DNA of 64,000 nt from Rhizomicrobium sp. (GTDB lineage Bacteria; Pseudomonadota; Alphaproteobacteria; Micropepsales; Micropepsaceae). Where the stretch lies: contig JBBCGL010000001.1 of NCBI GenBank assembly GCA_037200385.1, forward strand, positions 2,867,418 to 2,931,417, read 5' to 3'. The notes under the pieces are model-generated. The model was not told the DNA's origin. It made no database searches and worked only from the letters and a program-made list of their open reading frames with translations. Position numbers and translations under genes: made by a program. This document shows positions 1 through 64,000 of the stretch, piece by piece; the stretch's first letter is position 1, and each line of letters opens with the position of its first letter.

Positions 1-192
1 GACGAGATTGGTCGACAGGCGCTCGATGCCCACCTCGGCAAGCAGTTCGCCCGCGGCCTGGAGTATCGAATCATAGGTCGAACGCGCGCGGTCTTGGAGT
101 GGACGGGCGTTGGCATCGAGACGAACCTTGGGTCTCGTGGGCCGCCGCTTCTCCACCTTCTGGCGAGCAACACGGTTCCGAGTCTTTTGCAT
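1..192 (-). CDS. TetR-family regulator, N-terminal part (cut by window edge)
   Basis: Reading the minus strand from an ATG at 190-192 gives 64 codons that run off the window start. A basic Lys/Arg-rich leader (residues 1-30) is followed by a segment typical of the first helices of a TetR DNA-binding domain (STYDSILQAAGELLAEVGIE, about 38-57). The rest of the HTH and the ligand domain lie outside. It is divergent from the MFS gene at 376, so it probably represses that exporter and itself; this is inferred from position only. A 10-bp palindrome lies between the two genes. Confidence 0.75.
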   Translation of the reverse strand, partial: MQKTRNRVARQKVEKRRPTRPKVRLDANARPLQDRARSTYDSILQAAGELLAEVGIERLSTNLV

Positions 193-257
193 ATATCCCC
201 CAACAGGTCGTCATTCGCATCGCTGCGAAAGCCCGCAACATCGCGAAGGAACGATAG

Positions 258-267
258 AGTAGCTACT
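258..267. promoter_or_regulatory. Possible TetR operator (AGTAGCTACT)
   Basis: A perfect 10-bp palindrome, AGTAGCTACT, lies in the 183-bp region between the divergent TetR gene (start 192) and MFS gene (start 376). Short palindromes occur by chance, so assignment to this regulator rests on position alone. Confidence 0.3.
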
Positions 268-375
268 GCTACCATTCGCGGCTCCTCGCGCACAACGGCC
301 GAGAAGGGCGCGCTGGCGCCGCGCGATTCTCGCTGCTAGCCTTCACAAGCCAAAACTGCCGACGCGAAGGTCCTC

Positions 376-1632
376 ATGCAGCCCGCCTCCGAGATTGCCG
401 CGCCGGCTCTAGGTCCCGCTCCGACAGGTATCGCGGGCCTCGAGATCGAGGCCGGCTTCGCGCCGGAAGGGCCGAGCGATTCTTGGGTCGTCGTCGGCAG
501 CAGCATGGTGATCGGCACGGTCGCGCTGATGATATTGGGTATCCAGCCCATCCTGCTGGGAGCGCTGGCGCAGGAGGGGCGTGTCAACGAAGCGTCGCTC
601 GGGTGGCTCGCGACCGTCGAAGTCCTCGCCTTGGCGATCGGATCGGCGGTCGGAGCCCATGTGCTCAGCCGTGGCAAGATCGCGGCGAGGGTGGCCATCG
701 GGACCCTCCTGCTCGCGGCCTTGGATGCGGCGATCTACGCCTCGCATGGCTCCATCATGCTTTTCTTGACGCGCGGCGCCGCCGGCTTCGTCGAAGGCTT
801 CATCCTGGGTGCCGCGATCGTCGTCATAACCCACTCCAGACGCCCCGACCGCCTGAATGGATTGTTCCTGGCGCTGCAGACGATTCCGCAAGCGGTGCTG
901 GCCTATGCATTGCCGGCGTATCTTTTGCCGCGTATCGGCGCCGACGGCGGATTTGCGATTTTGGCTGTGCTTGCTGCGCTGTCGGCTGCAGCGGCGTTGG
1001 CGTTGACGGAGCGCGTCCCGCCGATTGCTGCGCAGGCACCTTCCGGCGGCAAGGTATGGACCTTGCCGGTACTTGGAATCCTGCTGGGCATCACATTGCA
1101 GAACGCTGCGATCGGCGGGGCTTGGGACTATGCCGAGAGGATAGCGGCGCAGTTCCATATTCCCGCGGACATCGCAGGCTCTGCGCTCGCCGTCAGCCTG
1201 CTGGCACAGGTTGCCGGAGCTTTTGCCGTGGCGGGCTTCGCGTGGCGCTTGCCCTTTCGCATCGTCACCGTGGTCGGCCCCCTCTGCCAAGCGATCGTGA
1301 TCGTGCTCATCGCGAGCGCGCAGTCGAATGCCGTCTACTTCATCGGGACAGGCTTGTTCGGACTGTTCTGGCTGGCGCTCAATCCGTTCCAGGTCGCTTT
1401 GTTGATAGATATGGAGCCGTCGCGCCGGGCGGTGATGCTTGGCACTGCCATCACCATTTTCGGGCTGAGCGCGGGGCCGTTCCTGTCGTCGTTTGGCGTG
1501 GCGCCCGGCGACGTGCGCGGCGCGTTCTATATCGCGGCCCTGCTCACGGCGCTCGGCGCGGCCGTTTTCGCGCTATCGATGACGCTCCACTATCGTGCCA
1601 AACCCGCGCGCGCGCGGAGCGGTGCCTTGTAG
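376..1632 (+). CDS. MFS transporter
   Basis: A 418-residue hydrophobic protein with about 12 predicted membrane segments starting near residue 40, after a polar N-terminal tail. The layout of two six-helix halves with a charged central loop (about residues 210-225) fits the major facilitator superfamily. It lies divergent from a TetR gene, an arrangement common for exporters of toxic or signalling compounds. The substrate cannot be read from the sequence. It ends 6 bp before the convergent end of the next TetR gene. Confidence 0.8.
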   Translation: MQPASEIAAPALGPAPTGIAGLEIEAGFAPEGPSDSWVVVGSSMVIGTVALMILGIQPILLGALAQEGRVNEASLGWLATVEVLALAIGSAVGAHVLSRGKIAARVAIGTLLLAALDAAIYASHGSIMLFLTRGAAGFVEGFILGAAIVVITHSRRPDRLNGLFLALQTIPQAVLAYALPAYLLPRIGADGGFAILAVLAALSAAAALALTERVPPIAAQAPSGGKVWTLPVLGILLGITLQNAAIGGAWDYAERIAAQFHIPADIAGSALAVSLLAQVAGAFAVAGFAWRLPFRIVTVVGPLCQAIVIVLIASAQSNAVYFIGTGLFGLFWLALNPFQVALLIDMEPSRRAVMLGTAITIFGLSAGPFLSSFGVAPGDVRGAFYIAALLTALGAAVFALSMTLHYRAKPARARSGAL

Positions 1633-1638
1633 GCCACC

Positions 1639-2304
1639 TCACCGTCCGGTCACGCGCTTGCCCTTCGTACCCACGAGACCATGGAGTGCGTCGGCAATGA
1701 CATCTTTGTAGATCGGTCGCATTCGAAGCCCGAGCGCTTTGGGAAGCGCCAACGCCAGCCTGCTGCTGGAAGCCGAAAAGTGCAGCAGGAAAACGCAGAC
1801 CGCCATCAGGTCCTCGGAATCCGCGGCCGGAAAGAACGGCCGCGCCATATCGTAAAATATCTGCGCATTCTTCAGCGAATCCTCGATGTCGAGCGCCTGC
1901 AATTCCGGGTCCGTCTGCACCAATGACCAGATATTGCGATAGAGCGGATCGCGCTGGTGCATTTCGAAATAAAGCTCGTAAACCGATTGCACGGTGAGGA
2001 CGAACTCCGCCGCCGTGGCCGCCGGCCAGATATGTTCGCGCAACATCGCTTCGACCTGGGCGAAGTGCTGCAGCAGAATGGCGCGATTGATCGCCCGCTT
2101 GTCTGCGAAATAGCGATACACGGCGCCGATGACCACGCCCGAGCGCCTCGCAATGTCGGACATCGTAACGGCGTCGCCCTTTTCGGCCGTCAGCGCCATG
2201 GCGGAGTCGAGAATGCGCTGCACCGTCTCTTTCGAGCGCGCCTGTTGTGCCTTCGGACGCCGGGATGGCCGCCTCGCTTTTTTGGTTGATCGCTGCCTTG
2301 TCAT
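1639..2304 (-). CDS. TetR/AcrR-family transcriptional regulator
   Basis: This 221-residue protein has a strongly basic leader (about 1-25) and a classic TetR HTH at about 27-72, with the motif VTMSDIARRSGVVIGAVYRYFADK. The C-terminal helical region (75-210) would bind a ligand and dimerise. The start at 2304 is 6 bp from a perfect 8-bp inverted repeat at 2310-2328, which also lies upstream of the divergent SDR gene at 2359. Autorepression and control of the SDR plus the permease-monooxygenase fusion is therefore likely (inference). Confidence 0.88.
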   Translation of the reverse strand: MTRQRSTKKARRPSRRPKAQQARSKETVQRILDSAMALTAEKGDAVTMSDIARRSGVVIGAVYRYFADKRAINRAILLQHFAQVEAMLREHIWPAATAAEFVLTVQSVYELYFEMHQRDPLYRNIWSLVQTDPELQALDIEDSLKNAQIFYDMARPFFPAADSEDLMAVCVFLLHFSASSSRLALALPKALGLRMRPIYKDVIADALHGLVGTKGKRVTGR

Positions 2305-2309
2305 GCAAA

Positions 2310-2328
2310 ACGTGATAATGTATCACGT
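2310..2328. promoter_or_regulatory. TetR-type operator, 8-bp inverted repeat
   Basis: The 19-bp sequence ACGTGATA-ATG-TATCACGT has two perfect 8-bp arms around a 3-bp centre. It lies in the 54-bp divergent gap between the TetR gene (2304) and the SDR (2359), where it could cover both promoters. Its size and symmetry are typical of a TetR dimer site. Confidence 0.72.
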
Positions 2329-2358
2329 ACCGACAATCAACCTCTGTGCGGACCGGCC

Positions 2359-3177
2359 ATGGCGAAGACGGCAATCATCACGGGCGGCGGCGGCGCAATT
2401 GCTCTCGCACTCTCTCGAAGGCTCGCCGAGCGCGGCTATGCGCTGATATTGGTGGATATGGACGCGGCCCGCCTCGAGGCCAACAAGGCGCAGTTGCCCG
2501 AGACGACGCAGACGGTCATCGCAGACTTGTCCAGCAGTCCCGGCTGCGAAGCCGTCGAGAGACTCATTATTGCCGAGCCAAGCTTGGACCTGCTGGTCAA
2601 CAACGCCGGCATCATCCGGCCGGGCAATATCGTCGACCTGCCCTTCGCTGAGATGGAACGTCATATCGCGATCAACTTGATCGCGCCGATGCGCTTCACC
2701 CGTGCAGCGGCGCGGACGATGGCAGAGCGGGGAAGCGGGACGATCCTGTCCATCGTTTCGGCCGCAGGTCTCGTCGCATTGCCCGGGAGCGCCGCGTACA
2801 GCGCGTCGAAATTCGGGCTGCGCGGCTATCTTACGGCCGCAAGCCTGGAACTCGCGCCAAAAGGCGTGAAGGTCGTCGGCGTGTTTCCCGGCGCAGTCGA
2901 TACGCCCATGCTGCGCTATGAGGCGACCCATGGCGGCTCGGTGCTCAACTTCCTCAACAAGGATGTGCTCAGCGTCGATGACGTCGCCGCCGCCTGTCTG
3001 CGCGCGATGGACGGCACGAAGCTGGAGACGCATCTGCCGTTCTGGGACAGCGTTACGGCGAAACTCGTCTCGATCGCGCCCGGCCTGTTGCCGCGGATGA
3101 TTCCCACTTTCCAGAAACAAGGCGAGAAGGGTCTCAAGCGCTTTCTCGACAGCCGCGGTCTCAAGGCCGACGCATAG
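2359..3177 (+). CDS. Short-chain dehydrogenase/reductase (SDR)
   Basis: A 272-residue classical SDR. The nucleotide-binding Gly motif is TGGGGAIA (8-15), the NNAG motif lies near residue 82, and the catalytic pair is Tyr147-x-x-x-Lys151 in YSASK. It would oxidise an alcohol or reduce a carbonyl with NAD(P)(H); the substrate is unknown. It lies 12 bp before the permease-monooxygenase fusion and probably forms an operon with it under the palindromic operator at 2310-2328. Confidence 0.88.
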   Translation: MAKTAIITGGGGAIALALSRRLAERGYALILVDMDAARLEANKAQLPETTQTVIADLSSSPGCEAVERLIIAEPSLDLLVNNAGIIRPGNIVDLPFAEMERHIAINLIAPMRFTRAAARTMAERGSGTILSIVSAAGLVALPGSAAYSASKFGLRGYLTAASLELAPKGVKVVGVFPGAVDTPMLRYEATHGGSVLNFLNKDVLSVDDVAAACLRAMDGTKLETHLPFWDSVTAKLVSIAPGLLPRMIPTFQKQGEKGLKRFLDSRGLKADA

Positions 3178-3189
3178 CAGACGGAAACC

Positions 3190-6033
3190 ATGGACACCTC
3201 ACTTCGCGCCATCGCGCGCTCTTTCGAGACCGGTAAGCATCGGCGCATTCTCTCCACGCCGCGTATCATTTTTCTCGTCGTGGCCGCTGCCGCGCCGCTC
3301 GCCGCGATGATCGGAAATCTTCCGATCGCGCTCAGCCGCGGAAATGGCGGGGGTGTGCCCGCCGCATTCCTCTTCGCAACACTGACACTCATCTGCTTTT
3401 CGGTCGGATATGCCGCGATCAGCCGCCGGATCGTCAGCACCGGCGCCTTCTTCACCTATGTGGCACGCGGCCTCGGCAAGCCGCTCGGGGTGGGCGCGGC
3501 ATTCATCGCAATGATCGCCTATGTAAGCTTCACGATCGGCATGGCCGCCTTCTTTGGCTATTTCCTTGCACTCGCCCTGGCGCCGCTGGGCGCGACCCTT
3601 TCCTGGCTCGTCTATGGCGTCGTGGGCATCGCGATCGTCGGCGCTCTCGGCTATCGCTCCATCGACCTGTCGTCGCGCATCCTGGGCGCGTTGATGGCGG
3701 CGGAGATTCTCGTTCTCGCGATCTTCGATCTTGCAGTGATCGGCCAGAAGGGCTTGATGGCCTTCCCGCTGAGATCTTTTTCTCCCAGCATGATTTTCGC
3801 GCCGGGCTTCAGCGTGGCGCTTATGTTCGCGTTCACGTCCTTCATCGGCTTCGAGTCTGCTGCGCTCTACGGGGAAGAGGCGAAAGACCCGAAGCACAGC
3901 ATTCCGCTCGCCACCTATGCTGCCGTATTCCTGATCGGCGTGTTCTATCTCTTCACCGCTTGGACGACCGTCGGCGCGCTGACGGTCGACCGTGCCGCCA
4001 GCGAAGCGGCATCGGCCGGCGGCATGCTGATGTTCAGCCTGTTCACGCGATATTGCGGCCAGACGATGTCAGCCGTGTCCGCACTTCTCGTCTGCACCTC
4101 GATTTTGGCGTCCTATCTGGCGATCCACAACGCCGCGGCACGCTATCTCTTCGCGCTGAGCCGCGAGAAATTGCTGCCGCATTTCCTGGGCCAGTTTCAT
4201 CCTGCGCGCTACGCCCCGTCGAATGCGAGCCTTACGGTCAGCGGCCTGACGACGATCTGCGTCGGAGCCTTCGCCCTGAGCGGGGTGGATCCTTATCTGG
4301 CCGGAATTCCGGTGCTGATCGGAACGGGCACGTTGGGCATCATCGTTCTCCAGGCGCTTGCGGCATTGGCAATCATCGCCTGGCTCGCGTCGCGCAAGAT
4401 GCTCGTCAACGTCTGGCTGCTCGTCGCATCGGTGATCGGCGCCGGTGGCCTCGTTCTGGCGTCCATTCTGGTCTCGATCAACTTTCCGCTTCTGGCCACG
4501 GCAAACCTGTCCTGGGTGAAATGGCTGCCCGCGATTTATCCCGCAGCGATCGCCGCCGGCGTCGTCTTTGCCTATTGGTTGCGCGCCAACAGGCCCGCTC
4601 ACTACAGCGTGCTGGCCGAGGCGGACCTTAGAGCCGAAAGCGCGCGGCGGATTCCCACCGACGTACATTATGAAGGCCGCTATTGCATCGTTGGCGCGGG
4701 CCCCTGCGGCCTGCTCGCTGCGCGCGCGTTCCGCCTGGCCGGTATTCCCTACGATCAGTTCGAGCGGCATAGCGACGTCGGCGGCATCTGGGACATCGAT
4801 AATCCCGGCACGTCGATGTACGAGTCGGCGCACTTCATCTCGTCGAAATACACGTCGAATTTCTACGGGCTGCCGATGCCGGACGACTATCCGGACTATC
4901 CCAGCTATCGCCAGCTTCTCGCCTATATCCGCGATTTCGCGGAACGGTTCGGCCTGCGGAAAGCCATTACCTTCAATACGGAGGTCCGTCATGCGGAGCC
5001 GGTCGGCGCCAATGCCGAAGGGGGCTGGCGCGTCACGCTCTCGACCGGCGAAAGCCGTCTCTATCGCGGCATGATCTGCGCCAATGGCGTGACCTGGCAC
5101 GCCAGCCTGCCCGACTATCCCGGCCTCGAACGGTTCAAGGGCGATGTTCTGCACACCGTGGATTATCGCAGCGCCGATCTCTTCCGCGGCCGTCGCGTGC
5201 TGATCGTGGGTGCCGGGAATTCCGGCGTCGACATCGCCTGCGATGCAGCGCGCGCGGCCGACGCAGCCTTCATCAGCGTGCGCCGCGGCTATCGCTTCGT
5301 GCCCAAGCATATTTTCGGTGTGCCGACCGACGTCTTCCTGAGCGGCGTCCACCCGCCCGAAGGCGTGGTGATACCCGACGACCCGAGCAAAATGCTGGAC
5401 GCCGTCGTCGGCGACCTGACGCGCTACGGCCTTCCCGCGCCCGACCACAAGGCATTGGAATCGCACCCCATCATGAACACGCAGATTCTGCACTATCTCG
5501 CGCATGGCGACCTGAAAGCCAAACGCGATGTGAAGACATTCACGGAAACCGGCGCAATATTCACAGACGGCAGCGAGGAGACGTTCGATCTCATCCTCTT
5601 CGCGACGGGCTACAACTACAAGATTCCCTACCTGGACGAGTCTCTCTTCACATGGAAGCAGGGACATCCGGAGCTCTATCTGAACATCTTCCACCGCCGC
5701 CTGCATGGCCTGGCGGTGGTGGGCTTCGTGGAGTTCGCTTCGGCGGGCTACCAGCGCTTCGACGAAATGGCGCAAATGGCGGCGATGGATGCCTGGATCG
5801 CGGAGAGCGGCAAAGGCAGGGCGGATTGGGACCGGCTGAAGCATGAGGATGTCCCCAATCTCCGGGGGACGAAGAACTACGTCGCTTCACCCAGGCACGC
5901 CAATTATGTCGACGTCGCGGTCTATCGCCGCGTCCTTGCCGAGCGGCGCGAACAGTTCGGCTGGCCAGATCCCGATGACGCACTTTACGAGCCGCTCTTG
6001 GACGGCGACCCGACGACGGCGGTGCCAAGCTAA
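3190..6033 (+). CDS. Fusion protein: APC-family permease + flavin-containing monooxygenase
   Basis: A single open frame of 947 residues joins two normally separate proteins. Residues 1 to about 470 are a hydrophobic APC-superfamily (amino acid/polyamine/organocation) permease with roughly 12 membrane segments. A short linker (about 470-495) leads into a complete flavin monooxygenase. Its FAD site is GAGPCG (502-507), its FMO signature F-x-G-x-x-x-H-x-x-x-Y runs from F649 through H655, and its NADPH site is GAGNSG (674-679). The long frame without interruption and both intact nucleotide sites argue for a functional fusion rather than an assembly error. Family knowledge suggests import of an amine or amino acid followed by N- or S-oxygenation at the inner membrane (inference). 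It follows the SDR by 12 bp. Confidence 0.88.
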   Translation: MDTSLRAIARSFETGKHRRILSTPRIIFLVVAAAAPLAAMIGNLPIALSRGNGGGVPAAFLFATLTLICFSVGYAAISRRIVSTGAFFTYVARGLGKPLGVGAAFIAMIAYVSFTIGMAAFFGYFLALALAPLGATLSWLVYGVVGIAIVGALGYRSIDLSSRILGALMAAEILVLAIFDLAVIGQKGLMAFPLRSFSPSMIFAPGFSVALMFAFTSFIGFESAALYGEEAKDPKHSIPLATYAAVFLIGVFYLFTAWTTVGALTVDRAASEAASAGGMLMFSLFTRYCGQTMSAVSALLVCTSILASYLAIHNAAARYLFALSREKLLPHFLGQFHPARYAPSNASLTVSGLTTICVGAFALSGVDPYLAGIPVLIGTGTLGIIVLQALAALAIIAWLASRKMLVNVWLLVASVIGAGGLVLASILVSINFPLLATANLSWVKWLPAIYPAAIAAGVVFAYWLRANRPAHYSVLAEADLRAESARRIPTDVHYEGRYCIVGAGPCGLLAARAFRLAGIPYDQFERHSDVGGIWDIDNPGTSMYESAHFISSKYTSNFYGLPMPDDYPDYPSYRQLLAYIRDFAERFGLRKAITFNTEVRHAEPVGANAEGGWRVTLSTGESRLYRGMICANGVTWHASLPDYPGLERFKGDVLHTVDYRSADLFRGRRVLIVGAGNSGVDIACDAARAADAAFISVRRGYRFVPKHIFGVPTDVFLSGVHPPEGVVIPDDPSKMLDAVVGDLTRYGLPAPDHKALESHPIMNTQILHYLAHGDLKAKRDVKTFTETGAIFTDGSEETFDLILFATGYNYKIPYLDESLFTWKQGHPELYLNIFHRRLHGLAVVGFVEFASAGYQRFDEMAQMAAMDAWIAESGKGRADWDRLKHEDVPNLRGTKNYVASPRHANYVDVAVYRRVLAERREQFGWPDPDDALYEPLLDGDPTTAVPS

Positions 6034-6068
6034 GCTTTCTGACGACCCACGCGCCTGGGAGCCGCGCG

Positions 6069-7457
6069 TCAAGGACCGAACATCACGACCTTGGATTGGG
6101 TCATTTCGGAAAGAGCGAAGCGCACGCCTTCGCGGCCCATGCTGCCCTGTTTGAAACCGCCGAAGGGCATGGCGTCCAGGCGGAAATCGGACGAATCGTT
6201 GATCATGACGCCAGACGCCTGAAGCGATTTTGTGGCCGTGAGGGCGCGGTTCAGATCGGTGGTGAAGATCGCGGCATGCAGGCTTGCATCGCATGCATTC
6301 GCCAGCGCCAACGCGGCGTCTATATCGGGGACGGATTCGATCGAAACCATCGGACCGAACGCCTCATCGCGCCAGGCGGACGCCGCATGCGGCGTGTCCA
6401 GCAACACCGTCGGCGTCATCAATGCTCCCCTTGCACTGCCGCCCGCGAGCAGCCTGGCACCGCGGCGAACGGCGTCGCCGACAAGCTCCATCGCGCGCGC
6501 GGCATGTGCGGCTGAGATCATCGGTCCCATGTCGGTGGCTTCGTCCAGTGGATCGCCGACCATCAACGCCCGCGTCCGCGCCACAAATGCGTCGACGAAC
6601 CGCGACGCGATGCTCTGCTCCACGAAAATGCGCTGTACGCCGACGCAGTTCTGTCCTGCCGCCCAGAACGCACCCGAGACGGAATTTTCGACGGCCTTTT
6701 CGAGATCGCAGTCGGCCATGACCATCACAGGTGCATTCCCGCCAAGGTCCATGGCATAGCGCTTGACCCCACCTGCCTGGACGATCTTGGCGGCCGCTGC
6801 CATGCCGCCAGTGAAGGAGACCATGCGGACGGCGGGTGCGCCGGCGAGACGCGATGCAGCAAGCGGTCCGCCAGTGAGAATGGAGAAAATATCGGGAGGC
6901 AGACCGGCTGCGGCAAAGAGTTTGGCGAGCCGAATCGCGCTCAGCGGCGCAAGTTCGGACGGTTTCAGCAAGATGGCATTGCCGCCGGCGATCGCCGGGC
7001 CGACCTTATGCGCGACCAGATTGAGCGGGTCGTTGTAGGGCGTGATGCCCGCGATCAGGCCCAAGGGCTCGTAAGTGAAATAGCCGATCCGCCCCTCATT
7101 GCCGGAAAAGGAGTCAAACGGCACGACTTCGCCGGCCAGGCGTCGCGCCTCGGCAGCGGAAAGATGGAGCGTGTTGACCGCACGGCGTACCTCCTTGCGC
7201 GCCTGCCGGATTGTCTTGCCGGCCTCCCGGACGATCAACCGGGCCGCCCCTTCGGCTTCCTCTTCGAGCAGCCAAGCCGTCCGATCCAGAATTTCGCCAC
7301 GGGCGGCGCGACTGAGGCCTGCGGAGACCTCGGCCGCCTCCTGCGCCGAGGCGACGGCATCATCGACGTCCGCCGGCGAAGCGCTCGGCAGTTCCGCCAG
7401 CAACGTGCCGTCATAGGGATTGGCGACGACGATGCGGTCCGCCGGTTCTGCGCTCAT
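6069..7457 (-). CDS. NAD(P)-dependent aldehyde dehydrogenase
   Basis: A 462-residue aldehyde dehydrogenase starting at the ATG at 7457, which overlaps the homoserine dehydrogenase stop by 4 bp (ATGA). The active-site nucleophile is Cys271 in GQNCVGVQR, a form seen in lactaldehyde- and phosphonoacetaldehyde-type ALDHs. The usual Glu of the ELGGN motif is Asp237 here (DLGGN), which is unusual because that residue acts as general base. Coupling to homoserine dehydrogenase suggests the substrate may be aspartate semialdehyde or a related aldehyde (inference). Confidence 0.88.
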   Translation of the reverse strand: MSAEPADRIVVANPYDGTLLAELPSASPADVDDAVASAQEAAEVSAGLSRAARGEILDRTAWLLEEEAEGAARLIVREAGKTIRQARKEVRRAVNTLHLSAAEARRLAGEVVPFDSFSGNEGRIGYFTYEPLGLIAGITPYNDPLNLVAHKVGPAIAGGNAILLKPSELAPLSAIRLAKLFAAAGLPPDIFSILTGGPLAASRLAGAPAVRMVSFTGGMAAAAKIVQAGGVKRYAMDLGGNAPVMVMADCDLEKAVENSVSGAFWAAGQNCVGVQRIFVEQSIASRFVDAFVARTRALMVGDPLDEATDMGPMISAAHAARAMELVGDAVRRGARLLAGGSARGALMTPTVLLDTPHAASAWRDEAFGPMVSIESVPDIDAALALANACDASLHAAIFTTDLNRALTATKSLQASGVMINDSSDFRLDAMPFGGFKQGSMGREGVRFALSEMTQSKVVMFGP

Positions 7458-8485
7458 GACATAGACCCCGCGATCTCGATCAGGTCGGACAGCAACGCGT
7501 ATGCCGTCTCGACACGCCCGGCACCCGGCCCGATGATCGTCGTCGCGCCGAGCGGCTCGCTCATCACGCTCAGGGCGTTGGTCGCTCCCGTGACGGCCGC
7601 GAGCGGATCGGCGAGCGGCAGGAGCATGGTCTCGACACTCGCGCGCAACGCGCCATCCTCGTCCCATCCGGCCTGGCCGATCAGTTTCCAGCGTAGACCG
7701 GATGCAGGCGCGGATCGGACCGCCTGCGCGTCGATCGCTCCGATGCCGCGACAGGGGATGTCGGAAGGGCGGATGTCGGTCCCGAGGAGGGAATTGGCGA
7801 GGATCGCCACTTTGAGCCGGACGTCGTGACCCTCCAGATCGGCGGTCGGATCGGCCTCCGCGTAGCCGGCGGCCTGCGCCTCGATGACCGCGTCCTGCAG
7901 CGATGCACCGGCTTCCATTCGCCCCAACACATAGTTCGAAGTGCCGTTCAGGATGCCGCGAAACCCCGTGAAGCGCGCACCGGGGAAACACGTCCGTACG
8001 GTGCGCAACACGGGCGTGCCGCTCATGACCGCACCCTCGAAGCGGAACAACACGCCCCGCGCTTTCGCCAGCGCATCGAGGCGGGCAAGGCCGAACGTCA
8101 CCGGCCCTTTGTTGGTGGTCGCGACGGACTTGCCGGCCGCCAAGGCCATCGCGCATAGCGACAGGGCCGGCTCGCCATCGACCACATCGGTAAAGCTCGC
8201 CTCCACCAGCACGTCGACGACATCGCTCGCGGCGAGTGCCTCGTTGTCGATGCGGCTGGCGCCGGGCAGACCGTTCAGCGCACCACTTTCAGAACCCATC
8301 GCCGCCAGTGCGGACAAAGATAGGCCGGCGGGCGCAAAGGCCGAGCCGAAGCGCAGATCCGTCACGCCGACCACGCAAAAGCGGTTCCCCTGCGTCTTCT
8401 CCCGCGCATGAAGCAGTTCGGCCAGAGCACGACCGACACCGCCATATCCGACCAGCGCGAGCCGCAGGGTTTTAGGATCTGTCAT
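7454..8485 (-). CDS. Homoserine dehydrogenase lacking the ACT domain
   Basis: A 343-residue protein with the NAD(P) motif GYGGVG (13-18), the substrate/cofactor motif TNKGPV, and the family pattern G-x-D-x-x-x-K in EGHDVRLKVAILA near the active site. Most biosynthetic homoserine dehydrogenases are about 430 residues with a C-terminal ACT domain for threonine feedback. That domain is absent here, which suits a catabolic enzyme oxidising homoserine to aspartate semialdehyde. Overlap with the ALDH gene supports sequential oxidation. It could alternatively be a biosynthetic enzyme without feedback control. Confidence 0.85.
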   Translation of the reverse strand: MTDPKTLRLALVGYGGVGRALAELLHAREKTQGNRFCVVGVTDLRFGSAFAPAGLSLSALAAMGSESGALNGLPGASRIDNEALAASDVVDVLVEASFTDVVDGEPALSLCAMALAAGKSVATTNKGPVTFGLARLDALAKARGVLFRFEGAVMSGTPVLRTVRTCFPGARFTGFRGILNGTSNYVLGRMEAGASLQDAVIEAQAAGYAEADPTADLEGHDVRLKVAILANSLLGTDIRPSDIPCRGIGAIDAQAVRSAPASGLRWKLIGQAGWDEDGALRASVETMLLPLADPLAAVTGATNALSVMSEPLGATTIIGPGAGRVETAYALLSDLIEIAGSMS

Positions 8486-8600
8486 GAGCTATGCTCCGCT
8501 TTGGCAAGCGGACGATAGCGTTCGCGCGCGTTGGGGCGAGCAAGCGATACGTGCGCCGTGCGCGCCACCGCGATCGTTCCGTTCGTCTGCGCGCGAAACG

Positions 8601-9059
8601 TCAGTCGAGAGCGACGACGGTTTCTAGAGCCATGGCGGTAACCGTATCGCGGGCACCGCTCAGGCGGGCGAGGTTTCGCCAGATCTCACCGACCCGCTCC
8701 TGCGTCGCGGCGCGCACGATCGCGAGGATGTCCAGTTCCCCGCTCAGTACCCAGCAGCCGCGCACCTCCGCCGTCGCACGCAAAAAGGAGAGCACATCGC
8801 TGCCGCGCAATCGATCGCGCCGTTGGATCATGAGGATCGATATGAAGTCGCGTGGCGGCGGCACTCGCTTCAACGTGTAGCCGGAGATCGTTCCGTCCTG
8901 CTCCATGCGCTGGATCCGCAAGGTCACCGCGCTTCGGGAAAGTCCGATACGATTGGCGATCGTCTGGCTCGGAAGGCGCGCGTTGCGTGCGAGCTCGGCC
9001 AGTATCAGCCGGTCATGGGCATCGAGCAACCGTGGCCGGTCCGTCACGTCAGGCGACAT
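8601..9059 (-). CDS. Lrp/AsnC-family transcriptional regulator
   Basis: A 152-residue protein with an N-terminal winged HTH (about 10-60, containing LPSQTIANRIGLSRSAVTLR) and a C-terminal RAM/AsnC ligand domain (about 70-145). Lrp/AsnC proteins sense amino acids. It lies between the alpha/beta hydrolase (24 bp upstream) and homoserine dehydrogenase (115 bp downstream), all on the minus strand. Control of the homoserine dehydrogenase-ALDH pair in response to an amino acid is the natural inference. Confidence 0.88.
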   Translation of the reverse strand: MSPDVTDRPRLLDAHDRLILAELARNARLPSQTIANRIGLSRSAVTLRIQRMEQDGTISGYTLKRVPPPRDFISILMIQRRDRLRGSDVLSFLRATAEVRGCWVLSGELDILAIVRAATQERVGEIWRNLARLSGARDTVTAMALETVVALD

Positions 9060-9083
9060 CGGCGCCCTGCACCTGCAGGGTGC

Positions 9084-9953
9084 TCACGCACCGATGTCCC
9101 GGAGAAAGGCATCGAGCAGCGAGGCATAGGCTTCCGGCTGCTCGTAGAAGGGCGCGTGACCCGTTCCCGGCACGAATTGGCCTTTGCCGCGCCACAAATT
9201 GCCCCATCGCAGCGCATCAAGACCCCGGGGATCGAAGAAGGGCTCATTGTCGCCCTGGATGACGGCGATCGGCTTCTTCCATTCGGCGACGACCTGACGC
9301 TGACGCTTGGCTCGTGGCGGATCGCTGCCGAATATATTGTCTGCAAAGATGCGTCGCAGCCTGCCGTCAAACCGGCGGCCGGCATTGAAGAGTTCGAAAT
9401 AAATGGGCCGTGTCGCACCGTAGAGTGCGCGGATATAGGCATTCAGCAGTTCAGGCGACGGCGACTCGCCGGTGACGACGGCCATCAGTTCGCCCGGATA
9501 GAAGACTTCGTCGACCTCGGCGCGGCCTGGTCCGCAAGGGGGCGTTCCCGTCAGCACCAAGGCCCGGAAATCGGCGCCTTGGCCGATGGCCTCGATACCA
9601 AGATGCCCGCCGAGCGACCAGCCGAGTACGACCGGCGCGACGATCTTCATGTCCGCAAGCGCCACAAGAACGGCCTGCGCCAGCGCCGTGAACGTATAGT
9701 CCCTCTCGGGCTCGCGTCCGTCGTCCGACTCGCCGGCCCCGGGCATGTCGAGAACCACCACACGCCGCCCATTGAAAAGGGGCTGCGCCAGCAGCGGCCG
9801 GAAGGCTGCCTTCGACGCGCTGTTGCCGTGAATGAGGACAAGCGCCGGCTCACGCCCGTGACGCTCCCACACCGCAAGCCGGCCGGCCGGCGTTTCCACC
9901 TTTTGCAGGACGAAGCCCGGCGGCGCGGGCTCACTGTAATATCTGGTGCTCAT
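9084..9953 (-). CDS. Alpha/beta-fold hydrolase
   Basis: A 289-residue protein. The oxyanion-hole motif HGNS lies at about 42-45, the nucleophile elbow is GWSLGG with Ser113, and the likely catalytic His266 sits in GTGHAPF. No signal peptide is visible, so it is probably cytoplasmic. The ATG at 9953 lies 14 bp after the TonB-receptor stop, so the two are probably cotranscribed. It could cleave an ester or lactone imported through that receptor, or one formed by a monooxygenase; the substrate is not readable. Confidence 0.83.
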   Translation of the reverse strand: MSTRYYSEPAPPGFVLQKVETPAGRLAVWERHGREPALVLIHGNSASKAAFRPLLAQPLFNGRRVVVLDMPGAGESDDGREPERDYTFTALAQAVLVALADMKIVAPVVLGWSLGGHLGIEAIGQGADFRALVLTGTPPCGPGRAEVDEVFYPGELMAVVTGESPSPELLNAYIRALYGATRPIYFELFNAGRRFDGRLRRIFADNIFGSDPPRAKRQRQVVAEWKKPIAVIQGDNEPFFDPRGLDALRWGNLWRGKGQFVPGTGHAPFYEQPEAYASLLDAFLRDIGA

Positions 9954-9967
9954 GGCCGGTTCGCGGC

Positions 9968-12163
9968 TCAAAAATGCAACGCGACGCTGATGCCGTAGGT
10001 TCGAGGGTCGCCATAGGCGGTGGTCTGGAGCACCCCGACCGTCGACCGGTCGTCGTGATAGGTCGTGTAGACCTCGTCCATGAGATTCTTGCCCCACAAT
10101 GTCGCTTCCCAATCGCCCGAGACGAGGCTGAGACGCGCGTTGACGATGTTGCGGGTATCGGTCTCGAAGCGCTTGGAATTCGTCGCCTCGTAATAAACCG
10201 GCGACTGGCCGGTATATTCCAGGCGTCCGATCAAGGTGCCGAAAGAAATCGGATAGGTATATTCGCCGGCGGCCTGGAAGGTGAAGGCGGGAGCGCCGAT
10301 GATCCGGTTGCCCGAGCAGTCGGTCGTGCCGCCGCCGAGCGATGCGGGAATCGAGCAATCCTGGTAGCGCGTATAGTGTGCGTCGAGATATCCAAGCGAG
10401 CCCTCGAGCTTGAAGGCGTCGGTGACGTAGCCAACGAGTTCGGCTTCCGCGCCCTTTATCGTGGCCGCGCCGGCGTTGTTCAACGTCACGCCGCTGCCCA
10501 GGAGCTGCGATACCTGCATGTTCTCGTATTCGGTGTCGAAGACGGCGAAGTTCGCGCGCAGACTGTTGTCGAAGAGTTCGGTCTTTACGCCACCCTCATA
10601 GGTGGTCGCATGTTCTGGACCGGCGAACAGCCCGTTGGTCGAACCGACCAAATCGATATTGAAAGCCGAGCTCTTGTAGCCTTGTGCGACGCGCACATAG
10701 GTCATGATATCCGGCATCACCTGGTAGGAGAGCGAACCCATCGGTGACAGATCATAGTTGGTCACCTTCTTCGCATAGGAAAGGGAGGGCAGCGACAGAA
10801 GCGCGAAGATACCGGACGGATCTTCCTGGTCGAAGCCGGCATTCTTGCCCTCCGCGCTGTAGCGGAGACCGCCGGAGAGGGTCAGTGCACCGGTGATGCG
10901 ATAGTCGAGATTGGCGAAGATTGCGTAGGTATTGGTGGTCACCGCACCAAGCGTATAGAGCGGCGGATTGCCGGGGATTCCGAATCCGGAACCGATGTCG
11001 AGCTCGCGGCTGGTGGAAACGGTCTGACTGAAATAATAGGCACCCGCCACGTAGCTGAGATCGCTGCCGATGTCACCGTTCAGGCGGAGCTCTTGCGAAA
11101 AGAACTTCGTCTTGTCGGACCAGATATCCTTGGACAGATAGATCAGCGGCGACTGGTCGTCGTCGAGCGATGCGTGATAGTCGGCCATGCGATAAGCGCT
11201 GATCGAGGTCAGGGTGGCAAAGTCGAGATCGATAGTACCCGTGAGCGAGATGCCGTAATTGTCGCGGTGCAGGTAATCCTGGCCGTCGGGTTCGATCGTA
11301 TGCGGCTGGGTTGCCATCGGATTTCCGGGCAGGCCCGGCAAATCGGTGACCTGGAAATAGGCAGGCCTGCCGCGGTCGTGCAGACCATCGACCGACAGGG
11401 CGAAGGACATCTTGTCCGTCGGCGTGTAGTACAGAGAGCCGCGATAGGACATCAGGTTGAGCGCGTCGCCATCCGGACCGCCGTTCAGGTTCTTATAGGT
11501 ACCGCTGCTGGAGACGTAACCGAGCGAGATCTTGCCGCCGACGGTGTCGGACAAAGGTCCCATGGCGTAGCCTTGCGCCCGAACAAGCCCGTAATTGCCC
11601 ACTTCGGCGCGCGCTTCGCCCTCGAACTGGTCGGTGGGCTTCATCGTCGTGATATTGAAAACGCCGGCCACCGTGTTCTTGCCGAACAGCGTGCCCTGCG
11701 GACCGCGCAGCACTTCGACCTGCGACACATCGATCAGCTCTTGATTGTAGTTATCCGAGCGACCCTGATAGACGCCATCGACATAGATGCCGACGCCGGA
11801 TTCGATGCCGATATTGCGCTCGAGCGTGGACACGCCGCGGATGCCCAATTGCCCCTGCAGCGAGCCGGCAATGCCGCCACCGAAGGACACATTCGGGACC
11901 TGGGTAATGAGGTCGGAGAAGGAACTGACTCCCGCGCCGTGCAAGTCGGCCGCCGAAAGCGCCGAAACCGAAGCCGGAACGCTCTGGAGGGACTCCGAAA
12001 CCTTGCGGGCGGTGACGGTGACGGTTTCAACCTGGCCCGCAGCCGCAATAGGGTCGGCTTGAGCCGCAACGGGCAAAATCGCCAGCATCGCCGCGGTCAT
12101 CGCCGCCGTTGCGTACAATTCCCGATTGAAATACCTGGTAAAATTCGATCCCAGCGCCATCAC
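9968..12163 (-). CDS. TonB-dependent outer-membrane receptor
   Basis: A 731-residue protein with a signal peptide (about 1-35, cleaved near AAQA-DP), a plug domain (about 45-165, containing VEVLRGPQGTLFGKNTVAG) and a C-terminal beta-barrel ending in Phe (ISVALHF). The early VETVTVTARK segment matches a TonB box. Such receptors import siderophores, vitamins, sugars or aromatic/peptidic substrates using TonB energy. It is followed by an alpha/beta hydrolase and divergent from an AraC regulator, so it may import the substrate catabolised by the neighbouring enzymes (inference). Confidence 0.92.
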   Translation of the reverse strand: MMALGSNFTRYFNRELYATAAMTAAMLAILPVAAQADPIAAAGQVETVTVTARKVSESLQSVPASVSALSAADLHGAGVSSFSDLITQVPNVSFGGGIAGSLQGQLGIRGVSTLERNIGIESGVGIYVDGVYQGRSDNYNQELIDVSQVEVLRGPQGTLFGKNTVAGVFNITTMKPTDQFEGEARAEVGNYGLVRAQGYAMGPLSDTVGGKISLGYVSSSGTYKNLNGGPDGDALNLMSYRGSLYYTPTDKMSFALSVDGLHDRGRPAYFQVTDLPGLPGNPMATQPHTIEPDGQDYLHRDNYGISLTGTIDLDFATLTSISAYRMADYHASLDDDQSPLIYLSKDIWSDKTKFFSQELRLNGDIGSDLSYVAGAYYFSQTVSTSRELDIGSGFGIPGNPPLYTLGAVTTNTYAIFANLDYRITGALTLSGGLRYSAEGKNAGFDQEDPSGIFALLSLPSLSYAKKVTNYDLSPMGSLSYQVMPDIMTYVRVAQGYKSSAFNIDLVGSTNGLFAGPEHATTYEGGVKTELFDNSLRANFAVFDTEYENMQVSQLLGSGVTLNNAGAATIKGAEAELVGYVTDAFKLEGSLGYLDAHYTRYQDCSIPASLGGGTTDCSGNRIIGAPAFTFQAAGEYTYPISFGTLIGRLEYTGQSPVYYEATNSKRFETDTRNIVNARLSLVSGDWEATLWGKNLMDEVYTTYHDDRSTVGVLQTTAYGDPRTYGISVALHF

Positions 12164-12223
12164 CTAACCCTCAACTCATGAACACAGCCGCCGGAAAGTT
12201 ATCGCGCCGCGGAACGCGCTGTC

Positions 12224-12281
12224 TTTTGGGTGTCACACTTAGTTTTTTTCTGGACGCATTTGTTTTGCGGCGCACCCAAAA
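12224..12281. promoter_or_regulatory. Widely spaced inverted repeat between TonB receptor and AraC gene
   Basis: The 9-bp arms TTTTGGGTG (12224-12232) and CACCCAAAA (12273-12281) are perfect inverted copies, 40 bp apart, in the divergent promoter region. They could be half-sites for the AraC regulator encoded at 12291, allowing loop or cooperative binding. Position and symmetry are the only evidence. Confidence 0.35.
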
Positions 12282-12290
12282 TCCGGCCGC

Positions 12291-13385
12291 GTGCTAGCGT
12301 TGCCGGTCGGCATACCGCAAAAAGAGCTATCCGTGTCGCGTTCCCTTGTTGCCCCACCCGCCGGCAAGCTCTTCAAATGGGGCGATTTCGCACAATTTGT
12401 GGGTGCCGTGACCCTCGAATCCGAAGCTGCGGAGTTGCGCCAGAGCGTTTCGGGGACGGAATTCGGGCGCATCGACCTGTCCGAGGCGGATGGGAAGGGC
12501 TCGATCGAATATCTCTGCAGCGATTCTCTGCGCGTGATCGTCTTCGACTGCGCCTTTCGCGGCGAGCACACATTCCACGTCATCGACGACGGATGGATTC
12601 GGCTGAATTTCAGCCTGAGCATTTCCGTCGACATGGCGTTCGGCAAGCGCAGCAGCATTCCCGTTCTGTCGCCTTCCTGGCGGTTCGTGTCGGTGCCGTC
12701 CGACGAGCTGACCGTGGAAAGCGTCGCGCCCGGTGCCGCGCTGAAATGGGTCACCGTATGTTGTCGGCCGGAGACATTGGGCGAGCTCGCCGACATGGTC
12801 CCGGACGACTTGCCCCTGCGCGAAAGCGAGCACCTGCCCGATGCCGACGGCTTCGCCTATCGGCCGTTCAAATTCACGCCGGCCCTTCGGGAAGCCACGG
12901 CGGAGATGATCAACCAGCGGCCACAGGGCGGACTTCGCGCCTCCTATGTCGCATCCAAGGCGCAAGAGCTTCTGATCCTGAGCCTGGACTATATGTTCAA
13001 CCAGCAGTCGCCCGATGCATTGTCGCAACATATCCGGCTGAATGCGCGCGACATAACGGCCCTGCAAATGGCGCGGGAGATATTGGACGAGAACCTCGCC
13101 CATCCGCCGACCGTCGCCAATCTCAGCCAGATGGTCGGGCTGAATCGCAACAAGCTGTTCTACGGCTTCAAGAGTCTTTTCGGCGTCAGCATTTCCGAGC
13201 ATCTGCAGGAAATGCGCATCGTCACCGGTCACCGCCTGCTGACAACCACCGACGAGCCCATCAGCGAGATCGCGGCTGCCATCGGCTTTCGCCATCAATG
13301 CAATTTCTCCACGGCCTTCCGCGCCCATTACGGCATGACACCGAGCCGCTTGCGCGCCCGACAGGGTAGCGCCGCGGCGGAGTAG
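12291..13385 (+). CDS. AraC-family transcriptional regulator
   Basis: About 364 residues from a GTG at 12291; another GTG near 12330 is possible. The last 100 residues hold the two AraC helix-turn-helices (TVANLSQMVGLNRNKLFYGF, then ISEIAAAIGFRHQCNFSTAF and MTPSRLR). The N-terminal 250 residues form an unassigned sensor domain. It is divergent from the TonB receptor and probably activates it when substrate is present, as is common for AraC-receptor pairs. Confidence 0.87.
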   Translation: MLALPVGIPQKELSVSRSLVAPPAGKLFKWGDFAQFVGAVTLESEAAELRQSVSGTEFGRIDLSEADGKGSIEYLCSDSLRVIVFDCAFRGEHTFHVIDDGWIRLNFSLSISVDMAFGKRSSIPVLSPSWRFVSVPSDELTVESVAPGAALKWVTVCCRPETLGELADMVPDDLPLRESEHLPDADGFAYRPFKFTPALREATAEMINQRPQGGLRASYVASKAQELLILSLDYMFNQQSPDALSQHIRLNARDITALQMAREILDENLAHPPTVANLSQMVGLNRNKLFYGFKSLFGVSISEHLQEMRIVTGHRLLTTTDEPISEIAAAIGFRHQCNFSTAFRAHYGMTPSRLRARQGSAAAE

Positions 13386-13491
13386 ACTTCCCCCGCATGG
13401 AGCCACGGCTCACGATTCGTTCGCGGCGCGGCATTTCACTTGCTTTCCGCGTTGTCGCGCGTATGAAACGGCGATCCTGTCAGAGGCCGCC

Positions 13492-14514
13492 ATGATCGAC
13501 GTTCGCAGCGATACCGTCACCCGCCCCACGGCCGCCATGCTCGATGCGATGATGCGCGCGAAGGTCGGCGACGACGTCTTCGGCGAGGACGAGACGGTCA
13601 ACGCACTGCAGGACAAGGCTGCGGCGCTTTTCGGAATGGAGGCGGCGCTCTTCTTTCCGACCGGTACGATGAGCAACCAGGTCGGCATCCGCGTGCATGT
13701 GCGGCCGGGGGACGAGGTCATCTGCTCGGAAAATGCGCATGTCTATGTCTATGAAGGAGGCGGTATCGCTTCCAATGCCGGCGCGTCGGTCAAACTGTTG
13801 CGCGGCGATACGGGGCTCTTCGCGGCGGCGGACGTTGCGGCGGCGATCAACAACCGGCTGGACTCGCATCTCGCCTATTCGCGCCTGGTCTCGATCGAGA
13901 ATACCATGAATCGGGGCGGCGGGTGCTGCTGGGATATCCGTGAGATCGCGGCGATCGCCACCCTATGCCGCAGCAAGGCGCTGGCGCTGCATCTCGACGG
14001 TGCCCGCCTGTTCAACGCCCTTGTCGCGACGGGAGAGACGGCGGCGCGCTATGGCGCGCTGTTCGACACGATTTCGATCTGCCTTTCCAAAGGTCTCGGC
14101 ACACCTGCAGGCTCCGTTCTGTTGGGCAGCCGCGAGAAAATCGCGCTGGCCCACCGCTATCGCAAAGCGATGGGCGGCGGCATGCGCCAGGTCGGCTATA
14201 TTGCCGCCGCCGGTCTTTATGCGCTCGAGCACAATATCGAGCGTCTCGCGGAAGACCACGCCAAGGCCACCAAGCTGGCGGCTGCGCTACGCGACCTTGG
14301 CTATGTCGAACGCGTCATGCCGGCCGAGACCAATCTCGTGATCGCGCACCTTCGTGTGGATGCCGGCGCCTACGTCGCCTTTCTTGAGCAGCATGGCATC
14401 CGCGCCATCGCCATGGGTCCCAGGATGGTCCGCTTCGTATTCCATCTCGACGTCAGCGATCGCGACCTCGATCAAATCCTCGACGTCGTCGATCGGTTCA
14501 AGTCCAAGGCCTGA
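13492..14514 (+). CDS. ltaE: Low-specificity L-threonine aldolase
   Basis: A 340-residue fold-type I PLP enzyme. It starts with the family hallmark DVRSDTVTRPT and has the PLP-binding Lys200 in LSKGLGTPAGS, plus LHLDGARLFNA, which carries the conserved Asp contacting the PLP ring. It cleaves L-threonine or allo-threonine to glycine and acetaldehyde. Length matches the family. Its closeness to homoserine- and aldehyde-oxidising genes fits amino-acid catabolism. It is separated from the AraC gene by 106 bp and may have its own promoter. Confidence 0.92.
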   Translation: MIDVRSDTVTRPTAAMLDAMMRAKVGDDVFGEDETVNALQDKAAALFGMEAALFFPTGTMSNQVGIRVHVRPGDEVICSENAHVYVYEGGGIASNAGASVKLLRGDTGLFAAADVAAAINNRLDSHLAYSRLVSIENTMNRGGGCCWDIREIAAIATLCRSKALALHLDGARLFNALVATGETAARYGALFDTISICLSKGLGTPAGSVLLGSREKIALAHRYRKAMGGGMRQVGYIAAAGLYALEHNIERLAEDHAKATKLAAALRDLGYVERVMPAETNLVIAHLRVDAGAYVAFLEQHGIRAIAMGPRMVRFVFHLDVSDRDLDQILDVVDRFKSKA

Positions 14515-15036
14515 GCCGATGTCGATCAAACGGCCGTAGAGCCGCATGGCGCATTCATCCCCGGATCCGGCATCTCGCTGCTCGTGAGAAGCATCACATG
14601 GGTATCGTGCTCTTCCTCGCGCGGCGTGCGTGTTCGGGCGACCGATCGACCATTTTCATCGCTGTGGCGGCCACCCTTCATCGGCCGGCCGGCCGCCGAA
14701 GACCATTGTCACCTGAACGGCTCGGCGCTGGCGGACGGCAAGCCCAAATACGTCATCTGCGTCTCTCAGAGCGGCACCTTCGACGGCTGGCGCGATCTTC
14801 CTTCGCAATTGCGTCTGACTCAGCAGTAGCGGGCTAATCCTCCAACCGGTTCAGACAAGCGACAGCGAAGATATCACGCGTAACAGGGAACGTTGACCTG
14901 GGAACAGGGAGTCCATCGTCAATGCTGGCCTTGCCGCCAAGTGAGCGGGCTAGACAATCCCCGTTTTCCGGATTCTCGCGTCCGACGCCTTCCCGTCTTT
15001 CACGAGCAACGCGATATCGCAGCGCCGCTGCCCGGA
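14515..15036. other. 522-bp gap, no confident gene
   Basis: This is the region between the convergent threonine aldolase and small membrane-protein genes. One plus-strand frame (14584-14829) ends in a protein-like segment (KPKYVICVSQSGTFDGW) but its N-terminal half is Arg/Ser-rich and looks random. It may be the decayed end of a gene. No RNA gene or terminator stands out. Confidence 0.4.
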
Positions 15037-15408
15037 TCACTTACCCTTGAAGCAACTGATCGAGCCGATGTTGGCGGCGCCGTACTGCACAAGCCCCGCA
15101 GGTCCAGGCGCGTGCGCCACCGCGATAGGCAGGTAGATATAGCACACCGTATTGTCCACCGGGTCGCGCCAGCGCTCGATGGTCGTGTCCTGGAGCGGAC
15201 CCGGATACTGGGACTCGAGCCGCATATGCGGGGTCTGGGCACGATCACCATTGGCAAGCTGCTGGCTGGCCGCGACATAGTCGGTTCCATCGCCGCCCGG
15301 GAGAGGCCTCAGCCTTCCCATCGCCGAGAGCACAACGACAACCGCAAGCAGAGCGACCAATGCCCAGGCGACCCACGCCGACGCGACAAATCGCCGAAGA
15401 CTATCCAT
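15037..15408 (-). CDS. Small membrane-anchored protein downstream of the trimeric adhesin
   Basis: A 123-residue protein from the ATG at 15408, with GGGAAG as ribosome-binding site. One membrane segment (about 9-32, Ala/Val/Leu-rich) is followed by a polar, probably periplasmic domain with two cysteines (in TVCYIYLPIAV and SISCFKGK). I do not recognise a family. The gene starts 14 bp after the adhesin stop, so the two are almost certainly cotranscribed. A role as a periplasmic helper of the adhesin, like small accessory proteins in other trimeric autotransporter operons, is inference. Confidence 0.72.
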   Translation of the reverse strand: MDSLRRFVASAWVAWALVALLAVVVVLSAMGRLRPLPGGDGTDYVAASQQLANGDRAQTPHMRLESQYPGPLQDTTIERWRDPVDNTVCYIYLPIAVAHAPGPAGLVQYGAANIGSISCFKGK

Positions 15409-15422
15409 CTGCTTCCCGCCCG

Positions 15423-18029
15423 CTAGAACTCGACCGAGAAGCCTGCGCGGACAACCCACTCCTTGCTGGAGCCCTCGGACACGGTGGCATCCACCATGGC
15501 AGGCGTCTCGATGTCAAACCGGTGCGCCAGCGCCATGCCGAAGCCCTCCTGGCCGCGGAAATAGGAGGTGTTGAAGGCGAAGGTCGACTTGCCCGGCGCC
15601 GACGGCGTCTCGATGGACGGTGCGGCGGCAACGGCCGTGATGGCCGCGGAGAACTGGCTGAAGTTCACCGCATCCAGCGGCTCGCGGCCGCGCGCCACAT
15701 TGGTGAGGCGGCGCGGGTCGTTCGGCGTGCCGAAGGACACGGTGTTGTCCTGCAACGCGACCGAGTTGGCGCCGATGGCAACCGAGTTATTCCCCGTCGC
15801 GGCCGCGTTCGGACCGATGGCCACGGCGTTCGTGCCGCTCGACAGGCTGTTCGAGCCGACCGCCACCGAGTTGCTGCCCGACGAGTTCGACTGCGAGCCG
15901 ACCGCGACCGACTGATTGCCGCCCGACGTGCTCTGGTAACCGCCCGCGTAGGACTGGTTGCCTGGCGCACTGGCGCTAGGGCCGACCGCGACGCAATTGG
16001 GACCGGTCGCGACCGCGAAGTCGCCCAACGCGGCGCAGCCGCCGGATGCGAATGCCTTGTAGCCCACCGCGACCGAGTCGAGTGCCGTCGAACCGGTACC
16101 GATGGCGATCGTGTTCAGGCCAAGCGAGGACGAACCCTCGCCCATGGCGATCGAGCCGGCTTGCGTGGCACGCGCACCGTCGCCGACCGCGACCGACGCG
16201 TTGCCGGACGCAAGGCTGTTGTTGCCATAGGCCGCCGCGTTGGTGCCGCTCGCGACCGAGCCTTGGCCATAGGCCGCTGCGTTGGTGGCGCTGGCCACCG
16301 AACCGAAGCCGGCGGCTATGCTGAAGTTGCCGTTCGCGGTCGAGCCGGCGCCGAAGGCGGCGCTGTTCGTGCCGCCGGCGGAACTGGTCTCGCCGATCGC
16401 GGTCGATCCGTCGGCGGAGGCGACGGCGAACGCGCCGAAGGCCGAACTGGTCGTACCGGCGGCGAACGCTCCCGCGCCGACCGCGGTGCTGTCGGTGCTG
16501 AAGGCCTGCGCATGATCGCCATAGGCTGCGTCGCCGGCACCGTTGGCCTTGCTTTCGAAGCCTGCCGCGACGCTGAAATCGCCGCCGGCCGTGGCATGAT
16601 CGCCATAAGCGGCGCTGCTGGCGCCCGTCGCCGTTGCGGTGTCGCCATAGGCCGCGCTTGACGTGCCGAAGGCGAGCGCGTTCACGCCAGCTGCCGTGCT
16701 GTTGTCGCCGGAGGCCGTCGCGGTGTCGCCGAAGGCGGAGCTGTTCGCGCCGGAGGCGGTGGCGCTGAATCCGATGGCGGAGGCATTCACCGCCGACGCC
16801 GTCGTGCCGAAACCGACGGCCGTCGTGAAGTCGGCCGTCGCCTGCGCATTCGTGCCGAAGGCGACAGCCCCCTGGCCGTTGGCCGACGAACCGGCGCCGA
16901 TGGTGATCGCGAAATCCGCTCCCGCGGTCGAATGCGCGCCGATGGCGATCGATTCCAGACCGCTGGAGGTTGAGGACTCGCCCAAGGCGACGCTCTGCAC
17001 GCCGGAAGCCGCAGAGAAGTCGCCGACCGCGACCGCTTCGTTGCCGGCCGCGGCGAAGGCGCCAAGCGCCGTGCCGGTGATGCCCGCCGTGGCATGATCG
17101 CCGATTGCGACACCCTCCAGGTCGGCGAACGAATCCTGCCCGAACGCGACGGCGCCAACCCCGGCGGCATGTGCGCCATTGCCGAGCGCTATCGCAGTGG
17201 CGTCGTCGGCAATCGCCTGCGCGCCGCTGCCGGCGCCGGAGAGCGAGCCGCCGCCGAGCGCGATACCGGTCGAATAGCTCGCGCCGTCGGGATTGCCGAT
17301 GGTGATACCGCCGTTGAACGCCGACAGGCCCTGGCCGAGATTGAGGTTGGCGTCGCCGGTAATCGTGCCGGAGAACTCCTGCTCGCAGTTCGGGAGCCCC
17401 TGGGTGTATTCGCCCAGCGCTTGCGCCTTGGTGTTGTCGACCTGTGCCGCGATGGACGAAGCGAGGCCGCCGGCATCGGTGCCCAGGCCCGCAACATCGG
17501 TGCCGAACTCCGTGGCATCGAGCCCCTCGCCCGCGCCGAGCTCGAGCGCGGCGGCCGCCGCCAGCTCCGAACCGGGAATGCCGGCCGCGGTCGGCGCCGG
17601 CGCCACGCCATAGGCCGCGGTCTCGGCCAGGCCGGCGCCCATCTGGAGGAATTCGGGAACCTTGGCGCCCGCCGTCGCGGCGGTCGCGGTCAACGCGCCG
17701 ATCTGCGTCGCGACGCCGGCAGCCTGGGCCGCCAGGCCCACGTCATTGGCCGTATTGGCGGCGTCCTGCAGCGCATTGATCGCGCCCTGATATTGCTGGA
17801 CGCAACCGCCCTGGCCGACGGCGTTATGGGTGGCGGCCGTCGAGGTCGTGAGCGTGTGGATGGTCGCGCTGGACGGCGTGCCGGGCATCGTGGTCACCGT
17901 ATCCGCCCAGCCGGGCGCACAGAGCGTCACGGTGAGCACCGTGCCCAGGCTCAGCGCACGGAACGCGCGAGGCAGCTTTTGCGGCCTGTCCGAACCAGCC
18001 ACACGCTCTGCGATGGATATCTTCATCAT
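15423..18029 (-). CDS. YadA-like trimeric autotransporter adhesin (type Vc)
   Basis: An 868-residue protein from the ATG at 18029, chosen because GGAGGGG precedes it. It has a long N-terminal signal region (about 1-43), an Ala-rich segment, then from about 240 to 770 a run of 14-residue head repeats of the form S-x-A-x-G-x-x-(S/A)-x-A. Such repeats build the left-handed beta-roll of YadA-like heads. The C-terminal 70 residues end in alternating hydrophobic strands and a final Phe (RAGFSVEF), matching a YadA membrane anchor. The coiled-coil stalk is very short. The gene begins 29 bp after the giant autotransporter gene, in the same operon. Confidence 0.88.
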   Translation of the reverse strand: MMKISIAERVAGSDRPQKLPRAFRALSLGTVLTVTLCAPGWADTVTTMPGTPSSATIHTLTTSTAATHNAVGQGGCVQQYQGAINALQDAANTANDVGLAAQAAGVATQIGALTATAATAGAKVPEFLQMGAGLAETAAYGVAPAPTAAGIPGSELAAAAALELGAGEGLDATEFGTDVAGLGTDAGGLASSIAAQVDNTKAQALGEYTQGLPNCEQEFSGTITGDANLNLGQGLSAFNGGITIGNPDGASYSTGIALGGGSLSGAGSGAQAIADDATAIALGNGAHAAGVGAVAFGQDSFADLEGVAIGDHATAGITGTALGAFAAAGNEAVAVGDFSAASGVQSVALGESSTSSGLESIAIGAHSTAGADFAITIGAGSSANGQGAVAFGTNAQATADFTTAVGFGTTASAVNASAIGFSATASGANSSAFGDTATASGDNSTAAGVNALAFGTSSAAYGDTATATGASSAAYGDHATAGGDFSVAAGFESKANGAGDAAYGDHAQAFSTDSTAVGAGAFAAGTTSSAFGAFAVASADGSTAIGETSSAGGTNSAAFGAGSTANGNFSIAAGFGSVASATNAAAYGQGSVASGTNAAAYGNNSLASGNASVAVGDGARATQAGSIAMGEGSSSLGLNTIAIGTGSTALDSVAVGYKAFASGGCAALGDFAVATGPNCVAVGPSASAPGNQSYAGGYQSTSGGNQSVAVGSQSNSSGSNSVAVGSNSLSSGTNAVAIGPNAAATGNNSVAIGANSVALQDNTVSFGTPNDPRRLTNVARGREPLDAVNFSQFSAAITAVAAAPSIETPSAPGKSTFAFNTSYFRGQEGFGMALAHRFDIETPAMVDATVSEGSSKEWVVRAGFSVEF

Positions 18030-18058
18030 ATGCCCCTCCAACCCGCGCTTCACGGGAC

Positions 18059-21000
18059 CTACCATTTGATCGAGACGGCTGCCGTGCCGCCGTAGCTTTG
18101 CGATTGTGCGCCGACGAGCGCGTCGGCCTTGAGCGACAGCGAGACGTTGTCCGTGTCATGCTGCACGCCAAGCGAGATATGTCCCGCGTCGCGCGCCGGC
18201 GCCGCGCCGGTCACCGTGAAGGACGCGCCGGAGAAGGCTGAGAACGTCGCCACGTCCTGGATGCCGTCGGCATAGTCGTGCACCCAACCCAGCCGCGCGT
18301 GCAGGTCGGTGGCCTCGGCAACGCGCTGATCCCAGGACGAGCCGATCTCCGACGAATAATCGAAGTGGTGGCGGCTGGTGTAGGTCAGCGCATAGGCCGA
18401 CGAACCCGCGACCGTCGACTCTGCATAGGTCGGCATGCCGATGTCGCTGCCCTGCCAGCGCAGATAGGGCGTGAGGAGCCCGTCCGAGGTCTCGAAGGTG
18501 CGTCCGAACTCGAACCGTGCCGCGATGTCCTGCGCCGTGAAGTCCGCGTGATAGGCGTTGGTGCCGCCGAACACGACGGTGCGGTCCGTCTTCACGTCGA
18601 AGTGCCCGTAGGACGCCGCGGCATCGAAGTAGAATTTCCGCTCGCTGCCGAAGCGCCGCGAGTAATAGGCGCCGGCCTGGATCCCGCTGGCCCTGCCCTT
18701 GCCGAGATCCTGGGACAGCGACCAGTTCTGCTGGCCGAAGTCGACCGCGATGCCGACCGCGGCGTTACCCGATCGCGGCGTGAAGTCGAGGCCGATATCG
18801 CCGGCATAGGCCGTCTCGTTGCTGTTGTGCGAGCCGGCGAGCGGATCGGCGCCCGACTTGGCGACGCCGCCGTGGAAAGCACCCCACAGCATCAGGGCGC
18901 GCCGGTTGGCGCGCTGGTACGGTGCGTCGCCGTTGGAGGCCAGCTGGTCGAAGCTCTCATTGTCGGCCAGCGTCAGCGCGCCGCCGGGATTGCCGAGGCC
19001 GCCGCGTCCGCCGACCGCCGGATCGAGCATGGTGCCCAGGAACGAGTCCGTGGCATGGACCGCCGCGAGCTGTGCCTGCGTCGCTTCCTCGCCCGACATC
19101 TGCGACAGCACGGTCGTGATCTGATCCGGGGTGAGCGAGCCGAAGCCGGCGAAGGCCGCGGCACCGTTGTCGTGCGCGATGGCGAAATCGACCGCGCTCG
19201 CGACATTGCCCTGGTTGTTGGTCGCGCCTGCCGGCAGCAACGGCGCGATGGAGGCCGGCGCGAGCGTCAGGAAGGCGTCGTCCGCGTCATAGCCCAGGAG
19301 GGCCACGAGATTGGGGCCGAAGCTCGGCGCGATAAGAGCCGAGAAGGTGCCGGTCACGCCGCCGGCAGCGGTCAGCACGGTGATCTTCTGGCCGTAGGTG
19401 TAGCCCGAGCCCGTCGGGTTCACCATCAGCGTGCCGCCTAGCGCCGCTTGGCCGGAGATGCTGAGCAAGTCGGTCGTGGTCGGTGTCACGTCGGCGAGAT
19501 AGATGGCCGACGAGGAGAAGGTGGCGTTGCCGTTGACGTGCAGCGTGCCGATGCCATTCACGCCGGGCGCCACGGCGCCGGCGCCCCCGAAGGTGAGCGT
19601 GCCGACCGTGCCGGTGCCGCCGAGCGTGCCGCCGGTGTTGATCGTCGTGGCCGACGACGCGATCGAGCCGGTCACCAGCAGCGTACCGCCGTTGACATTG
19701 GTGGGACCGGTATAGGTGTTGGTCGCGCTGAGCGTCGTGACGCCGATGCCGAGCTGGGTGACGCTGCCGCTGCCCGAGATCGCGCCGCCGAACGTCATCG
19801 CGTCCGAGCGGTCGAACACCAGCGCACCGCCATCGGCGATGGCGCCGCTGACGCTGCCGGTCGTGCCGCCGTCGCCGATCTGCAATGTGCCGCCGGCGAT
19901 GGTGGTGCCGCCCGCGGCGGTATCGTCGCCGGTGAGGATCAGCGTGCCGCCGCCCGCCTGGCGCAGGCTGCCGCTGCCGGAGACCGCGCCGGAGAAGGTG
20001 ACGGCGTCGCTGCGGTCGAAGACGAGCGTGCCGTCGTCCGCGACATCGCCGGTGATCGCGCCGGTCGTGCCGCCATCGCCGACTTGCAGCGTGCCGGACG
20101 CGATGGTCGTGCCGCCGGTATACGTATCGTTGCCGGTCAGGATGAGCGTGCCGCCGCCGATCTGGCGGAGCGCGCCGGTGCCGGAGATCGCGCCGCCGAA
20201 GGTCACGGCGTCCGAGCGGTCGAAGGCGAGCGTCGCGTTGTCCACGATATCGCCGGCGACCGCGCCGGTGGTGCCGCCGGCACCGATCTGCAGCGTGCCG
20301 GCCGAGATCGTCGTGCCGCCGCTATAGGTCTCGGTGCTGTCGACGATCGTCGTGCCCGTGCCCGCCTGGTTGAGTGTGCCGGTGCCCGCGACGACGCCCA
20401 GCGTGATCGTATCCGAACGGTCGATGGCAAGAGTCGCGTTGTCGGTCACGGCGCCCTGCACGGAGCCGGAGGTGCCGCCATTGCCGAGCTGCAGCGTGCC
20501 GGCCGTGATGGTCGTGCCGCCGGTATAGGTCTCGTCGGTGGTGAGGATGGTGGTGCCGCTTCCGGCCTGCTGCACGGTGCCGCCGCCGCTGATGAGCGCG
20601 GCTTCGATCAACGAATCCGAGCGGTCGAACGCCAGCGTGCCGCCGTCGACGATGGCGGTGCTGACGACAGAGCCGCTCGTGCTGCCGTTGCCGAGCTGCA
20701 GCGCGCCGGCCGTGATGATCGTCTCGCCCGTCGCGGTGCTATCGCCCGTGAGGACCAGCGTGCCGGTCCCGGCCTGGGTGAGCATACCGCCGCCCGACAC
20801 GATGCCTGCGAAGGTGACGGCATCGGAGCGGTCGAAGACCAGCGCGCCGTTGTCGGTCACGTCGCCCGCGATCGCACCGTTCGTGGCGCCGTCGCCGACC
20901 TGGAGCGTGCCGGCGGTGATCGTGGTGCCGCCGGTATAGCTGTCGGCGCCCGTCAGCGTCAGGGTGTGGCCCGCGTCGTCCTGTGTCAGCGAGCCCGTGC

Positions 21001-24000
21001 CGGAGATCGCGCCCGCGAAGGTCTGGTCCGAGTTTTCCTCGAAGGTCAGCGTGCCGTTGTCGGCGACATCGCCGGCGATCGTGCCCGCGGTCGTGCCGTC
21101 GCCGAGCTGGAGGTTGCCGGTGACCGTCGTGCCGCCGGCATAGGTGCTGGCGCCCGTCAGGACCAGCGTGCCGCCGCCCGCCACCGTCAGCGCGCCCGTG
21201 CCGCCGATGCCCTGTCCGATGGTGAAGACATGCGTGGCGTCGGTGGAAATCGTGCCGCCGCCGGCAGCCAGCGTCACCGTGCGGGCGGCTGCGAGCGTGA
21301 CGTCCGCGCCGGCTTCGATCGTGCCCTTGGTGGTGGCGTCGCCGAGCGTGAGACCGCCGGTGGCCGCGCCAAGCGCGCCGTCGGCATCGATCAGGAGCGT
21401 GCTGCCGCCCTTGACCACCGTGCCGCCGGAATAGGAGTTCGCGGTGTTGGTGGGATTGAAGGTGCCGCCGCCGGCGATCTCGAGCGTGCCGGGGGTGGCG
21501 CCGTCGTCGATCTCGCCGCTCCACACCGAGGTCGTGCCCGACGCGATGCTGAACGTCGGATCGCCGTCGAGCGTGGCGTTGTGGGTGTAGGTGCCCGAGG
21601 CGGTGATCCTGAGCGTCGTGCCCGCCGCCATCGCGACCGTGCCGCCATTGCCGAGATTGGCGTCGCTGGAGATGCTGACCGTGCCGGCGTCGATGTTGGT
21701 GCCGCCGCTGTAGATGTTGGTGCCGCTCAGCGTGAGCACGCCGCCACCGCCCTGCTCCACCACGCCGTTGCCCGAGACGACGCCGCCGAAGTCGATGTTG
21801 TCGCTGCGGTCGAAGCTCAGGATGCCGTTGTCGAGGATGTCGCCGGCGATGGAGCCGGAGGTTCCGCCGAAGCCGATCTGGAGCGTGCCCGCCGCGATCG
21901 TCGTACCGCCAGTGGCGCTGTCGACGCCGTCGATGACGAGCGTGCCGGCGTCCACCTTGGTCAGCAGGCCGGCACCGGTGATGGCGCCCGACCAGCGATC
22001 GACGGTGTTGGGGCTGACGACGACGGTGCCGCCGCCGGCGCCGAGCACCATGGCGTTGGTGAAATCCGCGGCGCCATTGAAAGCCAGCACCGCGTCGTTG
22101 GTGATCGTGATGGCGCCGGTGCCGAGCGCCGTCGGCGCCGCCAGGGTGATCGTGCCGTTCGAAAGATTCGTGCCGCCGGCATAGGTGTTGACGCCGCCCA
22201 GCGTGAGGACGCCTGAGCCAATCATGCTGACACTGCCGCTACCGGAAATGACGCCGGCGAGGTCGATCGCGTTGGTGCGGTCGATCGCCAGCACCGCGTT
22301 GTCGGTGATGTCGCCGGTGACGGAGCCTGTCGCTGCGACGCCGTCGCCGAACTGCAGCGTGCCGTCCGAGATCGTGGTGCCGCCGGTATAGGTGCTGTCG
22401 CCGGTCAGGATCGTGGTGCCGCTGCCGATCTGGCTCAGCGAGCCGGTGCCGGTGATGGCGTCGGCGAGGGTCAGCACGACGGGCGCCGTGACCGGCGGCG
22501 GGCCGGCCGAGACGGTCGTGCTGCCGAGATCGATCACGAGCGCGCCGTTGTCGGTGAGGGTGCCGGGATTGGAGCCGTCGGTGTTGGCGACGATGGAGCC
22601 GGTCGTGCCGCCATTGCCGATCTGCAGCGTGCCCTGGTCGATGACCGTGCCGCCGGTATAGGTGTCGGTGCCGGTGAGGACGGTCGTGCCGGTGCCCATC
22701 TGATGGAGCGTGCCCTGGCCGCTGATCGTGCCGTTCAGCATGAGCACGGTCGGTATCATGACCGGCGGCGGGCCGGCGGATACCGCGTTGTCGAGGTCGA
22801 TGGCGAAGGTAGCGCCGCTGGCGATGGCGACATCGCCCGCGATGGTGCCCGCCGTGCCGCCATTGCCGATCTGCAGCGCGCCGGTCGCGATCGTGGTGCC
22901 GCCGGTGAAGAAATTGCTGCCGGTGAGGATGAGCGTGTCGGACCCGTCCTTCTCGAGCCGGCCGATGCCGGAGATGTTGTGGCTGAAGGTGATGTCGTTG
23001 GAGTGGTCGAAGACCAGCGCCGACGGGTCGGTGACCACATGGGTGACGGGATCGACCGTGCCGCCGAGCGCGATGTCGCCGGCCACCATGCCGCCGGTGC
23101 CGCCATTACCGAGCTGCAGCGTGCCGAGCGTGACCAGCGTCGTTCCGGCATAGGTCTGGTCGGCGGTGTAGGTCAGCTTGCTGTCGAAGTCCTTCACCAC
23201 GAAGCCGCTGCCGGAGATGACGTGGGAGAAGGTGACGTCGTCGGTGTGGTTGAAGAACAGCGTGCCGTTGTCGGCGATATTGCCCACGACCGAACCGGTC
23301 GTGCCGCCGGCCAGGTCGCCCAGCGAGAGCGCACCGGCCGCGATCGTGGTGCCGCCGGTATAAGTCTCGTCATTGGTGAGCACGAGCGTGCCGGCGCCCG
23401 TCTTGTTCAGGCCGCCGTCGCCGGAGATGAGGCCGGAGACGATGTAGCTGGCGTTCGGGGCGCTCTCGGTGTCGATGTTCTGCGTGCCGGTGTCCAGGGC
23501 GATGTTGCGCGACGTGGTGAAGCCGGCGGTGAGCTTGAGCGTGCTGCCGTTTTTGATCTCGACGCCGCCCGCATCGTCGCCGAGATTGGCATCGGCGCCG
23601 ACCGACAGGGTGCCCTGGCTGATGGTCGTGCCGCCGGTATAGGTGTTGGCGCCGCTCAGGATGATGTCTTTGCTGCCGCTGAAGATAAAGAGGCCGCCGC
23701 CGCCGGAGATATCGCCGCCCAGGATGAGATCGTGCGCGTTCGTCGTCAGATGGACATCGGTCTCTCCGCCGAGCACCATCTTCATGTTCAGTTGCGTGGC
23801 CGCCGACGTGTTCGACTGATCGACGAGGACGAAATTGTCGATCATGGTGAATATCCCGCCGCCGTCGTTAACCACATAGCCATTGGCCAGGGTCGTCGCA
23901 TTGGACGGCGTCTGGATCGTCAGCGACGAGAAGGTCTGGCTGATATCGAAGTTGGACGGCGCGTGGGTTCCGCTCTGCGCGAGGGTGATATCGGTGTGGG

Positions 24001-24190
24001 CGCCCGGCACGCCCGCCGGCGACCAGTTGTTGGCGTCTGACCAGTTGTTCGAGGCGCCGTTACCGGTAAAGGTCGCCGTGACCGCCATCGCCGGCGAGGC
24101 CAGGAGGCCGAGCAGCGAAACGCCGAGCATTACGGCGGTACGGACGCGCAAGCGCATTAGTCTGTGAGCGGACTTCTTCTCGTTCACCAT
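18059..24190 (-). CDS. Giant autotransporter with PATR repeats (type Va)
   Basis: A 2043-residue protein from the ATG at 24190; a TTG 30 bp upstream is an alternative. It has an extended N-terminal signal region (about 1-37, ending SPAMA), then roughly 18 passenger-associated transport repeats with the consensus TYTGGTTI-x-x-GTLQ(I/V)G. These form a long beta-helix. The last 270 residues are the outer-membrane autotransporter barrel, ending AAVSIKW. Some repeats are nearly identical in DNA, showing recent internal duplication. It probably acts as an adhesin or biofilm factor. It heads a three-gene operon with the trimeric adhesin and a small membrane protein. Confidence 0.92.
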   Translation of the reverse strand: MVNEKKSAHRLMRLRVRTAVMLGVSLLGLLASPAMAVTATFTGNGASNNWSDANNWSPAGVPGAHTDITLAQSGTHAPSNFDISQTFSSLTIQTPSNATTLANGYVVNDGGGIFTMIDNFVLVDQSNTSAATQLNMKMVLGGETDVHLTTNAHDLILGGDISGGGGLFIFSGSKDIILSGANTYTGGTTISQGTLSVGADANLGDDAGGVEIKNGSTLKLTAGFTTSRNIALDTGTQNIDTESAPNASYIVSGLISGDGGLNKTGAGTLVLTNDETYTGGTTIAAGALSLGDLAGGTTGSVVGNIADNGTLFFNHTDDVTFSHVISGSGFVVKDFDSKLTYTADQTYAGTTLVTLGTLQLGNGGTGGMVAGDIALGGTVDPVTHVVTDPSALVFDHSNDITFSHNISGIGRLEKDGSDTLILTGSNFFTGGTTIATGALQIGNGGTAGTIAGDVAIASGATFAIDLDNAVSAGPPPVMIPTVLMLNGTISGQGTLHQMGTGTTVLTGTDTYTGGTVIDQGTLQIGNGGTTGSIVANTDGSNPGTLTDNGALVIDLGSTTVSAGPPPVTAPVVLTLADAITGTGSLSQIGSGTTILTGDSTYTGGTTISDGTLQFGDGVAATGSVTGDITDNAVLAIDRTNAIDLAGVISGSGSVSMIGSGVLTLGGVNTYAGGTNLSNGTITLAAPTALGTGAITITNDAVLAFNGAADFTNAMVLGAGGGTVVVSPNTVDRWSGAITGAGLLTKVDAGTLVIDGVDSATGGTTIAAGTLQIGFGGTSGSIAGDILDNGILSFDRSDNIDFGGVVSGNGVVEQGGGGVLTLSGTNIYSGGTNIDAGTVSISSDANLGNGGTVAMAAGTTLRITASGTYTHNATLDGDPTFSIASGTTSVWSGEIDDGATPGTLEIAGGGTFNPTNTANSYSGGTVVKGGSTLLIDADGALGAATGGLTLGDATTKGTIEAGADVTLAAARTVTLAAGGGTISTDATHVFTIGQGIGGTGALTVAGGGTLVLTGASTYAGGTTVTGNLQLGDGTTAGTIAGDVADNGTLTFEENSDQTFAGAISGTGSLTQDDAGHTLTLTGADSYTGGTTITAGTLQVGDGATNGAIAGDVTDNGALVFDRSDAVTFAGIVSGGGMLTQAGTGTLVLTGDSTATGETIITAGALQLGNGSTSGSVVSTAIVDGGTLAFDRSDSLIEAALISGGGTVQQAGSGTTILTTDETYTGGTTITAGTLQLGNGGTSGSVQGAVTDNATLAIDRSDTITLGVVAGTGTLNQAGTGTTIVDSTETYSGGTTISAGTLQIGAGGTTGAVAGDIVDNATLAFDRSDAVTFGGAISGTGALRQIGGGTLILTGNDTYTGGTTIASGTLQVGDGGTTGAITGDVADDGTLVFDRSDAVTFSGAVSGSGSLRQAGGGTLILTGDDTAAGGTTIAGGTLQIGDGGTTGSVSGAIADGGALVFDRSDAMTFGGAISGSGSVTQLGIGVTTLSATNTYTGPTNVNGGTLLVTGSIASSATTINTGGTLGGTGTVGTLTFGGAGAVAPGVNGIGTLHVNGNATFSSSAIYLADVTPTTTDLLSISGQAALGGTLMVNPTGSGYTYGQKITVLTAAGGVTGTFSALIAPSFGPNLVALLGYDADDAFLTLAPASIAPLLPAGATNNQGNVASAVDFAIAHDNGAAAFAGFGSLTPDQITTVLSQMSGEEATQAQLAAVHATDSFLGTMLDPAVGGRGGLGNPGGALTLADNESFDQLASNGDAPYQRANRRALMLWGAFHGGVAKSGADPLAGSHNSNETAYAGDIGLDFTPRSGNAAVGIAVDFGQQNWSLSQDLGKGRASGIQAGAYYSRRFGSERKFYFDAAASYGHFDVKTDRTVVFGGTNAYHADFTAQDIAARFEFGRTFETSDGLLTPYLRWQGSDIGMPTYAESTVAGSSAYALTYTSRHHFDYSSEIGSSWDQRVAEATDLHARLGWVHDYADGIQDVATFSAFSGASFTVTGAAPARDAGHISLGVQHDTDNVSLSLKADALVGAQSQSYGGTAAVSIKW
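19680..23660 (-). repeat. Tandem PATR-coding repeats
   Basis: About 18 copies of a roughly 60-75-codon unit inside the autotransporter gene, seen as recurrent TATAGGTGTTGG- and GCCGGTATAGGT-like DNA blocks on the plus strand. Similarity is highest between about 19.8 and 20.9 kb, where unequal crossing-over would easily change copy number. Copy number in this assembly may be unreliable if it was built from short reads. Confidence 0.8.
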
Positions 24191-24753
24191 AGTGTCACCA
24201 TCGAGAGCCCGCGGCGCCAAGCGCCGGTGGCTTTTTCAAACGCCGTAAATCGGCTGTGCCGTGCTGGGAACCGCTCGCGAGTATGCAGGCTTCGCTATGC
24301 AAATTCGCACAGCACACGCGCAGCATTGCTTGATTCCCCCACACCGCGCGGAGCTTTCGACGTCACGACGCGTACGCTACGCAATCGCCCAAAGCTCGCG
24401 CCGTGCGTTTCTATAATCGTCGCGCCTGCAATGCATCCACGACCAATCACTATGATTACTATTAACGGTTACCGGCGATGAGCATGTGTGGATGTGGGTC
24501 GGAGGGCCGGCCCCGCGCAATGTCGTAAAAGACAAGACGGCTCCCGTCCAAAAAGCCAAAGAAGTCCTGACTTCTGCATTCAATCGCGTTGAATACCGTT
24601 CATAGCAAATTCAGGGACTTAAATTCTTACTGTACCTCCTCGTCTCTCTCCGCGCGCTGGTGCATGCATCCCATGCTTTGTCGACATAGAGAATATCGCG
24701 CGCCGACGACGATGCGACCGATCCGTTCCCTTCAAGTCGAAAGATGCCGTCGG
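24191..24753. other. 563-bp intergenic region upstream of the autotransporter operon
   Basis: No convincing gene in either strand; the open frames are short and Arg/Ser-rich. The segment is less GC-rich than its surroundings, with an AT-rich tract near 24430-24475. A 10-bp palindrome, GGGCCGGCCC, lies at 24504-24513. The autotransporter operon promoter must lie at the left end. The other end faces the 3' end of the oxygenase gene. Confidence 0.5.
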
Positions 24754-25503
24754 TCAGGCTGCGTCGTGGAAGATGATCCCGACGGTATGGCGCTTGCCGG
24801 AACGGAGACGGCTCACACCGTGGCGTAAGTTCACGCGGTAATTTCCCTTGGCGCCTCGCACAGGACGGTTATGGACGGCGAAGACCACGGCGTCGCCCTG
24901 CTGAAGCGGCACGACCTCGGCCCGGCTTTGCATACGCGGCCGCTGTTCGGTCAGGACGAACTCGCCGCCCGTGAAATCCGAGCCCGGCTCAGAGAGCAGG
25001 ATTGCGACCTGAATGGGAAATGCGAGGTCGCCGTACAGATCCTGATGCAGGCAGTTGAAATCGCCTGCCATATATTGAAGGAGGAGCGGCGTCGGGCGCG
25101 TCTGGCCGGCGTCATGACACTGCTTGAGGAACGATGCATGATTCCGGGGATAGCGTTCGTCTATTCCCATTCGTTCGTTCCATTCGTTGGCGACTATGGC
25201 CAGATGTGGATAGAGAGCGGTTCGCAGGCCGCCGATAAGGTCCGGCAGCGGATATTTGAAGTAGCGATATTCGCCCTTGCCGAAACCGTGCCGCGCCATA
25301 TGGACGTGGCTTCGAAAATGCTTCTCGTCGGGATAAAGTTCTGCAATCGCGTTGCATTCCCAGGGTGCGAGGAGCTTTGGCAAGACGGCGCAGCCAAAGC
25401 TATCGAGTTCGTTTATGACCGCGCGCCAGTCATAGGCCGCGACCCAATCCGCGACGGATCCGACCGCCGAAGCGGCGGAGAAGACGGACAATCGAGCTTT
25501 CAT
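24754..25503 (-). CDS. 2OG-Fe(II) oxygenase of the DNA-demethylation type (PF09859-like)
   Basis: A 249-residue protein from the ATG at 25503. The iron site is H153-x-D155 in LHQDLYGD with a distal His (H211 or H228), and the 2-oxoglutarate-binding Arg lies in the YRVNLRHGVSRLRSG region. The sequence fits the family annotated as oxidative demethylation of damaged DNA. The start codon overlaps the small gene upstream by 4 bp, and ada lies just before that. The trio therefore looks like an alkylation-damage repair operon. Activity on DNA is inferred from family and context. Confidence 0.82.
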   Translation of the reverse strand: MKARLSVFSAASAVGSVADWVAAYDWRAVINELDSFGCAVLPKLLAPWECNAIAELYPDEKHFRSHVHMARHGFGKGEYRYFKYPLPDLIGGLRTALYPHLAIVANEWNERMGIDERYPRNHASFLKQCHDAGQTRPTPLLLQYMAGDFNCLHQDLYGDLAFPIQVAILLSEPGSDFTGGEFVLTEQRPRMQSRAEVVPLQQGDAVVFAVHNRPVRGAKGNYRVNLRHGVSRLRSGKRHTVGIIFHDAA

Positions 25504-25679
25504 GTAGAGGCCTCTTCGCCAAGGCGGATGATCGCCGTCTTGGAGAGAAGAAACGTCTCGCCCGTGTTGAAGCGGAGCCGGATGTCGCCATTGTCGAGCT
25601 TGTCCCAGTCGGCGACGCCATCGGCGACGAACTGGCCGACACACGTCATCACGAGTGCTCTGGCGGGGTCTTGGCCCAT
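25500..25679 (-). CDS. Small conserved-looking protein between ada and the oxygenase
   Basis: A 59-residue protein from the ATG at 25679, or 66 residues from a GTG at 25700. It has a folded-looking pattern (WDKLDNGDIRLRFNTGETFL) with alternating strand-forming residues. It lies 3-24 bp after ada and overlaps the oxygenase start by 4 bp, so it is translationally coupled to both. I do not recognise a family. Coupling points to a role in alkylation repair or its regulation, but nothing more can be said. Confidence 0.62.
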   Translation of the reverse strand: MGQDPARALVMTCVGQFVADGVADWDKLDNGDIRLRFNTGETFLLSKTAIIRLGEEAST

Positions 25680-25703
25680 AGGACGTGAATCGGGAGCCAC
25701 GGG

Positions 25704-26792
25704 TCACCCATTTCCGGGAGCTTCGCGATCGAGCAGCGCGCGCTTGCGCTCCGCGCCCCAGGCATAGCCTGACGGAGAACCGTCTGTCCGGACCACGCGA
25801 TGGCAAGGAATCGCGACGGCGAGATTGTTGGCGGCGCAGGCGCCGGCGACCGCGCGCACCGCGTTGGGCGCTCCGATGCGCTGGGCGATCTGGGCATAAG
25901 AGACGGTCTTGCCTGCGGGAATCTCCCGAAGCGCCTGCCATACACGCTGTTGGAAGACCGTGCCGCGGACATCGAGCGGGAGATCGAGGCCAATCTTCGG
26001 TGCCTCTACGAAACCGACGACCCGAGCGACCATCTCCTCATATGTGCGGTCGCCGCCGATGAAACGCGCCTTCGGAAAGCGATCCTGTAGATCGCGAACG
26101 AGTTTGTCCGGATCGTCGCCGAGAAGGATCGCCGCGATCCCCTTCCCACTCGAGGCGACAAGGATCGCGCCAAGCGAGGTCTGCCCCACGGCGAATTTGA
26201 TCTCCTCGTTGATGCCGCCGGCGCGATATTGCGACGGCGTCATGCCAAGCATCTCCGTCGATTTCTCGTAGAAACGACCGCTGGAATTGAAGCCGGCGTC
26301 GTAGAGCGTCGCCGTAACGCTGTTGCCGGAAGCCAACCCCTGGCGAACCTTCTTCGCGCGATGCGCGGCGGCATATTGCTTTGGCGTCAGTCCGGTGGTC
26401 GCCTTGAACAGACGATGGAAGTAGCCCGGACTGCGGCCGGCAGCGTCCGCCAACTGTTCGAGTGAAGGTTCTTCTTCGCTTTGCTCGATAGTCCGGCACG
26501 CCTTGGCAACCAGGGCAGCATTTTCGGCATCGACCGTGGGTCCGTCCGGGTTGCAGCGGCGGCAAGGGCGAAACCCGGTCGCTTTGGCACTTTCCAGATT
26601 GTCGTGAAGTTGAACATTCTCCGGATTGGCAAGACGTGAGGGGCAGGATGGTCGACAATAGACGCCTGTGGTGGCGACCGAGTACCAGAGGTGGCCGTCG
26701 GCGCTCTTGTCGCGCGCGGCGATCCGGGTCCAGCGCGGGTCGTCCACCACCGATCGCATCGCAAGTTTCGGGATCGTGCCGGTTCTCGTCAT
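25704..26792 (-). CDS. ada: Bifunctional Ada: methylphosphotriester/O6-methylguanine methyltransferase and regulator
   Basis: A 362-residue Ada protein. The N-terminal zinc domain has Cys46, Cys50, Cys77 and Cys80, with Cys46 the expected methylphosphotriester acceptor. An AraC-type HTH occupies about 100-185 (TPKQYAAAHR, MTPSQYRAGG). The C-terminal O6-methylguanine-DNA methyltransferase carries the acceptor Cys330 in PCHRV. Methylation of the N-terminal Cys turns Ada into an activator of its own operon in the known family. Here the operon would include the small protein and the oxygenase, with the latter taking the place alkB has in Escherichia coli. Confidence 0.95.
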   Translation of the reverse strand: MTRTGTIPKLAMRSVVDDPRWTRIAARDKSADGHLWYSVATTGVYCRPSCPSRLANPENVQLHDNLESAKATGFRPCRRCNPDGPTVDAENAALVAKACRTIEQSEEEPSLEQLADAAGRSPGYFHRLFKATTGLTPKQYAAAHRAKKVRQGLASGNSVTATLYDAGFNSSGRFYEKSTEMLGMTPSQYRAGGINEEIKFAVGQTSLGAILVASSGKGIAAILLGDDPDKLVRDLQDRFPKARFIGGDRTYEEMVARVVGFVEAPKIGLDLPLDVRGTVFQQRVWQALREIPAGKTVSYAQIAQRIGAPNAVRAVAGACAANNLAVAIPCHRVVRTDGSPSGYAWGAERKRALLDREAPGNG

Positions 26793-26896
26793 CTTCTTAG
26801 CTTCTCATGCTGTGCCAATTGAGAGTGCCCCCAAATTGCGCCGCCATCACTCCGATCCTTGCGCTCAAATCCGGATTGAGCCGCCGGAAGATCACC

Positions 26897-27562
26897 TCAT
26901 GGCGTGGAATGGATACCTTGGCTGGTCCATGCGTAGTAACCGACGACAGCTACAAAAATCCCAACCGCAAGAATCGGGTGGACAAATCCGCCGACGGCGG
27001 CTGCAACGACGTAAAGCACGATACCGACGCTCGGTCGCAGAATCTCGGACGCAAAGATGGTTGCCGGCAATTGCGGCTTCAGTAGTTCAGGGTGGCGATA
27101 TAGGTACGGAAACACAGGCAGCCACGCCGCCGACATCAAACTTGCAATCGCGGCGTACAAAGCGACGGCCGCTTTCTGATCCGAGAGGTCACCGTCCCGG
27201 AAGGCGCCTGCCAACACGCCCGTCGGAAACGGGATCAATGCCGCTGTCCCAATGATGCCGAGATTGATCCAGTTGAGGGTCAAGTCAACCCGGCAGAGTC
27301 GCTCGAACAGATAATGGTGGTTGAGCCAGATGACCCCGACATAGATGAACGCGACCGCATAGGCCAAATAGGATGACCACTCCGCCACGAGTTCGTGACC
27401 CAGCGCGCCGGGCATCGCATTCGGACGATGGATTTCGAGCACGAGCAGCGTGATGATGATCGAGAACGCCCCGTCGCTGAAACTTTCGACGCGACGCGTC
27501 TCCGGGAGGCGCAGCATTAGCCTGCTACTCGCGGCTGGCACGGTTTCGACTTCTTCCGACAT
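26897..27562 (-). CDS. TMEM175/DUF1211-family membrane protein
   Basis: A 221-residue membrane protein with the family motif [17 protein letters not shown] at about residues 28-44, where the R-x3-FSDG signature precedes the pore-lining helix. About six hydrophobic segments follow. Bacterial TMEM175 homologues are potassium-selective channels in the cell membrane. The gene is upstream of nothing obvious in the same operon; ada lies about 100 bp downstream. Function in ion homeostasis is inferred from family. Confidence 0.85.
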
Positions 27563-27720
27563 CGGCTCTCTCTCTGATTGCCCAGTCGGGATGAAACCTC
27601 ATGCCACGCCTACTGACGCTCCGGCTCTTGCTTTCAAATCCGATATCGATGCGGCACGCCGAAAGCAGACGAGGTCCACACGTCGCCATGCAGACCTCGC
27701 TTGCTGTCCATCGGCTACGC

Positions 27721-28170
27721 TCAGGCGGGTTTGATCAGTCCCAACTGCGTCAACGCGGTTACGCCATCGTCGAGGCCGATCTCCTCGACGATCTTGCCTT
27801 CGAACACCTTCAGCACCGTGGTGCCCGTGAAGTGCATCTTGCGGCCGGTCGCAGCCGGCAGACCGCCGATCAGAAAGTCGTTGAAAGCCGGACCGGTGTG
27901 GGTGCCGCCACCTTCCCACTGGCCGACGACATAGTCGCCCTCTGCGATCAGATCCGCCGTTCCCCAGAAATTGAGATCCGGGAACGCCGTGCGGAAACCG
28001 GTCATGAACGCCTTGATGTCGGCACGACCCTGGCGAGGTTCGTGCAGCGAGTATTTGAGTAGCATGTCCGGTGCTGCGATCGCGTCGATGACCGCAAGAT
28101 TGACGTCCTTGCCCCAGAATTCGGTAAACCAGCGGCCCACGACGGCCTTATTGTCTTCTTGCTTGCTCAT
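27721..28170 (-). CDS. SnoaL-like ester cyclase family protein
   Basis: A 149-residue protein with the SnoaL/NTF2-like alpha+beta cone fold: an N-terminal helix pair (EDNKAVVGRWFTEFW), then DIKAFMTGFRTAFPDLNF and a strand-rich core ending in VFEGKIVEEIG. The family includes polyketide cyclases and many proteins of unknown role. No partner gene for polyketide synthesis is near. It is one of at least five related small proteins in this window. Confidence 0.8.
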   Translation of the reverse strand: MSKQEDNKAVVGRWFTEFWGKDVNLAVIDAIAAPDMLLKYSLHEPRQGRADIKAFMTGFRTAFPDLNFWGTADLIAEGDYVVGQWEGGGTHTGPAFNDFLIGGLPAATGRKMHFTGTTVLKVFEGKIVEEIGLDDGVTALTQLGLIKPA

Positions 28171-28311
28171 TTCGATATGTCCTCATTGCGCTGTCACCGA
28201 AACCGTCCGGCGACCTCGACGAGGATTGGGGCCATGGCAGTTTCGCCAAACTCCGAATCTTATCTTGGAATCAAAACGATATCGCCAACGACCGAAGCTC
28301 GACGCGACCTT

Positions 28312-29109
28312 CTAGATCTCCCGCGTGAACATCTCGCGCTGGTGATCCTTCAGCGCCGTCTCGACGAAAGCAGGTTGGATGTTCCGGAATTTTCCGGTGT
28401 GCGCCGGGATGACTTCGATCATTCTGGCGATCATGTCGGCGGGATCGAGGCGGCCCTGTGGCGACCCGATCAGTGCTTCGACCATGCCGCGCATCGCGGC
28501 GCGCTTGGTGAAGTTGAGGTCGTCGTCGAGCCAGCGGAAGGCATTTTCGGCCATCGCTTCGTTGAAGCCCGTGAGATAGGCGCCGGGGTTGATCGTCTGG
28601 ACTTGGATGCCGAAAGGCTTGAGTTCCTGCTGCATCGCCTCGGCGATGGCCTCGAGCGCATGCTTGGTTGCAGCATAAGCGGAGAAGCCCGGTGGGCTGA
28701 ACAGACCGCCCATCGACGAGGTGAAGACGATCTTGCCGCGCACCTTGCCGACGACCCATTTCTTGACGACCTGCTGGGTAAGGGCAAGCGGCGCGAACAC
28801 ATTGACCTCGAAATTGTGGCGCACCAGCGGGAGCGGAATCTCGGCGATGGGGCCACCCTCGCCGATGCCGGCATTGTTGACCAGGATGTCGAAGTCCCAG
28901 CCGATTGCGCGCGTGACGTCGTAGGCGTCGAGCAGGTCGAGCTTCTCGACCCGCAGGCCGCGAAGACCCTCCGTCCTCTTGCGCAGGGCCGTGACCTGCG
29001 GCCAGGTCTGCGCCGCCGCGATGACCGTGTGGCCCTGCTCCGCCAGCCCGATCGCCGCGCCTTCGCCGAAGCCCGAGCCGGCGCCCGTCATCAAGATAGT
29101 CGATGTCAT
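28312..29109 (-). CDS. Short-chain dehydrogenase/reductase
   Basis: A 265-residue SDR from the ATG at 29109, which overlaps the GlcG-like gene stop by 4 bp. The cofactor motif TGAGSGFG lies at 8-15, NNAG at about 85, and the catalytic Tyr-x-x-x-Lys in YAATK. It is the last gene of a three-gene operon with a GlcG/HbpS-like protein and an NTF2-like protein. Such trios are seen among uncharacterised oxidoreductive clusters. Substrate unknown. Confidence 0.88.
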   Translation of the reverse strand: MTSTILMTGAGSGFGEGAAIGLAEQGHTVIAAAQTWPQVTALRKRTEGLRGLRVEKLDLLDAYDVTRAIGWDFDILVNNAGIGEGGPIAEIPLPLVRHNFEVNVFAPLALTQQVVKKWVVGKVRGKIVFTSSMGGLFSPPGFSAYAATKHALEAIAEAMQQELKPFGIQVQTINPGAYLTGFNEAMAENAFRWLDDDLNFTKRAAMRGMVEALIGSPQGRLDPADMIARMIEVIPAHTGKFRNIQPAFVETALKDHQREMFTREI

Positions 29110-29531
29110 GTTCGTTCTCCTTTTTGCCAGGCGGCGAAAGCCGCGGCGCCCGCCTGCGCGACCACATAGTCTTGCGCGACCTCGCCGCCCGAGACGCCGA
29201 TGGCGCCGACCACAAGTCCGTCGGGACCCTTGAGCGGGATGCCGCCCGCGAAGGTCACGAGGCCTCCATTGGTCTGCTCGAGCCCATGCGCTTGCGCACC
29301 GGGCTTGCAGACCTCCCAGATCATCTGGGTCTCCGCTTCGAAGAGGACGGACGACTTCGCTTTGCGGATCGACACGTCGAGCGCGCCGAGCCAAGCGCGG
29401 TCCATCCGCGCGAACGCCGTGAGATGGCCGCCCTGGTCCAGCACCGCCACGCAGACGGCGACGCCGGTAGCCTCGGCCTTCTTCCGCGCCACGCGGACGA
29501 GCGCGTCGGCGGTGTCGAGCGTGAGGGTCAT
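29106..29531 (-). CDS. GlcG/HbpS-family heme-binding-like protein (DUF336)
   Basis: A 141-residue protein with the family features AVCVAVLDQGGHLTAFARMD and the C-terminal GAIGVSGG segment (about 118-125). The length is normal for the family. HbpS binds heme; many GlcG-like proteins occur beside oxidoreductases as small ligand-binding partners. It starts 2 bp after the NTF2-like gene and overlaps the SDR, indicating tight cotranslation. Confidence 0.85.
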   Translation of the reverse strand: MTLTLDTADALVRVARKKAEATGVAVCVAVLDQGGHLTAFARMDRAWLGALDVSIRKAKSSVLFEAETQMIWEVCKPGAQAHGLEQTNGGLVTFAGGIPLKGPDGLVVGAIGVSGGEVAQDYVVAQAGAAAFAAWQKGERT

Positions 29532-29533
29532 GG

Positions 29534-29956
29534 CTATTTCCGCTTCGCCAGCACGTCGGCGAGGCCGTTCGGGAAGATCGCATCGGCGGCGACGATCACA
29601 TCGATCGCCTCGACCAGCTGAGCGATCTTGCCGTTCTTCGCGGTGAGATGGCCGAAGAACTGCTGCTTGACCGCCTTGCCGGAGATACCCGACTTGTTGT
29701 CGATGTGGTATTCGGCGAACACCTGGTCGGGCGTGTCGATATGGATCTTCACCTGCGTGAACACGAAGCCGGGATAAAGCGTCCCGTGCAGGAAGGTGAG
29801 GAACTTGGTGATCTCGGCTGGTCCCTTGATCACCGGCGGCATGCCGAGCGAGGCGAGATAGGGCAGTTCGAGCGTACCGTCCGCAGCGAACAGTTCGCCC
29901 GACTGTTGCGCGGTGCCAGCGATATAACCGAGCATCAGTTCCTTGGCGGTTTTCAT
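29534..29956 (-). CDS. NTF2/SnoaL-like protein
   Basis: A 140-residue protein from the ATG at 29956; the open frame extends 28 codons further but without a ribosome-binding site. The segments AKELMLGYIAGTAQQSGEL and KIAQLVEAIDVIVAADAIFP fit an NTF2-like fold as used by ketosteroid-isomerase-like enzymes. It heads the operon with the GlcG-like and SDR genes and is divergent from another SnoaL-like gene at 30106. Confidence 0.8.
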   Translation of the reverse strand: MKTAKELMLGYIAGTAQQSGELFAADGTLELPYLASLGMPPVIKGPAEITKFLTFLHGTLYPGFVFTQVKIHIDTPDQVFAEYHIDNKSGISGKAVKQQFFGHLTAKNGKIAQLVEAIDVIVAADAIFPNGLADVLAKRK

Positions 29957-30105
29957 CTTGGTGTCTCCGTTCGTGGTGTCGCGGAGACCTTCGCAGCGCG
30001 CGCCGCGCGGGGACATCAGACCGGGGTCTGCGCGTCTCATACATGAGGATAGGCGCGCGTCGCATCATTGCCTCTTAGACTTCCGGCGAACGGATGGAGG
30101 ATGCG

Positions 30106-30504
30106 ATGTCGGACGCTTTGGACGTGGTGCAGCGGTTCTATACGCTGCTGGGATCGGGCGACGCCGCAGCGGCGCTGGCGTTGCTGGATGCGGATATCGA
30201 ATGGACGGAGGCGCCCAACACGCCGTACTACGCCGGCACAATGCGCGGCGTCGACGCCGTGGTGGCCGGGCTGTTCCAGCCGTTGGGCCGCGACTTCGCG
30301 GACTTCGCGACCACGCCGCACGACTTCGTCTCGGAGGGCGACCGCGTCGTGTCCTTCGGCACCTATGCCGGGACAGCGCGGCAGTCCGGGCGCAAGATGT
30401 CGGCACCGTTCGTCCATGTCTGGACTGTCGTCGATGGACGCCTGAAGCGATTCCAGCAGTACACCGATTCCGCGGCGTGGAATTCGGTGTTTGCGCGCGG
30501 CTAG
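30106..30504 (+). CDS. SnoaL-like (NTF2-fold) protein
   Basis: A 132-residue protein. The ATG at 30106 is preceded by GGAGG at a 5-bp distance and is preferred to the ATG at 30094. The pattern DALDVVQRFYTLLGSGD, then LLDADIEWTEAP and VHVWTVVDGRLKRFQQYTD, is a textbook SnoaL-like fold. Function unknown. It is monocistronic, divergent from the NTF2-SDR operon, and ends before a remnant and a strong terminator hairpin. Confidence 0.84.
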   Translation: MSDALDVVQRFYTLLGSGDAAAALALLDADIEWTEAPNTPYYAGTMRGVDAVVAGLFQPLGRDFADFATTPHDFVSEGDRVVSFGTYAGTARQSGRKMSAPFVHVWTVVDGRLKRFQQYTDSAAWNSVFARG

Positions 30505-30550
30505 CGCCGATGACCGTGTTCGAAGCCGTCCCGGCGCGCATGGCAGGCGC

Positions 30551-30622
30551 GCGATCGGCGATCTGGCGTTCCACACGCTGGAGGAAGAGCTCGATCATCG
30601 CGAGCTGACGATCTCGGCATGA
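30551..30622 (+). pseudogene. Remnant of a CPA1-type Na+/H+ antiporter C-terminus
   Basis: The frame read from 30551 gives AIGDLAFHTLEEELDHRELT and then a stop at 30620-30622. This closely resembles the cytoplasmic tail end of CPA1 (NhaP-like) antiporters, where an IGD-x-AFH-x-LEEELD motif is typical. Upstream codons in the same frame do not continue as antiporter sequence. It is therefore a decayed gene end, followed directly by its terminator. Assignment rests on my memory of the family motif. Confidence 0.5.
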
Positions 30623-30649
30623 AAAGACCGGCTCGGAGGCCGGTCTTTT
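30622..30649. terminator. Bidirectional Rho-independent terminator
   Basis: The 11-bp stem AAAAGACCGGC (30622-30632) pairs perfectly with GCCGGTCTTTT (30639-30649) around a 6-base loop. U-rich tracts result on both strands, so it can end transcription from either side. It lies between the plus-strand SnoaL-like gene and the convergent minus-strand gene at 30669. Confidence 0.78.
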
Positions 30650-30668
30650 TGCTTGGGTCTGGAGGGCG

Positions 30669-30956
30669 CTAGTCCTCGTCGGCGAGCGCGCCAGGATGCC
30701 GGCACAGCGCCGTCACCTCCGCGTCCATGAAGGGATGGAACGGCAGCGATTCGAGGATCGCGTGCATCTCCGCCGGATCGGTGACGCGGAAGATGCTGAC
30801 ATTCGAGAACTTGCCGACGACGCGCCATAGATGAAGCCACGTGCCTTGGCGCTGGAGCTCGGCGGCGCGAACATGTTCGCGCTCGCCGAGGTCCTTGACC
30901 ATGGCCGAGTCCACGTCGCGCGGGATGCGGACCGTCATGACGACATGGAACAGCAT
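30669..30956 (-). CDS. Muconolactone isomerase-like small protein
   Basis: A 95-residue protein from the ATG at 30956. Its layout (MLFHVVMTVRIP, then EREHVRAAELQRQGTWLHLWRVVGKFSNVSIF and LESLPFHPFMDAEVTAL) is that of the muconolactone delta-isomerase fold. No other beta-ketoadipate pathway genes are near, so it may be a repurposed dimeric alpha/beta-barrel protein. It starts 2 bp after the DJ-1-like gene stop and is probably cotranscribed with it. Confidence 0.78.
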   Translation of the reverse strand: MLFHVVMTVRIPRDVDSAMVKDLGEREHVRAAELQRQGTWLHLWRVVGKFSNVSIFRVTDPAEMHAILESLPFHPFMDAEVTALCRHPGALADED

Positions 30957-30958
30957 CG

Positions 30959-31648
30959 TCACGCTCCCAGCACGGGGTCGTGCCCGGTCAGCATGTGGAC
31001 GAACGTCAGAGCATATTCCGACGCCGATTGCTGGTTCTGGCCGGTGATCAGCCGTCCATCCTGGATCACATAGGGATCGTCGGGCGCAACGCGGGCGTAA
31101 TGCGAGCCGGCCTCTTCCAGCACCGTCTGCGGATAGTGCGGGATCAGGAAACTTGGGCCGAACATGCGCTGCAGCGTCTGGTCGCCTTCGAGCGTGTAAC
31201 CTGTCGTCTTGCGGCCGCGGATGCGCGCCGGGACGTTGCCGAGCGCGATGGCGCCGTGGCAGATCGCACCAACCACCTGGTTCTTGGCCCAGAAATGCTC
31301 AAGCGCGCGCGTGACGTCGGGGTTTGGATAGAGATCGAAGGTCGCGCCGCGGCCGCCCGCGACATGGACGGCGTCATACTGGTCGAGGTCGACCTCGCTG
31401 AGCTTCTTTGTGTGGGCGAGCTTCTCAACCAGCGCCTTGTCGGAGAGGAAGCCCTTGCTCACAAGGTCGTCCGGCTCGGTCGTGTTCTTGAAGTAGGGGT
31501 CGCTGTAGGGATCGTAGACGACCTGGCCGCCGGCCGGGCTTGCGAAGTCGACCGCGATGCCACGTTCGACGAAGTGCCAATAGGGGTGAGTGACTTCGGA
31601 AAGCCAGAACGCGGTTTCCGAGCTGGAGATGATGAACAGGACTTTCAT
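30959..31648 (-). CDS. DJ-1/PfpI-family (Hsp31-like) protein
   Basis: A 229-residue class I glutamine-amidotransferase-like protein. The nucleophile-elbow Cys130 lies in GAICHGA and the partner acid is probably Glu18 in LSEVTHPY, matching Hsp31/glyoxalase III-like members. AVHVAGGRGATFDL (about 93-106) is the conserved strand-turn before the helix. Members act as glyoxalases, deglycases or chaperones; which one applies here cannot be told. Confidence 0.87.
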   Translation of the reverse strand: MKVLFIISSSETAFWLSEVTHPYWHFVERGIAVDFASPAGGQVVYDPYSDPYFKNTTEPDDLVSKGFLSDKALVEKLAHTKKLSEVDLDQYDAVHVAGGRGATFDLYPNPDVTRALEHFWAKNQVVGAICHGAIALGNVPARIRGRKTTGYTLEGDQTLQRMFGPSFLIPHYPQTVLEEAGSHYARVAPDDPYVIQDGRLITGQNQQSASEYALTFVHMLTGHDPVLGA

Positions 31649-31728
31649 GGTTGCCTCTCAGAAGCGATTGCGCAACAGAGGCTAAGGCGGCGACGTCCGA
31701 TCACGTATCAGACAAGCGGTTTGTGGGC

Positions 31729-32592
31729 TTATACACTCGGATGAGTGCGGCCTGCCAGCCAGTAGGCGGCATTCAACGCATAGGCCTGCGTGTCGGCAAT
31801 GGCTTGCGGCGTGCGCAATATCGCGTCGCCGGGCGGCTCATCGACGAAACTGGGCGCACCGTCGCGCGGATCCCAGTTGTAATCGGCGAAGTGGTGGAAG
31901 GTGCTCTGCGCGATGGCGGGGCCGCCGGATACGCCGGGCTCGAAGGCGACGGCGATGTTGAAGGGCCGGCCGCTCACCTTGCTCTTGCCACGCGCGATGA
32001 TGCGGGCGTTCTCGCCCGCTGGTGCGCCGACCGCACCTTCGTGCGGATGGGCCGGCAGATAGTGCAGCTGCCCCGTCCTTGTCGCAAGCAAAGGATGCGT
32101 GGGCGCAAGCACCTCGATCTCCTGGAAATCGCCATTGGCGCCAGAGTGGTAGTTCGGCCAGGAGATGTTGGTGGAGTAAGGATCGTCGATCTGGTGCGCG
32201 GTTTCGTCGGGATCCAGGTTGTGCGAATGAAAATGATGCGCCAGCCCGACACCCGCGAGGCTGCACACGGACGATCCGAGATCCATGTGATCGCGCGTGA
32301 CGAGCAATCCCTTGCCGGCACGGCGGAAGCGCGAGATCGCTTCGCAGTCCTCGACCGTCAGACCGTCGCCGGTGTCGACGGCGAAAAGCCACAGCTCGTC
32401 GAACTCGCTTTTGTCGAGGGTCGACAGGATGCTGTCCGGCGCGCCCATCGGATCTCGGTCGCGCATGACAACCTCGAAAGCAGGCTGGTCGCGCAACAGC
32501 TTTCCGAGCCGCGAGAAACGCGCGATGGACCAGTCGTCGGCCGTCGGCGGAATAGTAGTCTGCAATAAGATACGCGTGCGGCGGTCGGTCAT
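31729..32592 (-). CDS. Uncharacterised protein, possibly ThuA/GATase1-like
   Basis: A 287-residue protein from the ATG at 32592. The order of features (TRILLQTTIPPTADDW, then FDELWLFAVDTGDGLTVEDCEAI and GKGLLVTRDHMDLG) resembles a Rossmann-like glutamine-amidotransferase fold such as ThuA. The nucleophile position lacks a clear Cys. A His-rich stretch (LAHHFHSHNLD, about 140-150) might bind metal. It follows the ketopantoate-reductase-like gene by about 48 bp. Function unknown. Confidence 0.55.
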   Translation of the reverse strand: MTDRRTRILLQTTIPPTADDWSIARFSRLGKLLRDQPAFEVVMRDRDPMGAPDSILSTLDKSEFDELWLFAVDTGDGLTVEDCEAISRFRRAGKGLLVTRDHMDLGSSVCSLAGVGLAHHFHSHNLDPDETAHQIDDPYSTNISWPNYHSGANGDFQEIEVLAPTHPLLATRTGQLHYLPAHPHEGAVGAPAGENARIIARGKSKVSGRPFNIAVAFEPGVSGGPAIAQSTFHHFADYNWDPRDGAPSFVDEPPGDAILRTPQAIADTQAYALNAAYWLAGRTHPSV

Positions 32593-32640
32593 GGGGTCAC
32601 CTCTGACTGCATCTTCGCACGCCATCGCGCGATGGCGCGA

Positions 32641-33570
32641 CTATACCTTGGTCTGAGCCCGGGCCTGATAGACGCTCAGATGCGCATAGGCGGTCGCGAT
32701 CAGCGGCAGCGCGAGTCCGGCTTTATGTCCCCGCGCCAGGAGATCGCCGACGATCTGGTCGGCCTCGATGCGGTTTCCAGCTTGCAGGTCGCGATACATC
32801 GACGAGGTCATCGACGAGCCCTTGGCAGTGAGCGTTGCCTTGGCCATATCCAGGAATGGCTTCGACGGAGCGACGCCGACCGCATTCACGACCGACACCA
32901 CTTCATCCAAGAAAGCCGCGATGAAAGCCGCACCGCCAGACGCGGCGACGATCTCGCCGATGGTCCCGCGCATCAGGCTCGTGATGCCGCCGAGCGCGGC
33001 GAGCAGGATCCATTTCTCCCACATCTCGCGCGCGATGGTAGGCGAGAGGCTAGCGCTGAACCCAGCGCCCTGCATAAACGCATCGAGCGCCCGCATGCGC
33101 GGCGTTGCCCTGCCGTCCATTTCGCCATAGGCGGTGTCTTTCGGCAGCGGCGCGAGCTGGACGATGCGCCCTTCCCGATCCACCTGCGCCGCGATCTTGC
33201 AAGCGCAGCCGGCGACGGTGTGGCCACCGAACCGCGCCACCAACGCGTCCATGTGCTTCATCCCATTGAGGACGGGAAGGATCGCCGTCTCTTCGCCGAC
33301 GGCCGGCGCGAAATCGTCCATCGCTGCGTCGAGCGCGAACGCCTTCACCGTGACCAGCACGGCGTCGTAGGTCTGTTTGAGCTCCGCCGCCGTGACGATG
33401 GCGGGCCGCACAACGCTGTTGCCGTCCGGGCTCAGTATCTCGAGGCCGCGGTCTGCCAGTTGCGCGGCGCGCGCCGGCCGCACGAGGAAGGTGACGTCGC
33501 GACCGGCTTGCGCAAGCCGTCCGCCGAAATAGCCGCCCGTCGCGCCGGCACCGACCACAAGCATTCGCAT
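32641..33570 (-). CDS. 2-dehydropantoate 2-reductase-like (ApbA/PanE family)
   Basis: A 309-residue protein with the N-terminal NADP-binding motif GAGATG (7-12) and an all-helical C-terminal domain. Conserved segments include [12 protein letters not shown] and the NGM motif in PVLNGMKHM. The classic enzyme reduces ketopantoate to pantoate for coenzyme A. Many genomes carry several paralogues acting on other 2-oxo acids, so panE is not assigned. It heads a short minus-strand run with the ThuA-like gene. Confidence 0.82.
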
Positions 33571-33700
33571 GGCGTCTCACCGAGGGTTCGCGTTTTCATT
33601 AGGGCGGCCCGGCCGCCGGCCCGCAATCATACGGCAGTATGAAGCCTCAACCCCTGTGTGCAATAGCGCGGGCGGGGGCCGCGCGCGAGGCTCGATCCTG

Positions 33701-33820
33701 CGGCGGAGACGGTTGGAGAACGGAAAGGTGGTCGAGCACTGGGACGTCATCCAGCCCATACCCGAAACATCCGCCAATCCGAACGGCATGTTCCAGGAGG
33801 CATCGCGCCATGCGAATTAG
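33701..33820 (+). pseudogene. C-terminal remnant of a SnoaL-like gene
   Basis: The frame gives [20 protein letters not shown] and ends [14 protein letters not shown]-stop. The segment [11 protein letters not shown][15 protein letters not shown] is a hallmark of SnoaL-like proteins, but the upstream 100 residues expected for this family are missing: the frame before 33701 is Arg/Gly-rich and unrelated. It is a truncated gene lying in the 293-bp gap before the two-component genes. Confidence 0.6.
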
Positions 33821-33863
33821 CGTCCCTCTTGCGAGGCCGAAAGGCGCCGGCATAGTGTCCTGC

Positions 33864-34478
33864 ATGACCGAACCGGCCGTCATTCACATCATCGACGATG
33901 ATGAATCGATGCGCGCAGCGCTCGACAGCCTGCTGCGGTCGGTCGGGCTGAAGACGCGGCCCTACGACTCCGTCGATTCCTTCCTGGGCGCGAAAATGCC
34001 CGACCTGCCCGGCTGCCTGGTACTCGACGTCCGGCTGCCCGGAATAAGCGGCCTGGATTTCCAGGCACAGCTCGAGCGGCGCGGCATCACCTTGCCGGTG
34101 ATCCTGATGACGGGGCATGGCGACGTGCCGATGTCCGTGCGCGCGATGAAAGCCGGCGCGGTCGACTTCCTCATCAAGCCGTTTCGCGAGCAGGACATGC
34201 TCGATGCCATATCGGCGGCCGTGGCCCGGGACCGCGCGCAGAAGGCTGCGGGCAGCGAGATCGCATCGCTCCGCGCCCGCTTCGACACGCTTTCGCCGCG
34301 CGAGCGGCAGGTGATGCGGCTGGTGACCACCGGCAAGATGAACAAACAGGTCGCCGGCGAGCTTGGTCTGTCGGAGATCACGGTCAAGATCCACCGCGGC
34401 TCGGCGATGCGCAAGATGAAGGCCAGCACCTTGACCGATCTGGTGCGGATGGTGGACGCCCTTGGGTTGCAGGATTGA
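33864..34478 (+). CDS. FixJ/LuxR-type response regulator
   Basis: A 204-residue regulator from the ATG at 33864. The receiver domain has the acidic cluster D11-D13, phospho-acceptor Asp55 in LVLDVRLPG, and Lys in LIKPF (about 105). The C-terminal LuxR-type HTH (about 135-200) contains LSPRERQVMRLVTTGKMNKQ and the recognition helix LGLSEITVKIHRG. The organisation is that of FixJ. Its kinase is probably the PAS histidine kinase encoded 400 bp downstream. Confidence 0.92.
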   Translation: MTEPAVIHIIDDDESMRAALDSLLRSVGLKTRPYDSVDSFLGAKMPDLPGCLVLDVRLPGISGLDFQAQLERRGITLPVILMTGHGDVPMSVRAMKAGAVDFLIKPFREQDMLDAISAAVARDRAQKAAGSEIASLRARFDTLSPRERQVMRLVTTGKMNKQVAGELGLSEITVKIHRGSAMRKMKASTLTDLVRMVDALGLQD

Positions 34479-34488
34479 GGATGGGTCG

Positions 34489-34854
34489 TTGAGCACTCCT
34501 GCGATCTGCATCATAGACGACGATGAGTCCATGCGCTTGGCGCTGGAGGGATTGGTGCGTTCCTTCGGCTTCTCGGCCCGCACCTTCATGTCGGCCGAAG
34601 ACTTCCTCGCGAACGGAGGCGATGACGGCTGCTGCTGCATCATCACGGACATCCAGATGCCCGGACTGTCCGGCATCGAGTTGAAGCACCGGCTGGACAG
34701 CAGGCCGAACCCGGCCCCCGTCATTCTCATCACCGCGCGCTCCGAACCGCGCATACATGCCCAAGCCCGTGCAAGCGGCGCCGTGTGCCTTCTCAAAAAG
34801 CCCTTCAACGCCGATACTCTTCTCGCCTGTCTCAAAAAGGCGCAAATTGCCTGA
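34489..34854 (+). CDS. Stand-alone receiver-domain protein
   Basis: A 121-residue protein, probably from a TTG at 34489 (GAGG 8 bp upstream); the frame also allows a TTG at 34462 overlapping the regulator. It is only a FixJ-type receiver: acidic cluster D10-D12, phospho-acceptor Asp54 in IITDIQMPG, and Lys in LLKKPF. There is no output domain. It lies between the LuxR-type regulator and the kinase, so it may act as phosphate sink or intermediate in their phosphorelay (inference). Confidence 0.82.
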   Translation: MSTPAICIIDDDESMRLALEGLVRSFGFSARTFMSAEDFLANGGDDGCCCIITDIQMPGLSGIELKHRLDSRPNPAPVILITARSEPRIHAQARASGAVCLLKKPFNADTLLACLKKAQIA

Positions 34855-34877
34855 GCGTGCCGGACAGCGGAGACATC

Positions 34878-36884
34878 ATGGGGACTGCGGGAGATCTTCT
34901 CGACCTCGTGCAGGAGAGCGTGATCATTCGCTCTTCCGACGGAATCGTCCGCGCCTGGAATAAGGCGTCCGAGGCGCTTTACGGCTGGGCGCACGGCGAC
35001 GCAGAAGGGCGGCCGATCCATGACCTGCTGAAAACGCGGCGCGAAACGATCGCACCGATGGAAGCGGCGCTCCGCGACGGCCCGTGGGAAGGCGACGTCG
35101 TGCGGCGAAGGGCCGACGGCGTGCTGATCACGGTGCAGGTCAAATGCGTGCGGCGCGAGGGAGACATCGTCGAGACCGGCATCGACGTCTCGGCGCAGCG
35201 GCGAATCGAGGATGCGCTGAATCGCGCCGAGCATCGCTACTACAATGTGTTTCAGGCCATGGCGGTCTCGTTCTGGGAGCTCGACTTCACGCCCGTCGGC
35301 GCGATGGTGCAGCGCCTTATGCGCGACGGTCACGACCTGAAGCGCTATTTCGCCGACAATCCCGCCTTCGTGCGAGACATGATCCGCGCGACCCGCGTCA
35401 TCGACATCAACGACCAGAGCGTCCAATTGCTCGGCCGCGGCGACAAGGAGGAGATGCTCGCGAGCCTGGAACCCTATTGGCCGCCGGAAAGCCAGCATGT
35501 CTATGCTGAGAGCGTGCTCGCCGCCATCGCCGGAAAGCCGCACTACGCGACCGAGACCCGGCTATCCTCCATCGACGGGCGCGAATTCGACGTCTGGTTT
35601 ACCGCCTGTTTCCCGCCGGAGATGCTGGCGCGGGGCAAGCTGCTGATCGGCATCATCGACATCTCCGCCGACAAGAAGGCGAAGACCGCGCTGGAGACCA
35701 GCGAGCGCCGCTATCGCCGCCTGTTCCATTTCCTGCCCGTCGCGATGGTCCAGCTCGATCGCACCGAACTTGGCGGCGTGTTCGCCAAGATGAAAGCGGA
35801 CGGGGTCGACGATCTGCTCGGCTATTTCGATGCTCATCCCGGGTTTTACGACTATGCGGCGAACTCGATCCGCGTGGTCGAGGCGAACCGGCGGGCGGCG
35901 GAGCTGTTCAGCGCCAAGGACGAGGCGGAGCTTATCGGGCCGGCGGCCCGGCTGTGGAGCGAGTCCGGCGGACTCATCCGTCAATCGATGGCCGCGCGCT
36001 ATTCCGGGGCGTCGCGTTTCGAGTCGGAGATGAAGATCCGGACGTTTGACGGACAGATCCGCGACGTCCTCTATGTTGCGTTCTTTCCGGAGGCCTTCGA
36101 CGAAAAAGCCATCGGCTTGAGCTGCCTCGTCGACATCAGCGATCGGGTGCAGGCGCAGGCGATGCTCGCGAAAGTCCAGGCCGAATTCGCGCACGCTGCG
36201 CGGGTCTCGATGCTGGGCGAGCTCACGGCCTCCATTGCGCACGAGGTGAACCAGCCGCTCGGCGCGATCCTCACGAATGGCGAGGCGGCGCTGCGCTGGC
36301 TGAGCCGGCCGGAACCAGACCTGACTGAGCTTCGCGCCCTTTCAACCCGGACGGTGTCGGACGCCCACCGCGCCGCGGACATCATCCGGCGCATCCGCAG
36401 CATGGCGACGCGCGGCCAGCCCGAGCAGGAGCCATTGGGACTGAACGGCGTCGTGGAAGACGTCATGCTGTTCCTCCAGCCTGAGCTGCGGCGCCAGAAC
36501 GTCGAAGCGATATTGCAACTGGCGGCCGATCTGCCGGACGTGGTTGGCGACCGCGTCCAGCTGCAACAGGTGTTCGCCAATCTTGCCGTCAATGCGATGC
36601 ATGCCATGACGGACAGCGAGCGGCACCGCCTCACGATCCGGACCTTTAGCAAAGACGAACGGACGATCTGCGCGGAGGTCACGGACACAGGGCCAGGCAT
36701 CGCGGCGGAGCACATGCCACAACTGTTCCAGAGCTTCTTCACGACGAAGGGCGGCGGAATGGGGATCGGGCTTGCGATCTGCCAATCCATCGTCGAGGCG
36801 CATGGCGGACGGATCGAAGCCGAAAACGCCGCCAACGGGGGCGCATGCTTCCGCTTCACGCTTCCCGTTCATACCGGCGTATGA
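34878..36884 (+). CDS. Soluble PAS-domain sensor histidine kinase
   Basis: A 668-residue kinase from the ATG at 34878 (GGAG 5 bp upstream). No membrane segments are visible, so it is cytoplasmic. Residues 1-115 form a PAS domain (LLDLVQESVIIRSSDGIVRA) with PAC end; two further PAS-like repeats lie at about 125-275 and 280-430, each opening with YR-x-LF- or YYNVFQ-like sequence. The phospho-acceptor His455 lies in SIAHEVNQPL, followed by N, G1 (DTGPGI) and G2 (GGGMGIGLAI) ATP-binding motifs. The kinase group is that of FixL-like enzymes. A heme-binding His in a PAS domain is not evident. Confidence 0.92.
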   Translation: MGTAGDLLDLVQESVIIRSSDGIVRAWNKASEALYGWAHGDAEGRPIHDLLKTRRETIAPMEAALRDGPWEGDVVRRRADGVLITVQVKCVRREGDIVETGIDVSAQRRIEDALNRAEHRYYNVFQAMAVSFWELDFTPVGAMVQRLMRDGHDLKRYFADNPAFVRDMIRATRVIDINDQSVQLLGRGDKEEMLASLEPYWPPESQHVYAESVLAAIAGKPHYATETRLSSIDGREFDVWFTACFPPEMLARGKLLIGIIDISADKKAKTALETSERRYRRLFHFLPVAMVQLDRTELGGVFAKMKADGVDDLLGYFDAHPGFYDYAANSIRVVEANRRAAELFSAKDEAELIGPAARLWSESGGLIRQSMAARYSGASRFESEMKIRTFDGQIRDVLYVAFFPEAFDEKAIGLSCLVDISDRVQAQAMLAKVQAEFAHAARVSMLGELTASIAHEVNQPLGAILTNGEAALRWLSRPEPDLTELRALSTRTVSDAHRAADIIRRIRSMATRGQPEQEPLGLNGVVEDVMLFLQPELRRQNVEAILQLAADLPDVVGDRVQLQQVFANLAVNAMHAMTDSERHRLTIRTFSKDERTICAEVTDTGPGIAAEHMPQLFQSFFTTKGGGMGIGLAICQSIVEAHGGRIEAENAANGGACFRFTLPVHTGV

Positions 36885-36961
36885 ATTCGAAGACGCCCGT
36901 ATAATTGGTTGATCCGCACCTGCCCGGCATCCTTCCAGTTATGAACTCGGGAGACGCATTC

Positions 36962-37459
36962 ATGCGCATGCGCTTTGTCCTGATCGCCGGCATCCTGTCT
37001 GCGGCGCCGCTATCGGCGTCCGCCGCGCCACTCGACACAGTAACCCTGCGCGAGATCGACGGGCTCTATCGCACTCTGATCGATGCCGAGAACCGGCACG
37101 ATCTCACCGCCGTGCGGCGCATGGTCTGGGAGTCGCCCGACACGCTCTTTGTCGCCAAGACCGCGACACCGGCCGAGGGCAACTGGGCCGGCTTCTGGGG
37201 CGCCGATGTCGTTATGCAGCACTTCGCCGATCTATATGCCGGCACGTTCGCGATGGCGCCCGACTATGCGCGTGTCAGGACAGTCGGCCTCAGTCGCGAT
37301 GTCGCCCTGACCTACGCGCCGCTGAAGATCTCCGTGGCCTACGCGGGCCAGACGCCCGTCCCCAAGCCGTTCCTGATGATCGTGAACTGGGTCCGTACCG
37401 CCGACGGATGGCGCATGGCGTCCGACATCGCAGTGCCGGTGCCCCCCGCCGCAAAATAG
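36962..37459 (+). CDS. Exported SnoaL/NTF2-like protein
   Basis: A 165-residue protein from the ATG at 36962, with a signal peptide (MRMRFVLIAGILSAAPLSAS, about 1-22). The mature part (LDTVTLREIDGLYRTLIDAE onward, ending FLMIVNWVRTADGWRMASD) has an NTF2-like pattern with the typical W-R-x-x-S-D end. It is probably periplasmic. It is the first of three consecutive small SnoaL-like genes after the kinase. Confidence 0.75.
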   Translation: MRMRFVLIAGILSAAPLSASAAPLDTVTLREIDGLYRTLIDAENRHDLTAVRRMVWESPDTLFVAKTATPAEGNWAGFWGADVVMQHFADLYAGTFAMAPDYARVRTVGLSRDVALTYAPLKISVAYAGQTPVPKPFLMIVNWVRTADGWRMASDIAVPVPPAAK

Positions 37460-37469
37460 GAGCGCCGTC

Positions 37470-37892
37470 ATGCATCCCATACGAGCCTTGCGCGAATCCG
37501 GTCATGCCACGGCCGAGAAATTCGCCGAACTGCTGGCAGCGGAGGTCGTCATGCACAGCCCGCTCCTCACGCGGGCGATCGTCGGACGCGACGCGGTCGC
37601 CAAAACCATGGCGGCTTCTGCGCAAAACCGCGACAGCCCCGGAACCTATGTGCTCGAGCGCAAGATCGACGACCGCACGACCTTCCTGCGATGGCAAGGG
37701 ACGATCGAAGGCCACGAATTCGAGAGCCTTGAGCTGCTGACCGATGGACCGGACGGCAAGCTGATCGAGCGCACCGTTGCCTACCGTCCGTTTCCGGCAC
37801 TGGCGATCTTCCGGGAAAAGCAGCGCGCTGCCACGGCCGATCTTCTGCCGCCCGACATGTGGGATTACCCGGCCCAACAATCAGGAGAATGA
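37470..37892 (+). CDS. SnoaL-like protein
   Basis: A 140-residue cytoplasmic protein following the exported one by 10 bp. The VVMHSPLLTRAIVGRDAVAK and FLRWQGTIEGHEFESLELLT segments fit a small NTF2-like domain. It overlaps the next gene by 4 bp (ATGA). Function unknown. The close spacing shows an operon with its two relatives. Confidence 0.75.
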   Translation: MHPIRALRESGHATAEKFAELLAAEVVMHSPLLTRAIVGRDAVAKTMAASAQNRDSPGTYVLERKIDDRTTFLRWQGTIEGHEFESLELLTDGPDGKLIERTVAYRPFPALAIFREKQRAATADLLPPDMWDYPAQQSGE

Positions 37893-38268
37893 CGATGCGC
37901 AAGCATCCGTTCCGCAAGGCGGTCGAAGACGGAGCCAGTCGGAACGATCTGGTCAAGCTGCTCTCGCCGGACGCGGAGATCCTCGCGCCGATGCTGACCA
38001 AACCGGTCGCGGGCGCGCAGCAGGTGCTGTCCATCATCGGTCATGCTGTGCGTATCGCCGGCCCCATCGAATATCTCCATGAGTGCGCGGACACGCGGCA
38101 GGCCTGTACCATCCTGGTGGACGGCGAGGATGGCTTGATCGGGAGGAGGTTCACGACTTGACGGTGATGATGCGGCCATGGCCGGCCGTGACGGTGCTGC
38201 ACGACCTCACCAAAGCGCTCGACGAACAAAAAGACGGCATCGGTCCTGACTATTGGATTCCAAAATAG
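37889..38268 (+). pseudogene. SnoaL-like gene with a -1 frameshift
   Basis: The first frame (37889-38161) encodes about 90 residues similar in layout to the preceding gene and then stops after GLIGRRFTT. A different frame carries on with LTVMMRPWPAVTVLHDL and ends YWIPK at 38268, which is the typical C-terminus of these proteins. A single-base deletion near 38140-38150 in a GGGAGGAGG tract would explain it. No slippery heptamer is visible, so a mutation or sequencing error is more likely than programmed frameshifting. Confidence 0.65.
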
Positions 38269-38710
38269 GGCTTCGGCGGCGAGATATGGCGGTCAGAACT
38301 GGATAGCGTGAGGCGCCATGGACCGGAATTCACCTTCGCTGCGGTTCCGCGAAGAGGCTCTTGATCGCAATGACGGTTGATGGGCCAGGTAGCAACTCAG
38401 CATTTGCGCCGGCGATCCGCCGAGTCTCGGCGGAAGCGATCGAGGACTACCAACCACGAGACCGGAAAATTCGACAGCGACGCGAAGTCGATCCGCGAGC
38501 GTCCCTTTTTGCATCGGTCGGAGTGGATCGGAGTGGACGAGCCCGCGGCGCGGCTAGGCTGCTCAACGTTCGATACGGTCAGGCCTAAAATTTCTATTCT
38601 CTACAATGAGCGGTTTCGCGGAAATCGTAATTTCGGAGCTTCACGTACCTTTCTCGTGCCTGTCTGGTGGCGACATCGAAAAAGTAGATTCTGCAAATAA
38701 TTCAAAAGAC
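38269..38710. other. 442-bp gap without a supported gene
   Basis: Open frames here are short and poor in protein-like composition. The last 130 bp (38580-38710) are markedly AT-rich compared with the rest of the window. No hairpin terminator or RNA gene was recognised before the tRNA on the opposite strand. Confidence 0.45.
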
Positions 38711-38787
38711 TGGTGGGCCCGGCAGGACTCGAACCTGCGACCAGACCGTTATGAGCGGTCAGCTCTAACCAACTGAGCTACAGGCCC
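38711..38787 (-). tRNA. tRNA with CAT anticodon (Met or Ile2)
   Basis: Read on the minus strand, the 77-base gene starts GGGCCTGTAGCTCAGTTGG and ends with an encoded CCA. The acceptor stem GGGCCTG/CGGGCCC pairs fully. The anticodon arm is GACCG-CTCATAA-CGGTC, giving anticodon CAT. The non-initiator acceptor and the TGGTCG variable region resemble tRNA-Ile2, where C34 is modified to lysidine, at least as much as elongator tRNA-Met. Sequence alone does not decide. Confidence 0.93.
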
Positions 38788-38928
38788 TCCGCCCGGTGCA
38801 TAGCAGGAAGCCGCGAGGGCGGAAACGGGCTGAGCGCGGGCTTGTGAATCCGGTCTCGCGGTCCGCCGCCTCAGTTTCGCCGTGCCGGCGCGCGAAAGTC
38901 GCGACGGATATTCCAAAAGGATCGCGCC

Positions 38929-39651
38929 ATGAGATTTTTCCGGTTTGGCCGCTTTGTCGCCGCCATGAGCCTGAGCGCCATCGTGGTCGTCGCGGTATCG
39001 GGCGCCGCCGGCGCCGCGGACATATCGGCGGCGCGTACGATTGCCGTTTCGGGCATGGGCGCGGCGAGCGGCGCCCCGACCGAGGCCCGGATGTCGGCCG
39101 GCGTCGCGACCACAGCGCCGACCGCCAGCGCGGCACTGGCCCAGAATGCGCGGAAGATGACGGCGGTCTTCGATGCGCTCGGGCGCCTGGGCGTACCGCC
39201 GCGGGCGGTCCAAACGTCGAACTTCTCGGTCGAGCCGCAGTACGGCCCGGCCGGCGGGGCGCAGCGGATCACAGGTTACCAGGTCTCGAATCAGGTCGAT
39301 GTGACGCTCGACGATGCGGACAAGCTCGGTCCGGCCCTCGATGCGCTGGTTGGCGCGGGCGCCAATCAGATCAATTCGGTCAGCTATGGGATCAAGGATC
39401 CGTCGGCGCTGCAAGCCACGGCGCGCGAAGCGGCCGTCGCCGATGCGGTGAAGCGGGCCCAGACCTATGCGCATGCGGCGGGCGTGACCCTGGGCAGCAT
39501 CGTGTCGATCCAGGAAGGCGCGGCGGAGATGCCGGCTCCGATGTACCGGGTGATGGCATTCAGGGCCGGGGCAAGCGCTCCGCCGACGCCCACCGCGGCG
39601 GGCGAACTGAGCGTCACGGCGACCGTGTCGGTCGTGTTCGAACTGAAATAG
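38929..39651 (+). CDS. SIMPL-domain (DUF541) periplasmic protein
   Basis: A 240-residue protein with a signal peptide (about 1-30, ending GAAGAADI) and a SIMPL domain. Typical parts are TIAVSGMGAASGAPTEARM, an 'FSVEPQYGPAGGAQRITGY'-type central strand, and AREAAVADAVKRAQTYAHAA near residue 180. The family is periplasmic or outer-membrane associated and of poorly known function, sometimes linked to oxidative stress. It lies alone between the tRNA and the peptidase gene. Confidence 0.88.
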   Translation: MRFFRFGRFVAAMSLSAIVVVAVSGAAGAADISAARTIAVSGMGAASGAPTEARMSAGVATTAPTASAALAQNARKMTAVFDALGRLGVPPRAVQTSNFSVEPQYGPAGGAQRITGYQVSNQVDVTLDDADKLGPALDALVGAGANQINSVSYGIKDPSALQATAREAAVADAVKRAQTYAHAAGVTLGSIVSIQEGAAEMPAPMYRVMAFRAGASAPPTPTAAGELSVTATVSVVFELK

Positions 39652-39763
39652 GGCGCAATCGGCGCCACCCTCCAAAAAGGCGCGGATCTGCACGCCGATT
39701 TGCGGTGGTTGCCGGGCGTTGAACGCTTGCTAGGATGGGGGCCCTCCAACAGACAGCGAGCCT

Positions 39764-41791
39764 ATGAGTTCAAACCCGTTCTTCGAGACTTGGACCGCGC
39801 CGTTCGGCGCACCGCCCTTCGATCGCATTGCGCCCGAGCATTTCCGCCCCGCCTATGACCGGGCACTGGCCGAGCATGCCAGCGAGATCGCCGCCATCGC
39901 CGGCGATCCGGCGGTGCCCGATTTCGCCAATACGATCATCGCGCTCGAAGACAGCGGCAGGCTGCTCCGCAAGGTCGAGGCGGTGTTCGGCAATCTTGCG
40001 GCGTCGCACACCAACGACGCGCTTCAGGCCATAGAGCGCGACATGGCGCCCGTGCTGGCGAAGCATTGGAACGACGTCTACTTGAATAAAGAGCTGTTTG
40101 CGCGGATCGATTCGCTGTACGGCAAGCGCGCCGCGCTCGGCCTCGATGCGGAGAGCCTGCGTGTGCTCGACCGCTATCACCTCGATTTCGTGCGGGCCGG
40201 CGCGAAGCTGGAGGGGGCGGCCAAGATGCGGCTGGCTGCCATCGTCGAAGAATTGGCGACGCTGGGAACGGCTTTTACGCAAAACGTCCTCGCCGACGAA
40301 CAGGCTTATGTCCTGCCGCTGGCCGCGAGCGACTTGGCCGGCGTGCCGGACTTCGCGCGCGACGCGGCGGCCGAGACGGCACGGGAGCGTGGCCTCGATG
40401 CGCCTTATGCGGTGACGACATCGCGCTCGAGCGTGGAACCGATCCTGAGCTTCGCGGACAACCGAGAATTGCGGGAGAAGTTGTTCCGCGCCTGGGTATC
40501 GCGCGGGGACAATCCCAACCCGCACAACAACGGCAGGTTGATCGGCGAAATGGTGCGTCTGCGCGCCGAGCGCGCGAAGCTGCTCGGCTACCAGACCTTC
40601 GCGGACTACAAGCTGGCCGACACCATGGCCAAGACGCCGGCGAACGCGCGGGCGCTCCTCGAGCAAGTCTGGGCGCCGGCGCGGCGGCGGGCCCTGGAAG
40701 AGCGCGACGACTTGCAGGACCTGATCTCGCGCGAAGGCGGCAACTTCCCGCTCGCGGCCTGGGACTGGCGCTACTATGCGGAGAAGCTGCGCAAGGAGCG
40801 CTATGACCTCGATGAGGCCGAGATCATGCCCTATTTCCAGCTCGAGAAGATGATCGCGGCAGCCTTCCACACCGCGCACCGCCTGTTCGGCCTCGATTTC
40901 GAGGAGCGCAAGGACGTTCCCGTCTACCATCCCGATGTGCGGGTGTGGAACGTGACGCGCAACGGCGCGCATGTCGGCCTATTCTACGGCGATTATTTCG
41001 CGCGCAGCTCCAAGCGCGGCGGCGCCTGGATGAGTTCGTTCCGCGATCAGGAGAATCTCGGCGCGCCGGTCACGCCGCTGATCGTCAACACCTGCAATTT
41101 CCCCAAGGGCGAGCCCGCGCTGCTCTCCTTCGAAGAAGCCGAGACCCTGTTCCACGAATTCGGGCATGCCCTGCACGGCTTGTTGAGCCAAGTGCGGTTC
41201 CCGCGCCTCTCCGGAACCAATGTCGCGACCGATTTCGTCGAGCTGCCGTCGCAGATCTTCGAACATTGGCTGGACGTGCCCGAGACGCTCGAGCGCTTCG
41301 CCGTGCACGCCGAGACCGGACGACCGATCCCGAAGGCTCTCCTGGAGAAACTCAACGCGGCGCGAAATTTCAACCAGGGCTTTGCAACGGTGGAATTCCT
41401 CGCCTCGGCCTTTGTGGACATGGAATATCATGGGCTGGAGAATCCCGGGGCGCTGGATGCCGCGGCCTTCCAGAAGGCGGCGCTGGACAAGATCGGCATG
41501 CCGAAGGAAATCGCGATGCGGCATGCGAGCCCGCACTTCCTCCACATCTTCAGCGGCGACGGATATTCGGCGGGGTACTATTCCTATATGTGGTCGGAGG
41601 TGCTGGACGCCGACGGTTTCCGGGCCTTCACGGAGACGACGGATCCGTTCGATCCCGCGACGGCCAAGCGCTTGCACGACTATATCTATTCCGCCGGCGG
41701 CACGCGCGATTTCGCCGATGCCTACCGGCTTTTCCGCGGCCGCGATCCCGAGATCGACGCGCTGCTCGAAGGACGGGGACTGGCGGCATGA
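39764..41791 (+). CDS. dcp: M3-family zinc peptidase (peptidyl-dipeptidase Dcp/oligopeptidase)
   Basis: A 675-residue M3 metallopeptidase. The zinc motif HEFGH lies at 464-468 with the downstream Glu in the expected helix. The length and start (NPFFETWTAPFGAPPFDRI) match Dcp-like enzymes that release C-terminal dipeptides. No signal peptide is seen. It overlaps the thioredoxin-like gene by 4 bp, giving a three-gene run with the enoyl-CoA hydratase gene. Confidence 0.92.
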   Translation: MSSNPFFETWTAPFGAPPFDRIAPEHFRPAYDRALAEHASEIAAIAGDPAVPDFANTIIALEDSGRLLRKVEAVFGNLAASHTNDALQAIERDMAPVLAKHWNDVYLNKELFARIDSLYGKRAALGLDAESLRVLDRYHLDFVRAGAKLEGAAKMRLAAIVEELATLGTAFTQNVLADEQAYVLPLAASDLAGVPDFARDAAAETARERGLDAPYAVTTSRSSVEPILSFADNRELREKLFRAWVSRGDNPNPHNNGRLIGEMVRLRAERAKLLGYQTFADYKLADTMAKTPANARALLEQVWAPARRRALEERDDLQDLISREGGNFPLAAWDWRYYAEKLRKERYDLDEAEIMPYFQLEKMIAAAFHTAHRLFGLDFEERKDVPVYHPDVRVWNVTRNGAHVGLFYGDYFARSSKRGGAWMSSFRDQENLGAPVTPLIVNTCNFPKGEPALLSFEEAETLFHEFGHALHGLLSQVRFPRLSGTNVATDFVELPSQIFEHWLDVPETLERFAVHAETGRPIPKALLEKLNAARNFNQGFATVEFLASAFVDMEYHGLENPGALDAAAFQKAALDKIGMPKEIAMRHASPHFLHIFSGDGYSAGYYSYMWSEVLDADGFRAFTETTDPFDPATAKRLHDYIYSAGGTRDFADAYRLFRGRDPEIDALLEGRGLAA

Positions 41792-42294
41792 AAACGCTCG
41801 CATGGGCGGTGATCGCGAGCGCGTTGTACGCGACAGCCGCGTCCGCCGTTCCCGCGCCGAAGGTCGGGCTGGCAAGCATCGCGGAGCTTCCCGTCGTCAT
41901 TCGCGAGCCTTACGACGTCAACGCCGACGCCGAAAAGGATGTGGCAGCGGCGTTTGCGCGGGCGCGGCATGGCGGCAAGCGGGTGCTGATCGATCTCGGC
42001 GGCAATTGGTGCGGCGACTGCGTCGTGCTCGCGAACATCATGCAGCTGCCCGAGGTCAAGCGGTTCGTCGCGGCGCATTACGAGGTCGTGAGCGTCGATA
42101 TCGGGCGCGAGAACAAGAACCTGCAGATTCCGGCGCGCTTCGGCGCGAATCTTTCGGGCGGCGTTCCGGCGATCCTGATCGTCGAGCCCGACGGCAAGAC
42201 GCTGGTCGATGCCGGCCATATATCCGCGCTTGAAGATGCACGCCACATGACGCCGCAGGACCTGGCCGACTGGCTCGCGCAATGGGCGAAGTGA
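41788..42294 (+). CDS. Exported thioredoxin-fold protein
   Basis: A 168-residue protein with a signal peptide (about 1-20, ending ASA). The thioredoxin-like domain has the redox motif Cys75-Gly-Asp-Cys78 preceded by GGNW, and the cis-Pro in GVPAILIV. The WCGDC form is typical of DsbD-gamma/thiol:disulfide-like domains. It is probably periplasmic. It is translationally coupled to the M3 peptidase gene and overlaps the enoyl-CoA hydratase gene by 13 bp. Confidence 0.85.
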   Translation: MKTLAWAVIASALYATAASAVPAPKVGLASIAELPVVIREPYDVNADAEKDVAAAFARARHGGKRVLIDLGGNWCGDCVVLANIMQLPEVKRFVAAHYEVVSVDIGRENKNLQIPARFGANLSGGVPAILIVEPDGKTLVDAGHISALEDARHMTPQDLADWLAQWAK

Positions 42295-43055
42295 GCCGGA
42301 TCCATTTCAGCACACCTGCAGCACATGTCGCGCTGCTGGAGATCGACAATCCGCCGATGAACGCGCTGGGGCGCGGTCCGCGGGCGGAACTGCAGGCGCG
42401 GCTCGATGCGATCGATGCGGACGGGAATATTCGCGTCATCGTCCTGACGGGACGCGGCCGCGCCTTCTGCAGCGGCGACGACCTGAAGGAACAGGCCGCG
42501 GCGCAAAGGTCGCAGAGCAGCGCGCATTTCGGCGAATTCGGGCGGGTGCTGGAGCGGATCGAGGGCTTCCGCCTGCCGGTCATTGCCGCGGTGAACGGCC
42601 ACTGCCTCGGCGGCGGACTGGAGCTGGCGAGCACCTGCGACATCCGCCTTGCATCGACGGCGGCGAACTTCGTCTGCTCGGGCGTCAATGTCGGCCTGAT
42701 GGCATCGGTCTATCGCCTGCCGCGGCTGATCGGCGTCGCGCGCGCCAAGCATATGCTGCTGACGGGCCTGCCGCATGACGCCGCCGCGGCGCTGGCATTC
42801 GGACTGGTGACTGCGGTGCACGCACCGGATGCGTTGCTGGCCGAGGCCGTCAAGCTTGCCGAGCGCATTGCGAGCCGCGCCCCGCTTTCGGTCGAGGCGG
42901 TGAAGCGCACGGCATCGCTCGCCCCGAGCCTGTCGCCGCAGGAGGCGGCGGCGGTGAACGACAAGGAGCTTGCGGTGCTCAGCCGAAGCGCCGACCACAA
43001 GGAGGCGCTTGCGGCCTTCGCCGACAAGCGCGAGCCGAAATTCAGGCGCGAATAA
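42282..43055 (+). CDS. Enoyl-CoA hydratase/isomerase family protein
   Basis: A 257-residue crotonase-fold protein. The oxyanion-hole segments are RGRAFCSGDDLKE (about 63-75) and GHCLGGGLELAS (about 106-117). Family-typical Glu residues can be compared in the second segment, but hydratase versus isomerase cannot be told. It overlaps the thioredoxin-like gene and is convergent with, and overlapping by 14 bp, the DUF1501 gene. Confidence 0.88.
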   Translation: MGEVSRIHFSTPAAHVALLEIDNPPMNALGRGPRAELQARLDAIDADGNIRVIVLTGRGRAFCSGDDLKEQAAAQRSQSSAHFGEFGRVLERIEGFRLPVIAAVNGHCLGGGLELASTCDIRLASTAANFVCSGVNVGLMASVYRLPRLIGVARAKHMLLTGLPHDAAAALAFGLVTAVHAPDALLAEAVKLAERIASRAPLSVEAVKRTASLAPSLSPQEAAAVNDKELAVLSRSADHKEALAAFADKREPKFRRE

Positions 43056-44205
43056 GCCCGTCGCGCGGCTTGAGCGGCGAGGACGACGGGAAAACCATAG
43101 CCCATTGCGGCGCCCGCAATCCCAGGTGATCGCGCAGCACGCCGCTCGCGATGGCGCGGAAGTCGGTCGTCGGTTTCAGGTCGCGCCCCTGATACAGATC
43201 GGCCGGCCGGAGGCCGGGCCAGTCCGCCAACACGCGTCCGCCCTTCACCGCACCGCCCGCCACGAATACCGCGCCCGCCGTGCCGTGGTCGGTTCCCTGG
43301 GTGCCGTTCATCGCCACGGTGCGCCCGAACTCGCTGACGACGATGACGGCCGTGTTCCGCCATGCGGCGCCGAGTCCGGCTTTCAACGCGTCTAGCCCGC
43401 GGTCCAGCGCGAGCAGGTTCGTCGAAAGCGGGCTGTAGGGTCCGGCCTGGTTCACATGCGTATCCCATCCCGATATCTCGATCATCGCCACGCGCGCGCC
43501 GTCCGGCGCCGCAAGGAATTTCGCGGCGGCCGACATCAAGCCGGGAAAGGCTCCGCCGCCCGGTCCGCCGCCGCCCATGGCCATGCCGTTTGCGCCGCGC
43601 GCGGCGGTGAAGTTTCGTGCCAGGCCGGCGTCGGTCTCGCCATAGAGCGCCGCGAGCCGATCCGCCGTGTCGCCGTCCGGCGGCGGCAGCAGCGACGGCG
43701 CCCAGGACGTGACGGCCGCCGGACCGCGCAGCATCAGCGGCATATGCGCATCGAGGGCGATGCCCAGCGGCTTGCCCGATCCCGGCAACCGCGCCAGCAC
43801 GCGATTGAGCCAGCCGGTGTCGAGGCCGTAAGGCTGCTCGGCACCGTTCTCCAGCAGGTTCTGGCCGTCGAAATGCGAACGGTCGCGGTAGGGCGTCGCC
43901 ACCGCGTGAACGACCAGCAGCTCGCCGGAATCATAGAGGCGCTTCATGGCGCCAAGATTGGGATGCAGGCCGAACGTCGAATCGAGCTTAAGGGTGTCGC
44001 CCCGGGCCAGGCCGTTGCGCGCACGCGCGAAATCGGGATCGCCCGTGGCCGGTACAGCGGACAGGCCGTCCATCGCGCCGCGCAGCAGGACGACGACGAA
44101 GCGCTTGTCCGTTTCGGGCGCGGCGAAGGCGGCACGCGGCAAGCCGGCCACCGCGAGGCCGGCGCCGAGAAGGCCCAAACCCTGCCGGCGCGTGACCATG
44201 CTCAT
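43042..44205 (-). CDS. DUF1501 family protein, Tat-exported
   Basis: A 387-residue protein from the ATG at 44205, overlapping the DUF1800 stop by 4 bp. The N-terminus carries a twin-arginine motif (TRRQGLGLLGAGLAVAGLPR) and an AFAAPE cleavage region. The remainder shows DUF1501 features such as FVVVLLRGAMDGLS and ISGWDTHVNQAGPYSPLS, related to the sulfatase/phosphatase superfamily. DUF1501 and DUF1800 are nearly always paired; their role is unknown. Confidence 0.9.
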   Translation of the reverse strand: MSMVTRRQGLGLLGAGLAVAGLPRAAFAAPETDKRFVVVLLRGAMDGLSAVPATGDPDFARARNGLARGDTLKLDSTFGLHPNLGAMKRLYDSGELLVVHAVATPYRDRSHFDGQNLLENGAEQPYGLDTGWLNRVLARLPGSGKPLGIALDAHMPLMLRGPAAVTSWAPSLLPPPDGDTADRLAALYGETDAGLARNFTAARGANGMAMGGGGPGGGAFPGLMSAAAKFLAAPDGARVAMIEISGWDTHVNQAGPYSPLSTNLLALDRGLDALKAGLGAAWRNTAVIVVSEFGRTVAMNGTQGTDHGTAGAVFVAGGAVKGGRVLADWPGLRPADLYQGRDLKPTTDFRAIASGVLRDHLGLRAPQWAMVFPSSSPLKPRDGLIRA

Positions 44206-45707
44206 CTCCTCTGGAATTCGGCGCTGGCGAGCAGCAAGGTCAGGCCCTGGGCGGGGCTTTGGGCGCGGGCGGTCGCCTGTTCCGTCGCGGGCGAAAACTG
44301 GGGTCCGAACAAATCCTTCCCCAATGCGATGGGATTCATCGTCGTCGAGGCGACGCGCTGCGCCGTCTGGCCGGCCCATTCGAAGCGCTTCCAGATGGCG
44401 TCCGCGCCCAGCCACTCGGCCTCGACATCGGGCCAGCCGTCCGGACCCGGCGGCCGATAGGGCGTCTGCCCCATGCTGCCGAAGGCGCGGAGCAGCGACG
44501 TGGCGTCGGCCTGAAACGCCGGCAAGGCCCGCGCCGCGGAGATCATGTACTCTTCGGGCGTCTTGAATTTTCGCGGTACCGGGTCGAAGCCCTCCGGACT
44601 CTGCACCAGGGCGGCACAAACCTCTTTCAGATCGCCATCGCTCTTTACGAAAGCCTCCGCCAGCCGCGCCACGGCGGCGGGCGGCGGATCGTCGGCGATG
44701 AAATGGCGCGCGAGCTTGGTCGCGATGAAATGCGCTGTCGCGGGGCGCCTCGCAAGGTCGTTCAGCACCGCCTCGCCCTGGTCGACGCCGCTTTGGCCAT
44801 AAACCTTTCCCATGATCGTCTGCGGTCCCGGTTCATGCCCCTCGTCGTCGAACTCGAAGAGGCCCCGGGCGTTGAGCCGGCCCTGCAGCACCAGCTTGTA
44901 GAGCGGCACGCGGGGCGGCGCGGCAATGGTCCAGCCGGTGAGAACGCGCGCGAAGCTGGTGACGTCGGCCTGGTCGTAGCCGCTGCGCACGCCGAGCGTC
45001 TGCAGCTCCAGGATCTCGCGCGCGAAATTCTCGTTGAGCCCGGCCTTCTGCGGCACGGCAAAGGCCTGCGGCGTCCTGGGCGCGCGCAGCGACGGATCCC
45101 GTCCCACCTTCGAGTTCGGACCGACCGAGCGGTAATTGTCGAGATAGAACAGCATCGCCGGATGCCGGGATGAGGCCAGCAGCATGTCGGCGAAACGGCC
45201 CGTCACATGGGGACGGATCGCATCGCGCTCGAAGGATGGCGGCATCGTGATGGCGCCGGCCTTGGCGCCGGAGACGACGAAATGATTGCTCCAGAAATGC
45301 ACCAGGCGCTCGAAGAACGGCCGGTCGGTCGCGACGGCGGCGTCGAAGCGGGCCTTCACCGCCGTGGCGTAACGCGGCAGGAAGGCCTTCACGTATTCGC
45401 GCTCGATGCTGAAGCCGTTGTCGCGGGACATGCCGCCGGCCGCCGGCGCAACGCCCCCCGGCGGCGTCTGCGCATACGGATCCATGCCCTGTGCCTTCGC
45501 TTCGGTCGCGATCTGGCGGAGCCATTTGAAGAAGGCGCTCATGTCGTCGACGGTGGACGGCAAGGCGCGCAGAGGTACCGGAAGTTCCGTCTCGGGCGCG
45601 AGCTGAGCCATCAGCCAGCCTTTGGGATCGGAGGAGATGGCGGCCACCTCCGCTGGCCGGGCGCCCAAACCGAAGCGATTGGCGGCGATCACTCCTGCAA
45701 TCGACAT
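44202..45707 (-). CDS. DUF1800 family protein
   Basis: A 501-residue protein matching DUF1800: the N-terminal NRFGLGARPAEV motif, the middle NENFAREILELQTLGV segment, and SYDQ-like DVTSFARVLTGWTI. The family is predicted to be exported and is found as partner of DUF1501. It is the first gene of the pair, lying 178 bp from the tRNA-Gly gene on the other strand. Confidence 0.9.
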   Translation of the reverse strand: MSIAGVIAANRFGLGARPAEVAAISSDPKGWLMAQLAPETELPVPLRALPSTVDDMSAFFKWLRQIATEAKAQGMDPYAQTPPGGVAPAAGGMSRDNGFSIEREYVKAFLPRYATAVKARFDAAVATDRPFFERLVHFWSNHFVVSGAKAGAITMPPSFERDAIRPHVTGRFADMLLASSRHPAMLFYLDNYRSVGPNSKVGRDPSLRAPRTPQAFAVPQKAGLNENFAREILELQTLGVRSGYDQADVTSFARVLTGWTIAAPPRVPLYKLVLQGRLNARGLFEFDDEGHEPGPQTIMGKVYGQSGVDQGEAVLNDLARRPATAHFIATKLARHFIADDPPPAAVARLAEAFVKSDGDLKEVCAALVQSPEGFDPVPRKFKTPEEYMISAARALPAFQADATSLLRAFGSMGQTPYRPPGPDGWPDVEAEWLGADAIWKRFEWAGQTAQRVASTTMNPIALGKDLFGPQFSPATEQATARAQSPAQGLTLLLASAEFQRR

Positions 45708-45884
45708 GAACCGGACCTTCCCTATGCCGGTTGAACGCGGCCCGGCGGCGCCTCCGGCGCACCCGGCTCCCGGTTTGGGCCCGATATGTTAATTAAGGTG
45801 ATCGCGGGCGGGCTGGGGCAACGCGGCACAAACCGGCTTGAATCCGGCGCCCGGCTAGGCCATAACCGCCGCCCAACTTGGATC

Positions 45885-45959
45885 GCGGGCGTAGCTCAGG
45901 GGTAGAGCATAACCTTGCCAAGGTTAGGGTCGACGGTTCGAATCCGTTCGCCCGCTCCA
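45885..45959 (+). tRNA. tRNA-Gly (GCC), integration site of the satellite element
   Basis: A 75-base gene starting GCGGGCGTAGCTCAGGGGTA and ending with encoded CCA. The anticodon arm AACCT-TGCCAA-GGTT has anticodon GCC. All stems pair. The part from the anticodon stem onward (from 45911) lies within the integrated element: a second copy of the 3' half, with a different T arm, lies at 52706-52754. The element therefore supplied a replacement 3' end that keeps the tRNA functional. Confidence 0.95.
45911..45932 (+). repeat. attL: 22-bp direct repeat in tRNA-Gly
   Basis: The 22 bases, beginning AACCTTGCCAAGGTTAGGG, are identical to 52706-52727. The repeat spans the anticodon stem-loop, the usual crossover position for tyrosine integrases using tRNA genes. 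Beyond the core the two copies differ in the T arm and become identical again over TCGCCCGCTCCAGGTTTTT. Confidence 0.88.
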
Positions 45960-46027
45960 GGTTTTTTTAAGAAAAATCAATATCTTATTTCGAAAGTTCG
46001 CTGGGCAACCGGCGAAGCCTTTTGCCC

Positions 46028-46049
46028 CAAGGTAAGCACTGGGTAAGCG
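46028..46049 (+). repeat. Integrase arm-type site, left
   Basis: This contains two direct GGTAAGC motifs (GGTAAGCAC and GGGTAAGC) 10-11 bp apart. An almost identical 22-bp block, same strand, lies at 52557-52578 just inside the other end. Paired repeats at both ends of an element, near att and int, are typical arm-type binding sites for a tyrosine integrase or its excisionase. Confidence 0.6.
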
Positions 46050-46141
46050 GCCGGAGCAATTTCATCTCAGGGATGGCTTAGCGGATTGTGGCGGGCCGCT
46101 CGGATACTAGCACCGAAGGGCCTGCCATCGGCCTCAAGCCG

Positions 46142-46372
46142 TCACTTGGACCGTGCGCGTCTGGGTGTTTGTTTCAGCAATTCCACCGCCTCTACCCCAA
46201 AGACATCAGCCAGCTTGCCAATTATCTCAAGCCCGGCATAGGTCGCGCCAGTTTCCAGCTTTGAAACGTAGGTCCGGTTGATCGCGGCTGCGTCGGCAAG
46301 TGCTTCTTGCGACAGCCCGTTTGCGTGCCGCAGACGGCGGAGGTTCGCTGCGAATACGCCCCGGAGGTCCAT
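46142..46372 (-). CDS. Cro/C1-type helix-turn-helix repressor
   Basis: A 76-residue protein from the ATG at 46372; a TTG at 46390 gives 82 residues. It consists almost only of an XRE/C1-type HTH: LRRLRHANGLSQEALADAAA, then NRTYVSKLETG as recognition helix. There is no peptidase or ligand domain. A 9-bp inverted repeat lies 18 bp upstream, so it is probably a self-controlled switch repressor of the element and of the divergent lipoprotein gene. Its relation to PICI master repressors (Stl) is by position only. Confidence 0.85.
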   Translation of the reverse strand: MDLRGVFAANLRRLRHANGLSQEALADAAAINRTYVSKLETGATYAGLEIIGKLADVFGVEAVELLKQTPRRARSK

Positions 46373-46390
46373 CCGGGAACGGAGAAACAA

Positions 46391-46423
46391 TGTTGCTTTT
46401 ACGGCAACCGCTTTAAAGCAACA
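46391..46423. promoter_or_regulatory. Operator for the element's repressor
   Basis: The perfect 9-bp inverted arms TGTTGCTTT (46391-46399) and AAAGCAACA (46415-46423) are 15 bp apart. The right arm overlaps a 10-bp palindrome, GCTTTAAAGC (46410-46419). The cluster sits between the repressor gene and the divergent lipoprotein gene, as expected for a C1-type dimer control region. Confidence 0.6.
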
Positions 46424-46486
46424 AAGTGTTTACCCGCATGGCGTTAAATCGCCGCCAGTGGCGACCATGGCTGCTCGGAGGCCTTC

Positions 46487-47065
46487 ATGCGCATTTCTCA
46501 TCTGATGGCTGCGCTACTCCTTGCGGGCTGCGCCCCAAGGTACACGTGGGACAACCCTAGCCTTGCGCCAGGCCTCGCAGATCGCCAGCGCGCCATCGAC
46601 TCGGCAGAATGCACAGCAACCGCGATGCGTGCGATTCCGCTGCCTGACCTGCCAGCGATCTCCACGACCGCGCCGAGCGGATACACGGTGAGCGGAACCA
46701 CCACTTCGTATGGCCCGAGCGGTCAGGTGCAAAATGGCTATTACAGCGGCACAGTTAGTGGAGGCGGTGATGCGGCCCAAGCCGGCGCCAACGCTTACCT
46801 CCTGATGCAGGCAGGTTTTGCTCGCTCTGCTGCGGTTCGTGCGCAGGCCAATTATGCCGCTGCCTGCATGATGCGGCGCGGCTGGGTGAAGGAGAAACCC
46901 GGCGAGCAGCCCAGCGTGGCATCAACAGCCATGCCACAAGTGCCGGAGACTTTGGTGCCCGCGCAGCAGAGCAGCCCACCGTCGAACGATACATTGCAGC
47001 CGGTCGTTTCTGTCGAGCAGCCGTTTCAGAGCTTCGATGATTGGCGGTCTGGCAAGAGACATTGA
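46487..47065 (+). CDS. Predicted lipoprotein, cargo of the element
   Basis: A 192-residue protein with a lipoprotein signal peptide (MRISHLMAALLLAGC, lipidated Cys15). The mature part has a Gly/Ser/Tyr-rich stretch (about 65-100) and a Pro/Ser-rich tail. Three Cys residues and MMRRGWV (about 131-137) resemble small lipoproteins of other proteobacteria, but I do not recognise a family. It would sit in the outer or inner membrane. Carriage on a satellite suggests a host-benefit or surface-modification role, such as interfering with other phages (inference). Confidence 0.72.
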   Translation: MRISHLMAALLLAGCAPRYTWDNPSLAPGLADRQRAIDSAECTATAMRAIPLPDLPAISTTAPSGYTVSGTTTSYGPSGQVQNGYYSGTVSGGGDAAQAGANAYLLMQAGFARSAAVRAQANYAAACMMRRGWVKEKPGEQPSVASTAMPQVPETLVPAQQSSPPSNDTLQPVVSVEQPFQSFDDWRSGKRH

Positions 47066-47231
47066 CCCCGGTGATCGCTTGTCGGTGCGCAAAGTTCGAT
47101 TCCGCCACTATCGCGAGTATCGATCTTGCGGCGCCACATGGTTCTTTTTATCGAAGGTGTATCCCCGGTGGGGTGGGGGGTCCCTTTTCAGGGTCAGGGT
47201 GTCGCGGAGACGCGATTGAGAGGGCGAGGCG

Positions 47232-47630
47232 ATGGCACTGATACTTGCTACGCTTGGCAGCGGCCGGCCGCTAGCTAGGAAGGCAATCGGGACTGTAGTC
47301 GCCGCGCTTGCTTTGTGTGGAGCGACTGCGGGGTGGCCACAAGAGGCCTCACAGCGGTCCCATGTGCAAGAGCGCGTTGCAGCCCAGCGCTGTGAGGAGC
47401 AGGTAGCCATCTTGGACAAATACGACCCAAAAAAGAACGAAGTGGATGGGGTTCGCTTGCAAGAACGCGAGTTCTGGGGGCAATTCCAAAAGCAGCTAGA
47501 TGGAACCTACGCAACGTGTTTGCGAGCGTGTGGGCTGGCGCGTGAAGCGTATGTGAATGGGGACAGGGCAGCCATATACGCGTGGCGGCGCGAGTGCGGC
47601 ATGGGCACCGCGCGAAATTCCACGGGCTAG
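47232..47630 (+). CDS. Predicted secreted protein, cargo of the element
   Basis: A 132-residue protein. Residues 1-37 form a signal peptide-like region (VVAALALCGATAGWPQEASQ). The mature part has five Cys residues (in RCEEQ, CLRACG and RECG), which suggests disulfide bonds and a periplasmic location. GAGGCG precedes the ATG. No family recognised. It lies 166 bp after the lipoprotein gene on the same strand. Confidence 0.62.
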   Translation: MALILATLGSGRPLARKAIGTVVAALALCGATAGWPQEASQRSHVQERVAAQRCEEQVAILDKYDPKKNEVDGVRLQEREFWGQFQKQLDGTYATCLRACGLAREAYVNGDRAAIYAWRRECGMGTARNSTG

Positions 47631-47755
47631 ATGACAGGCTCCACATTTCTGCGTGGACCACTCGTGTCGCCAGCGAGCGAGAGGGTCCCAAAAGTTGGCA
47701 TTCCAAAGCTACCCCCTGAGAGACTGTCAGGCGCGCTATTTGCATGCTCGCTTCG

Positions 47756-48229
47756 CTATTCTTCACCGTCGGCCGTCGCCGTGACTTCCATTCCGACCAC
47801 TTCGATGTCGGTGGCTCGCTCCTGGGCATCCAGCCTCGCGAGTAGTTCTTCAATCCCGACATGTGCCGTCATAGTCATGGACCGGGTTGGGGTGGGGCCT
47901 AGCGACGAGCGATTCAAAATTTCTTGTGCGGCGGAGATGCGAGCGTTCGACGGTGCGTGATGGTCAGCACAGATTTCCAAAAGGGTGCTGAACGCCGCCA
48001 GCGCGGCCAAATCGAAACGAGCCTTGATTTCCCCAACGATGGCCTTGGAGATGCGTGGCGATCCCATGAGGAACGCGGCGGCATCTGCCGCGCTTTCCAA
48101 GGTCTCGGCATACCCGGCTCGCAAAGCAGCTTCGGCGGCATACTGCGGGCCGCCCATCTCGAAGATGGCCGCCACGAACGCACGTTCGCGGGGCTCGGAA
48201 AGGTTAGCGATTGTGAGCACTTTGCGCAT
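47756..48229 (-). CDS. Terminase small subunit-like protein (TerS)
   Basis: A 157-residue protein from the ATG at 48229. The segment AFVAAIFEMGGPQYAAEAAL-RAGYAET followed by AADAAAFLMGSPRISKAI matches the phage small-terminase HTH pattern, in which a 'NATQAAIRAGY' helix pair precedes a 'LL-x-NP-x-V-x-x-I' helix. The C-terminal acidic part would oligomerise or contact the large subunit. No TerL lies nearby. In PICI elements a private TerS redirects helper packaging to satellite DNA; that role is inferred. It lies downstream of the iterons. Confidence 0.75.
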   Translation of the reverse strand: MRKVLTIANLSEPRERAFVAAIFEMGGPQYAAEAALRAGYAETLESAADAAAFLMGSPRISKAIVGEIKARFDLAALAAFSTLLEICADHHAPSNARISAAQEILNRSSLGPTPTRSMTMTAHVGIEELLARLDAQERATDIEVVGMEVTATADGEE

Positions 48230-48300
48230 GTCTGCCTCTACTGATTGACAACACGGCGTGTGCCAGGCGAGCCCAAAGCGAGCCGAAGGCACGTGGGGGT

Positions 48301-48318
48301 GTGGGGGACACCCCCCAC
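48301..48318. other. GC-rich hairpin beside the iterons
   Basis: The arms GTGGGGG (48301-48307) and CCCCCAC (48312-48318) form a perfect 7-bp stem around ACAC. It lies 5 bp from the first iteron. There is no T-run, so it is not a simple terminator; it may be part of the replication origin or shield the terS message. Confidence 0.5.
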
Positions 48319-48323
48319 CGTGT

Positions 48324-48399
48324 TTTCGACTGCGTTTCGACCAAGTTTCGACGTTGCTTTCGACATAACTTTCGACACGTTTTCGACGTGCTTTTCGAC
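48324..48399 (+). repeat. Iteron array: seven TTTCGAC copies in helical phase (putative origin)
   Basis: TTTCGAC occurs in the same direction at 48324, 48335, 48346, 48358, 48370, 48381 and 48393. The spacings are 11, 11, 12, 12, 11 and 12 bp, which places every copy on one face of the helix. It lies directly after the primase/helicase stop at 48437 and is flanked by a hairpin. Such phased repeats are the hallmark of initiator binding in iteron origins, and PICI elements carry their origin just after rep. Confidence 0.78.
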
Positions 48400-48436
48400 A
48401 TTGGCTCTTGCTGTTGCGATGGTCCCGTTGGCGCAC

Positions 48437-50338
48437 CTACCCGTCGCTCTGAGCAACGGAGTTCTTGGCTGCAACGGCAAGCGCTATCGCTTCATTTTCA
48501 TCGGGCGGATAGAACCCAGCTGTCCGCCTGTTTCCGCCCTCCACGAAGCGCAATTCACCCGCGTCAACGGCCAACTCCAATTCCCGGCGCACGTCTTGTT
48601 TCGACGGACGCCGGCCTAAGACCTTGATCGCCTGCTTCATGACACCTTCGTTGATGTGCTGCTTGTTGCAAGCCATGTGCTTACGCGCGGCGTCCTTCGC
48701 GCCCTCAATGCATGCCCGGTGGAACGCGGCGCCTAGACCGTCGGCCGGCTGCGGCGGGGGCAAATCCATGATTGTGCTACCGCAAAACCAAAGTCGCTTT
48801 TCTGCTTGCGCCCCATAATTGCTCTTGGCGACCGAGAGGCGGCGCGGCGGAGAACCATCTATAGGGTCGCCAGCCTCGCGCCCGGTAATTTCCAGTGTGA
48901 GGCGTTGCCGCACAGCGTTGTTGAAGGCGGTCGAGCCGCTGTAATGCGAGCCGTCCTGCATCGACGCTTTCGACGGATGGGCGAGAACTAGGACGGTCGC
49001 CCGGTAATCACGACAAAGACCGCCGAGCACCTGCTTTAGCGCCGCGTTGACCGGGAGCCGCAGGCTTTCATTCATCGCAAATAGGTCCGCCAGGCTATCG
49101 AGTATCACGAAGGCCGGCGCGCCGCATGACGCCAGCTCAGCACGCAAAGCGTGGAGGCGAGGTAACTCGGTCACGCTGCCATTGTCGTCAACTCGTGCGA
49201 GCAGTACTTCTCCCGCTGGCTGGCACCATAGCTTCATGGGCAATATGGGAAGCGTGTTCACATGACCTTCGCTCAGGATTGCCTTCGCCCGCATTTGCAC
49301 CTGCGCAGGGCCATCTTCGGCAAAGAGAGCGAGCACCGGCGTCTGCATGGTCGCCTTGCCAAAAAGGAGCTTGCCCGCGGCGGCTGCCAGCGCGACATGA
49401 AGCGCGAGCAGTGATTTGCCTGAGCCTCCATCTCCGAACAGCAAGTTTACTTCACCTTTGAGCACGAACTGATCCCATACCCACTCCGTGGGCGGATACG
49501 GCGTATCCAGCAATTGCGCGAGCGTCACCGGCGCCTCGAAAGTGTCGAGGCCCTTCACCGGACGCGTTTCGGGTGAACTGAGAAGCGCAACGAAGGACCT
49601 TGCGCCGTGGGCAGCGAGGAAGTCATCCAATCCCTGCTTCCGGCCCTCTGCCGTATGTGGAATTGCTACCTCGTAGATCCTGGCACCTTCGGCAAGCAAG
49701 AGCATCGCGAGTCTGTCTGTTGCCGCGCGCGCTTCTGGCTTATGGGTTACATCCGAATCGAACGCAAAGAAAATTCGTCGGCCCTTCAGCACAACGGCGG
49801 CGAGGTCAGGATGGAGTCTCCCCTCCAGTTGTCCGCAATCCACGCCCGTGATGGACACAACGGGGATCGGCATGTCGTGATCGCATATCGCGCCAGCAAG
49901 CGAGCGTGTTTCACCTTCTGTCAGAACCAAATCGACGCCGGGATCAGCGAGAACGGCCGCCCAATCCACCGCGGGGTGCGGGGCGAAGTAGACGCGCACG
50001 CCACTGTTGCGTGGTTGCAGGAATTTTGGCGCCCCTGGCGATTGGGGTCCCAAGGGTCGAACTCGCTGGAACGCGCAAGCGCACCCTCGTTCATCGGTGA
50101 ACATCATCGGTTCGCCGGTATTCGGATCGAAGAACCGAAAAACGAGAGCAGGACCGCGCGGAAAGATCGGATCGATCGCGCGAGCGCTCGGCACAATATC
50201 ACCACCGGCAATCTCAAATTGCTTAAGCGTGATCCCGCGTGCAATGAGATATTCACGCGCCACCCGCCTGTAAGGAGGTTCATTGGCTTGGCGCGCGGAT
50301 GCCGGCGCGCGGGCCACGGCTTGGGTCAGTGCAACCAT
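48437..50338 (-). CDS. TOPRIM primase - AAA helicase replication protein (pri-rep)
   Basis: A 633-residue protein. Residues about 20-250 form a DUF3854/TOPRIM-like primase region with LTEGETRSLAG (Glu141) and the FAFDSD acidic motif (194-196). Residues about 270-500 form a RepA/RecA-type AAA domain with Walker A GDGGSGKS (302-309) and Walker B FVILDSLADL. The C-terminal 100 residues look like a winged-helix DNA-binding part (RPSKQDVRRELELAVDAGEL). It probably opens and primes the iteron origin located just behind it. It follows the small unknown gene by 6 bp. Confidence 0.85.
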   Translation of the reverse strand: MVALTQAVARAPASARQANEPPYRRVAREYLIARGITLKQFEIAGGDIVPSARAIDPIFPRGPALVFRFFDPNTGEPMMFTDERGCACAFQRVRPLGPQSPGAPKFLQPRNSGVRVYFAPHPAVDWAAVLADPGVDLVLTEGETRSLAGAICDHDMPIPVVSITGVDCGQLEGRLHPDLAAVVLKGRRIFFAFDSDVTHKPEARAATDRLAMLLLAEGARIYEVAIPHTAEGRKQGLDDFLAAHGARSFVALLSSPETRPVKGLDTFEAPVTLAQLLDTPYPPTEWVWDQFVLKGEVNLLFGDGGSGKSLLALHVALAAAAGKLLFGKATMQTPVLALFAEDGPAQVQMRAKAILSEGHVNTLPILPMKLWCQPAGEVLLARVDDNGSVTELPRLHALRAELASCGAPAFVILDSLADLFAMNESLRLPVNAALKQVLGGLCRDYRATVLVLAHPSKASMQDGSHYSGSTAFNNAVRQRLTLEITGREAGDPIDGSPPRRLSVAKSNYGAQAEKRLWFCGSTIMDLPPPQPADGLGAAFHRACIEGAKDAARKHMACNKQHINEGVMKQAIKVLGRRPSKQDVRRELELAVDAGELRFVEGGNRRTAGFYPPDENEAIALAVAAKNSVAQSDG

Positions 50339-50344
50339 GACACG

Positions 50345-50746
50345 TCATTCCAGTGATCGCCGGCGCGCATGGAGTGCTCCAACGCTGCCGACAACGAAAT
50401 TGAGTTCTCTGTTGGTAAGCTCGCGACGCTCCGAATCAAGCAGCCAGCGGCGCGCAAACGGCCGCCCCGCCTTTTTGAAGGCAAGAACGTCAATTCTTCT
50501 CCAGCCGACACATCTTCCGGTCGCTATCGAAACGATTTCTCCGGCGCGCGGTCCATCCACTACGACCGCGAACTGCCCATTGATGAGCCGCATGAGCTGC
50601 GCATGCCTTTCGGTTTTGTCCTTGAGCACCGCCGCTTGGTAATCAGGTCCGCCGGTCAACCAAAGCACCCGCTGGAGCTGTTCCAATTGCTTGAGCTTGG
50701 ATTTACTCACAGCGTGCTCCCGACTTTGAAAGTGCGCGGAAGCCAT
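50345..50746 (-). CDS. Unknown protein of the element, between alpA-like and pri-rep genes
   Basis: A 133-residue basic protein with a coiled start (SKSKLKQLEQLQRVLWLT) and a strand-like middle (FAVVVDGPRAGEIVSIATGR). It has no signal peptide or known motif I recognise. Its place, upstream of and 6 bp from the replication gene, is that of small regulatory or replication partners in PICI-type elements. Confidence 0.62.
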   Translation of the reverse strand: MASAHFQSREHAVSKSKLKQLEQLQRVLWLTGGPDYQAAVLKDKTERHAQLMRLINGQFAVVVDGPRAGEIVSIATGRCVGWRRIDVLAFKKAGRPFARRWLLDSERRELTNRELNFVVGSVGALHARRRSLE

Positions 50747-50781
50747 CTCCCTGTGCGGCGCTCGGCGCCGTCTGGCCTATG

Positions 50782-51009
50782 TCAGACATCGGCGTATTCT
50801 GCCGTGCTGGCGTGTTTATGGGCGTCGAGCCAGGTATCCAGGTCGCTCGGGTGATACCGGACCTTCCGACCAAGTTTGAGAAATCGAGGGCCACCGCCAA
50901 AGCAGCGAAGTTTTGCGAGGTGTTGGGGACGAAGGCCAACATAGTCGCCCGCCGCGGTCGGATCGAGAAGCTGCACAGCATGCAGCTTTGATTTAGGAAA
51001 TTCAGGCAT
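50782..51009 (-). CDS. alpA: AlpA/Xis-like helix-turn-helix protein
   Basis: A 75-residue MerR-like HTH protein. The motif TAAGDYVGLRPQHLAKLR, then GPRFLKLGRKVRYHPSDLDTWL, is the AlpA/excisionase fold (HTH_17). In P4 and in Gram-negative PICIs, AlpA controls integrase expression and excision. The gene is 274 bp from the integrase gene start side and 35 bp before the unknown gene. Confidence 0.85.
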   Translation of the reverse strand: MPEFPKSKLHAVQLLDPTAAGDYVGLRPQHLAKLRCFGGGPRFLKLGRKVRYHPSDLDTWLDAHKHASTAEYADV

Positions 51010-51283
51010 TGGAACACTCCCCAGAGCAGCGCGCAGATTGCCGCGTGCTCCACGTTGAACGACTGGGTTTGGAGCGTTCTTCCGAGAACTTCGGTAGCGT
51101 CCACGTTCCTTTGGGACGAAGGGTGTTCTTGCCTAAGCGCGCTACACCGGAAGCGGACGGCACCTTCTAGCACCGTAGTACATCGAAGTACCGCGCCAAT
51201 GTAAGAGCGAAATTTGTCGCCATGTCAAGGTCGTTGGAGTTCGGTGGCACGATCCGGTAGCAGCGAGCGGTATCTGGGCGCCG

Positions 51284-52549
51284 CTATCCGAAACGGAGCA
51301 CGGTCCCCACTTCATCGGTGCCATCGAGCGCGTTGGCGAGCGACACCGCGATACGGTCGGCGGCGGCGATTAGCGCGGGATCAGGTGCAGTCGCATAGCG
51401 GCCCGTGATTCCCCGCTTCGCATGACCGAGCAGTGCGCCGATAATTAGGTCGGAATAGCCCAATTCGGTCGCCGCGCTGGCGAACCAATGGCGTAACCCG
51501 TGAAGAGTCACGCCTTCCAGCTTGGCGCGCTCAGCGGTGCGCTTCCATATATGAGGTAGACCGACTAGGTGCCCGGCCTTGGATGCCGTGGCAAAAACAA
51601 AGTCATCGGACTTCGCGCCGTCGGGCTTCACACTAGCCAAGTGAGCAAGCGCGCTACGGCCTAACGCCCGAACCTGCTTTCCACTTTTGGTGTCATCGAA
51701 CCGCGTGCAACGCGCGCCTACGTCAATCATACCCCACTTAAGTGTCAGCGCCTCCATGCGGCGAAAGCCAGTGAGCAAGAGCAAGCGGATCGCAGCAAGA
51801 CCTTTGACGTTCTCATCTTCGTTGGCCGCCGCGCGCATGGCATTGCCCAAGGCTTTGACCTTTTCGAACGAAAATGGAGGTGCTGCCGCTTGGTCCTTGG
51901 GTCGCTTGATTCCCCGCACGGGATTCTTCGCAAGAGCGCCATCGCGAACAGCGCGCTCCAGGATCGTGCCCAGCATGCCTAACGTCCGCGAGGCCACGCC
52001 GGGACCGCCCTTGGCCACGCCACCTTTGGGACGCTTTGTCTTGTTAATGTCGGCAGACTTTGGACGCGGCGCGACGCTCTTTCCAGCCATCACGTCGCGC
52101 AGGAATTTTTCCATGTCCGCATGCGTGAGACTGGCGACGGCACGGCTGCCCAAAAGCGGCTTTACGTGGCGTTCGACCCGGCTTGCATCCATCAGCAACG
52201 TGCTGGCTTTAATGCGCCCCTTGCCGGCCGCTAGATATTCGTCGCAGAGCTGGGCAACAGTCACGGCCGTTCTCGCCGCTCCCCGCTCATGCGCGGGATC
52301 GGCCCCGTCAGAAATCGCAACAAACAGTCTGGTGGCCTTCTTGCGGGCCTCCTTGGGCGTGAACTTCGAGAAGGCGCCGATGGTGTAACGGCGACTTCGG
52401 CCATGCTTGTTGCGGTACTGGATCAGCCACGACCTTGCACCCGACGGCTTTACCCGGACGCCAAAGCCCGCCAGTTCCTCATCAAAGACCACCTGATCAG
52501 TCTGGGACGGCTTTATGTCGTTCACGGCACGTTTTGTTAGCTTGACCAT
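51284..52549 (-). CDS. int: Tyrosine-recombinase integrase (P4-type)
   Basis: A 421-residue integrase. The N-terminal DUF4102-like part (LTKRAVNDIKPSQTDQVVFD) marks P4-type integrases. The catalytic residues are Arg263 (TGFRRME), His350 and Arg353 (HGLR), His376 (LLGH) and Tyr385 (GRYA). It lies next to attR, with a paired arm-type site 7 bp beyond its start. It would insert the element into the tRNA-Gly anticodon arm. Confidence 0.94.
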   Translation of the reverse strand: MVKLTKRAVNDIKPSQTDQVVFDEELAGFGVRVKPSGARSWLIQYRNKHGRSRRYTIGAFSKFTPKEARKKATRLFVAISDGADPAHERGAARTAVTVAQLCDEYLAAGKGRIKASTLLMDASRVERHVKPLLGSRAVASLTHADMEKFLRDVMAGKSVAPRPKSADINKTKRPKGGVAKGGPGVASRTLGMLGTILERAVRDGALAKNPVRGIKRPKDQAAAPPFSFEKVKALGNAMRAAANEDENVKGLAAIRLLLLTGFRRMEALTLKWGMIDVGARCTRFDDTKSGKQVRALGRSALAHLASVKPDGAKSDDFVFATASKAGHLVGLPHIWKRTAERAKLEGVTLHGLRHWFASAATELGYSDLIIGALLGHAKRGITGRYATAPDPALIAAADRIAVSLANALDGTDEVGTVLRFG

Positions 52550-52556
52550 CCGCCCT

Positions 52557-52578
52557 CCAAGGTAAGCATAGGGTAAGC
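52557..52578 (+). repeat. Integrase arm-type site, right
   Basis: Two GGTAAGC motifs, in the same order and direction as at 46028-46049, with only two mismatches over 22 bp. It lies in the leader of the integrase gene, so binding could also repress int. Confidence 0.6.
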
Positions 52579-52705
52579 AATTTGCGGGAACTCAGCGGCA
52601 CCCTGCAGAAACCTACGGTATGCCAACATCGAGTTAACTTACTGAATTTAGTACAGTTTGTAGTATCGCGGAATTTAGGGGTATTGGCAAGAATAAAGAT
52701 ATTCC

Positions 52706-52754
52706 AACCTTGCCAAGGTTAGGGTCGGGCGTTCGATTCGCCTCGCCCGCTCCA
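52706..52754 (+). pseudogene. attR: displaced 3' half of the original tRNA-Gly
   Basis: The 22-bp core (52706-52727) equals attL. It continues as a T arm (GGGCG-TTCGATT-CGCCT) and the acceptor end with CCA. These are the chromosomal original; it has no 5' half and cannot be expressed as tRNA. The T arm differs from that in the functional gene, which came from the element. Confidence 0.88.
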
Positions 52755-52854
52755 GGTTTTTCTGCAAATTCAGGTGGTTGTGATGAGGGCCGCGAGGGCG
52801 GCCCTTCATTTTGCCTTCGGTCGGCAGGTCATGTGGAAGCGGCGCCCGCTCCAG

Positions 52855-53817
52855 CTAGAAGCGCTCCCCCACCATCTCTTCGCTCTTGGCCCACAAGGCC
52901 TTGGCGTGTTCGGCATCGAGCGCATAGCCGCGCACGCCACCGCGTGCCTGCGGGTTCTCCTGCAACTGCGCGACATGGCAGTCCTCGCAATATTTGCCGC
53001 CGACCTCGTCGGCCGGCGCGACGAAGCCGCTCCACACCGTCGTGGCGGCGCCTTGCGGGATCGTCTTCCATTCGAACGCGGGCGCGCCCGCCGATTTGTT
53101 GCCGTCGTCGATGCTCTTGATCATGCTCTGGACGAGTTCCGGCGTCATGTGGCGCCCAAGCTCGGTCTGGATGCCGCCGGGATGCACGGCGGTCGCGCGG
53201 ATGCCTTCGGCCTTGTGCCGCCGGTCGAACTCCACCGCGAACAGGATGTTCGCCGTCTTGGAGCGGCCATAGGCGCCGAACTCGGTGTAGGGCGTGTGCT
53301 CGAAACCGGGATCGTCCAGATCGACATCGGAGAAGCGATGTCCCGCCGACGACAGGTTGACCAGCCGCGAGCCGCCGTGAAGCAGCGAGACGATCCGGTT
53401 CACCAGCACGAAATGGCCCAGATGATTGGTGCCGAACTGCGTCTCGAAGCCATCCGCCGTCTTGCCCTTCGGACATGCCATGACGCCCGCGTTGCAGATC
53501 ACGACGTCGAACGGCTTGCCCGCTTTGACCAGCGCATCGGCACAGGCGCGCACGCTCCGGAGCGATGCCAGGTCGAGCTCGACCAGCGCGAGACTGCCGC
53601 CCTGCGCCGCGTCCTTGCGCACGATCTCCGTCGCCCGCTGCGCCTTTTCGAGATCGCGGGCCGCGCCCACCACGGTCGCGCCGTGCGCCGCCAGAACCCG
53701 GGCGGTCTCCACGCCCAGGCCCGCCGACGCGCCCGTCACCAGCACACGCCTGCCGCGGAGGTCGATTCCCTCGAGAACCTCATCGGTCGTGGATTTCGCG
53801 CCGAATGTCCTGGTCAT
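52855..53817 (-). CDS. Short-chain dehydrogenase (WW-domain oxidoreductase/retinol dehydrogenase-like)
   Basis: A 320-residue SDR from the ATG at 53817. The cofactor motif is TGASAGLG (about 29-36), then NAGVMACP (about 110) and catalytic YGRSK. The length over 300 and the C-terminal extension with HVAQL place it near retinol-dehydrogenase-like SDRs. It is divergent from the MarR gene 230 bp away. Its substrate is unknown. Confidence 0.88.
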   Translation of the reverse strand: MTRTFGAKSTTDEVLEGIDLRGRRVLVTGASAGLGVETARVLAAHGATVVGAARDLEKAQRATEIVRKDAAQGGSLALVELDLASLRSVRACADALVKAGKPFDVVICNAGVMACPKGKTADGFETQFGTNHLGHFVLVNRIVSLLHGGSRLVNLSSAGHRFSDVDLDDPGFEHTPYTEFGAYGRSKTANILFAVEFDRRHKAEGIRATAVHPGGIQTELGRHMTPELVQSMIKSIDDGNKSAGAPAFEWKTIPQGAATTVWSGFVAPADEVGGKYCEDCHVAQLQENPQARGGVRGYALDAEHAKALWAKSEEMVGERF

Positions 53818-53993
53818 GTCTGTCTCCCGGATGTGGCTCACGGCGCCAGCCTGGTCTTGTTCGTAATATAGGACACTGCGCGACGCTTTGCAGACCTGGG
53901 ACGCCATCGAACCGTTTAGGGGCTTATGGCGGCTTCGCCACCATTCTTCCAGGAAGTTTGCCGAAACGGTCGTCAACTTTCTGCGACGGTTCC

Positions 53994-54015
53994 TTGACAA
54001 TACTGCCTGAGCAGT
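53994..54015 (+). promoter_or_regulatory. Possible promoter -35 box with overlapping MarR operator
   Basis: TTGACA at 53994-53999 is a perfect -35 box. Directly after it the palindrome ACTGC-CTGA-GCAGT (54002-54015) fills the spacer; a weak -10 (TATTGG) follows 16 bp downstream. A repressor bound there would block the promoter of the marR-efflux operon starting at 54047. Confidence 0.5.
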
Positions 54016-54046
54016 TATTGGTCGAGCAACAATCGATGAGGGATGC

Positions 54047-54538
54047 ATGGCCAAGCCCTATTACCGGGCCGAGACGTTCGAGGGACGCAAGTCGCTCGGC
54101 TATCTCATTCGCCGCCTGCACAATCTGACCATGCCGCGGGCCGAGGCCCTTTTCGCCGATGCGGAGTTCACCTTTTCGCACTGGGTCACGCTGATGGCGC
54201 TGCGCGACGGCATCGCCACGACGTGCGCGGGGATTGCGCGGCATCTCGATCACGACACCGGCGCCACGACCCGGCTGGTGGACCAGCTGGAAAAGCGCGG
54301 CTTGCTGACACGCACCCGGAACACGGACGACCGCAGGGTCGTCGACCTGAAACTGACGGCGGAAGGCGTGGCCATCGCCGCCGAGTTGATGCCGCGCATC
54401 ACCGATTTCTGGAACGACGTGCTGGACGATTTCAGCCATGCCGAAGCGACATCGCTGATCGCGCTGATGACCAAGCTGATGGATGCCCTCGAGGCGACGC
54501 CGGTCGCCGGACCCAAGAAGCGGGAGGCCGCACAATGA
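54047..54538 (+). CDS. MarR-family regulator
   Basis: A 163-residue winged-helix protein with AGIARHLDHDTGATTRLVDQ and the wing RNTDDRRVVDLKLT. It is the first gene of an efflux operon: its stop overlaps the outer-membrane protein start by 4 bp. It probably represses the operon and is relieved by a toxic ligand, as EmrR does. Confidence 0.9.
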   Translation: MAKPYYRAETFEGRKSLGYLIRRLHNLTMPRAEALFADAEFTFSHWVTLMALRDGIATTCAGIARHLDHDTGATTRLVDQLEKRGLLTRTRNTDDRRVVDLKLTAEGVAIAAELMPRITDFWNDVLDDFSHAEATSLIALMTKLMDALEATPVAGPKKREAAQ

Positions 54539-55971
54539 CGCGCATGATCGCCCTGGTGCTCGCCGGCGCGTTGCTGGCCGGCTGTGTCGATACGCCGTCG
54601 ACGACGCCGAGCCAGATCGCGCTGAAGCCGGCAACGCTGGGCCTGGGCGCCGCGCCTGCCCCGCTCGTGTCGGATACATGGTGGACGGCGTTCGGCGATC
54701 CGCAGTTGGACGCGCTGGTCGACGCGGCGCTCAAGGGCAGCCCGACGCTGGCGGCGGCGCTGGCGCGCGTGCGCGCCGCGCAGTCGCAACTGTCCGCCAG
54801 CCGTGCGGCGACCTATCCGCAGGTCTCGGCCGACGGAAACGTGGTGCGCGAGCACCTCAGCAAGACCTACATCATTCCACCGCCCTATGGCGGATCGACG
54901 CAATGGGTCGGCACGCTGCAGGCCAACCTGAACTGGTCGCTCGACTTTTTCGGCAAGCAGCAGGCGGAGATCGATCGCGCCCGCGCCACGGCCCATGCCG
55001 CGGCGCTGGATGCCACCGCGGCGCGGCTCGTGCTCGCCGGCAGCGTGACCCAGGCCTATATCGCGCTCGATCGCGCCTATCTCCTGCTCGACGTCGCACA
55101 AGAGGCGGTGACGCGCCAGGAGGGCGTGCTGTCGCTGACGGCCGGACGCGTGAAGGCCGGTCTCGACGCCAGCGCGGCCGAGGAGCAGACCCGTTCGCTG
55201 CTGGCTTCGGCGCGCGAGGAGCTGATCCTGGCAAAGGCCAACCGCGAACTCGCGGTGCATCAGATCGCGGCCCTGATCGGCCGCGGCGCCGATGCCTATG
55301 ACGTCGCGCGGCCGCATCTGAACGCGGCGGCGCTGGCGCTGCCGGCGACGCTGCCGGCCGATCTTCTGGCGCGGCGTCCCGACATCGCCGCCGCCCAGGC
55401 GCGGATCGAGGCGGCGTTCCAGGGCCGCGAGGTCGCGCGCAAGGCCTATTACCCCGACATCAACCTGATCGCGCTGGCCGGCTCGGCGGCGCTGGGTCTG
55501 GGACCGCTGTTCTCCGGCTCGTCGGTGCAGTACGGCGCGGGCGCCGCGATCCATCTGCCGATCTTCGACGCCGGAACCCTGGACGCCAATTACGCCGGCG
55601 CCACGGCGCAGCTCGACGAAGCAGTCGCCGATTACAACCAGTCGGTCGTGACGTCGATCCGGCAGACCGCCGATGCGTTGACCGACCTGCGCACCCTGCA
55701 GGAGCAGGCGGGCGAGCAGCGCATCGCGCTGGCCTCGGCCCAATCGGCCTTCGACCTCGCGGCCCGGCGCTATCGCAGCGGGCTCAGCCCGCAACTCAAC
55801 GTGCTGGACGCCGAAGATCTGCTGATCCGCTCCCGTCGCCAATCGGCAGCGCTGGTCGCCGACACCGCGTCGGCGCGCGTGACGCTGCTGATGGCGGTCG
55901 GCGGCGGCTACGTGCCGGAGAGCCATACCGCGGACGCAATTTCCAACCTTCAGGACAATGCCCATGAGTGA
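54535..55971 (+). CDS. NodT-family outer-membrane efflux channel
   Basis: A 478-residue lipoprotein with signal peptide MTRMIALVLAGALLAGC (lipidated Cys17). TolC-like coiled-coil repeats follow: SPTLAAALARVRAAQSQLS (about 78) and the second-half RRPDIAAAQARIEAAF (about 282). It would form the outer-membrane channel for the EmrA/EmrB pair encoded next. It overlaps the MFP gene by 8 bp. Confidence 0.92.
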   Translation: MTRMIALVLAGALLAGCVDTPSTTPSQIALKPATLGLGAAPAPLVSDTWWTAFGDPQLDALVDAALKGSPTLAAALARVRAAQSQLSASRAATYPQVSADGNVVREHLSKTYIIPPPYGGSTQWVGTLQANLNWSLDFFGKQQAEIDRARATAHAAALDATAARLVLAGSVTQAYIALDRAYLLLDVAQEAVTRQEGVLSLTAGRVKAGLDASAAEEQTRSLLASAREELILAKANRELAVHQIAALIGRGADAYDVARPHLNAAALALPATLPADLLARRPDIAAAQARIEAAFQGREVARKAYYPDINLIALAGSAALGLGPLFSGSSVQYGAGAAIHLPIFDAGTLDANYAGATAQLDEAVADYNQSVVTSIRQTADALTDLRTLQEQAGEQRIALASAQSAFDLAARRYRSGLSPQLNVLDAEDLLIRSRRQSAALVADTASARVTLLMAVGGGYVPESHTADAISNLQDNAHE

Positions 55972-57112
55972 CGCAACGCCCGTCGGCCGGCATCGCACCG
56001 ACTCCCGCCGCAACCTGCTCACCATCCTCGCCGTCGTCGTGGTCGTGGGACTGCTCGGCTATGGCCTCTACTGGTTTTTCTATGCGAGCCATTTCGAGGG
56101 CACGGACGACGCCTATGTCGGCGGCGACGTCGTCGCGATCACCAGCCGCGAGAACGGCACGATCCTGAATCTCTATGCGGACAACACCCAGACGGTGCGG
56201 CGCGGACAGCTGCTGATCGATCTGGACCCGGACAAGGCGAAGGTCGCGCTGGACGCGGCCGCCGCCAATCTGGCGCGAACGGTGCGGATGGTGCGCAGCG
56301 AATTCCTCAAAGTGAACCAGGGACGTGCCCAGCTCGAAGCGGCGCGCATCGGCCTTGTCCAGGCGCAGGGCGACTATGGCCGCCGCGCCTCGGCCGGCAA
56401 TGCCGTGTCGCATGAGGAGCTCAGCCATGCCCGCGACCTGGTGACATCCGCGAATGCCAATCTCGCGGTCGCGCAAAGCGGCCTGGCGCAGGCCGAAGCC
56501 TCGGTCAACGGAACCGATGTGCAGAACAATCCCGACGTGCTGGCCGCCATCGCCCAGCTGCGCCAGGCCGCGATCATCTACGGCCATATGAAGCTCTATT
56601 CCCCGGTCGACGGCGTGATCGCGCAACGCACCGCGCAGATCGGCCAGCAGATCGCGCCGGGCACGCCGCTGATGGCGGTGGTGCCGCTGGACAGCGTGTG
56701 GATCGACGCGAACTTCAAGGAAGGCCAGCTCAGGGACATGCGGCTCGGCCAGCCGGTCGAGGTCACCGCCGACCTCTATGGCGGCGGCGTGACCTATCAC
56801 GGCAAGGTCGTCGGCCTCGGCGCCGGCAGCGGCAGCGCCTTCGCCTTGCTGCCGCCGCAGAACGCCTCCGGCAACTGGATCAAGATCGTGCAGCGCGTGC
56901 CGGTCCGCATCGCGCTCGACCCGAAGGAATTGCGGGAGCATCCGCTGCGCGTCGGCCTTTCGGTCGATGTGAGCGTCGACATTTCGGACACCTCCGGCCC
57001 GGCGGTCGGGTCGTCGCGCGCGCTGCGCTCGATGCAGGGCGATCCCGGCGACGAGGGCGGCCCCAAAGCCGACGCGCTCATCAAGCGCATCCTGCAGCAG
57101 AACGGCGGCTGA
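55964..57112 (+). CDS. EmrA/HlyD-type membrane fusion protein
   Basis: A 382-residue protein from the ATG at 55964 (AGGA 7 bp upstream). One membrane segment (about 20-42) is followed by the biotinyl-lipoyl half GGDVVAITSRENGTI, a helical hairpin, and the second lipoyl half IYGHMKLYSPVDGVIAQRTA. It bridges the inner-membrane MFS pump and the NodT channel. It ends 3 bp before the pump gene. Confidence 0.92.
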   Translation: MSDATPVGRHRTDSRRNLLTILAVVVVVGLLGYGLYWFFYASHFEGTDDAYVGGDVVAITSRENGTILNLYADNTQTVRRGQLLIDLDPDKAKVALDAAAANLARTVRMVRSEFLKVNQGRAQLEAARIGLVQAQGDYGRRASAGNAVSHEELSHARDLVTSANANLAVAQSGLAQAEASVNGTDVQNNPDVLAAIAQLRQAAIIYGHMKLYSPVDGVIAQRTAQIGQQIAPGTPLMAVVPLDSVWIDANFKEGQLRDMRLGQPVEVTADLYGGGVTYHGKVVGLGAGSGSAFALLPPQNASGNWIKIVQRVPVRIALDPKELREHPLRVGLSVDVSVDISDTSGPAVGSSRALRSMQGDPGDEGGPKADALIKRILQQNGG

Positions 57113-57115
57113 GCC

Positions 57116-58666
57116 ATGAGCGCGCCCGGCGCCGCATTGCCAAGGCCTCTCGCCGGCATGGCGCTCGCCGTCACAGCGGTGGCGCTGGCGCTGGGCACCT
57201 TCATGCAGGTGCTGGACACGACGATCGCGAACGTCTCGCTGCCGACGATCGCGGGCAATCTGGGCGCATCGACCGACCAGGGCACCTGGGTGATCACCTC
57301 CTTCGCCGTGTCGAACGGCATCGCGGTGCCGCTGACCGGCTGGCTGATGGGCCGCTTCGGCGTGGTGCGGACGTTCGTGGTGGCGGTGCTCGCCTTCACG
57401 ATCGCGTCCTTCCTCTGCGGCATCGCCTGGAGCCTGAATGCGCTGATCTTCTTCCGCATCCTGCAGGGCGCGGTGTCGGGTCCGATGATCCCCGGCTCGC
57501 AGGCGCTGCTGATCTCGATCTTCCCGTCGGACAAGCGCGCGACCGCGCTGGGCATCTGGTCGATCACGACGCTCGTCGCGCCGATCCTCGGCCCGATCCT
57601 GGGCGGCTACATCTCCGACAATATCCATTGGAGCTGGATCTTCCTGATCAACGTACCGATCGGCCTGCTCTGCGCCTTCCTGTGCTGGACGAATCTCAAA
57701 TCGCGCGAGACGCCGACGCGCAAGCTGCCGATCGACAAGGTCGGACTGGCGCTGCTCGCGATCTGGGTCGGCTCCATGCAGATCATGCTCGACACCGGCA
57801 AGGACGCAGACTGGTTCTCGTCGCCGATGATCGTGATCGAAGCCGTCGTCGCGGTCGTCGGCTTCTTCGCCTGGGTGATCTGGGAAACGACCGACGAGCA
57901 CCCCGTGGTCGACTTGTCCCTGTTCAAGCACCGCAACTTCGCGCTGGGCACGGTGGCGTTCTGCCTCGGCTATGCGGTGTTCTTCGCCAATGTCCTTCTC
58001 CTGCCGCTGTGGCTGCAGACCAATGTCGGCTATACCGCGACCTGGGCGGGCCTGGTTGCGGCCCCCAGCGGCGTGGTCGCCGTCCTCCTGACGCCCATCG
58101 CGGCGCGCTTCATGGCGCGGATCGATGCGCGGATCATGGCGACGATCTCCTTCGTCGCCTTCGCCGTCTCCTATTTCATGCGCGCCGGCTACACCCAGGA
58201 TGCCGGGTTCTGGGACTTCGTCTGGCCGCTGATGGTGCAGGGCATCGCGATGAGCACCTTCTTCGTATCCATGCTCACGATCTCGCTCGACGGCATCCGG
58301 CCCGAGCGGATTCCGTCGGCCTCCGGCATCTCCAACTTCACCCGCATCACGGCGGGCGGCTTCGCGGCCTCGATCACGACCACGATGTGGGACCGGCGCG
58401 AGGCGCTGCACCAGAGCCGGCTCTCCGATCATTCCTCGGCCTACGAACCGGCGATGCAGCAGGCGATGGCGCATCTGCACGGTTTCGGCTTCACCGACCT
58501 GCAGTCCTACACCCTGCTGGCGCGGACGGTGGCGCAGCAGGCCTATCTGCTGGCGGCCGACGATCTGTTCTGGCTCTCGGGCTGGCTCAGCATCGCGATG
58601 ATCGCCGTGGTGTGGCTGGCGCGGCGGTCGATGAGTTCGGGCGGCGCGCCGGTCGCGGCCGACTAA
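57116..58666 (+). CDS. EmrB/QacA-type multidrug MFS transporter
   Basis: A 516-residue protein with about 14 membrane segments (DHA2 family). The motif LDTTIANVSLPTIAGNLG in segment 1 (D-x-T-x-x-N-V-A-L-P) is diagnostic, and segment 2 has LMGRFG. With EmrA-type and NodT-type partners it forms a tripartite exporter of drugs or fatty-acid-like toxins. It overlaps the convergent EamA gene by 4 bp. Confidence 0.93.
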   Translation: MSAPGAALPRPLAGMALAVTAVALALGTFMQVLDTTIANVSLPTIAGNLGASTDQGTWVITSFAVSNGIAVPLTGWLMGRFGVVRTFVVAVLAFTIASFLCGIAWSLNALIFFRILQGAVSGPMIPGSQALLISIFPSDKRATALGIWSITTLVAPILGPILGGYISDNIHWSWIFLINVPIGLLCAFLCWTNLKSRETPTRKLPIDKVGLALLAIWVGSMQIMLDTGKDADWFSSPMIVIEAVVAVVGFFAWVIWETTDEHPVVDLSLFKHRNFALGTVAFCLGYAVFFANVLLLPLWLQTNVGYTATWAGLVAAPSGVVAVLLTPIAARFMARIDARIMATISFVAFAVSYFMRAGYTQDAGFWDFVWPLMVQGIAMSTFFVSMLTISLDGIRPERIPSASGISNFTRITAGGFAASITTTMWDRREALHQSRLSDHSSAYEPAMQQAMAHLHGFGFTDLQSYTLLARTVAQQAYLLAADDLFWLSGWLSIAMIAVVWLARRSMSSGGAPVAAD

Positions 58667-59568
58667 ACGTTCGGCGCCGCAAACACCAGGCGAAGCCGCG
58701 GCCAGGCGAGATTGACGGCAAGGCCGCCCAGCACCAGCGCGGCCGCGCCGAGCTTCCAGGACGGCAATGGCTCGCCCATCACCAGGGCCGACGTCCCCAT
58801 GCCGAACACCGGCACGAGAAGGGCGAAGGGCGTGACGGTGGCGGCCGGATAGCGCGACAGCAGATAGGCCCAACTGCCATAGCCGAACAGCGTGTTGCCG
58901 ATGGACTGGTAGAGCACCGCAGCCCAGGTCGCCGCGCCGGCGGAGCGAAGCCCCGTCTCGATCGCCGGCCAGCCTTCGAACAGGAGCGACAGGGCGAGGA
59001 GCGGCGGCACCGCGAACAGGCTCGACCACACCACATAGGCGAGCATGCTCACCTGCGGGCTGGCGCGGGCAATCAGGTTTCCGGCCGCCCAGCATAGCGC
59101 GGCGACAAGCGTCAGACCGAGGCCGAGCGGCGTGGCATCGGAGCCGCCATGCGCGACAATGATGCCCAGGCCCGCCGCGGCGAGCGCCAGCGCCGCGATC
59201 TGGAACGGCCGGATGCGCTCCTTCGCGAAAGCCATGGCGAGGCCGATGGTGAAGAAGACCTGCACCTGGACCACCAGCGAGGCGAGACCGGGCGAGATGC
59301 TGTGCTCCATCGCGATATACAGCAGCCCGAACTGCCCGGCGCCGATCAGAACGCCATAGGCCGCCAGATGCGCCAGGGGAACGGCCGGACGCTTCAGGAA
59401 GAACGCCGCAGGCAGGAAGGCGAGGATGAAACGCAGCGTCGCGAAGAGCAGCGGCGGCATGTGCCCCAGCGCGATCTTGATCACCGCGAAATTCGTTCCC
59501 CACACCGCGACGATGGCAAAGGCCAGGAGCAGATGCGGCAGGGGTAGCGGGGAAGATTTTTCGGTCAT
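58663..59568 (-). CDS. EamA/DMT-family transporter
   Basis: A 301-residue protein with about ten membrane segments in two EamA repeats (opening AIVAVWGTNFAVIKIALG; second repeat ALCWAAGNLIAR). The start is the ATG at 59568. It resembles exporters of amino acids or metabolites (RhaT/YdcZ superfamily). It lies between the efflux operon and a membrane protein and is transcribed separately. Confidence 0.88.
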   Translation of the reverse strand: MTEKSSPLPLPHLLLAFAIVAVWGTNFAVIKIALGHMPPLLFATLRFILAFLPAAFFLKRPAVPLAHLAAYGVLIGAGQFGLLYIAMEHSISPGLASLVVQVQVFFTIGLAMAFAKERIRPFQIAALALAAAGLGIIVAHGGSDATPLGLGLTLVAALCWAAGNLIARASPQVSMLAYVVWSSLFAVPPLLALSLLFEGWPAIETGLRSAGAATWAAVLYQSIGNTLFGYGSWAYLLSRYPAATVTPFALLVPVFGMGTSALVMGEPLPSWKLGAAALVLGGLAVNLAWPRLRLVFAAPNV

Positions 59569-59630
59569 CGACACAGGCTAGGAGAGATGCGCCCTCCGGT
59601 GGAAGACCCTGGAACACATGCCGCCTGCGC

Positions 59631-60356
59631 TCATGGCGCGGGCGTCGCCGAACGGTCCTCGAGCCGGGAGATGATCATGATCTTCTGCCAGATCTTGCGG
59701 CCGAGATCGGAGGTCAGCGCCTCGACCTCGTTCACCGCCCCGATCACCGCCGGATCCTGAATCCGTCCGGCATAGAGCGCGGCGAGCTTGGCGATCAGCG
59801 CCAGCATCTCGGCGCAGTAGTCGAGATAGCGCGAGAGCTCGAACTCGCTCATCCGCCGCGCGGGGGAGGATGGGGTGGCGGGGCCGGAGGCCAGGACGAT
59901 CGTCGGATCCTTGGTCAGCTGATGCATGTCGACGACATGGGCGAAGGAGCGCAGCTCGAACAGGCGGCGCAGCACGGCACGACGCTTCCAGCGCTGCTCC
60001 AGCGTCAGGACGAACCAGATCGCCGCAAAGGCCAGCAACAGGAGATTGACGGCGGCATCGAGCCCCTGGCTGATCCCGACCGCGTCGGAACGGCGGATGA
60101 CGTCGGCCCAGTCGACCAGGCGGGCGACATAGATCTGGGCGGCCAGGCCGGCCAGGATCGCGATCGCCGCCAGCGCGCGCAGGGCGACATGCGGACGGCT
60201 GAGGGTGGCCACCCGCGACGCCGTCTCGCGCGCCGTGGCGGTGAGGTCGGCGGCGACCAGGGCGAGGCCGGAGCCGGGAAAGCGCTCGGCGATGCGGGCG
60301 TGCAGCTTGGCGACGGTCGCGACGATCTTGCCGGCATCGAGGACGTGGACGTTCAT
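59631..60356 (-). CDS. Uncharacterised membrane protein
   Basis: A 241-residue protein. Two hydrophobic segments (about 58-72 and 107-121) separate a cytosolic N-terminus from a helical C-terminal half rich in charged residues (LELRSFAHVVDMHQLT; LDYCAEMLALIAKLAALYAG). I recognise no family. It ends 63 bp before the EamA gene and is divergent from the ABC transporter operon. Confidence 0.68.
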   Translation of the reverse strand: MNVHVLDAGKIVATVAKLHARIAERFPGSGLALVAADLTATARETASRVATLSRPHVALRALAAIAILAGLAAQIYVARLVDWADVIRRSDAVGISQGLDAAVNLLLLAFAAIWFVLTLEQRWKRRAVLRRLFELRSFAHVVDMHQLTKDPTIVLASGPATPSSPARRMSEFELSRYLDYCAEMLALIAKLAALYAGRIQDPAVIGAVNEVEALTSDLGRKIWQKIMIISRLEDRSATPAP

Positions 60357-60466
60357 GGGCAGCCCATGGCGGAGCGCCGGACCGTATCGTGCCGGGCAGG
60401 CCCGCGAAAGGGTGTGCGGCGAAGGTCCGGCTTGCTACAACACGGTGCGGCAGGGAGCGCGGACGG

Positions 60467-61369
60467 ATGGAAGCAGCAGCGGGGGCTTGGGGGGCACGCT
60501 TCGCGCATGTCTATCGCCGTTCGGAAGGCCTGCGCGGGTTCGTCCTGCTGTCGCCGACCATGGCGATCATGCTGGTGGCCCTGGCGGCGCCGATGGCGCT
60601 TCTCGCGCTCTACAGCTTCTGGAGCCAGGACGGCTATGCGCTGAACACCCAGCCGACGCTGGCGCAATACGCCACCAGCCTGGGACGCAGCACCTATCGC
60701 GCGCTGTTCTATCGCTCCATCGCGATCTCGGCGCTGGTGACGCTGGTCACGGTGGCGCTGGCCTATCCGATGGCCTATTTCGTCGCGTTCCGGGTCGAGC
60801 GCGCGAAGTTCGTCTGGCTGATCCTTCTGACCATCCCATTCTGGACCAGCTATCTGCTGCGCGTCTTCGCCTGGAAGGTGATCCTCGGATACAACGGCGT
60901 CATCAATTCCGGGCTGATGAGCCTGGGCCTGATCCACCAGCCGCTGGAGTTCCTGCTCTACAATCCGACGGCGGTCGTCGTGACGCTGGCGCATGCGTGG
61001 GCGGCGTTCGCCATCCTGCCGATCTATGTCAGCCTGGAGAAGATCGACCGCTCGCTGCTGGACGCCGCCGCGGATCTGGGCGACGGGCCGCTGCGGCGCT
61101 TCTTGCGCATCACCCTGCCGCTGTCGCTGCCGGGCGTGGTCGGCGCCGCGGTGCTGATCTTCGTGCCGACCACGGGCGATTATGTGACGCCCGCATTGGT
61201 CGGCGGCGCGGACGGCACGATGATCGCGAATGTGATCGAGGTGCAGTTCGACAAGATCGGCAATTGGCCGCTGGGCGCGGCGCTGGCGATGGCGAGCATG
61301 GCGGCGGTCGGCGTGATCACCCTGCTGTTCGTAACGGCGGTCCGCGCTGCCGCAGCGAGGATCCGCTGA
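60467..61369 (+). CDS. ABC transporter permease (PotB-like)
   Basis: A 300-residue permease from the ATG at 60467, with about six membrane segments. The EAA signature (ILPIYVSLEKIDRSLLDAAADLG, about 185-205) contacts the ATPase. The family transports spermidine/putrescine, thiamine or iron. Its stop overlaps the next permease start (TGATG). Confidence 0.9.
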   Translation: MEAAAGAWGARFAHVYRRSEGLRGFVLLSPTMAIMLVALAAPMALLALYSFWSQDGYALNTQPTLAQYATSLGRSTYRALFYRSIAISALVTLVTVALAYPMAYFVAFRVERAKFVWLILLTIPFWTSYLLRVFAWKVILGYNGVINSGLMSLGLIHQPLEFLLYNPTAVVVTLAHAWAAFAILPIYVSLEKIDRSLLDAAADLGDGPLRRFLRITLPLSLPGVVGAAVLIFVPTTGDYVTPALVGGADGTMIANVIEVQFDKIGNWPLGAALAMASMAAVGVITLLFVTAVRAAAARIR

Positions 61370-62178
61370 TGCGCGGGCGACCAGGGCGCGGCGGCCTGCT
61401 GGCCTATGCGGTGCTCTACCTCGCATTCCTCTATCTGCCCGTTCTCTTCCTGCCCCTGTTCTCCTTCAACAATTCGGTGTTCATCGCCTTTCCGCTGAGC
61501 GGCTTCACGACCCAATGGTACCGCGACATGCTCGGCGACAGTGCGATGCTGCACGCCCTGGGCAACAGTCTCGAGGTCGCCGCGGTCACCGCCTTGCTGG
61601 CGACCGTGCTCGGGCTGCTGGCGGCCAAGGCGCTCACGCGCTATCGCGTGCCGGGCGGCGGCGCGCTGCTCGCCTTCTCGTCCCTGCCGCTGTTCATCCC
61701 GGACATCGTGCTGGGCATCTCGCTGCTGATCCTGCTGAACCTGGCGGCGATCCCGCTCTCCCTGCTGACGGTCGCGGCGGGACATGTCCTGATCTGCGTG
61801 CCGTTCGCGATCACCGTCCTGATGTCGCGCTTCGAGGGCTTCGACAAGAGCCTGGAGGAGGCGTCGCTGGATCTGGGCGAGAGCGGTTGGATGACGTTCT
61901 GGCGCGTCACGTTCCCCCTCGCCCTGCCCGGCATCGTGTCGAGCCTGCTGCTCACCTTCATCGTGTCGTTCGACGAGTTCCTGATCGCCTATTTCCTCAG
62001 CGGCAACGAGGTGACGCTGCCGATCTATATCTGGGGCCAGCTGCGCTTTCCCGACCGGCTGCCGGCGGTGCTGGCGCTGGGCGCCGTGATCCTCGTGTCG
62101 ACCGCGTTGCTGGTGGTGTTCGCCGAATGGGTGCGCGGCTTCGGCCTGAAGGATCGCCACAGGATGGTGGGGGCATGA
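61369..62178 (+). CDS. ABC transporter permease (PotC-like)
   Basis: A 269-residue permease, ATG within the stop of the preceding gene. The EAA loop is FEGFDKSLEEASLDLGESGW (about 160-180). It pairs with the PotB-like subunit to form the membrane channel. It overlaps the ATPase gene by 4 bp. Confidence 0.9.
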   Translation: MRGRPGRGGLLAYAVLYLAFLYLPVLFLPLFSFNNSVFIAFPLSGFTTQWYRDMLGDSAMLHALGNSLEVAAVTALLATVLGLLAAKALTRYRVPGGGALLAFSSLPLFIPDIVLGISLLILLNLAAIPLSLLTVAAGHVLICVPFAITVLMSRFEGFDKSLEEASLDLGESGWMTFWRVTFPLALPGIVSSLLLTFIVSFDEFLIAYFLSGNEVTLPIYIWGQLRFPDRLPAVLALGAVILVSTALLVVFAEWVRGFGLKDRHRMVGA

Positions 62179-63221
62179 GCGACGGCGGCTTTCTCCACAT
62201 CGCGGGCGTGAGCAAGCGGTTCGGCGGCGTCACGGCGGTCGATCATGCGGAGCTCGGCATCGCGCGCGGCGAGTTCTTTTCCCTGCTCGGCCCAAGCGGC
62301 TGCGGGAAGACGACGCTGCTGCGCATGATCGCCGGGTTCGAATATCCGAGCGCCGGCGAGATCTATGTGGACGGCGAGCGGATCACCGACATGCCGCCCA
62401 ACCGCCGCCCGTCGAACATGGTGTTCCAGTCCTACGCGATCTTTCCGCACCTCAACGTATTCGACAACATCGCCTATGGCCTGCGCCGCGAACGCCTGCC
62501 GCGGTCCGATATAAGGCGCCGGGTCGGCGAGGCGCTCGCGATGATCAAGCTGGAGGGCTTCGGCGACCGGCGCGCCGACCAGTTGTCGGGCGGACAGCGG
62601 CAGCGCGTCGCGCTGGCGCGGGCGCTCATCTGCCGGCCCAAGGTCCTGCTGCTGGACGAGCCGCTGGGCGCGCTGGACAAGCGGCTGCGCGAGGCGATGC
62701 AGGTCGAGCTGCGGCAGCTGCAGAAGCGCGTCGGCATCACTTTCGTCTTCGTCACGCACGACCAGGAAGAGGCGCTGTCGATGTCGGACCGCATCGCGGT
62801 GATGTCGGGCGGGCGTATCCTGCAGGTGGCGGGTCCGCGCGCGCTCTATGAGGCGCCGAACTGCCGCGAGGTGGCGGACTTCATCGGACAGATGAATTTC
62901 TTCGATGGCGTGGTCGGCGCCGACGGCGCGATCGAGACGCCGCCGCTTGGGCGCGTGCGCGTGGCCGGCGGCGCGGCCGGAACGAGGGTGCTGGTGGCCT
63001 TGCGGCCGGAGAAAATCGTGTTGGGATCGGATGGCGTGGCAGGCACGATCGCATCGGCGGCCTATCTGGGCGAGCGCACGCATTACGCGGTTGCGTTACC
63101 CGGGCGCGCCGAGCCCGTGTTGGTCGCGACGCAGAACGCCGGCGCCGGACATGGCCATGCGGTGGGCGAGACGGTGCACTTGTCCTGGCGCGACGACGCC
63201 GTCGTGGTGCTGCCGCCATGA
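62175..63221 (+). CDS. ABC transporter ATPase (PotA-like)
   Basis: A 348-residue ATPase with Walker A GPSGCGKTT (39-47), the signature LSGGQRQRVA and Walker B VLLLDEPLGALD. The C-terminal TOBE-like domain (about 250-345) is typical of spermidine/sulfate/iron importers. It drives the two permeases; no periplasmic binding-protein gene occurs in the visible part of the operon. Confidence 0.93.
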   Translation: MSDGGFLHIAGVSKRFGGVTAVDHAELGIARGEFFSLLGPSGCGKTTLLRMIAGFEYPSAGEIYVDGERITDMPPNRRPSNMVFQSYAIFPHLNVFDNIAYGLRRERLPRSDIRRRVGEALAMIKLEGFGDRRADQLSGGQRQRVALARALICRPKVLLLDEPLGALDKRLREAMQVELRQLQKRVGITFVFVTHDQEEALSMSDRIAVMSGGRILQVAGPRALYEAPNCREVADFIGQMNFFDGVVGADGAIETPPLGRVRVAGGAAGTRVLVALRPEKIVLGSDGVAGTIASAAYLGERTHYAVALPGRAEPVLVATQNAGAGHGHAVGETVHLSWRDDAVVVLPP

Positions 63222-64000
63222 CGGGACGGTTCGCATCGCATGTCCAGGCCCGGCTGGCGCTGCTGCGGCACGCGGCGGCGCAGCAGCCCGCATCCGTCGC
63301 GCTGCGCACCCAGCTTGCCGACACGCTGGCGGACGCCGGAGAATACGACGAATTCGCAGCGCTGTTCCGCGCGTCCTATGCGGAGACGCCGCTGCGCGGA
63401 TTGCTGCTGGGGTCGCTGGCCGATAACGCGCCGCGCGACAGCGTCGAGAAGGTCCATGCGCGCGCGGCCGCGCTTGTCGCACGCGGCATGGGGTATGCGC
63501 CGGTGATCGCGGCGCTGGCGGTCTGCGAGGCGCTGCTGGGACGGCCCGAAGAAACGCGGCGTCTGGTCGACTATGAACGATTTCTCCGGGTCGCGCCGAT
63601 GGCGCCGCCGGAGGGATATGGCGATGCGGCGTTTCGCGAGGCGCTGGCGGCGGATGTGCGCTCCAAGCTCGAATACACCGATCCCAATGCGCGCAACACC
63701 GGCAATGCATGGTTCCACAATGGGCTTACGGCGTCCGAACGGCCGGCGGCGCGTGCCTTCACATCCGCTGCCACGCGGGCGGTCGAGCGCTATGTCGCGG
63801 CGCTGCCGGCAGACGACACGCATCCCTTCCTGCGGGCACGGCCGGAACGGTTCTTCCTGCGCGGCTGGGGCGTGGTGGCGAGATCCGACGGCCACTTCGA
63901 GACGCATGTTCATCCGCATGCCTGGCTGAGCGGGGTTTACTATGTGTCGCAGCCAAAAGCCTCACTGGACGGTCCGCGCGGCTGGCTGCGCGTCGGCCCG
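63218..64000 (+). CDS. Putative 2OG-Fe(II) oxygenase, C-terminus outside the window
   Basis: The first 261 codons from the ATG at 63218, overlapping the ATPase stop by 4 bp. A helical, TPR-like N-terminus (about 1-125) is followed by GNAWFHNGLTASERP (about 160) and the iron-site-like motif H-x-H-x-HAWLSGVYYV (about 229-242). The last part resembles the oxygenase family of PF13759. It may modify the substrate imported by the transporter or act independently. It is cut by the window edge. Confidence 0.72.
   Translation, partial: MTGRFASHVQARLALLRHAAAQQPASVALRTQLADTLADAGEYDEFAALFRASYAETPLRGLLLGSLADNAPRDSVEKVHARAAALVARGMGYAPVIAALAVCEALLGRPEETRRLVDYERFLRVAPMAPPEGYGDAAFREALAADVRSKLEYTDPNARNTGNAWFHNGLTASERPAARAFTSAATRAVERYVAALPADDTHPFLRARPERFFLRGWGVVARSDGHFETHVHPHAWLSGVYYVSQPKASLDGPRGWLRVGP

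Follow-up and report, generated by a model that had tools for sequence, protein, structure and literature searches.

PICIs carry an integrase gene (int), a regulator, pri-rep, the replication origin (ori) and, where present, terS in that order; they are described as lacking phage structural or lytic genes, and their induction, packaging and interference are tied to a helper phage (PMC6092414). The same account gives about 15 kb as the typical size of Gram-positive PICIs, describes the Gram-negative PICI origin as two iteron sets around an AT-rich region 3' of rep, and holds that PICI attachment sites are never used by prophages and that PICI genes have orthologues among known PICIs and occur nowhere else (PMC6092414). 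PICMI elements, as described in PMC10803314, average 6.7 kb and insert at fis, and terS was reported as not found in PICMI115.

Analysis of the window (the whole 64,000-nt stretch of alphaproteobacterial DNA studied here) confirmed an intact PICI-like element of 6.8 kb between its attachment cores (45911–52727), inside a tRNA-Gly(GCC) gene. The minus strand carries int, an AlpA-like HTH gene, orf133, rep, seven GTCGAAA iterons and terS in that order; past terS lie orf132 and orf192 on the plus strand, and the far end is occupied by a minus-strand gene for a C1-type HTH protein. The features are as follows.

45885–45959, plus strand: tRNA-Gly(GCC), called by ARAGORN, with its T-arm compared with those of congeners; contains the left att copy
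45911–45932, plus strand: left attachment core, 22 bp, from the direct repeat
46031–46048, plus strand: left GGTAAGC motif pair, with starts 11 nt apart, probable arm-type sites of the integrase
46142–46390, minus strand: Cro/C1-type HTH regulator, 82 aa (HTH_31, 1.2e-13)
46487–47065, plus strand: orf192, accessory, with a lipoprotein-like start (by eye) and without a family match in Pfam, PHROGs or PADLOC
47232–47630, plus strand: orf132, accessory, no family better than E 0.07 in the same three scans
47756–48229, minus strand: terS, small terminase, 157 aa, assigned by family profile and a structural second look
48324–48399, minus strand: seven GTCGAAA iterons spaced 11–12 nt, just behind the rep stop codon, probable replication origin
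48437–50338, minus strand: rep, DUF3854 plus AAA_25 helicase (Pfam AAA_25 1.1e-26, DUF3854 3.5e-13)
50345–50746, minus strand: orf133, a small gene flanked by alpA and rep, with nothing better than E 0.3 in the same three scans
50782–51009, minus strand: AlpA/excisionase-like HTH protein, 75 aa (HTH_17 1.9e-5, 25.3 bits)
51284–52549, minus strand: tyrosine integrase, 421 aa (Pfam Phage_integrase 2.4e-17, Arm-DNA-bind_3 5.4e-17)
52561–52578, plus strand: right GGTAAGC motif pair, probable integrase arm-type sites; the same pair stands at both ends of island L072
52706–52762, plus strand: displaced native tRNA-Gly 3' half and next bases, including the core at 52706–52727, from comparison with L062

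Domain searches placed int, alpA and prim together in the element, with the AlpA-like gene slightly below the cut-off (HTH_17 25.3 bits against 27 bits). Scans of the eight ORFs against Pfam and PHROGs returned no head, tail, portal, capsid, lysis or TerL family and no relaxase or mobilisation family, and no capsid-resizing gene was recognised in the element. Most of what the first-pass annotation had read from this DNA was borne out: a mobile element integrated in tRNA-Gly (22-bp att cores and the tRNA exchange described below), the PICI order of int, alpA, small gene, pri-rep, iterons and TerS (gene calls and the iteron array behind rep), the lack of recognised virion genes and TerL, a C1-type regulator gene at the far end (HTH_31) and a TOPRIM-AAA replication protein (AAA_25 with a DUF3854 half that appears TOPRIM-like by eye). 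Capsid or tail genes, named there as evidence that would speak against a satellite, were sought in the element and none was found.

The element resembles Gram-negative PICIs in its int, alpA, primase-rep and origin just 3' of rep, in its lack of virion genes, in having most genes in one direction and in carrying terS, which PICIs sometimes do (PMC6092414). It differs from them in having one direct iteron set followed by a G/C-rich inverted repeat, a Rep made of DUF3854 and RepA-like parts, two opposing accessory ORFs, a C1-type HTH regulator gene at its far end, and an alphaproteobacterial host; its 6.8 kb is also half of the about 15 kb given for Gram-positive PICIs (PMC6092414). With PICMI it shares a similar size, an int-alpA-primase core and the absence of a capsid-remodelling gene, whereas it sits in tRNA-Gly rather than at fis and has terS (PMC10803314). 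Like pac-packaging SaPIs as described in PMC6092414, it encodes its own TerS, which is thought to redirect helper packaging, but it shows neither a divergent Stl-type repressor layout nor recognised capsid morphogenesis genes. It is also comparable to cf-PICIs as a satellite with packaging gene(s) of its own; cf-PICIs, however, encode their own capsid, portal and terminases, whereas portal, capsid and connector genes are absent from the element and were likewise not recognised in sister elements with TerS and TerL (PMC10690885).

We call the element PICI-like rather than a PICI, because its size and origin layout differ and its dependence on a helper is a prediction from sequence. The first-pass proposal of a PICI-like satellite stood as regards order and lack of recognised virion genes, whereas size (6.8 against about 15 kb) and origin layout (one iteron set) departed from the PICI description; its interpretation overall was partly supported. 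None of the literature matches listed (titles and starts of abstracts) described an alphaproteobacterial PICI-like satellite, although an earlier description is possible. Through the element and its relatives, helper-dependent transfer would reach a class in which gene transfer agents abound; the element would also be a compact model for testing how few parts a satellite needs to be packaged.

Direct repeat search revealed a 22-bp identical att core, AACCTTGCCAAGGTTAGGGTCG, at 45911–45932 and 52706–52727, nested in a 56-nt repeat whose copies are 88% identical. In the intact tRNA-Gly(GCC), the 3' half, starting near 45911, is the one carried by the element and has the T-arm ACGG-TTCGAAT-CCGT, while the displaced right-hand copy was identical at 57/57 bases to the native tRNA 3' end of a congener (L062). 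The tRNA-Gly 5' pattern was present in 79 of the 96 family genomes, once in 75 and twice in four, and occurred once in the window's genome. Among the T-arms of 30 tRNA-Gly loci, 15 matched the window's displaced copy exactly, 13 were of other sequence, one was cut short and one (L059) equalled that of the window's intact tRNA, as did L072, which was examined separately. The T-arm comparison and the L062 identity together indicate that the host half was pushed rightward and the tRNA restored with the element's half. The G+C content was 0.59–0.61 in the element and 0.65–0.71 alongside, with other stretches of the window equally low.

Integrases 49–64% identical to that of the element were found at the same tRNA in L017, L071, L072, L073 and L074. 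Both the window element and L072 have a GGTAAGC pair, its copies 11 nt apart, near each end; the L072 integrase is 64% identical to that of the element, and L072 carries different cargo. Downstream of tRNA-Gly, the pair occurred in all 3 loci with the element-type T-arm and in 0/29 others examined (one of them with no downstream sequence and four with under 300 nt), and it was absent from islands with more distant integrases (L017, L071, L073, L074 and L076). These pairs look like the arm sites of this integrase subtype. At tRNA-Gly, L072 carries type III restriction genes along with a DISARM-like DrmD gene, and L074/L075 carry Zorya- and Druantia-type genes. The scanned occupants were these defence-gene islands and a TerS-TerL element (L017), with no prophage among them; L071, L073, L076 and L078 lay outside the family scan. 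Because the same integrase type accompanies other cargo at this tRNA, the integrase is a shared part and not the mark of a satellite.

In Rep, the DUF3854 half was read as TOPRIM-like from motifs identified by eye (E141-G-E, D194-S-D and D238-D), and it matches plasmid replication proteins annotated CyRepA1. Residues 272–359 match the PDB RepA entry 1g8y (3.8e-8), which we take to be the RSF1010 RepA helicase, and comparison of Rep with phage records gave partial matches of up to 33% identity. Seven further stretches with relatives of the Rep helicase half (L115–L121) contained no clear TerS and one weak candidate; judged by these sequences, the helicase half is not a satellite marker, which counts against the satellite reading. 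The window Rep is 59% identical to that of L011 over 627 aa. Between the same two elements dN was 0.34 for rep and 0.37 for terS against a saturated dS of about 2, so that both genes look maintained, although no exact ratio is obtainable.

The GTCGAAA motif was observed seven times behind rep, compared with at most three in 2000 dinucleotide shuffles of that 91-nt stretch; it was chosen from the tested stretch itself. Two more copies lie elsewhere in the element, and the whole window has 18, counted on both strands. A G/C-rich inverted repeat, seen by eye at about 48294–48321, separates the iterons from terS. Repeats of other sequence stand behind rep in L015 and L090 by count, in L011 and L017 by eye and weakly in L012, whereas L013 showed no clear repeats at this place.

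Single-protein scans of TerS gave weak matches (Terminase_2 0.052, below the cut-off; phrog_51 0.0047), and neither a plain Foldseek search nor comparison with phage records returned a match. A four-member TerS profile (A2) searched against PDB returned small terminases in 6/6 matches at E up to 1 (E 0.0029–0.049), the structural second look ranked SF6 TerS first, and an N-terminal HTH domain and a helical core are present. The TerS identity already given in the first-pass annotation is therefore well supported by the profile and moderately by structure. The terS start is probably better placed at 48229 (157 aa), since L011 has the same start and a longer 226-aa frame would cross the iterons; the longer frame was set aside.

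At an E value of 0.001, the A2 profile gave matches in 8 of the 96 family genomes, the four strong cases being the window's own and L011, L012 and L013. These three elements, from the same genus, each contain a tyrosine integrase, an HTH_17-type gene, a DUF3854 Rep and TerS. Exact tRNA-Ser duplications flank L012 (39 bp) and L013 (40 bp), while the L011 contig (PKWC01000221.1, alphaproteobacterial MAG palsa_914) begins in a tRNA-Ser-like stretch and has one element end visible. In all four elements of the genus terS comes after rep, although the integrases differ and the C-terminal halves of rep differ in L012 and L013. Across the class, at least 5 of 385 genomes, the window's own included, matched at 1e-9, with up to nine candidates being scored in each genome and L092 left out of the count. 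L090, L091 and L093, from other families, have a TerS above the Pfam Terminase_2 cut-off; L090 and L093 lie at tRNA-Lys duplications and L091 is a short contig. A lack of close relatives at other sites had been named in the first-pass annotation as evidence against its reading; related elements were found at tRNA-Ser, tRNA-Lys and tRNA-Ala.

The larger elements L014, L015, L017 and L090 carry TerS together with TerL (Terminase_6N/6C), and no portal, capsid or tail family was found among the proteins scanned (ten from L015, L017 and L090 and ten from L014 with PHROGs; ten from L017, including TerL and TerS, with Pfam). Ten scanned proteins of the TerS-only elements L012 and L013 likewise matched no head or tail family and gave one weak holin match. 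These comparisons point to a group of modular make-up: its members swap integrases, replication proteins and iterons but keep the AlpA-like gene and TerS, and some of them add TerL without a recognised capsid.

The element is probably a minimal phage satellite whose own TerS redirects the packaging motor of a helper. Its integrase would insert it into the tRNA-Gly gene, where, as can be read from the exchanged halves, the element's own 3' half restores the tRNA. The AlpA-like protein, made on helper activation, would, by analogy with PICI and PICMI biology, drive excision and the leftward operon; Rep, with the architecture of a TOPRIM-like primase and a RepA-like helicase, would start replication at the iterons; and TerS would bind the element's packaging site and load the DNA onto the helper's large terminase for entry into helper heads. 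As no capsid-resizing gene was recognised, full-size heads may take up the DNA as concatemers. This reading draws on the intact att sites with the tRNA exchange, the GGTAAGC pairs shared with L072 despite its different cargo, TerS by profile and second-look structure, and the iterons behind rep. It also draws on the three further int-HTH-rep-terS elements in the genus with rep and terS apparently maintained, the relatives in other families whose TerS exceeds the Pfam cut-off (L090, L091 and L093), and head and packaging genes elsewhere in the same genome.

An integrative plasmid-like element, in which Rep and the iterons keep a replicating circle, conjugation or transformation moves it and TerS is a passenger, would fit the likeness of the Rep helicase half to plasmid RepA, the CyRepA1-annotated plasmid matches of the DUF3854 half and the helicase-half relatives in stretches without clear TerS. 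We consider it unlikely, however, because the eight ORFs include no relaxase or mobilisation family, and because terS looks maintained between the window and L011 and follows rep in four genus elements despite different integrases, and in L012 and L013 despite different rep C-terminal halves. Descent from a prophage whose head and tail genes disappeared while int, replication and terS were kept is improbable: the att core is exact, no core gene is broken, rep and terS are apparently maintained, no virion genes were recognised, and a similar compact order recurs in elements at different tRNAs, although these retained genes also occur in prophages and the larger elements L014, L015, L017 and L090 have TerS and TerL.

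A search at the level of the order gave the same 96 genomes of a single family, which would fit Micropepsales. The host genome, a single contig of 5.01 Mb, contains an RcGTA-like cluster with genes for TerL, portal, capsid and a GTA_TIM protein, and a siphophage-like prophage (TerL, portal, capsid and tape measure). The cluster TerL shares its pair of Pfam domains, Terminase_6N and 6C, with the TerLs of the larger sister elements L014, L015, L017 and L090, whereas the prophage TerL best matches phrog_9. Packing of the element by this resident gene transfer agent, with TerS giving DNA specificity and steering its motor, would make a dedicated carrier for the element out of a device that shuttles genes at random. 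It is nevertheless very improbable: the Terminase_6 family is very large, the particles of Rhodobacter GTA have room for about 4 kb, which is less than the element, and the element shares no long DNA, and none beyond background, with either the cluster or the prophage. For a helper-dependent satellite, the leading candidates for the helper are the resident prophage and a phage from outside, the latter being equally possible as a resident one.

Eight related elements also have an HTH gene of the AlpA-like type placed between int and rep. The Cro/C1-type regulator showed 72% identity to its counterpart in L017 and 46–52% identity over about 50 aa to those in L012 and L013.

Four larger elements (L014, L015, L017, and L090), 13–15 kb in length and integrated at tRNA genes, carried an integrase gene, an HTH_17 gene, a primase-helicase gene, and a gene for the small terminase subunit (TerS), together with their own large terminase subunit (TerL), a Terminase_6 protein. 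No portal or capsid gene was recognised in these four, and they possibly represent a second satellite type that supplies the entire terminase itself. In L013, a related TerS element, the tRNA-Ser duplication encloses a region (L013:2982-8410) in which Pfam matches identified one gene for a solute-binding protein and another for an ABC transporter ATPase, with further genes in between, and this region may be transporter cargo of the element.

Among the relatives of the Rep helicase half, L119 contained the following genes, both identified by eye, with a match of query A3 to the helicase gene at 1.4e-63:

L119:8124-12989, integrase-like gene and Prim-Pol-like helicase gene

A C1-type HTH gene lay nearby, and no clear TerS was present in the L119 stretch. 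The replication module thus has a relative here in an element with no evident satellite character.

At the tRNA-Gly of genome G025 (L059), both the element-type T-arm and the motif pair (the probable integrase arm-type sites) were present, while a search of that genome at E 1e-60 found no integrase; L059 would be the end of an element whose integrase has diverged or been lost. Elsewhere, the tRNA-Gly used by the window element houses islands with related integrases and anti-phage defence cargo, namely L072 (DrmD-like and type III restriction genes) and L074/L075 (parts of Zorya and Druantia).

The window's own genome contains a siphophage-like prophage (L105-L107; G000:C1, approximate extent 2.268–2.318 Mb) that encodes a TerL, a portal, and a capsid as well as a tape measure protein; its TerL was not picked up by the phrog_2 search. 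An RcGTA-like gene transfer agent cluster (L097; G000:C1, about 2.955–2.970 Mb) encodes TerL, portal, capsid, and a GTA_TIM-domain protein.
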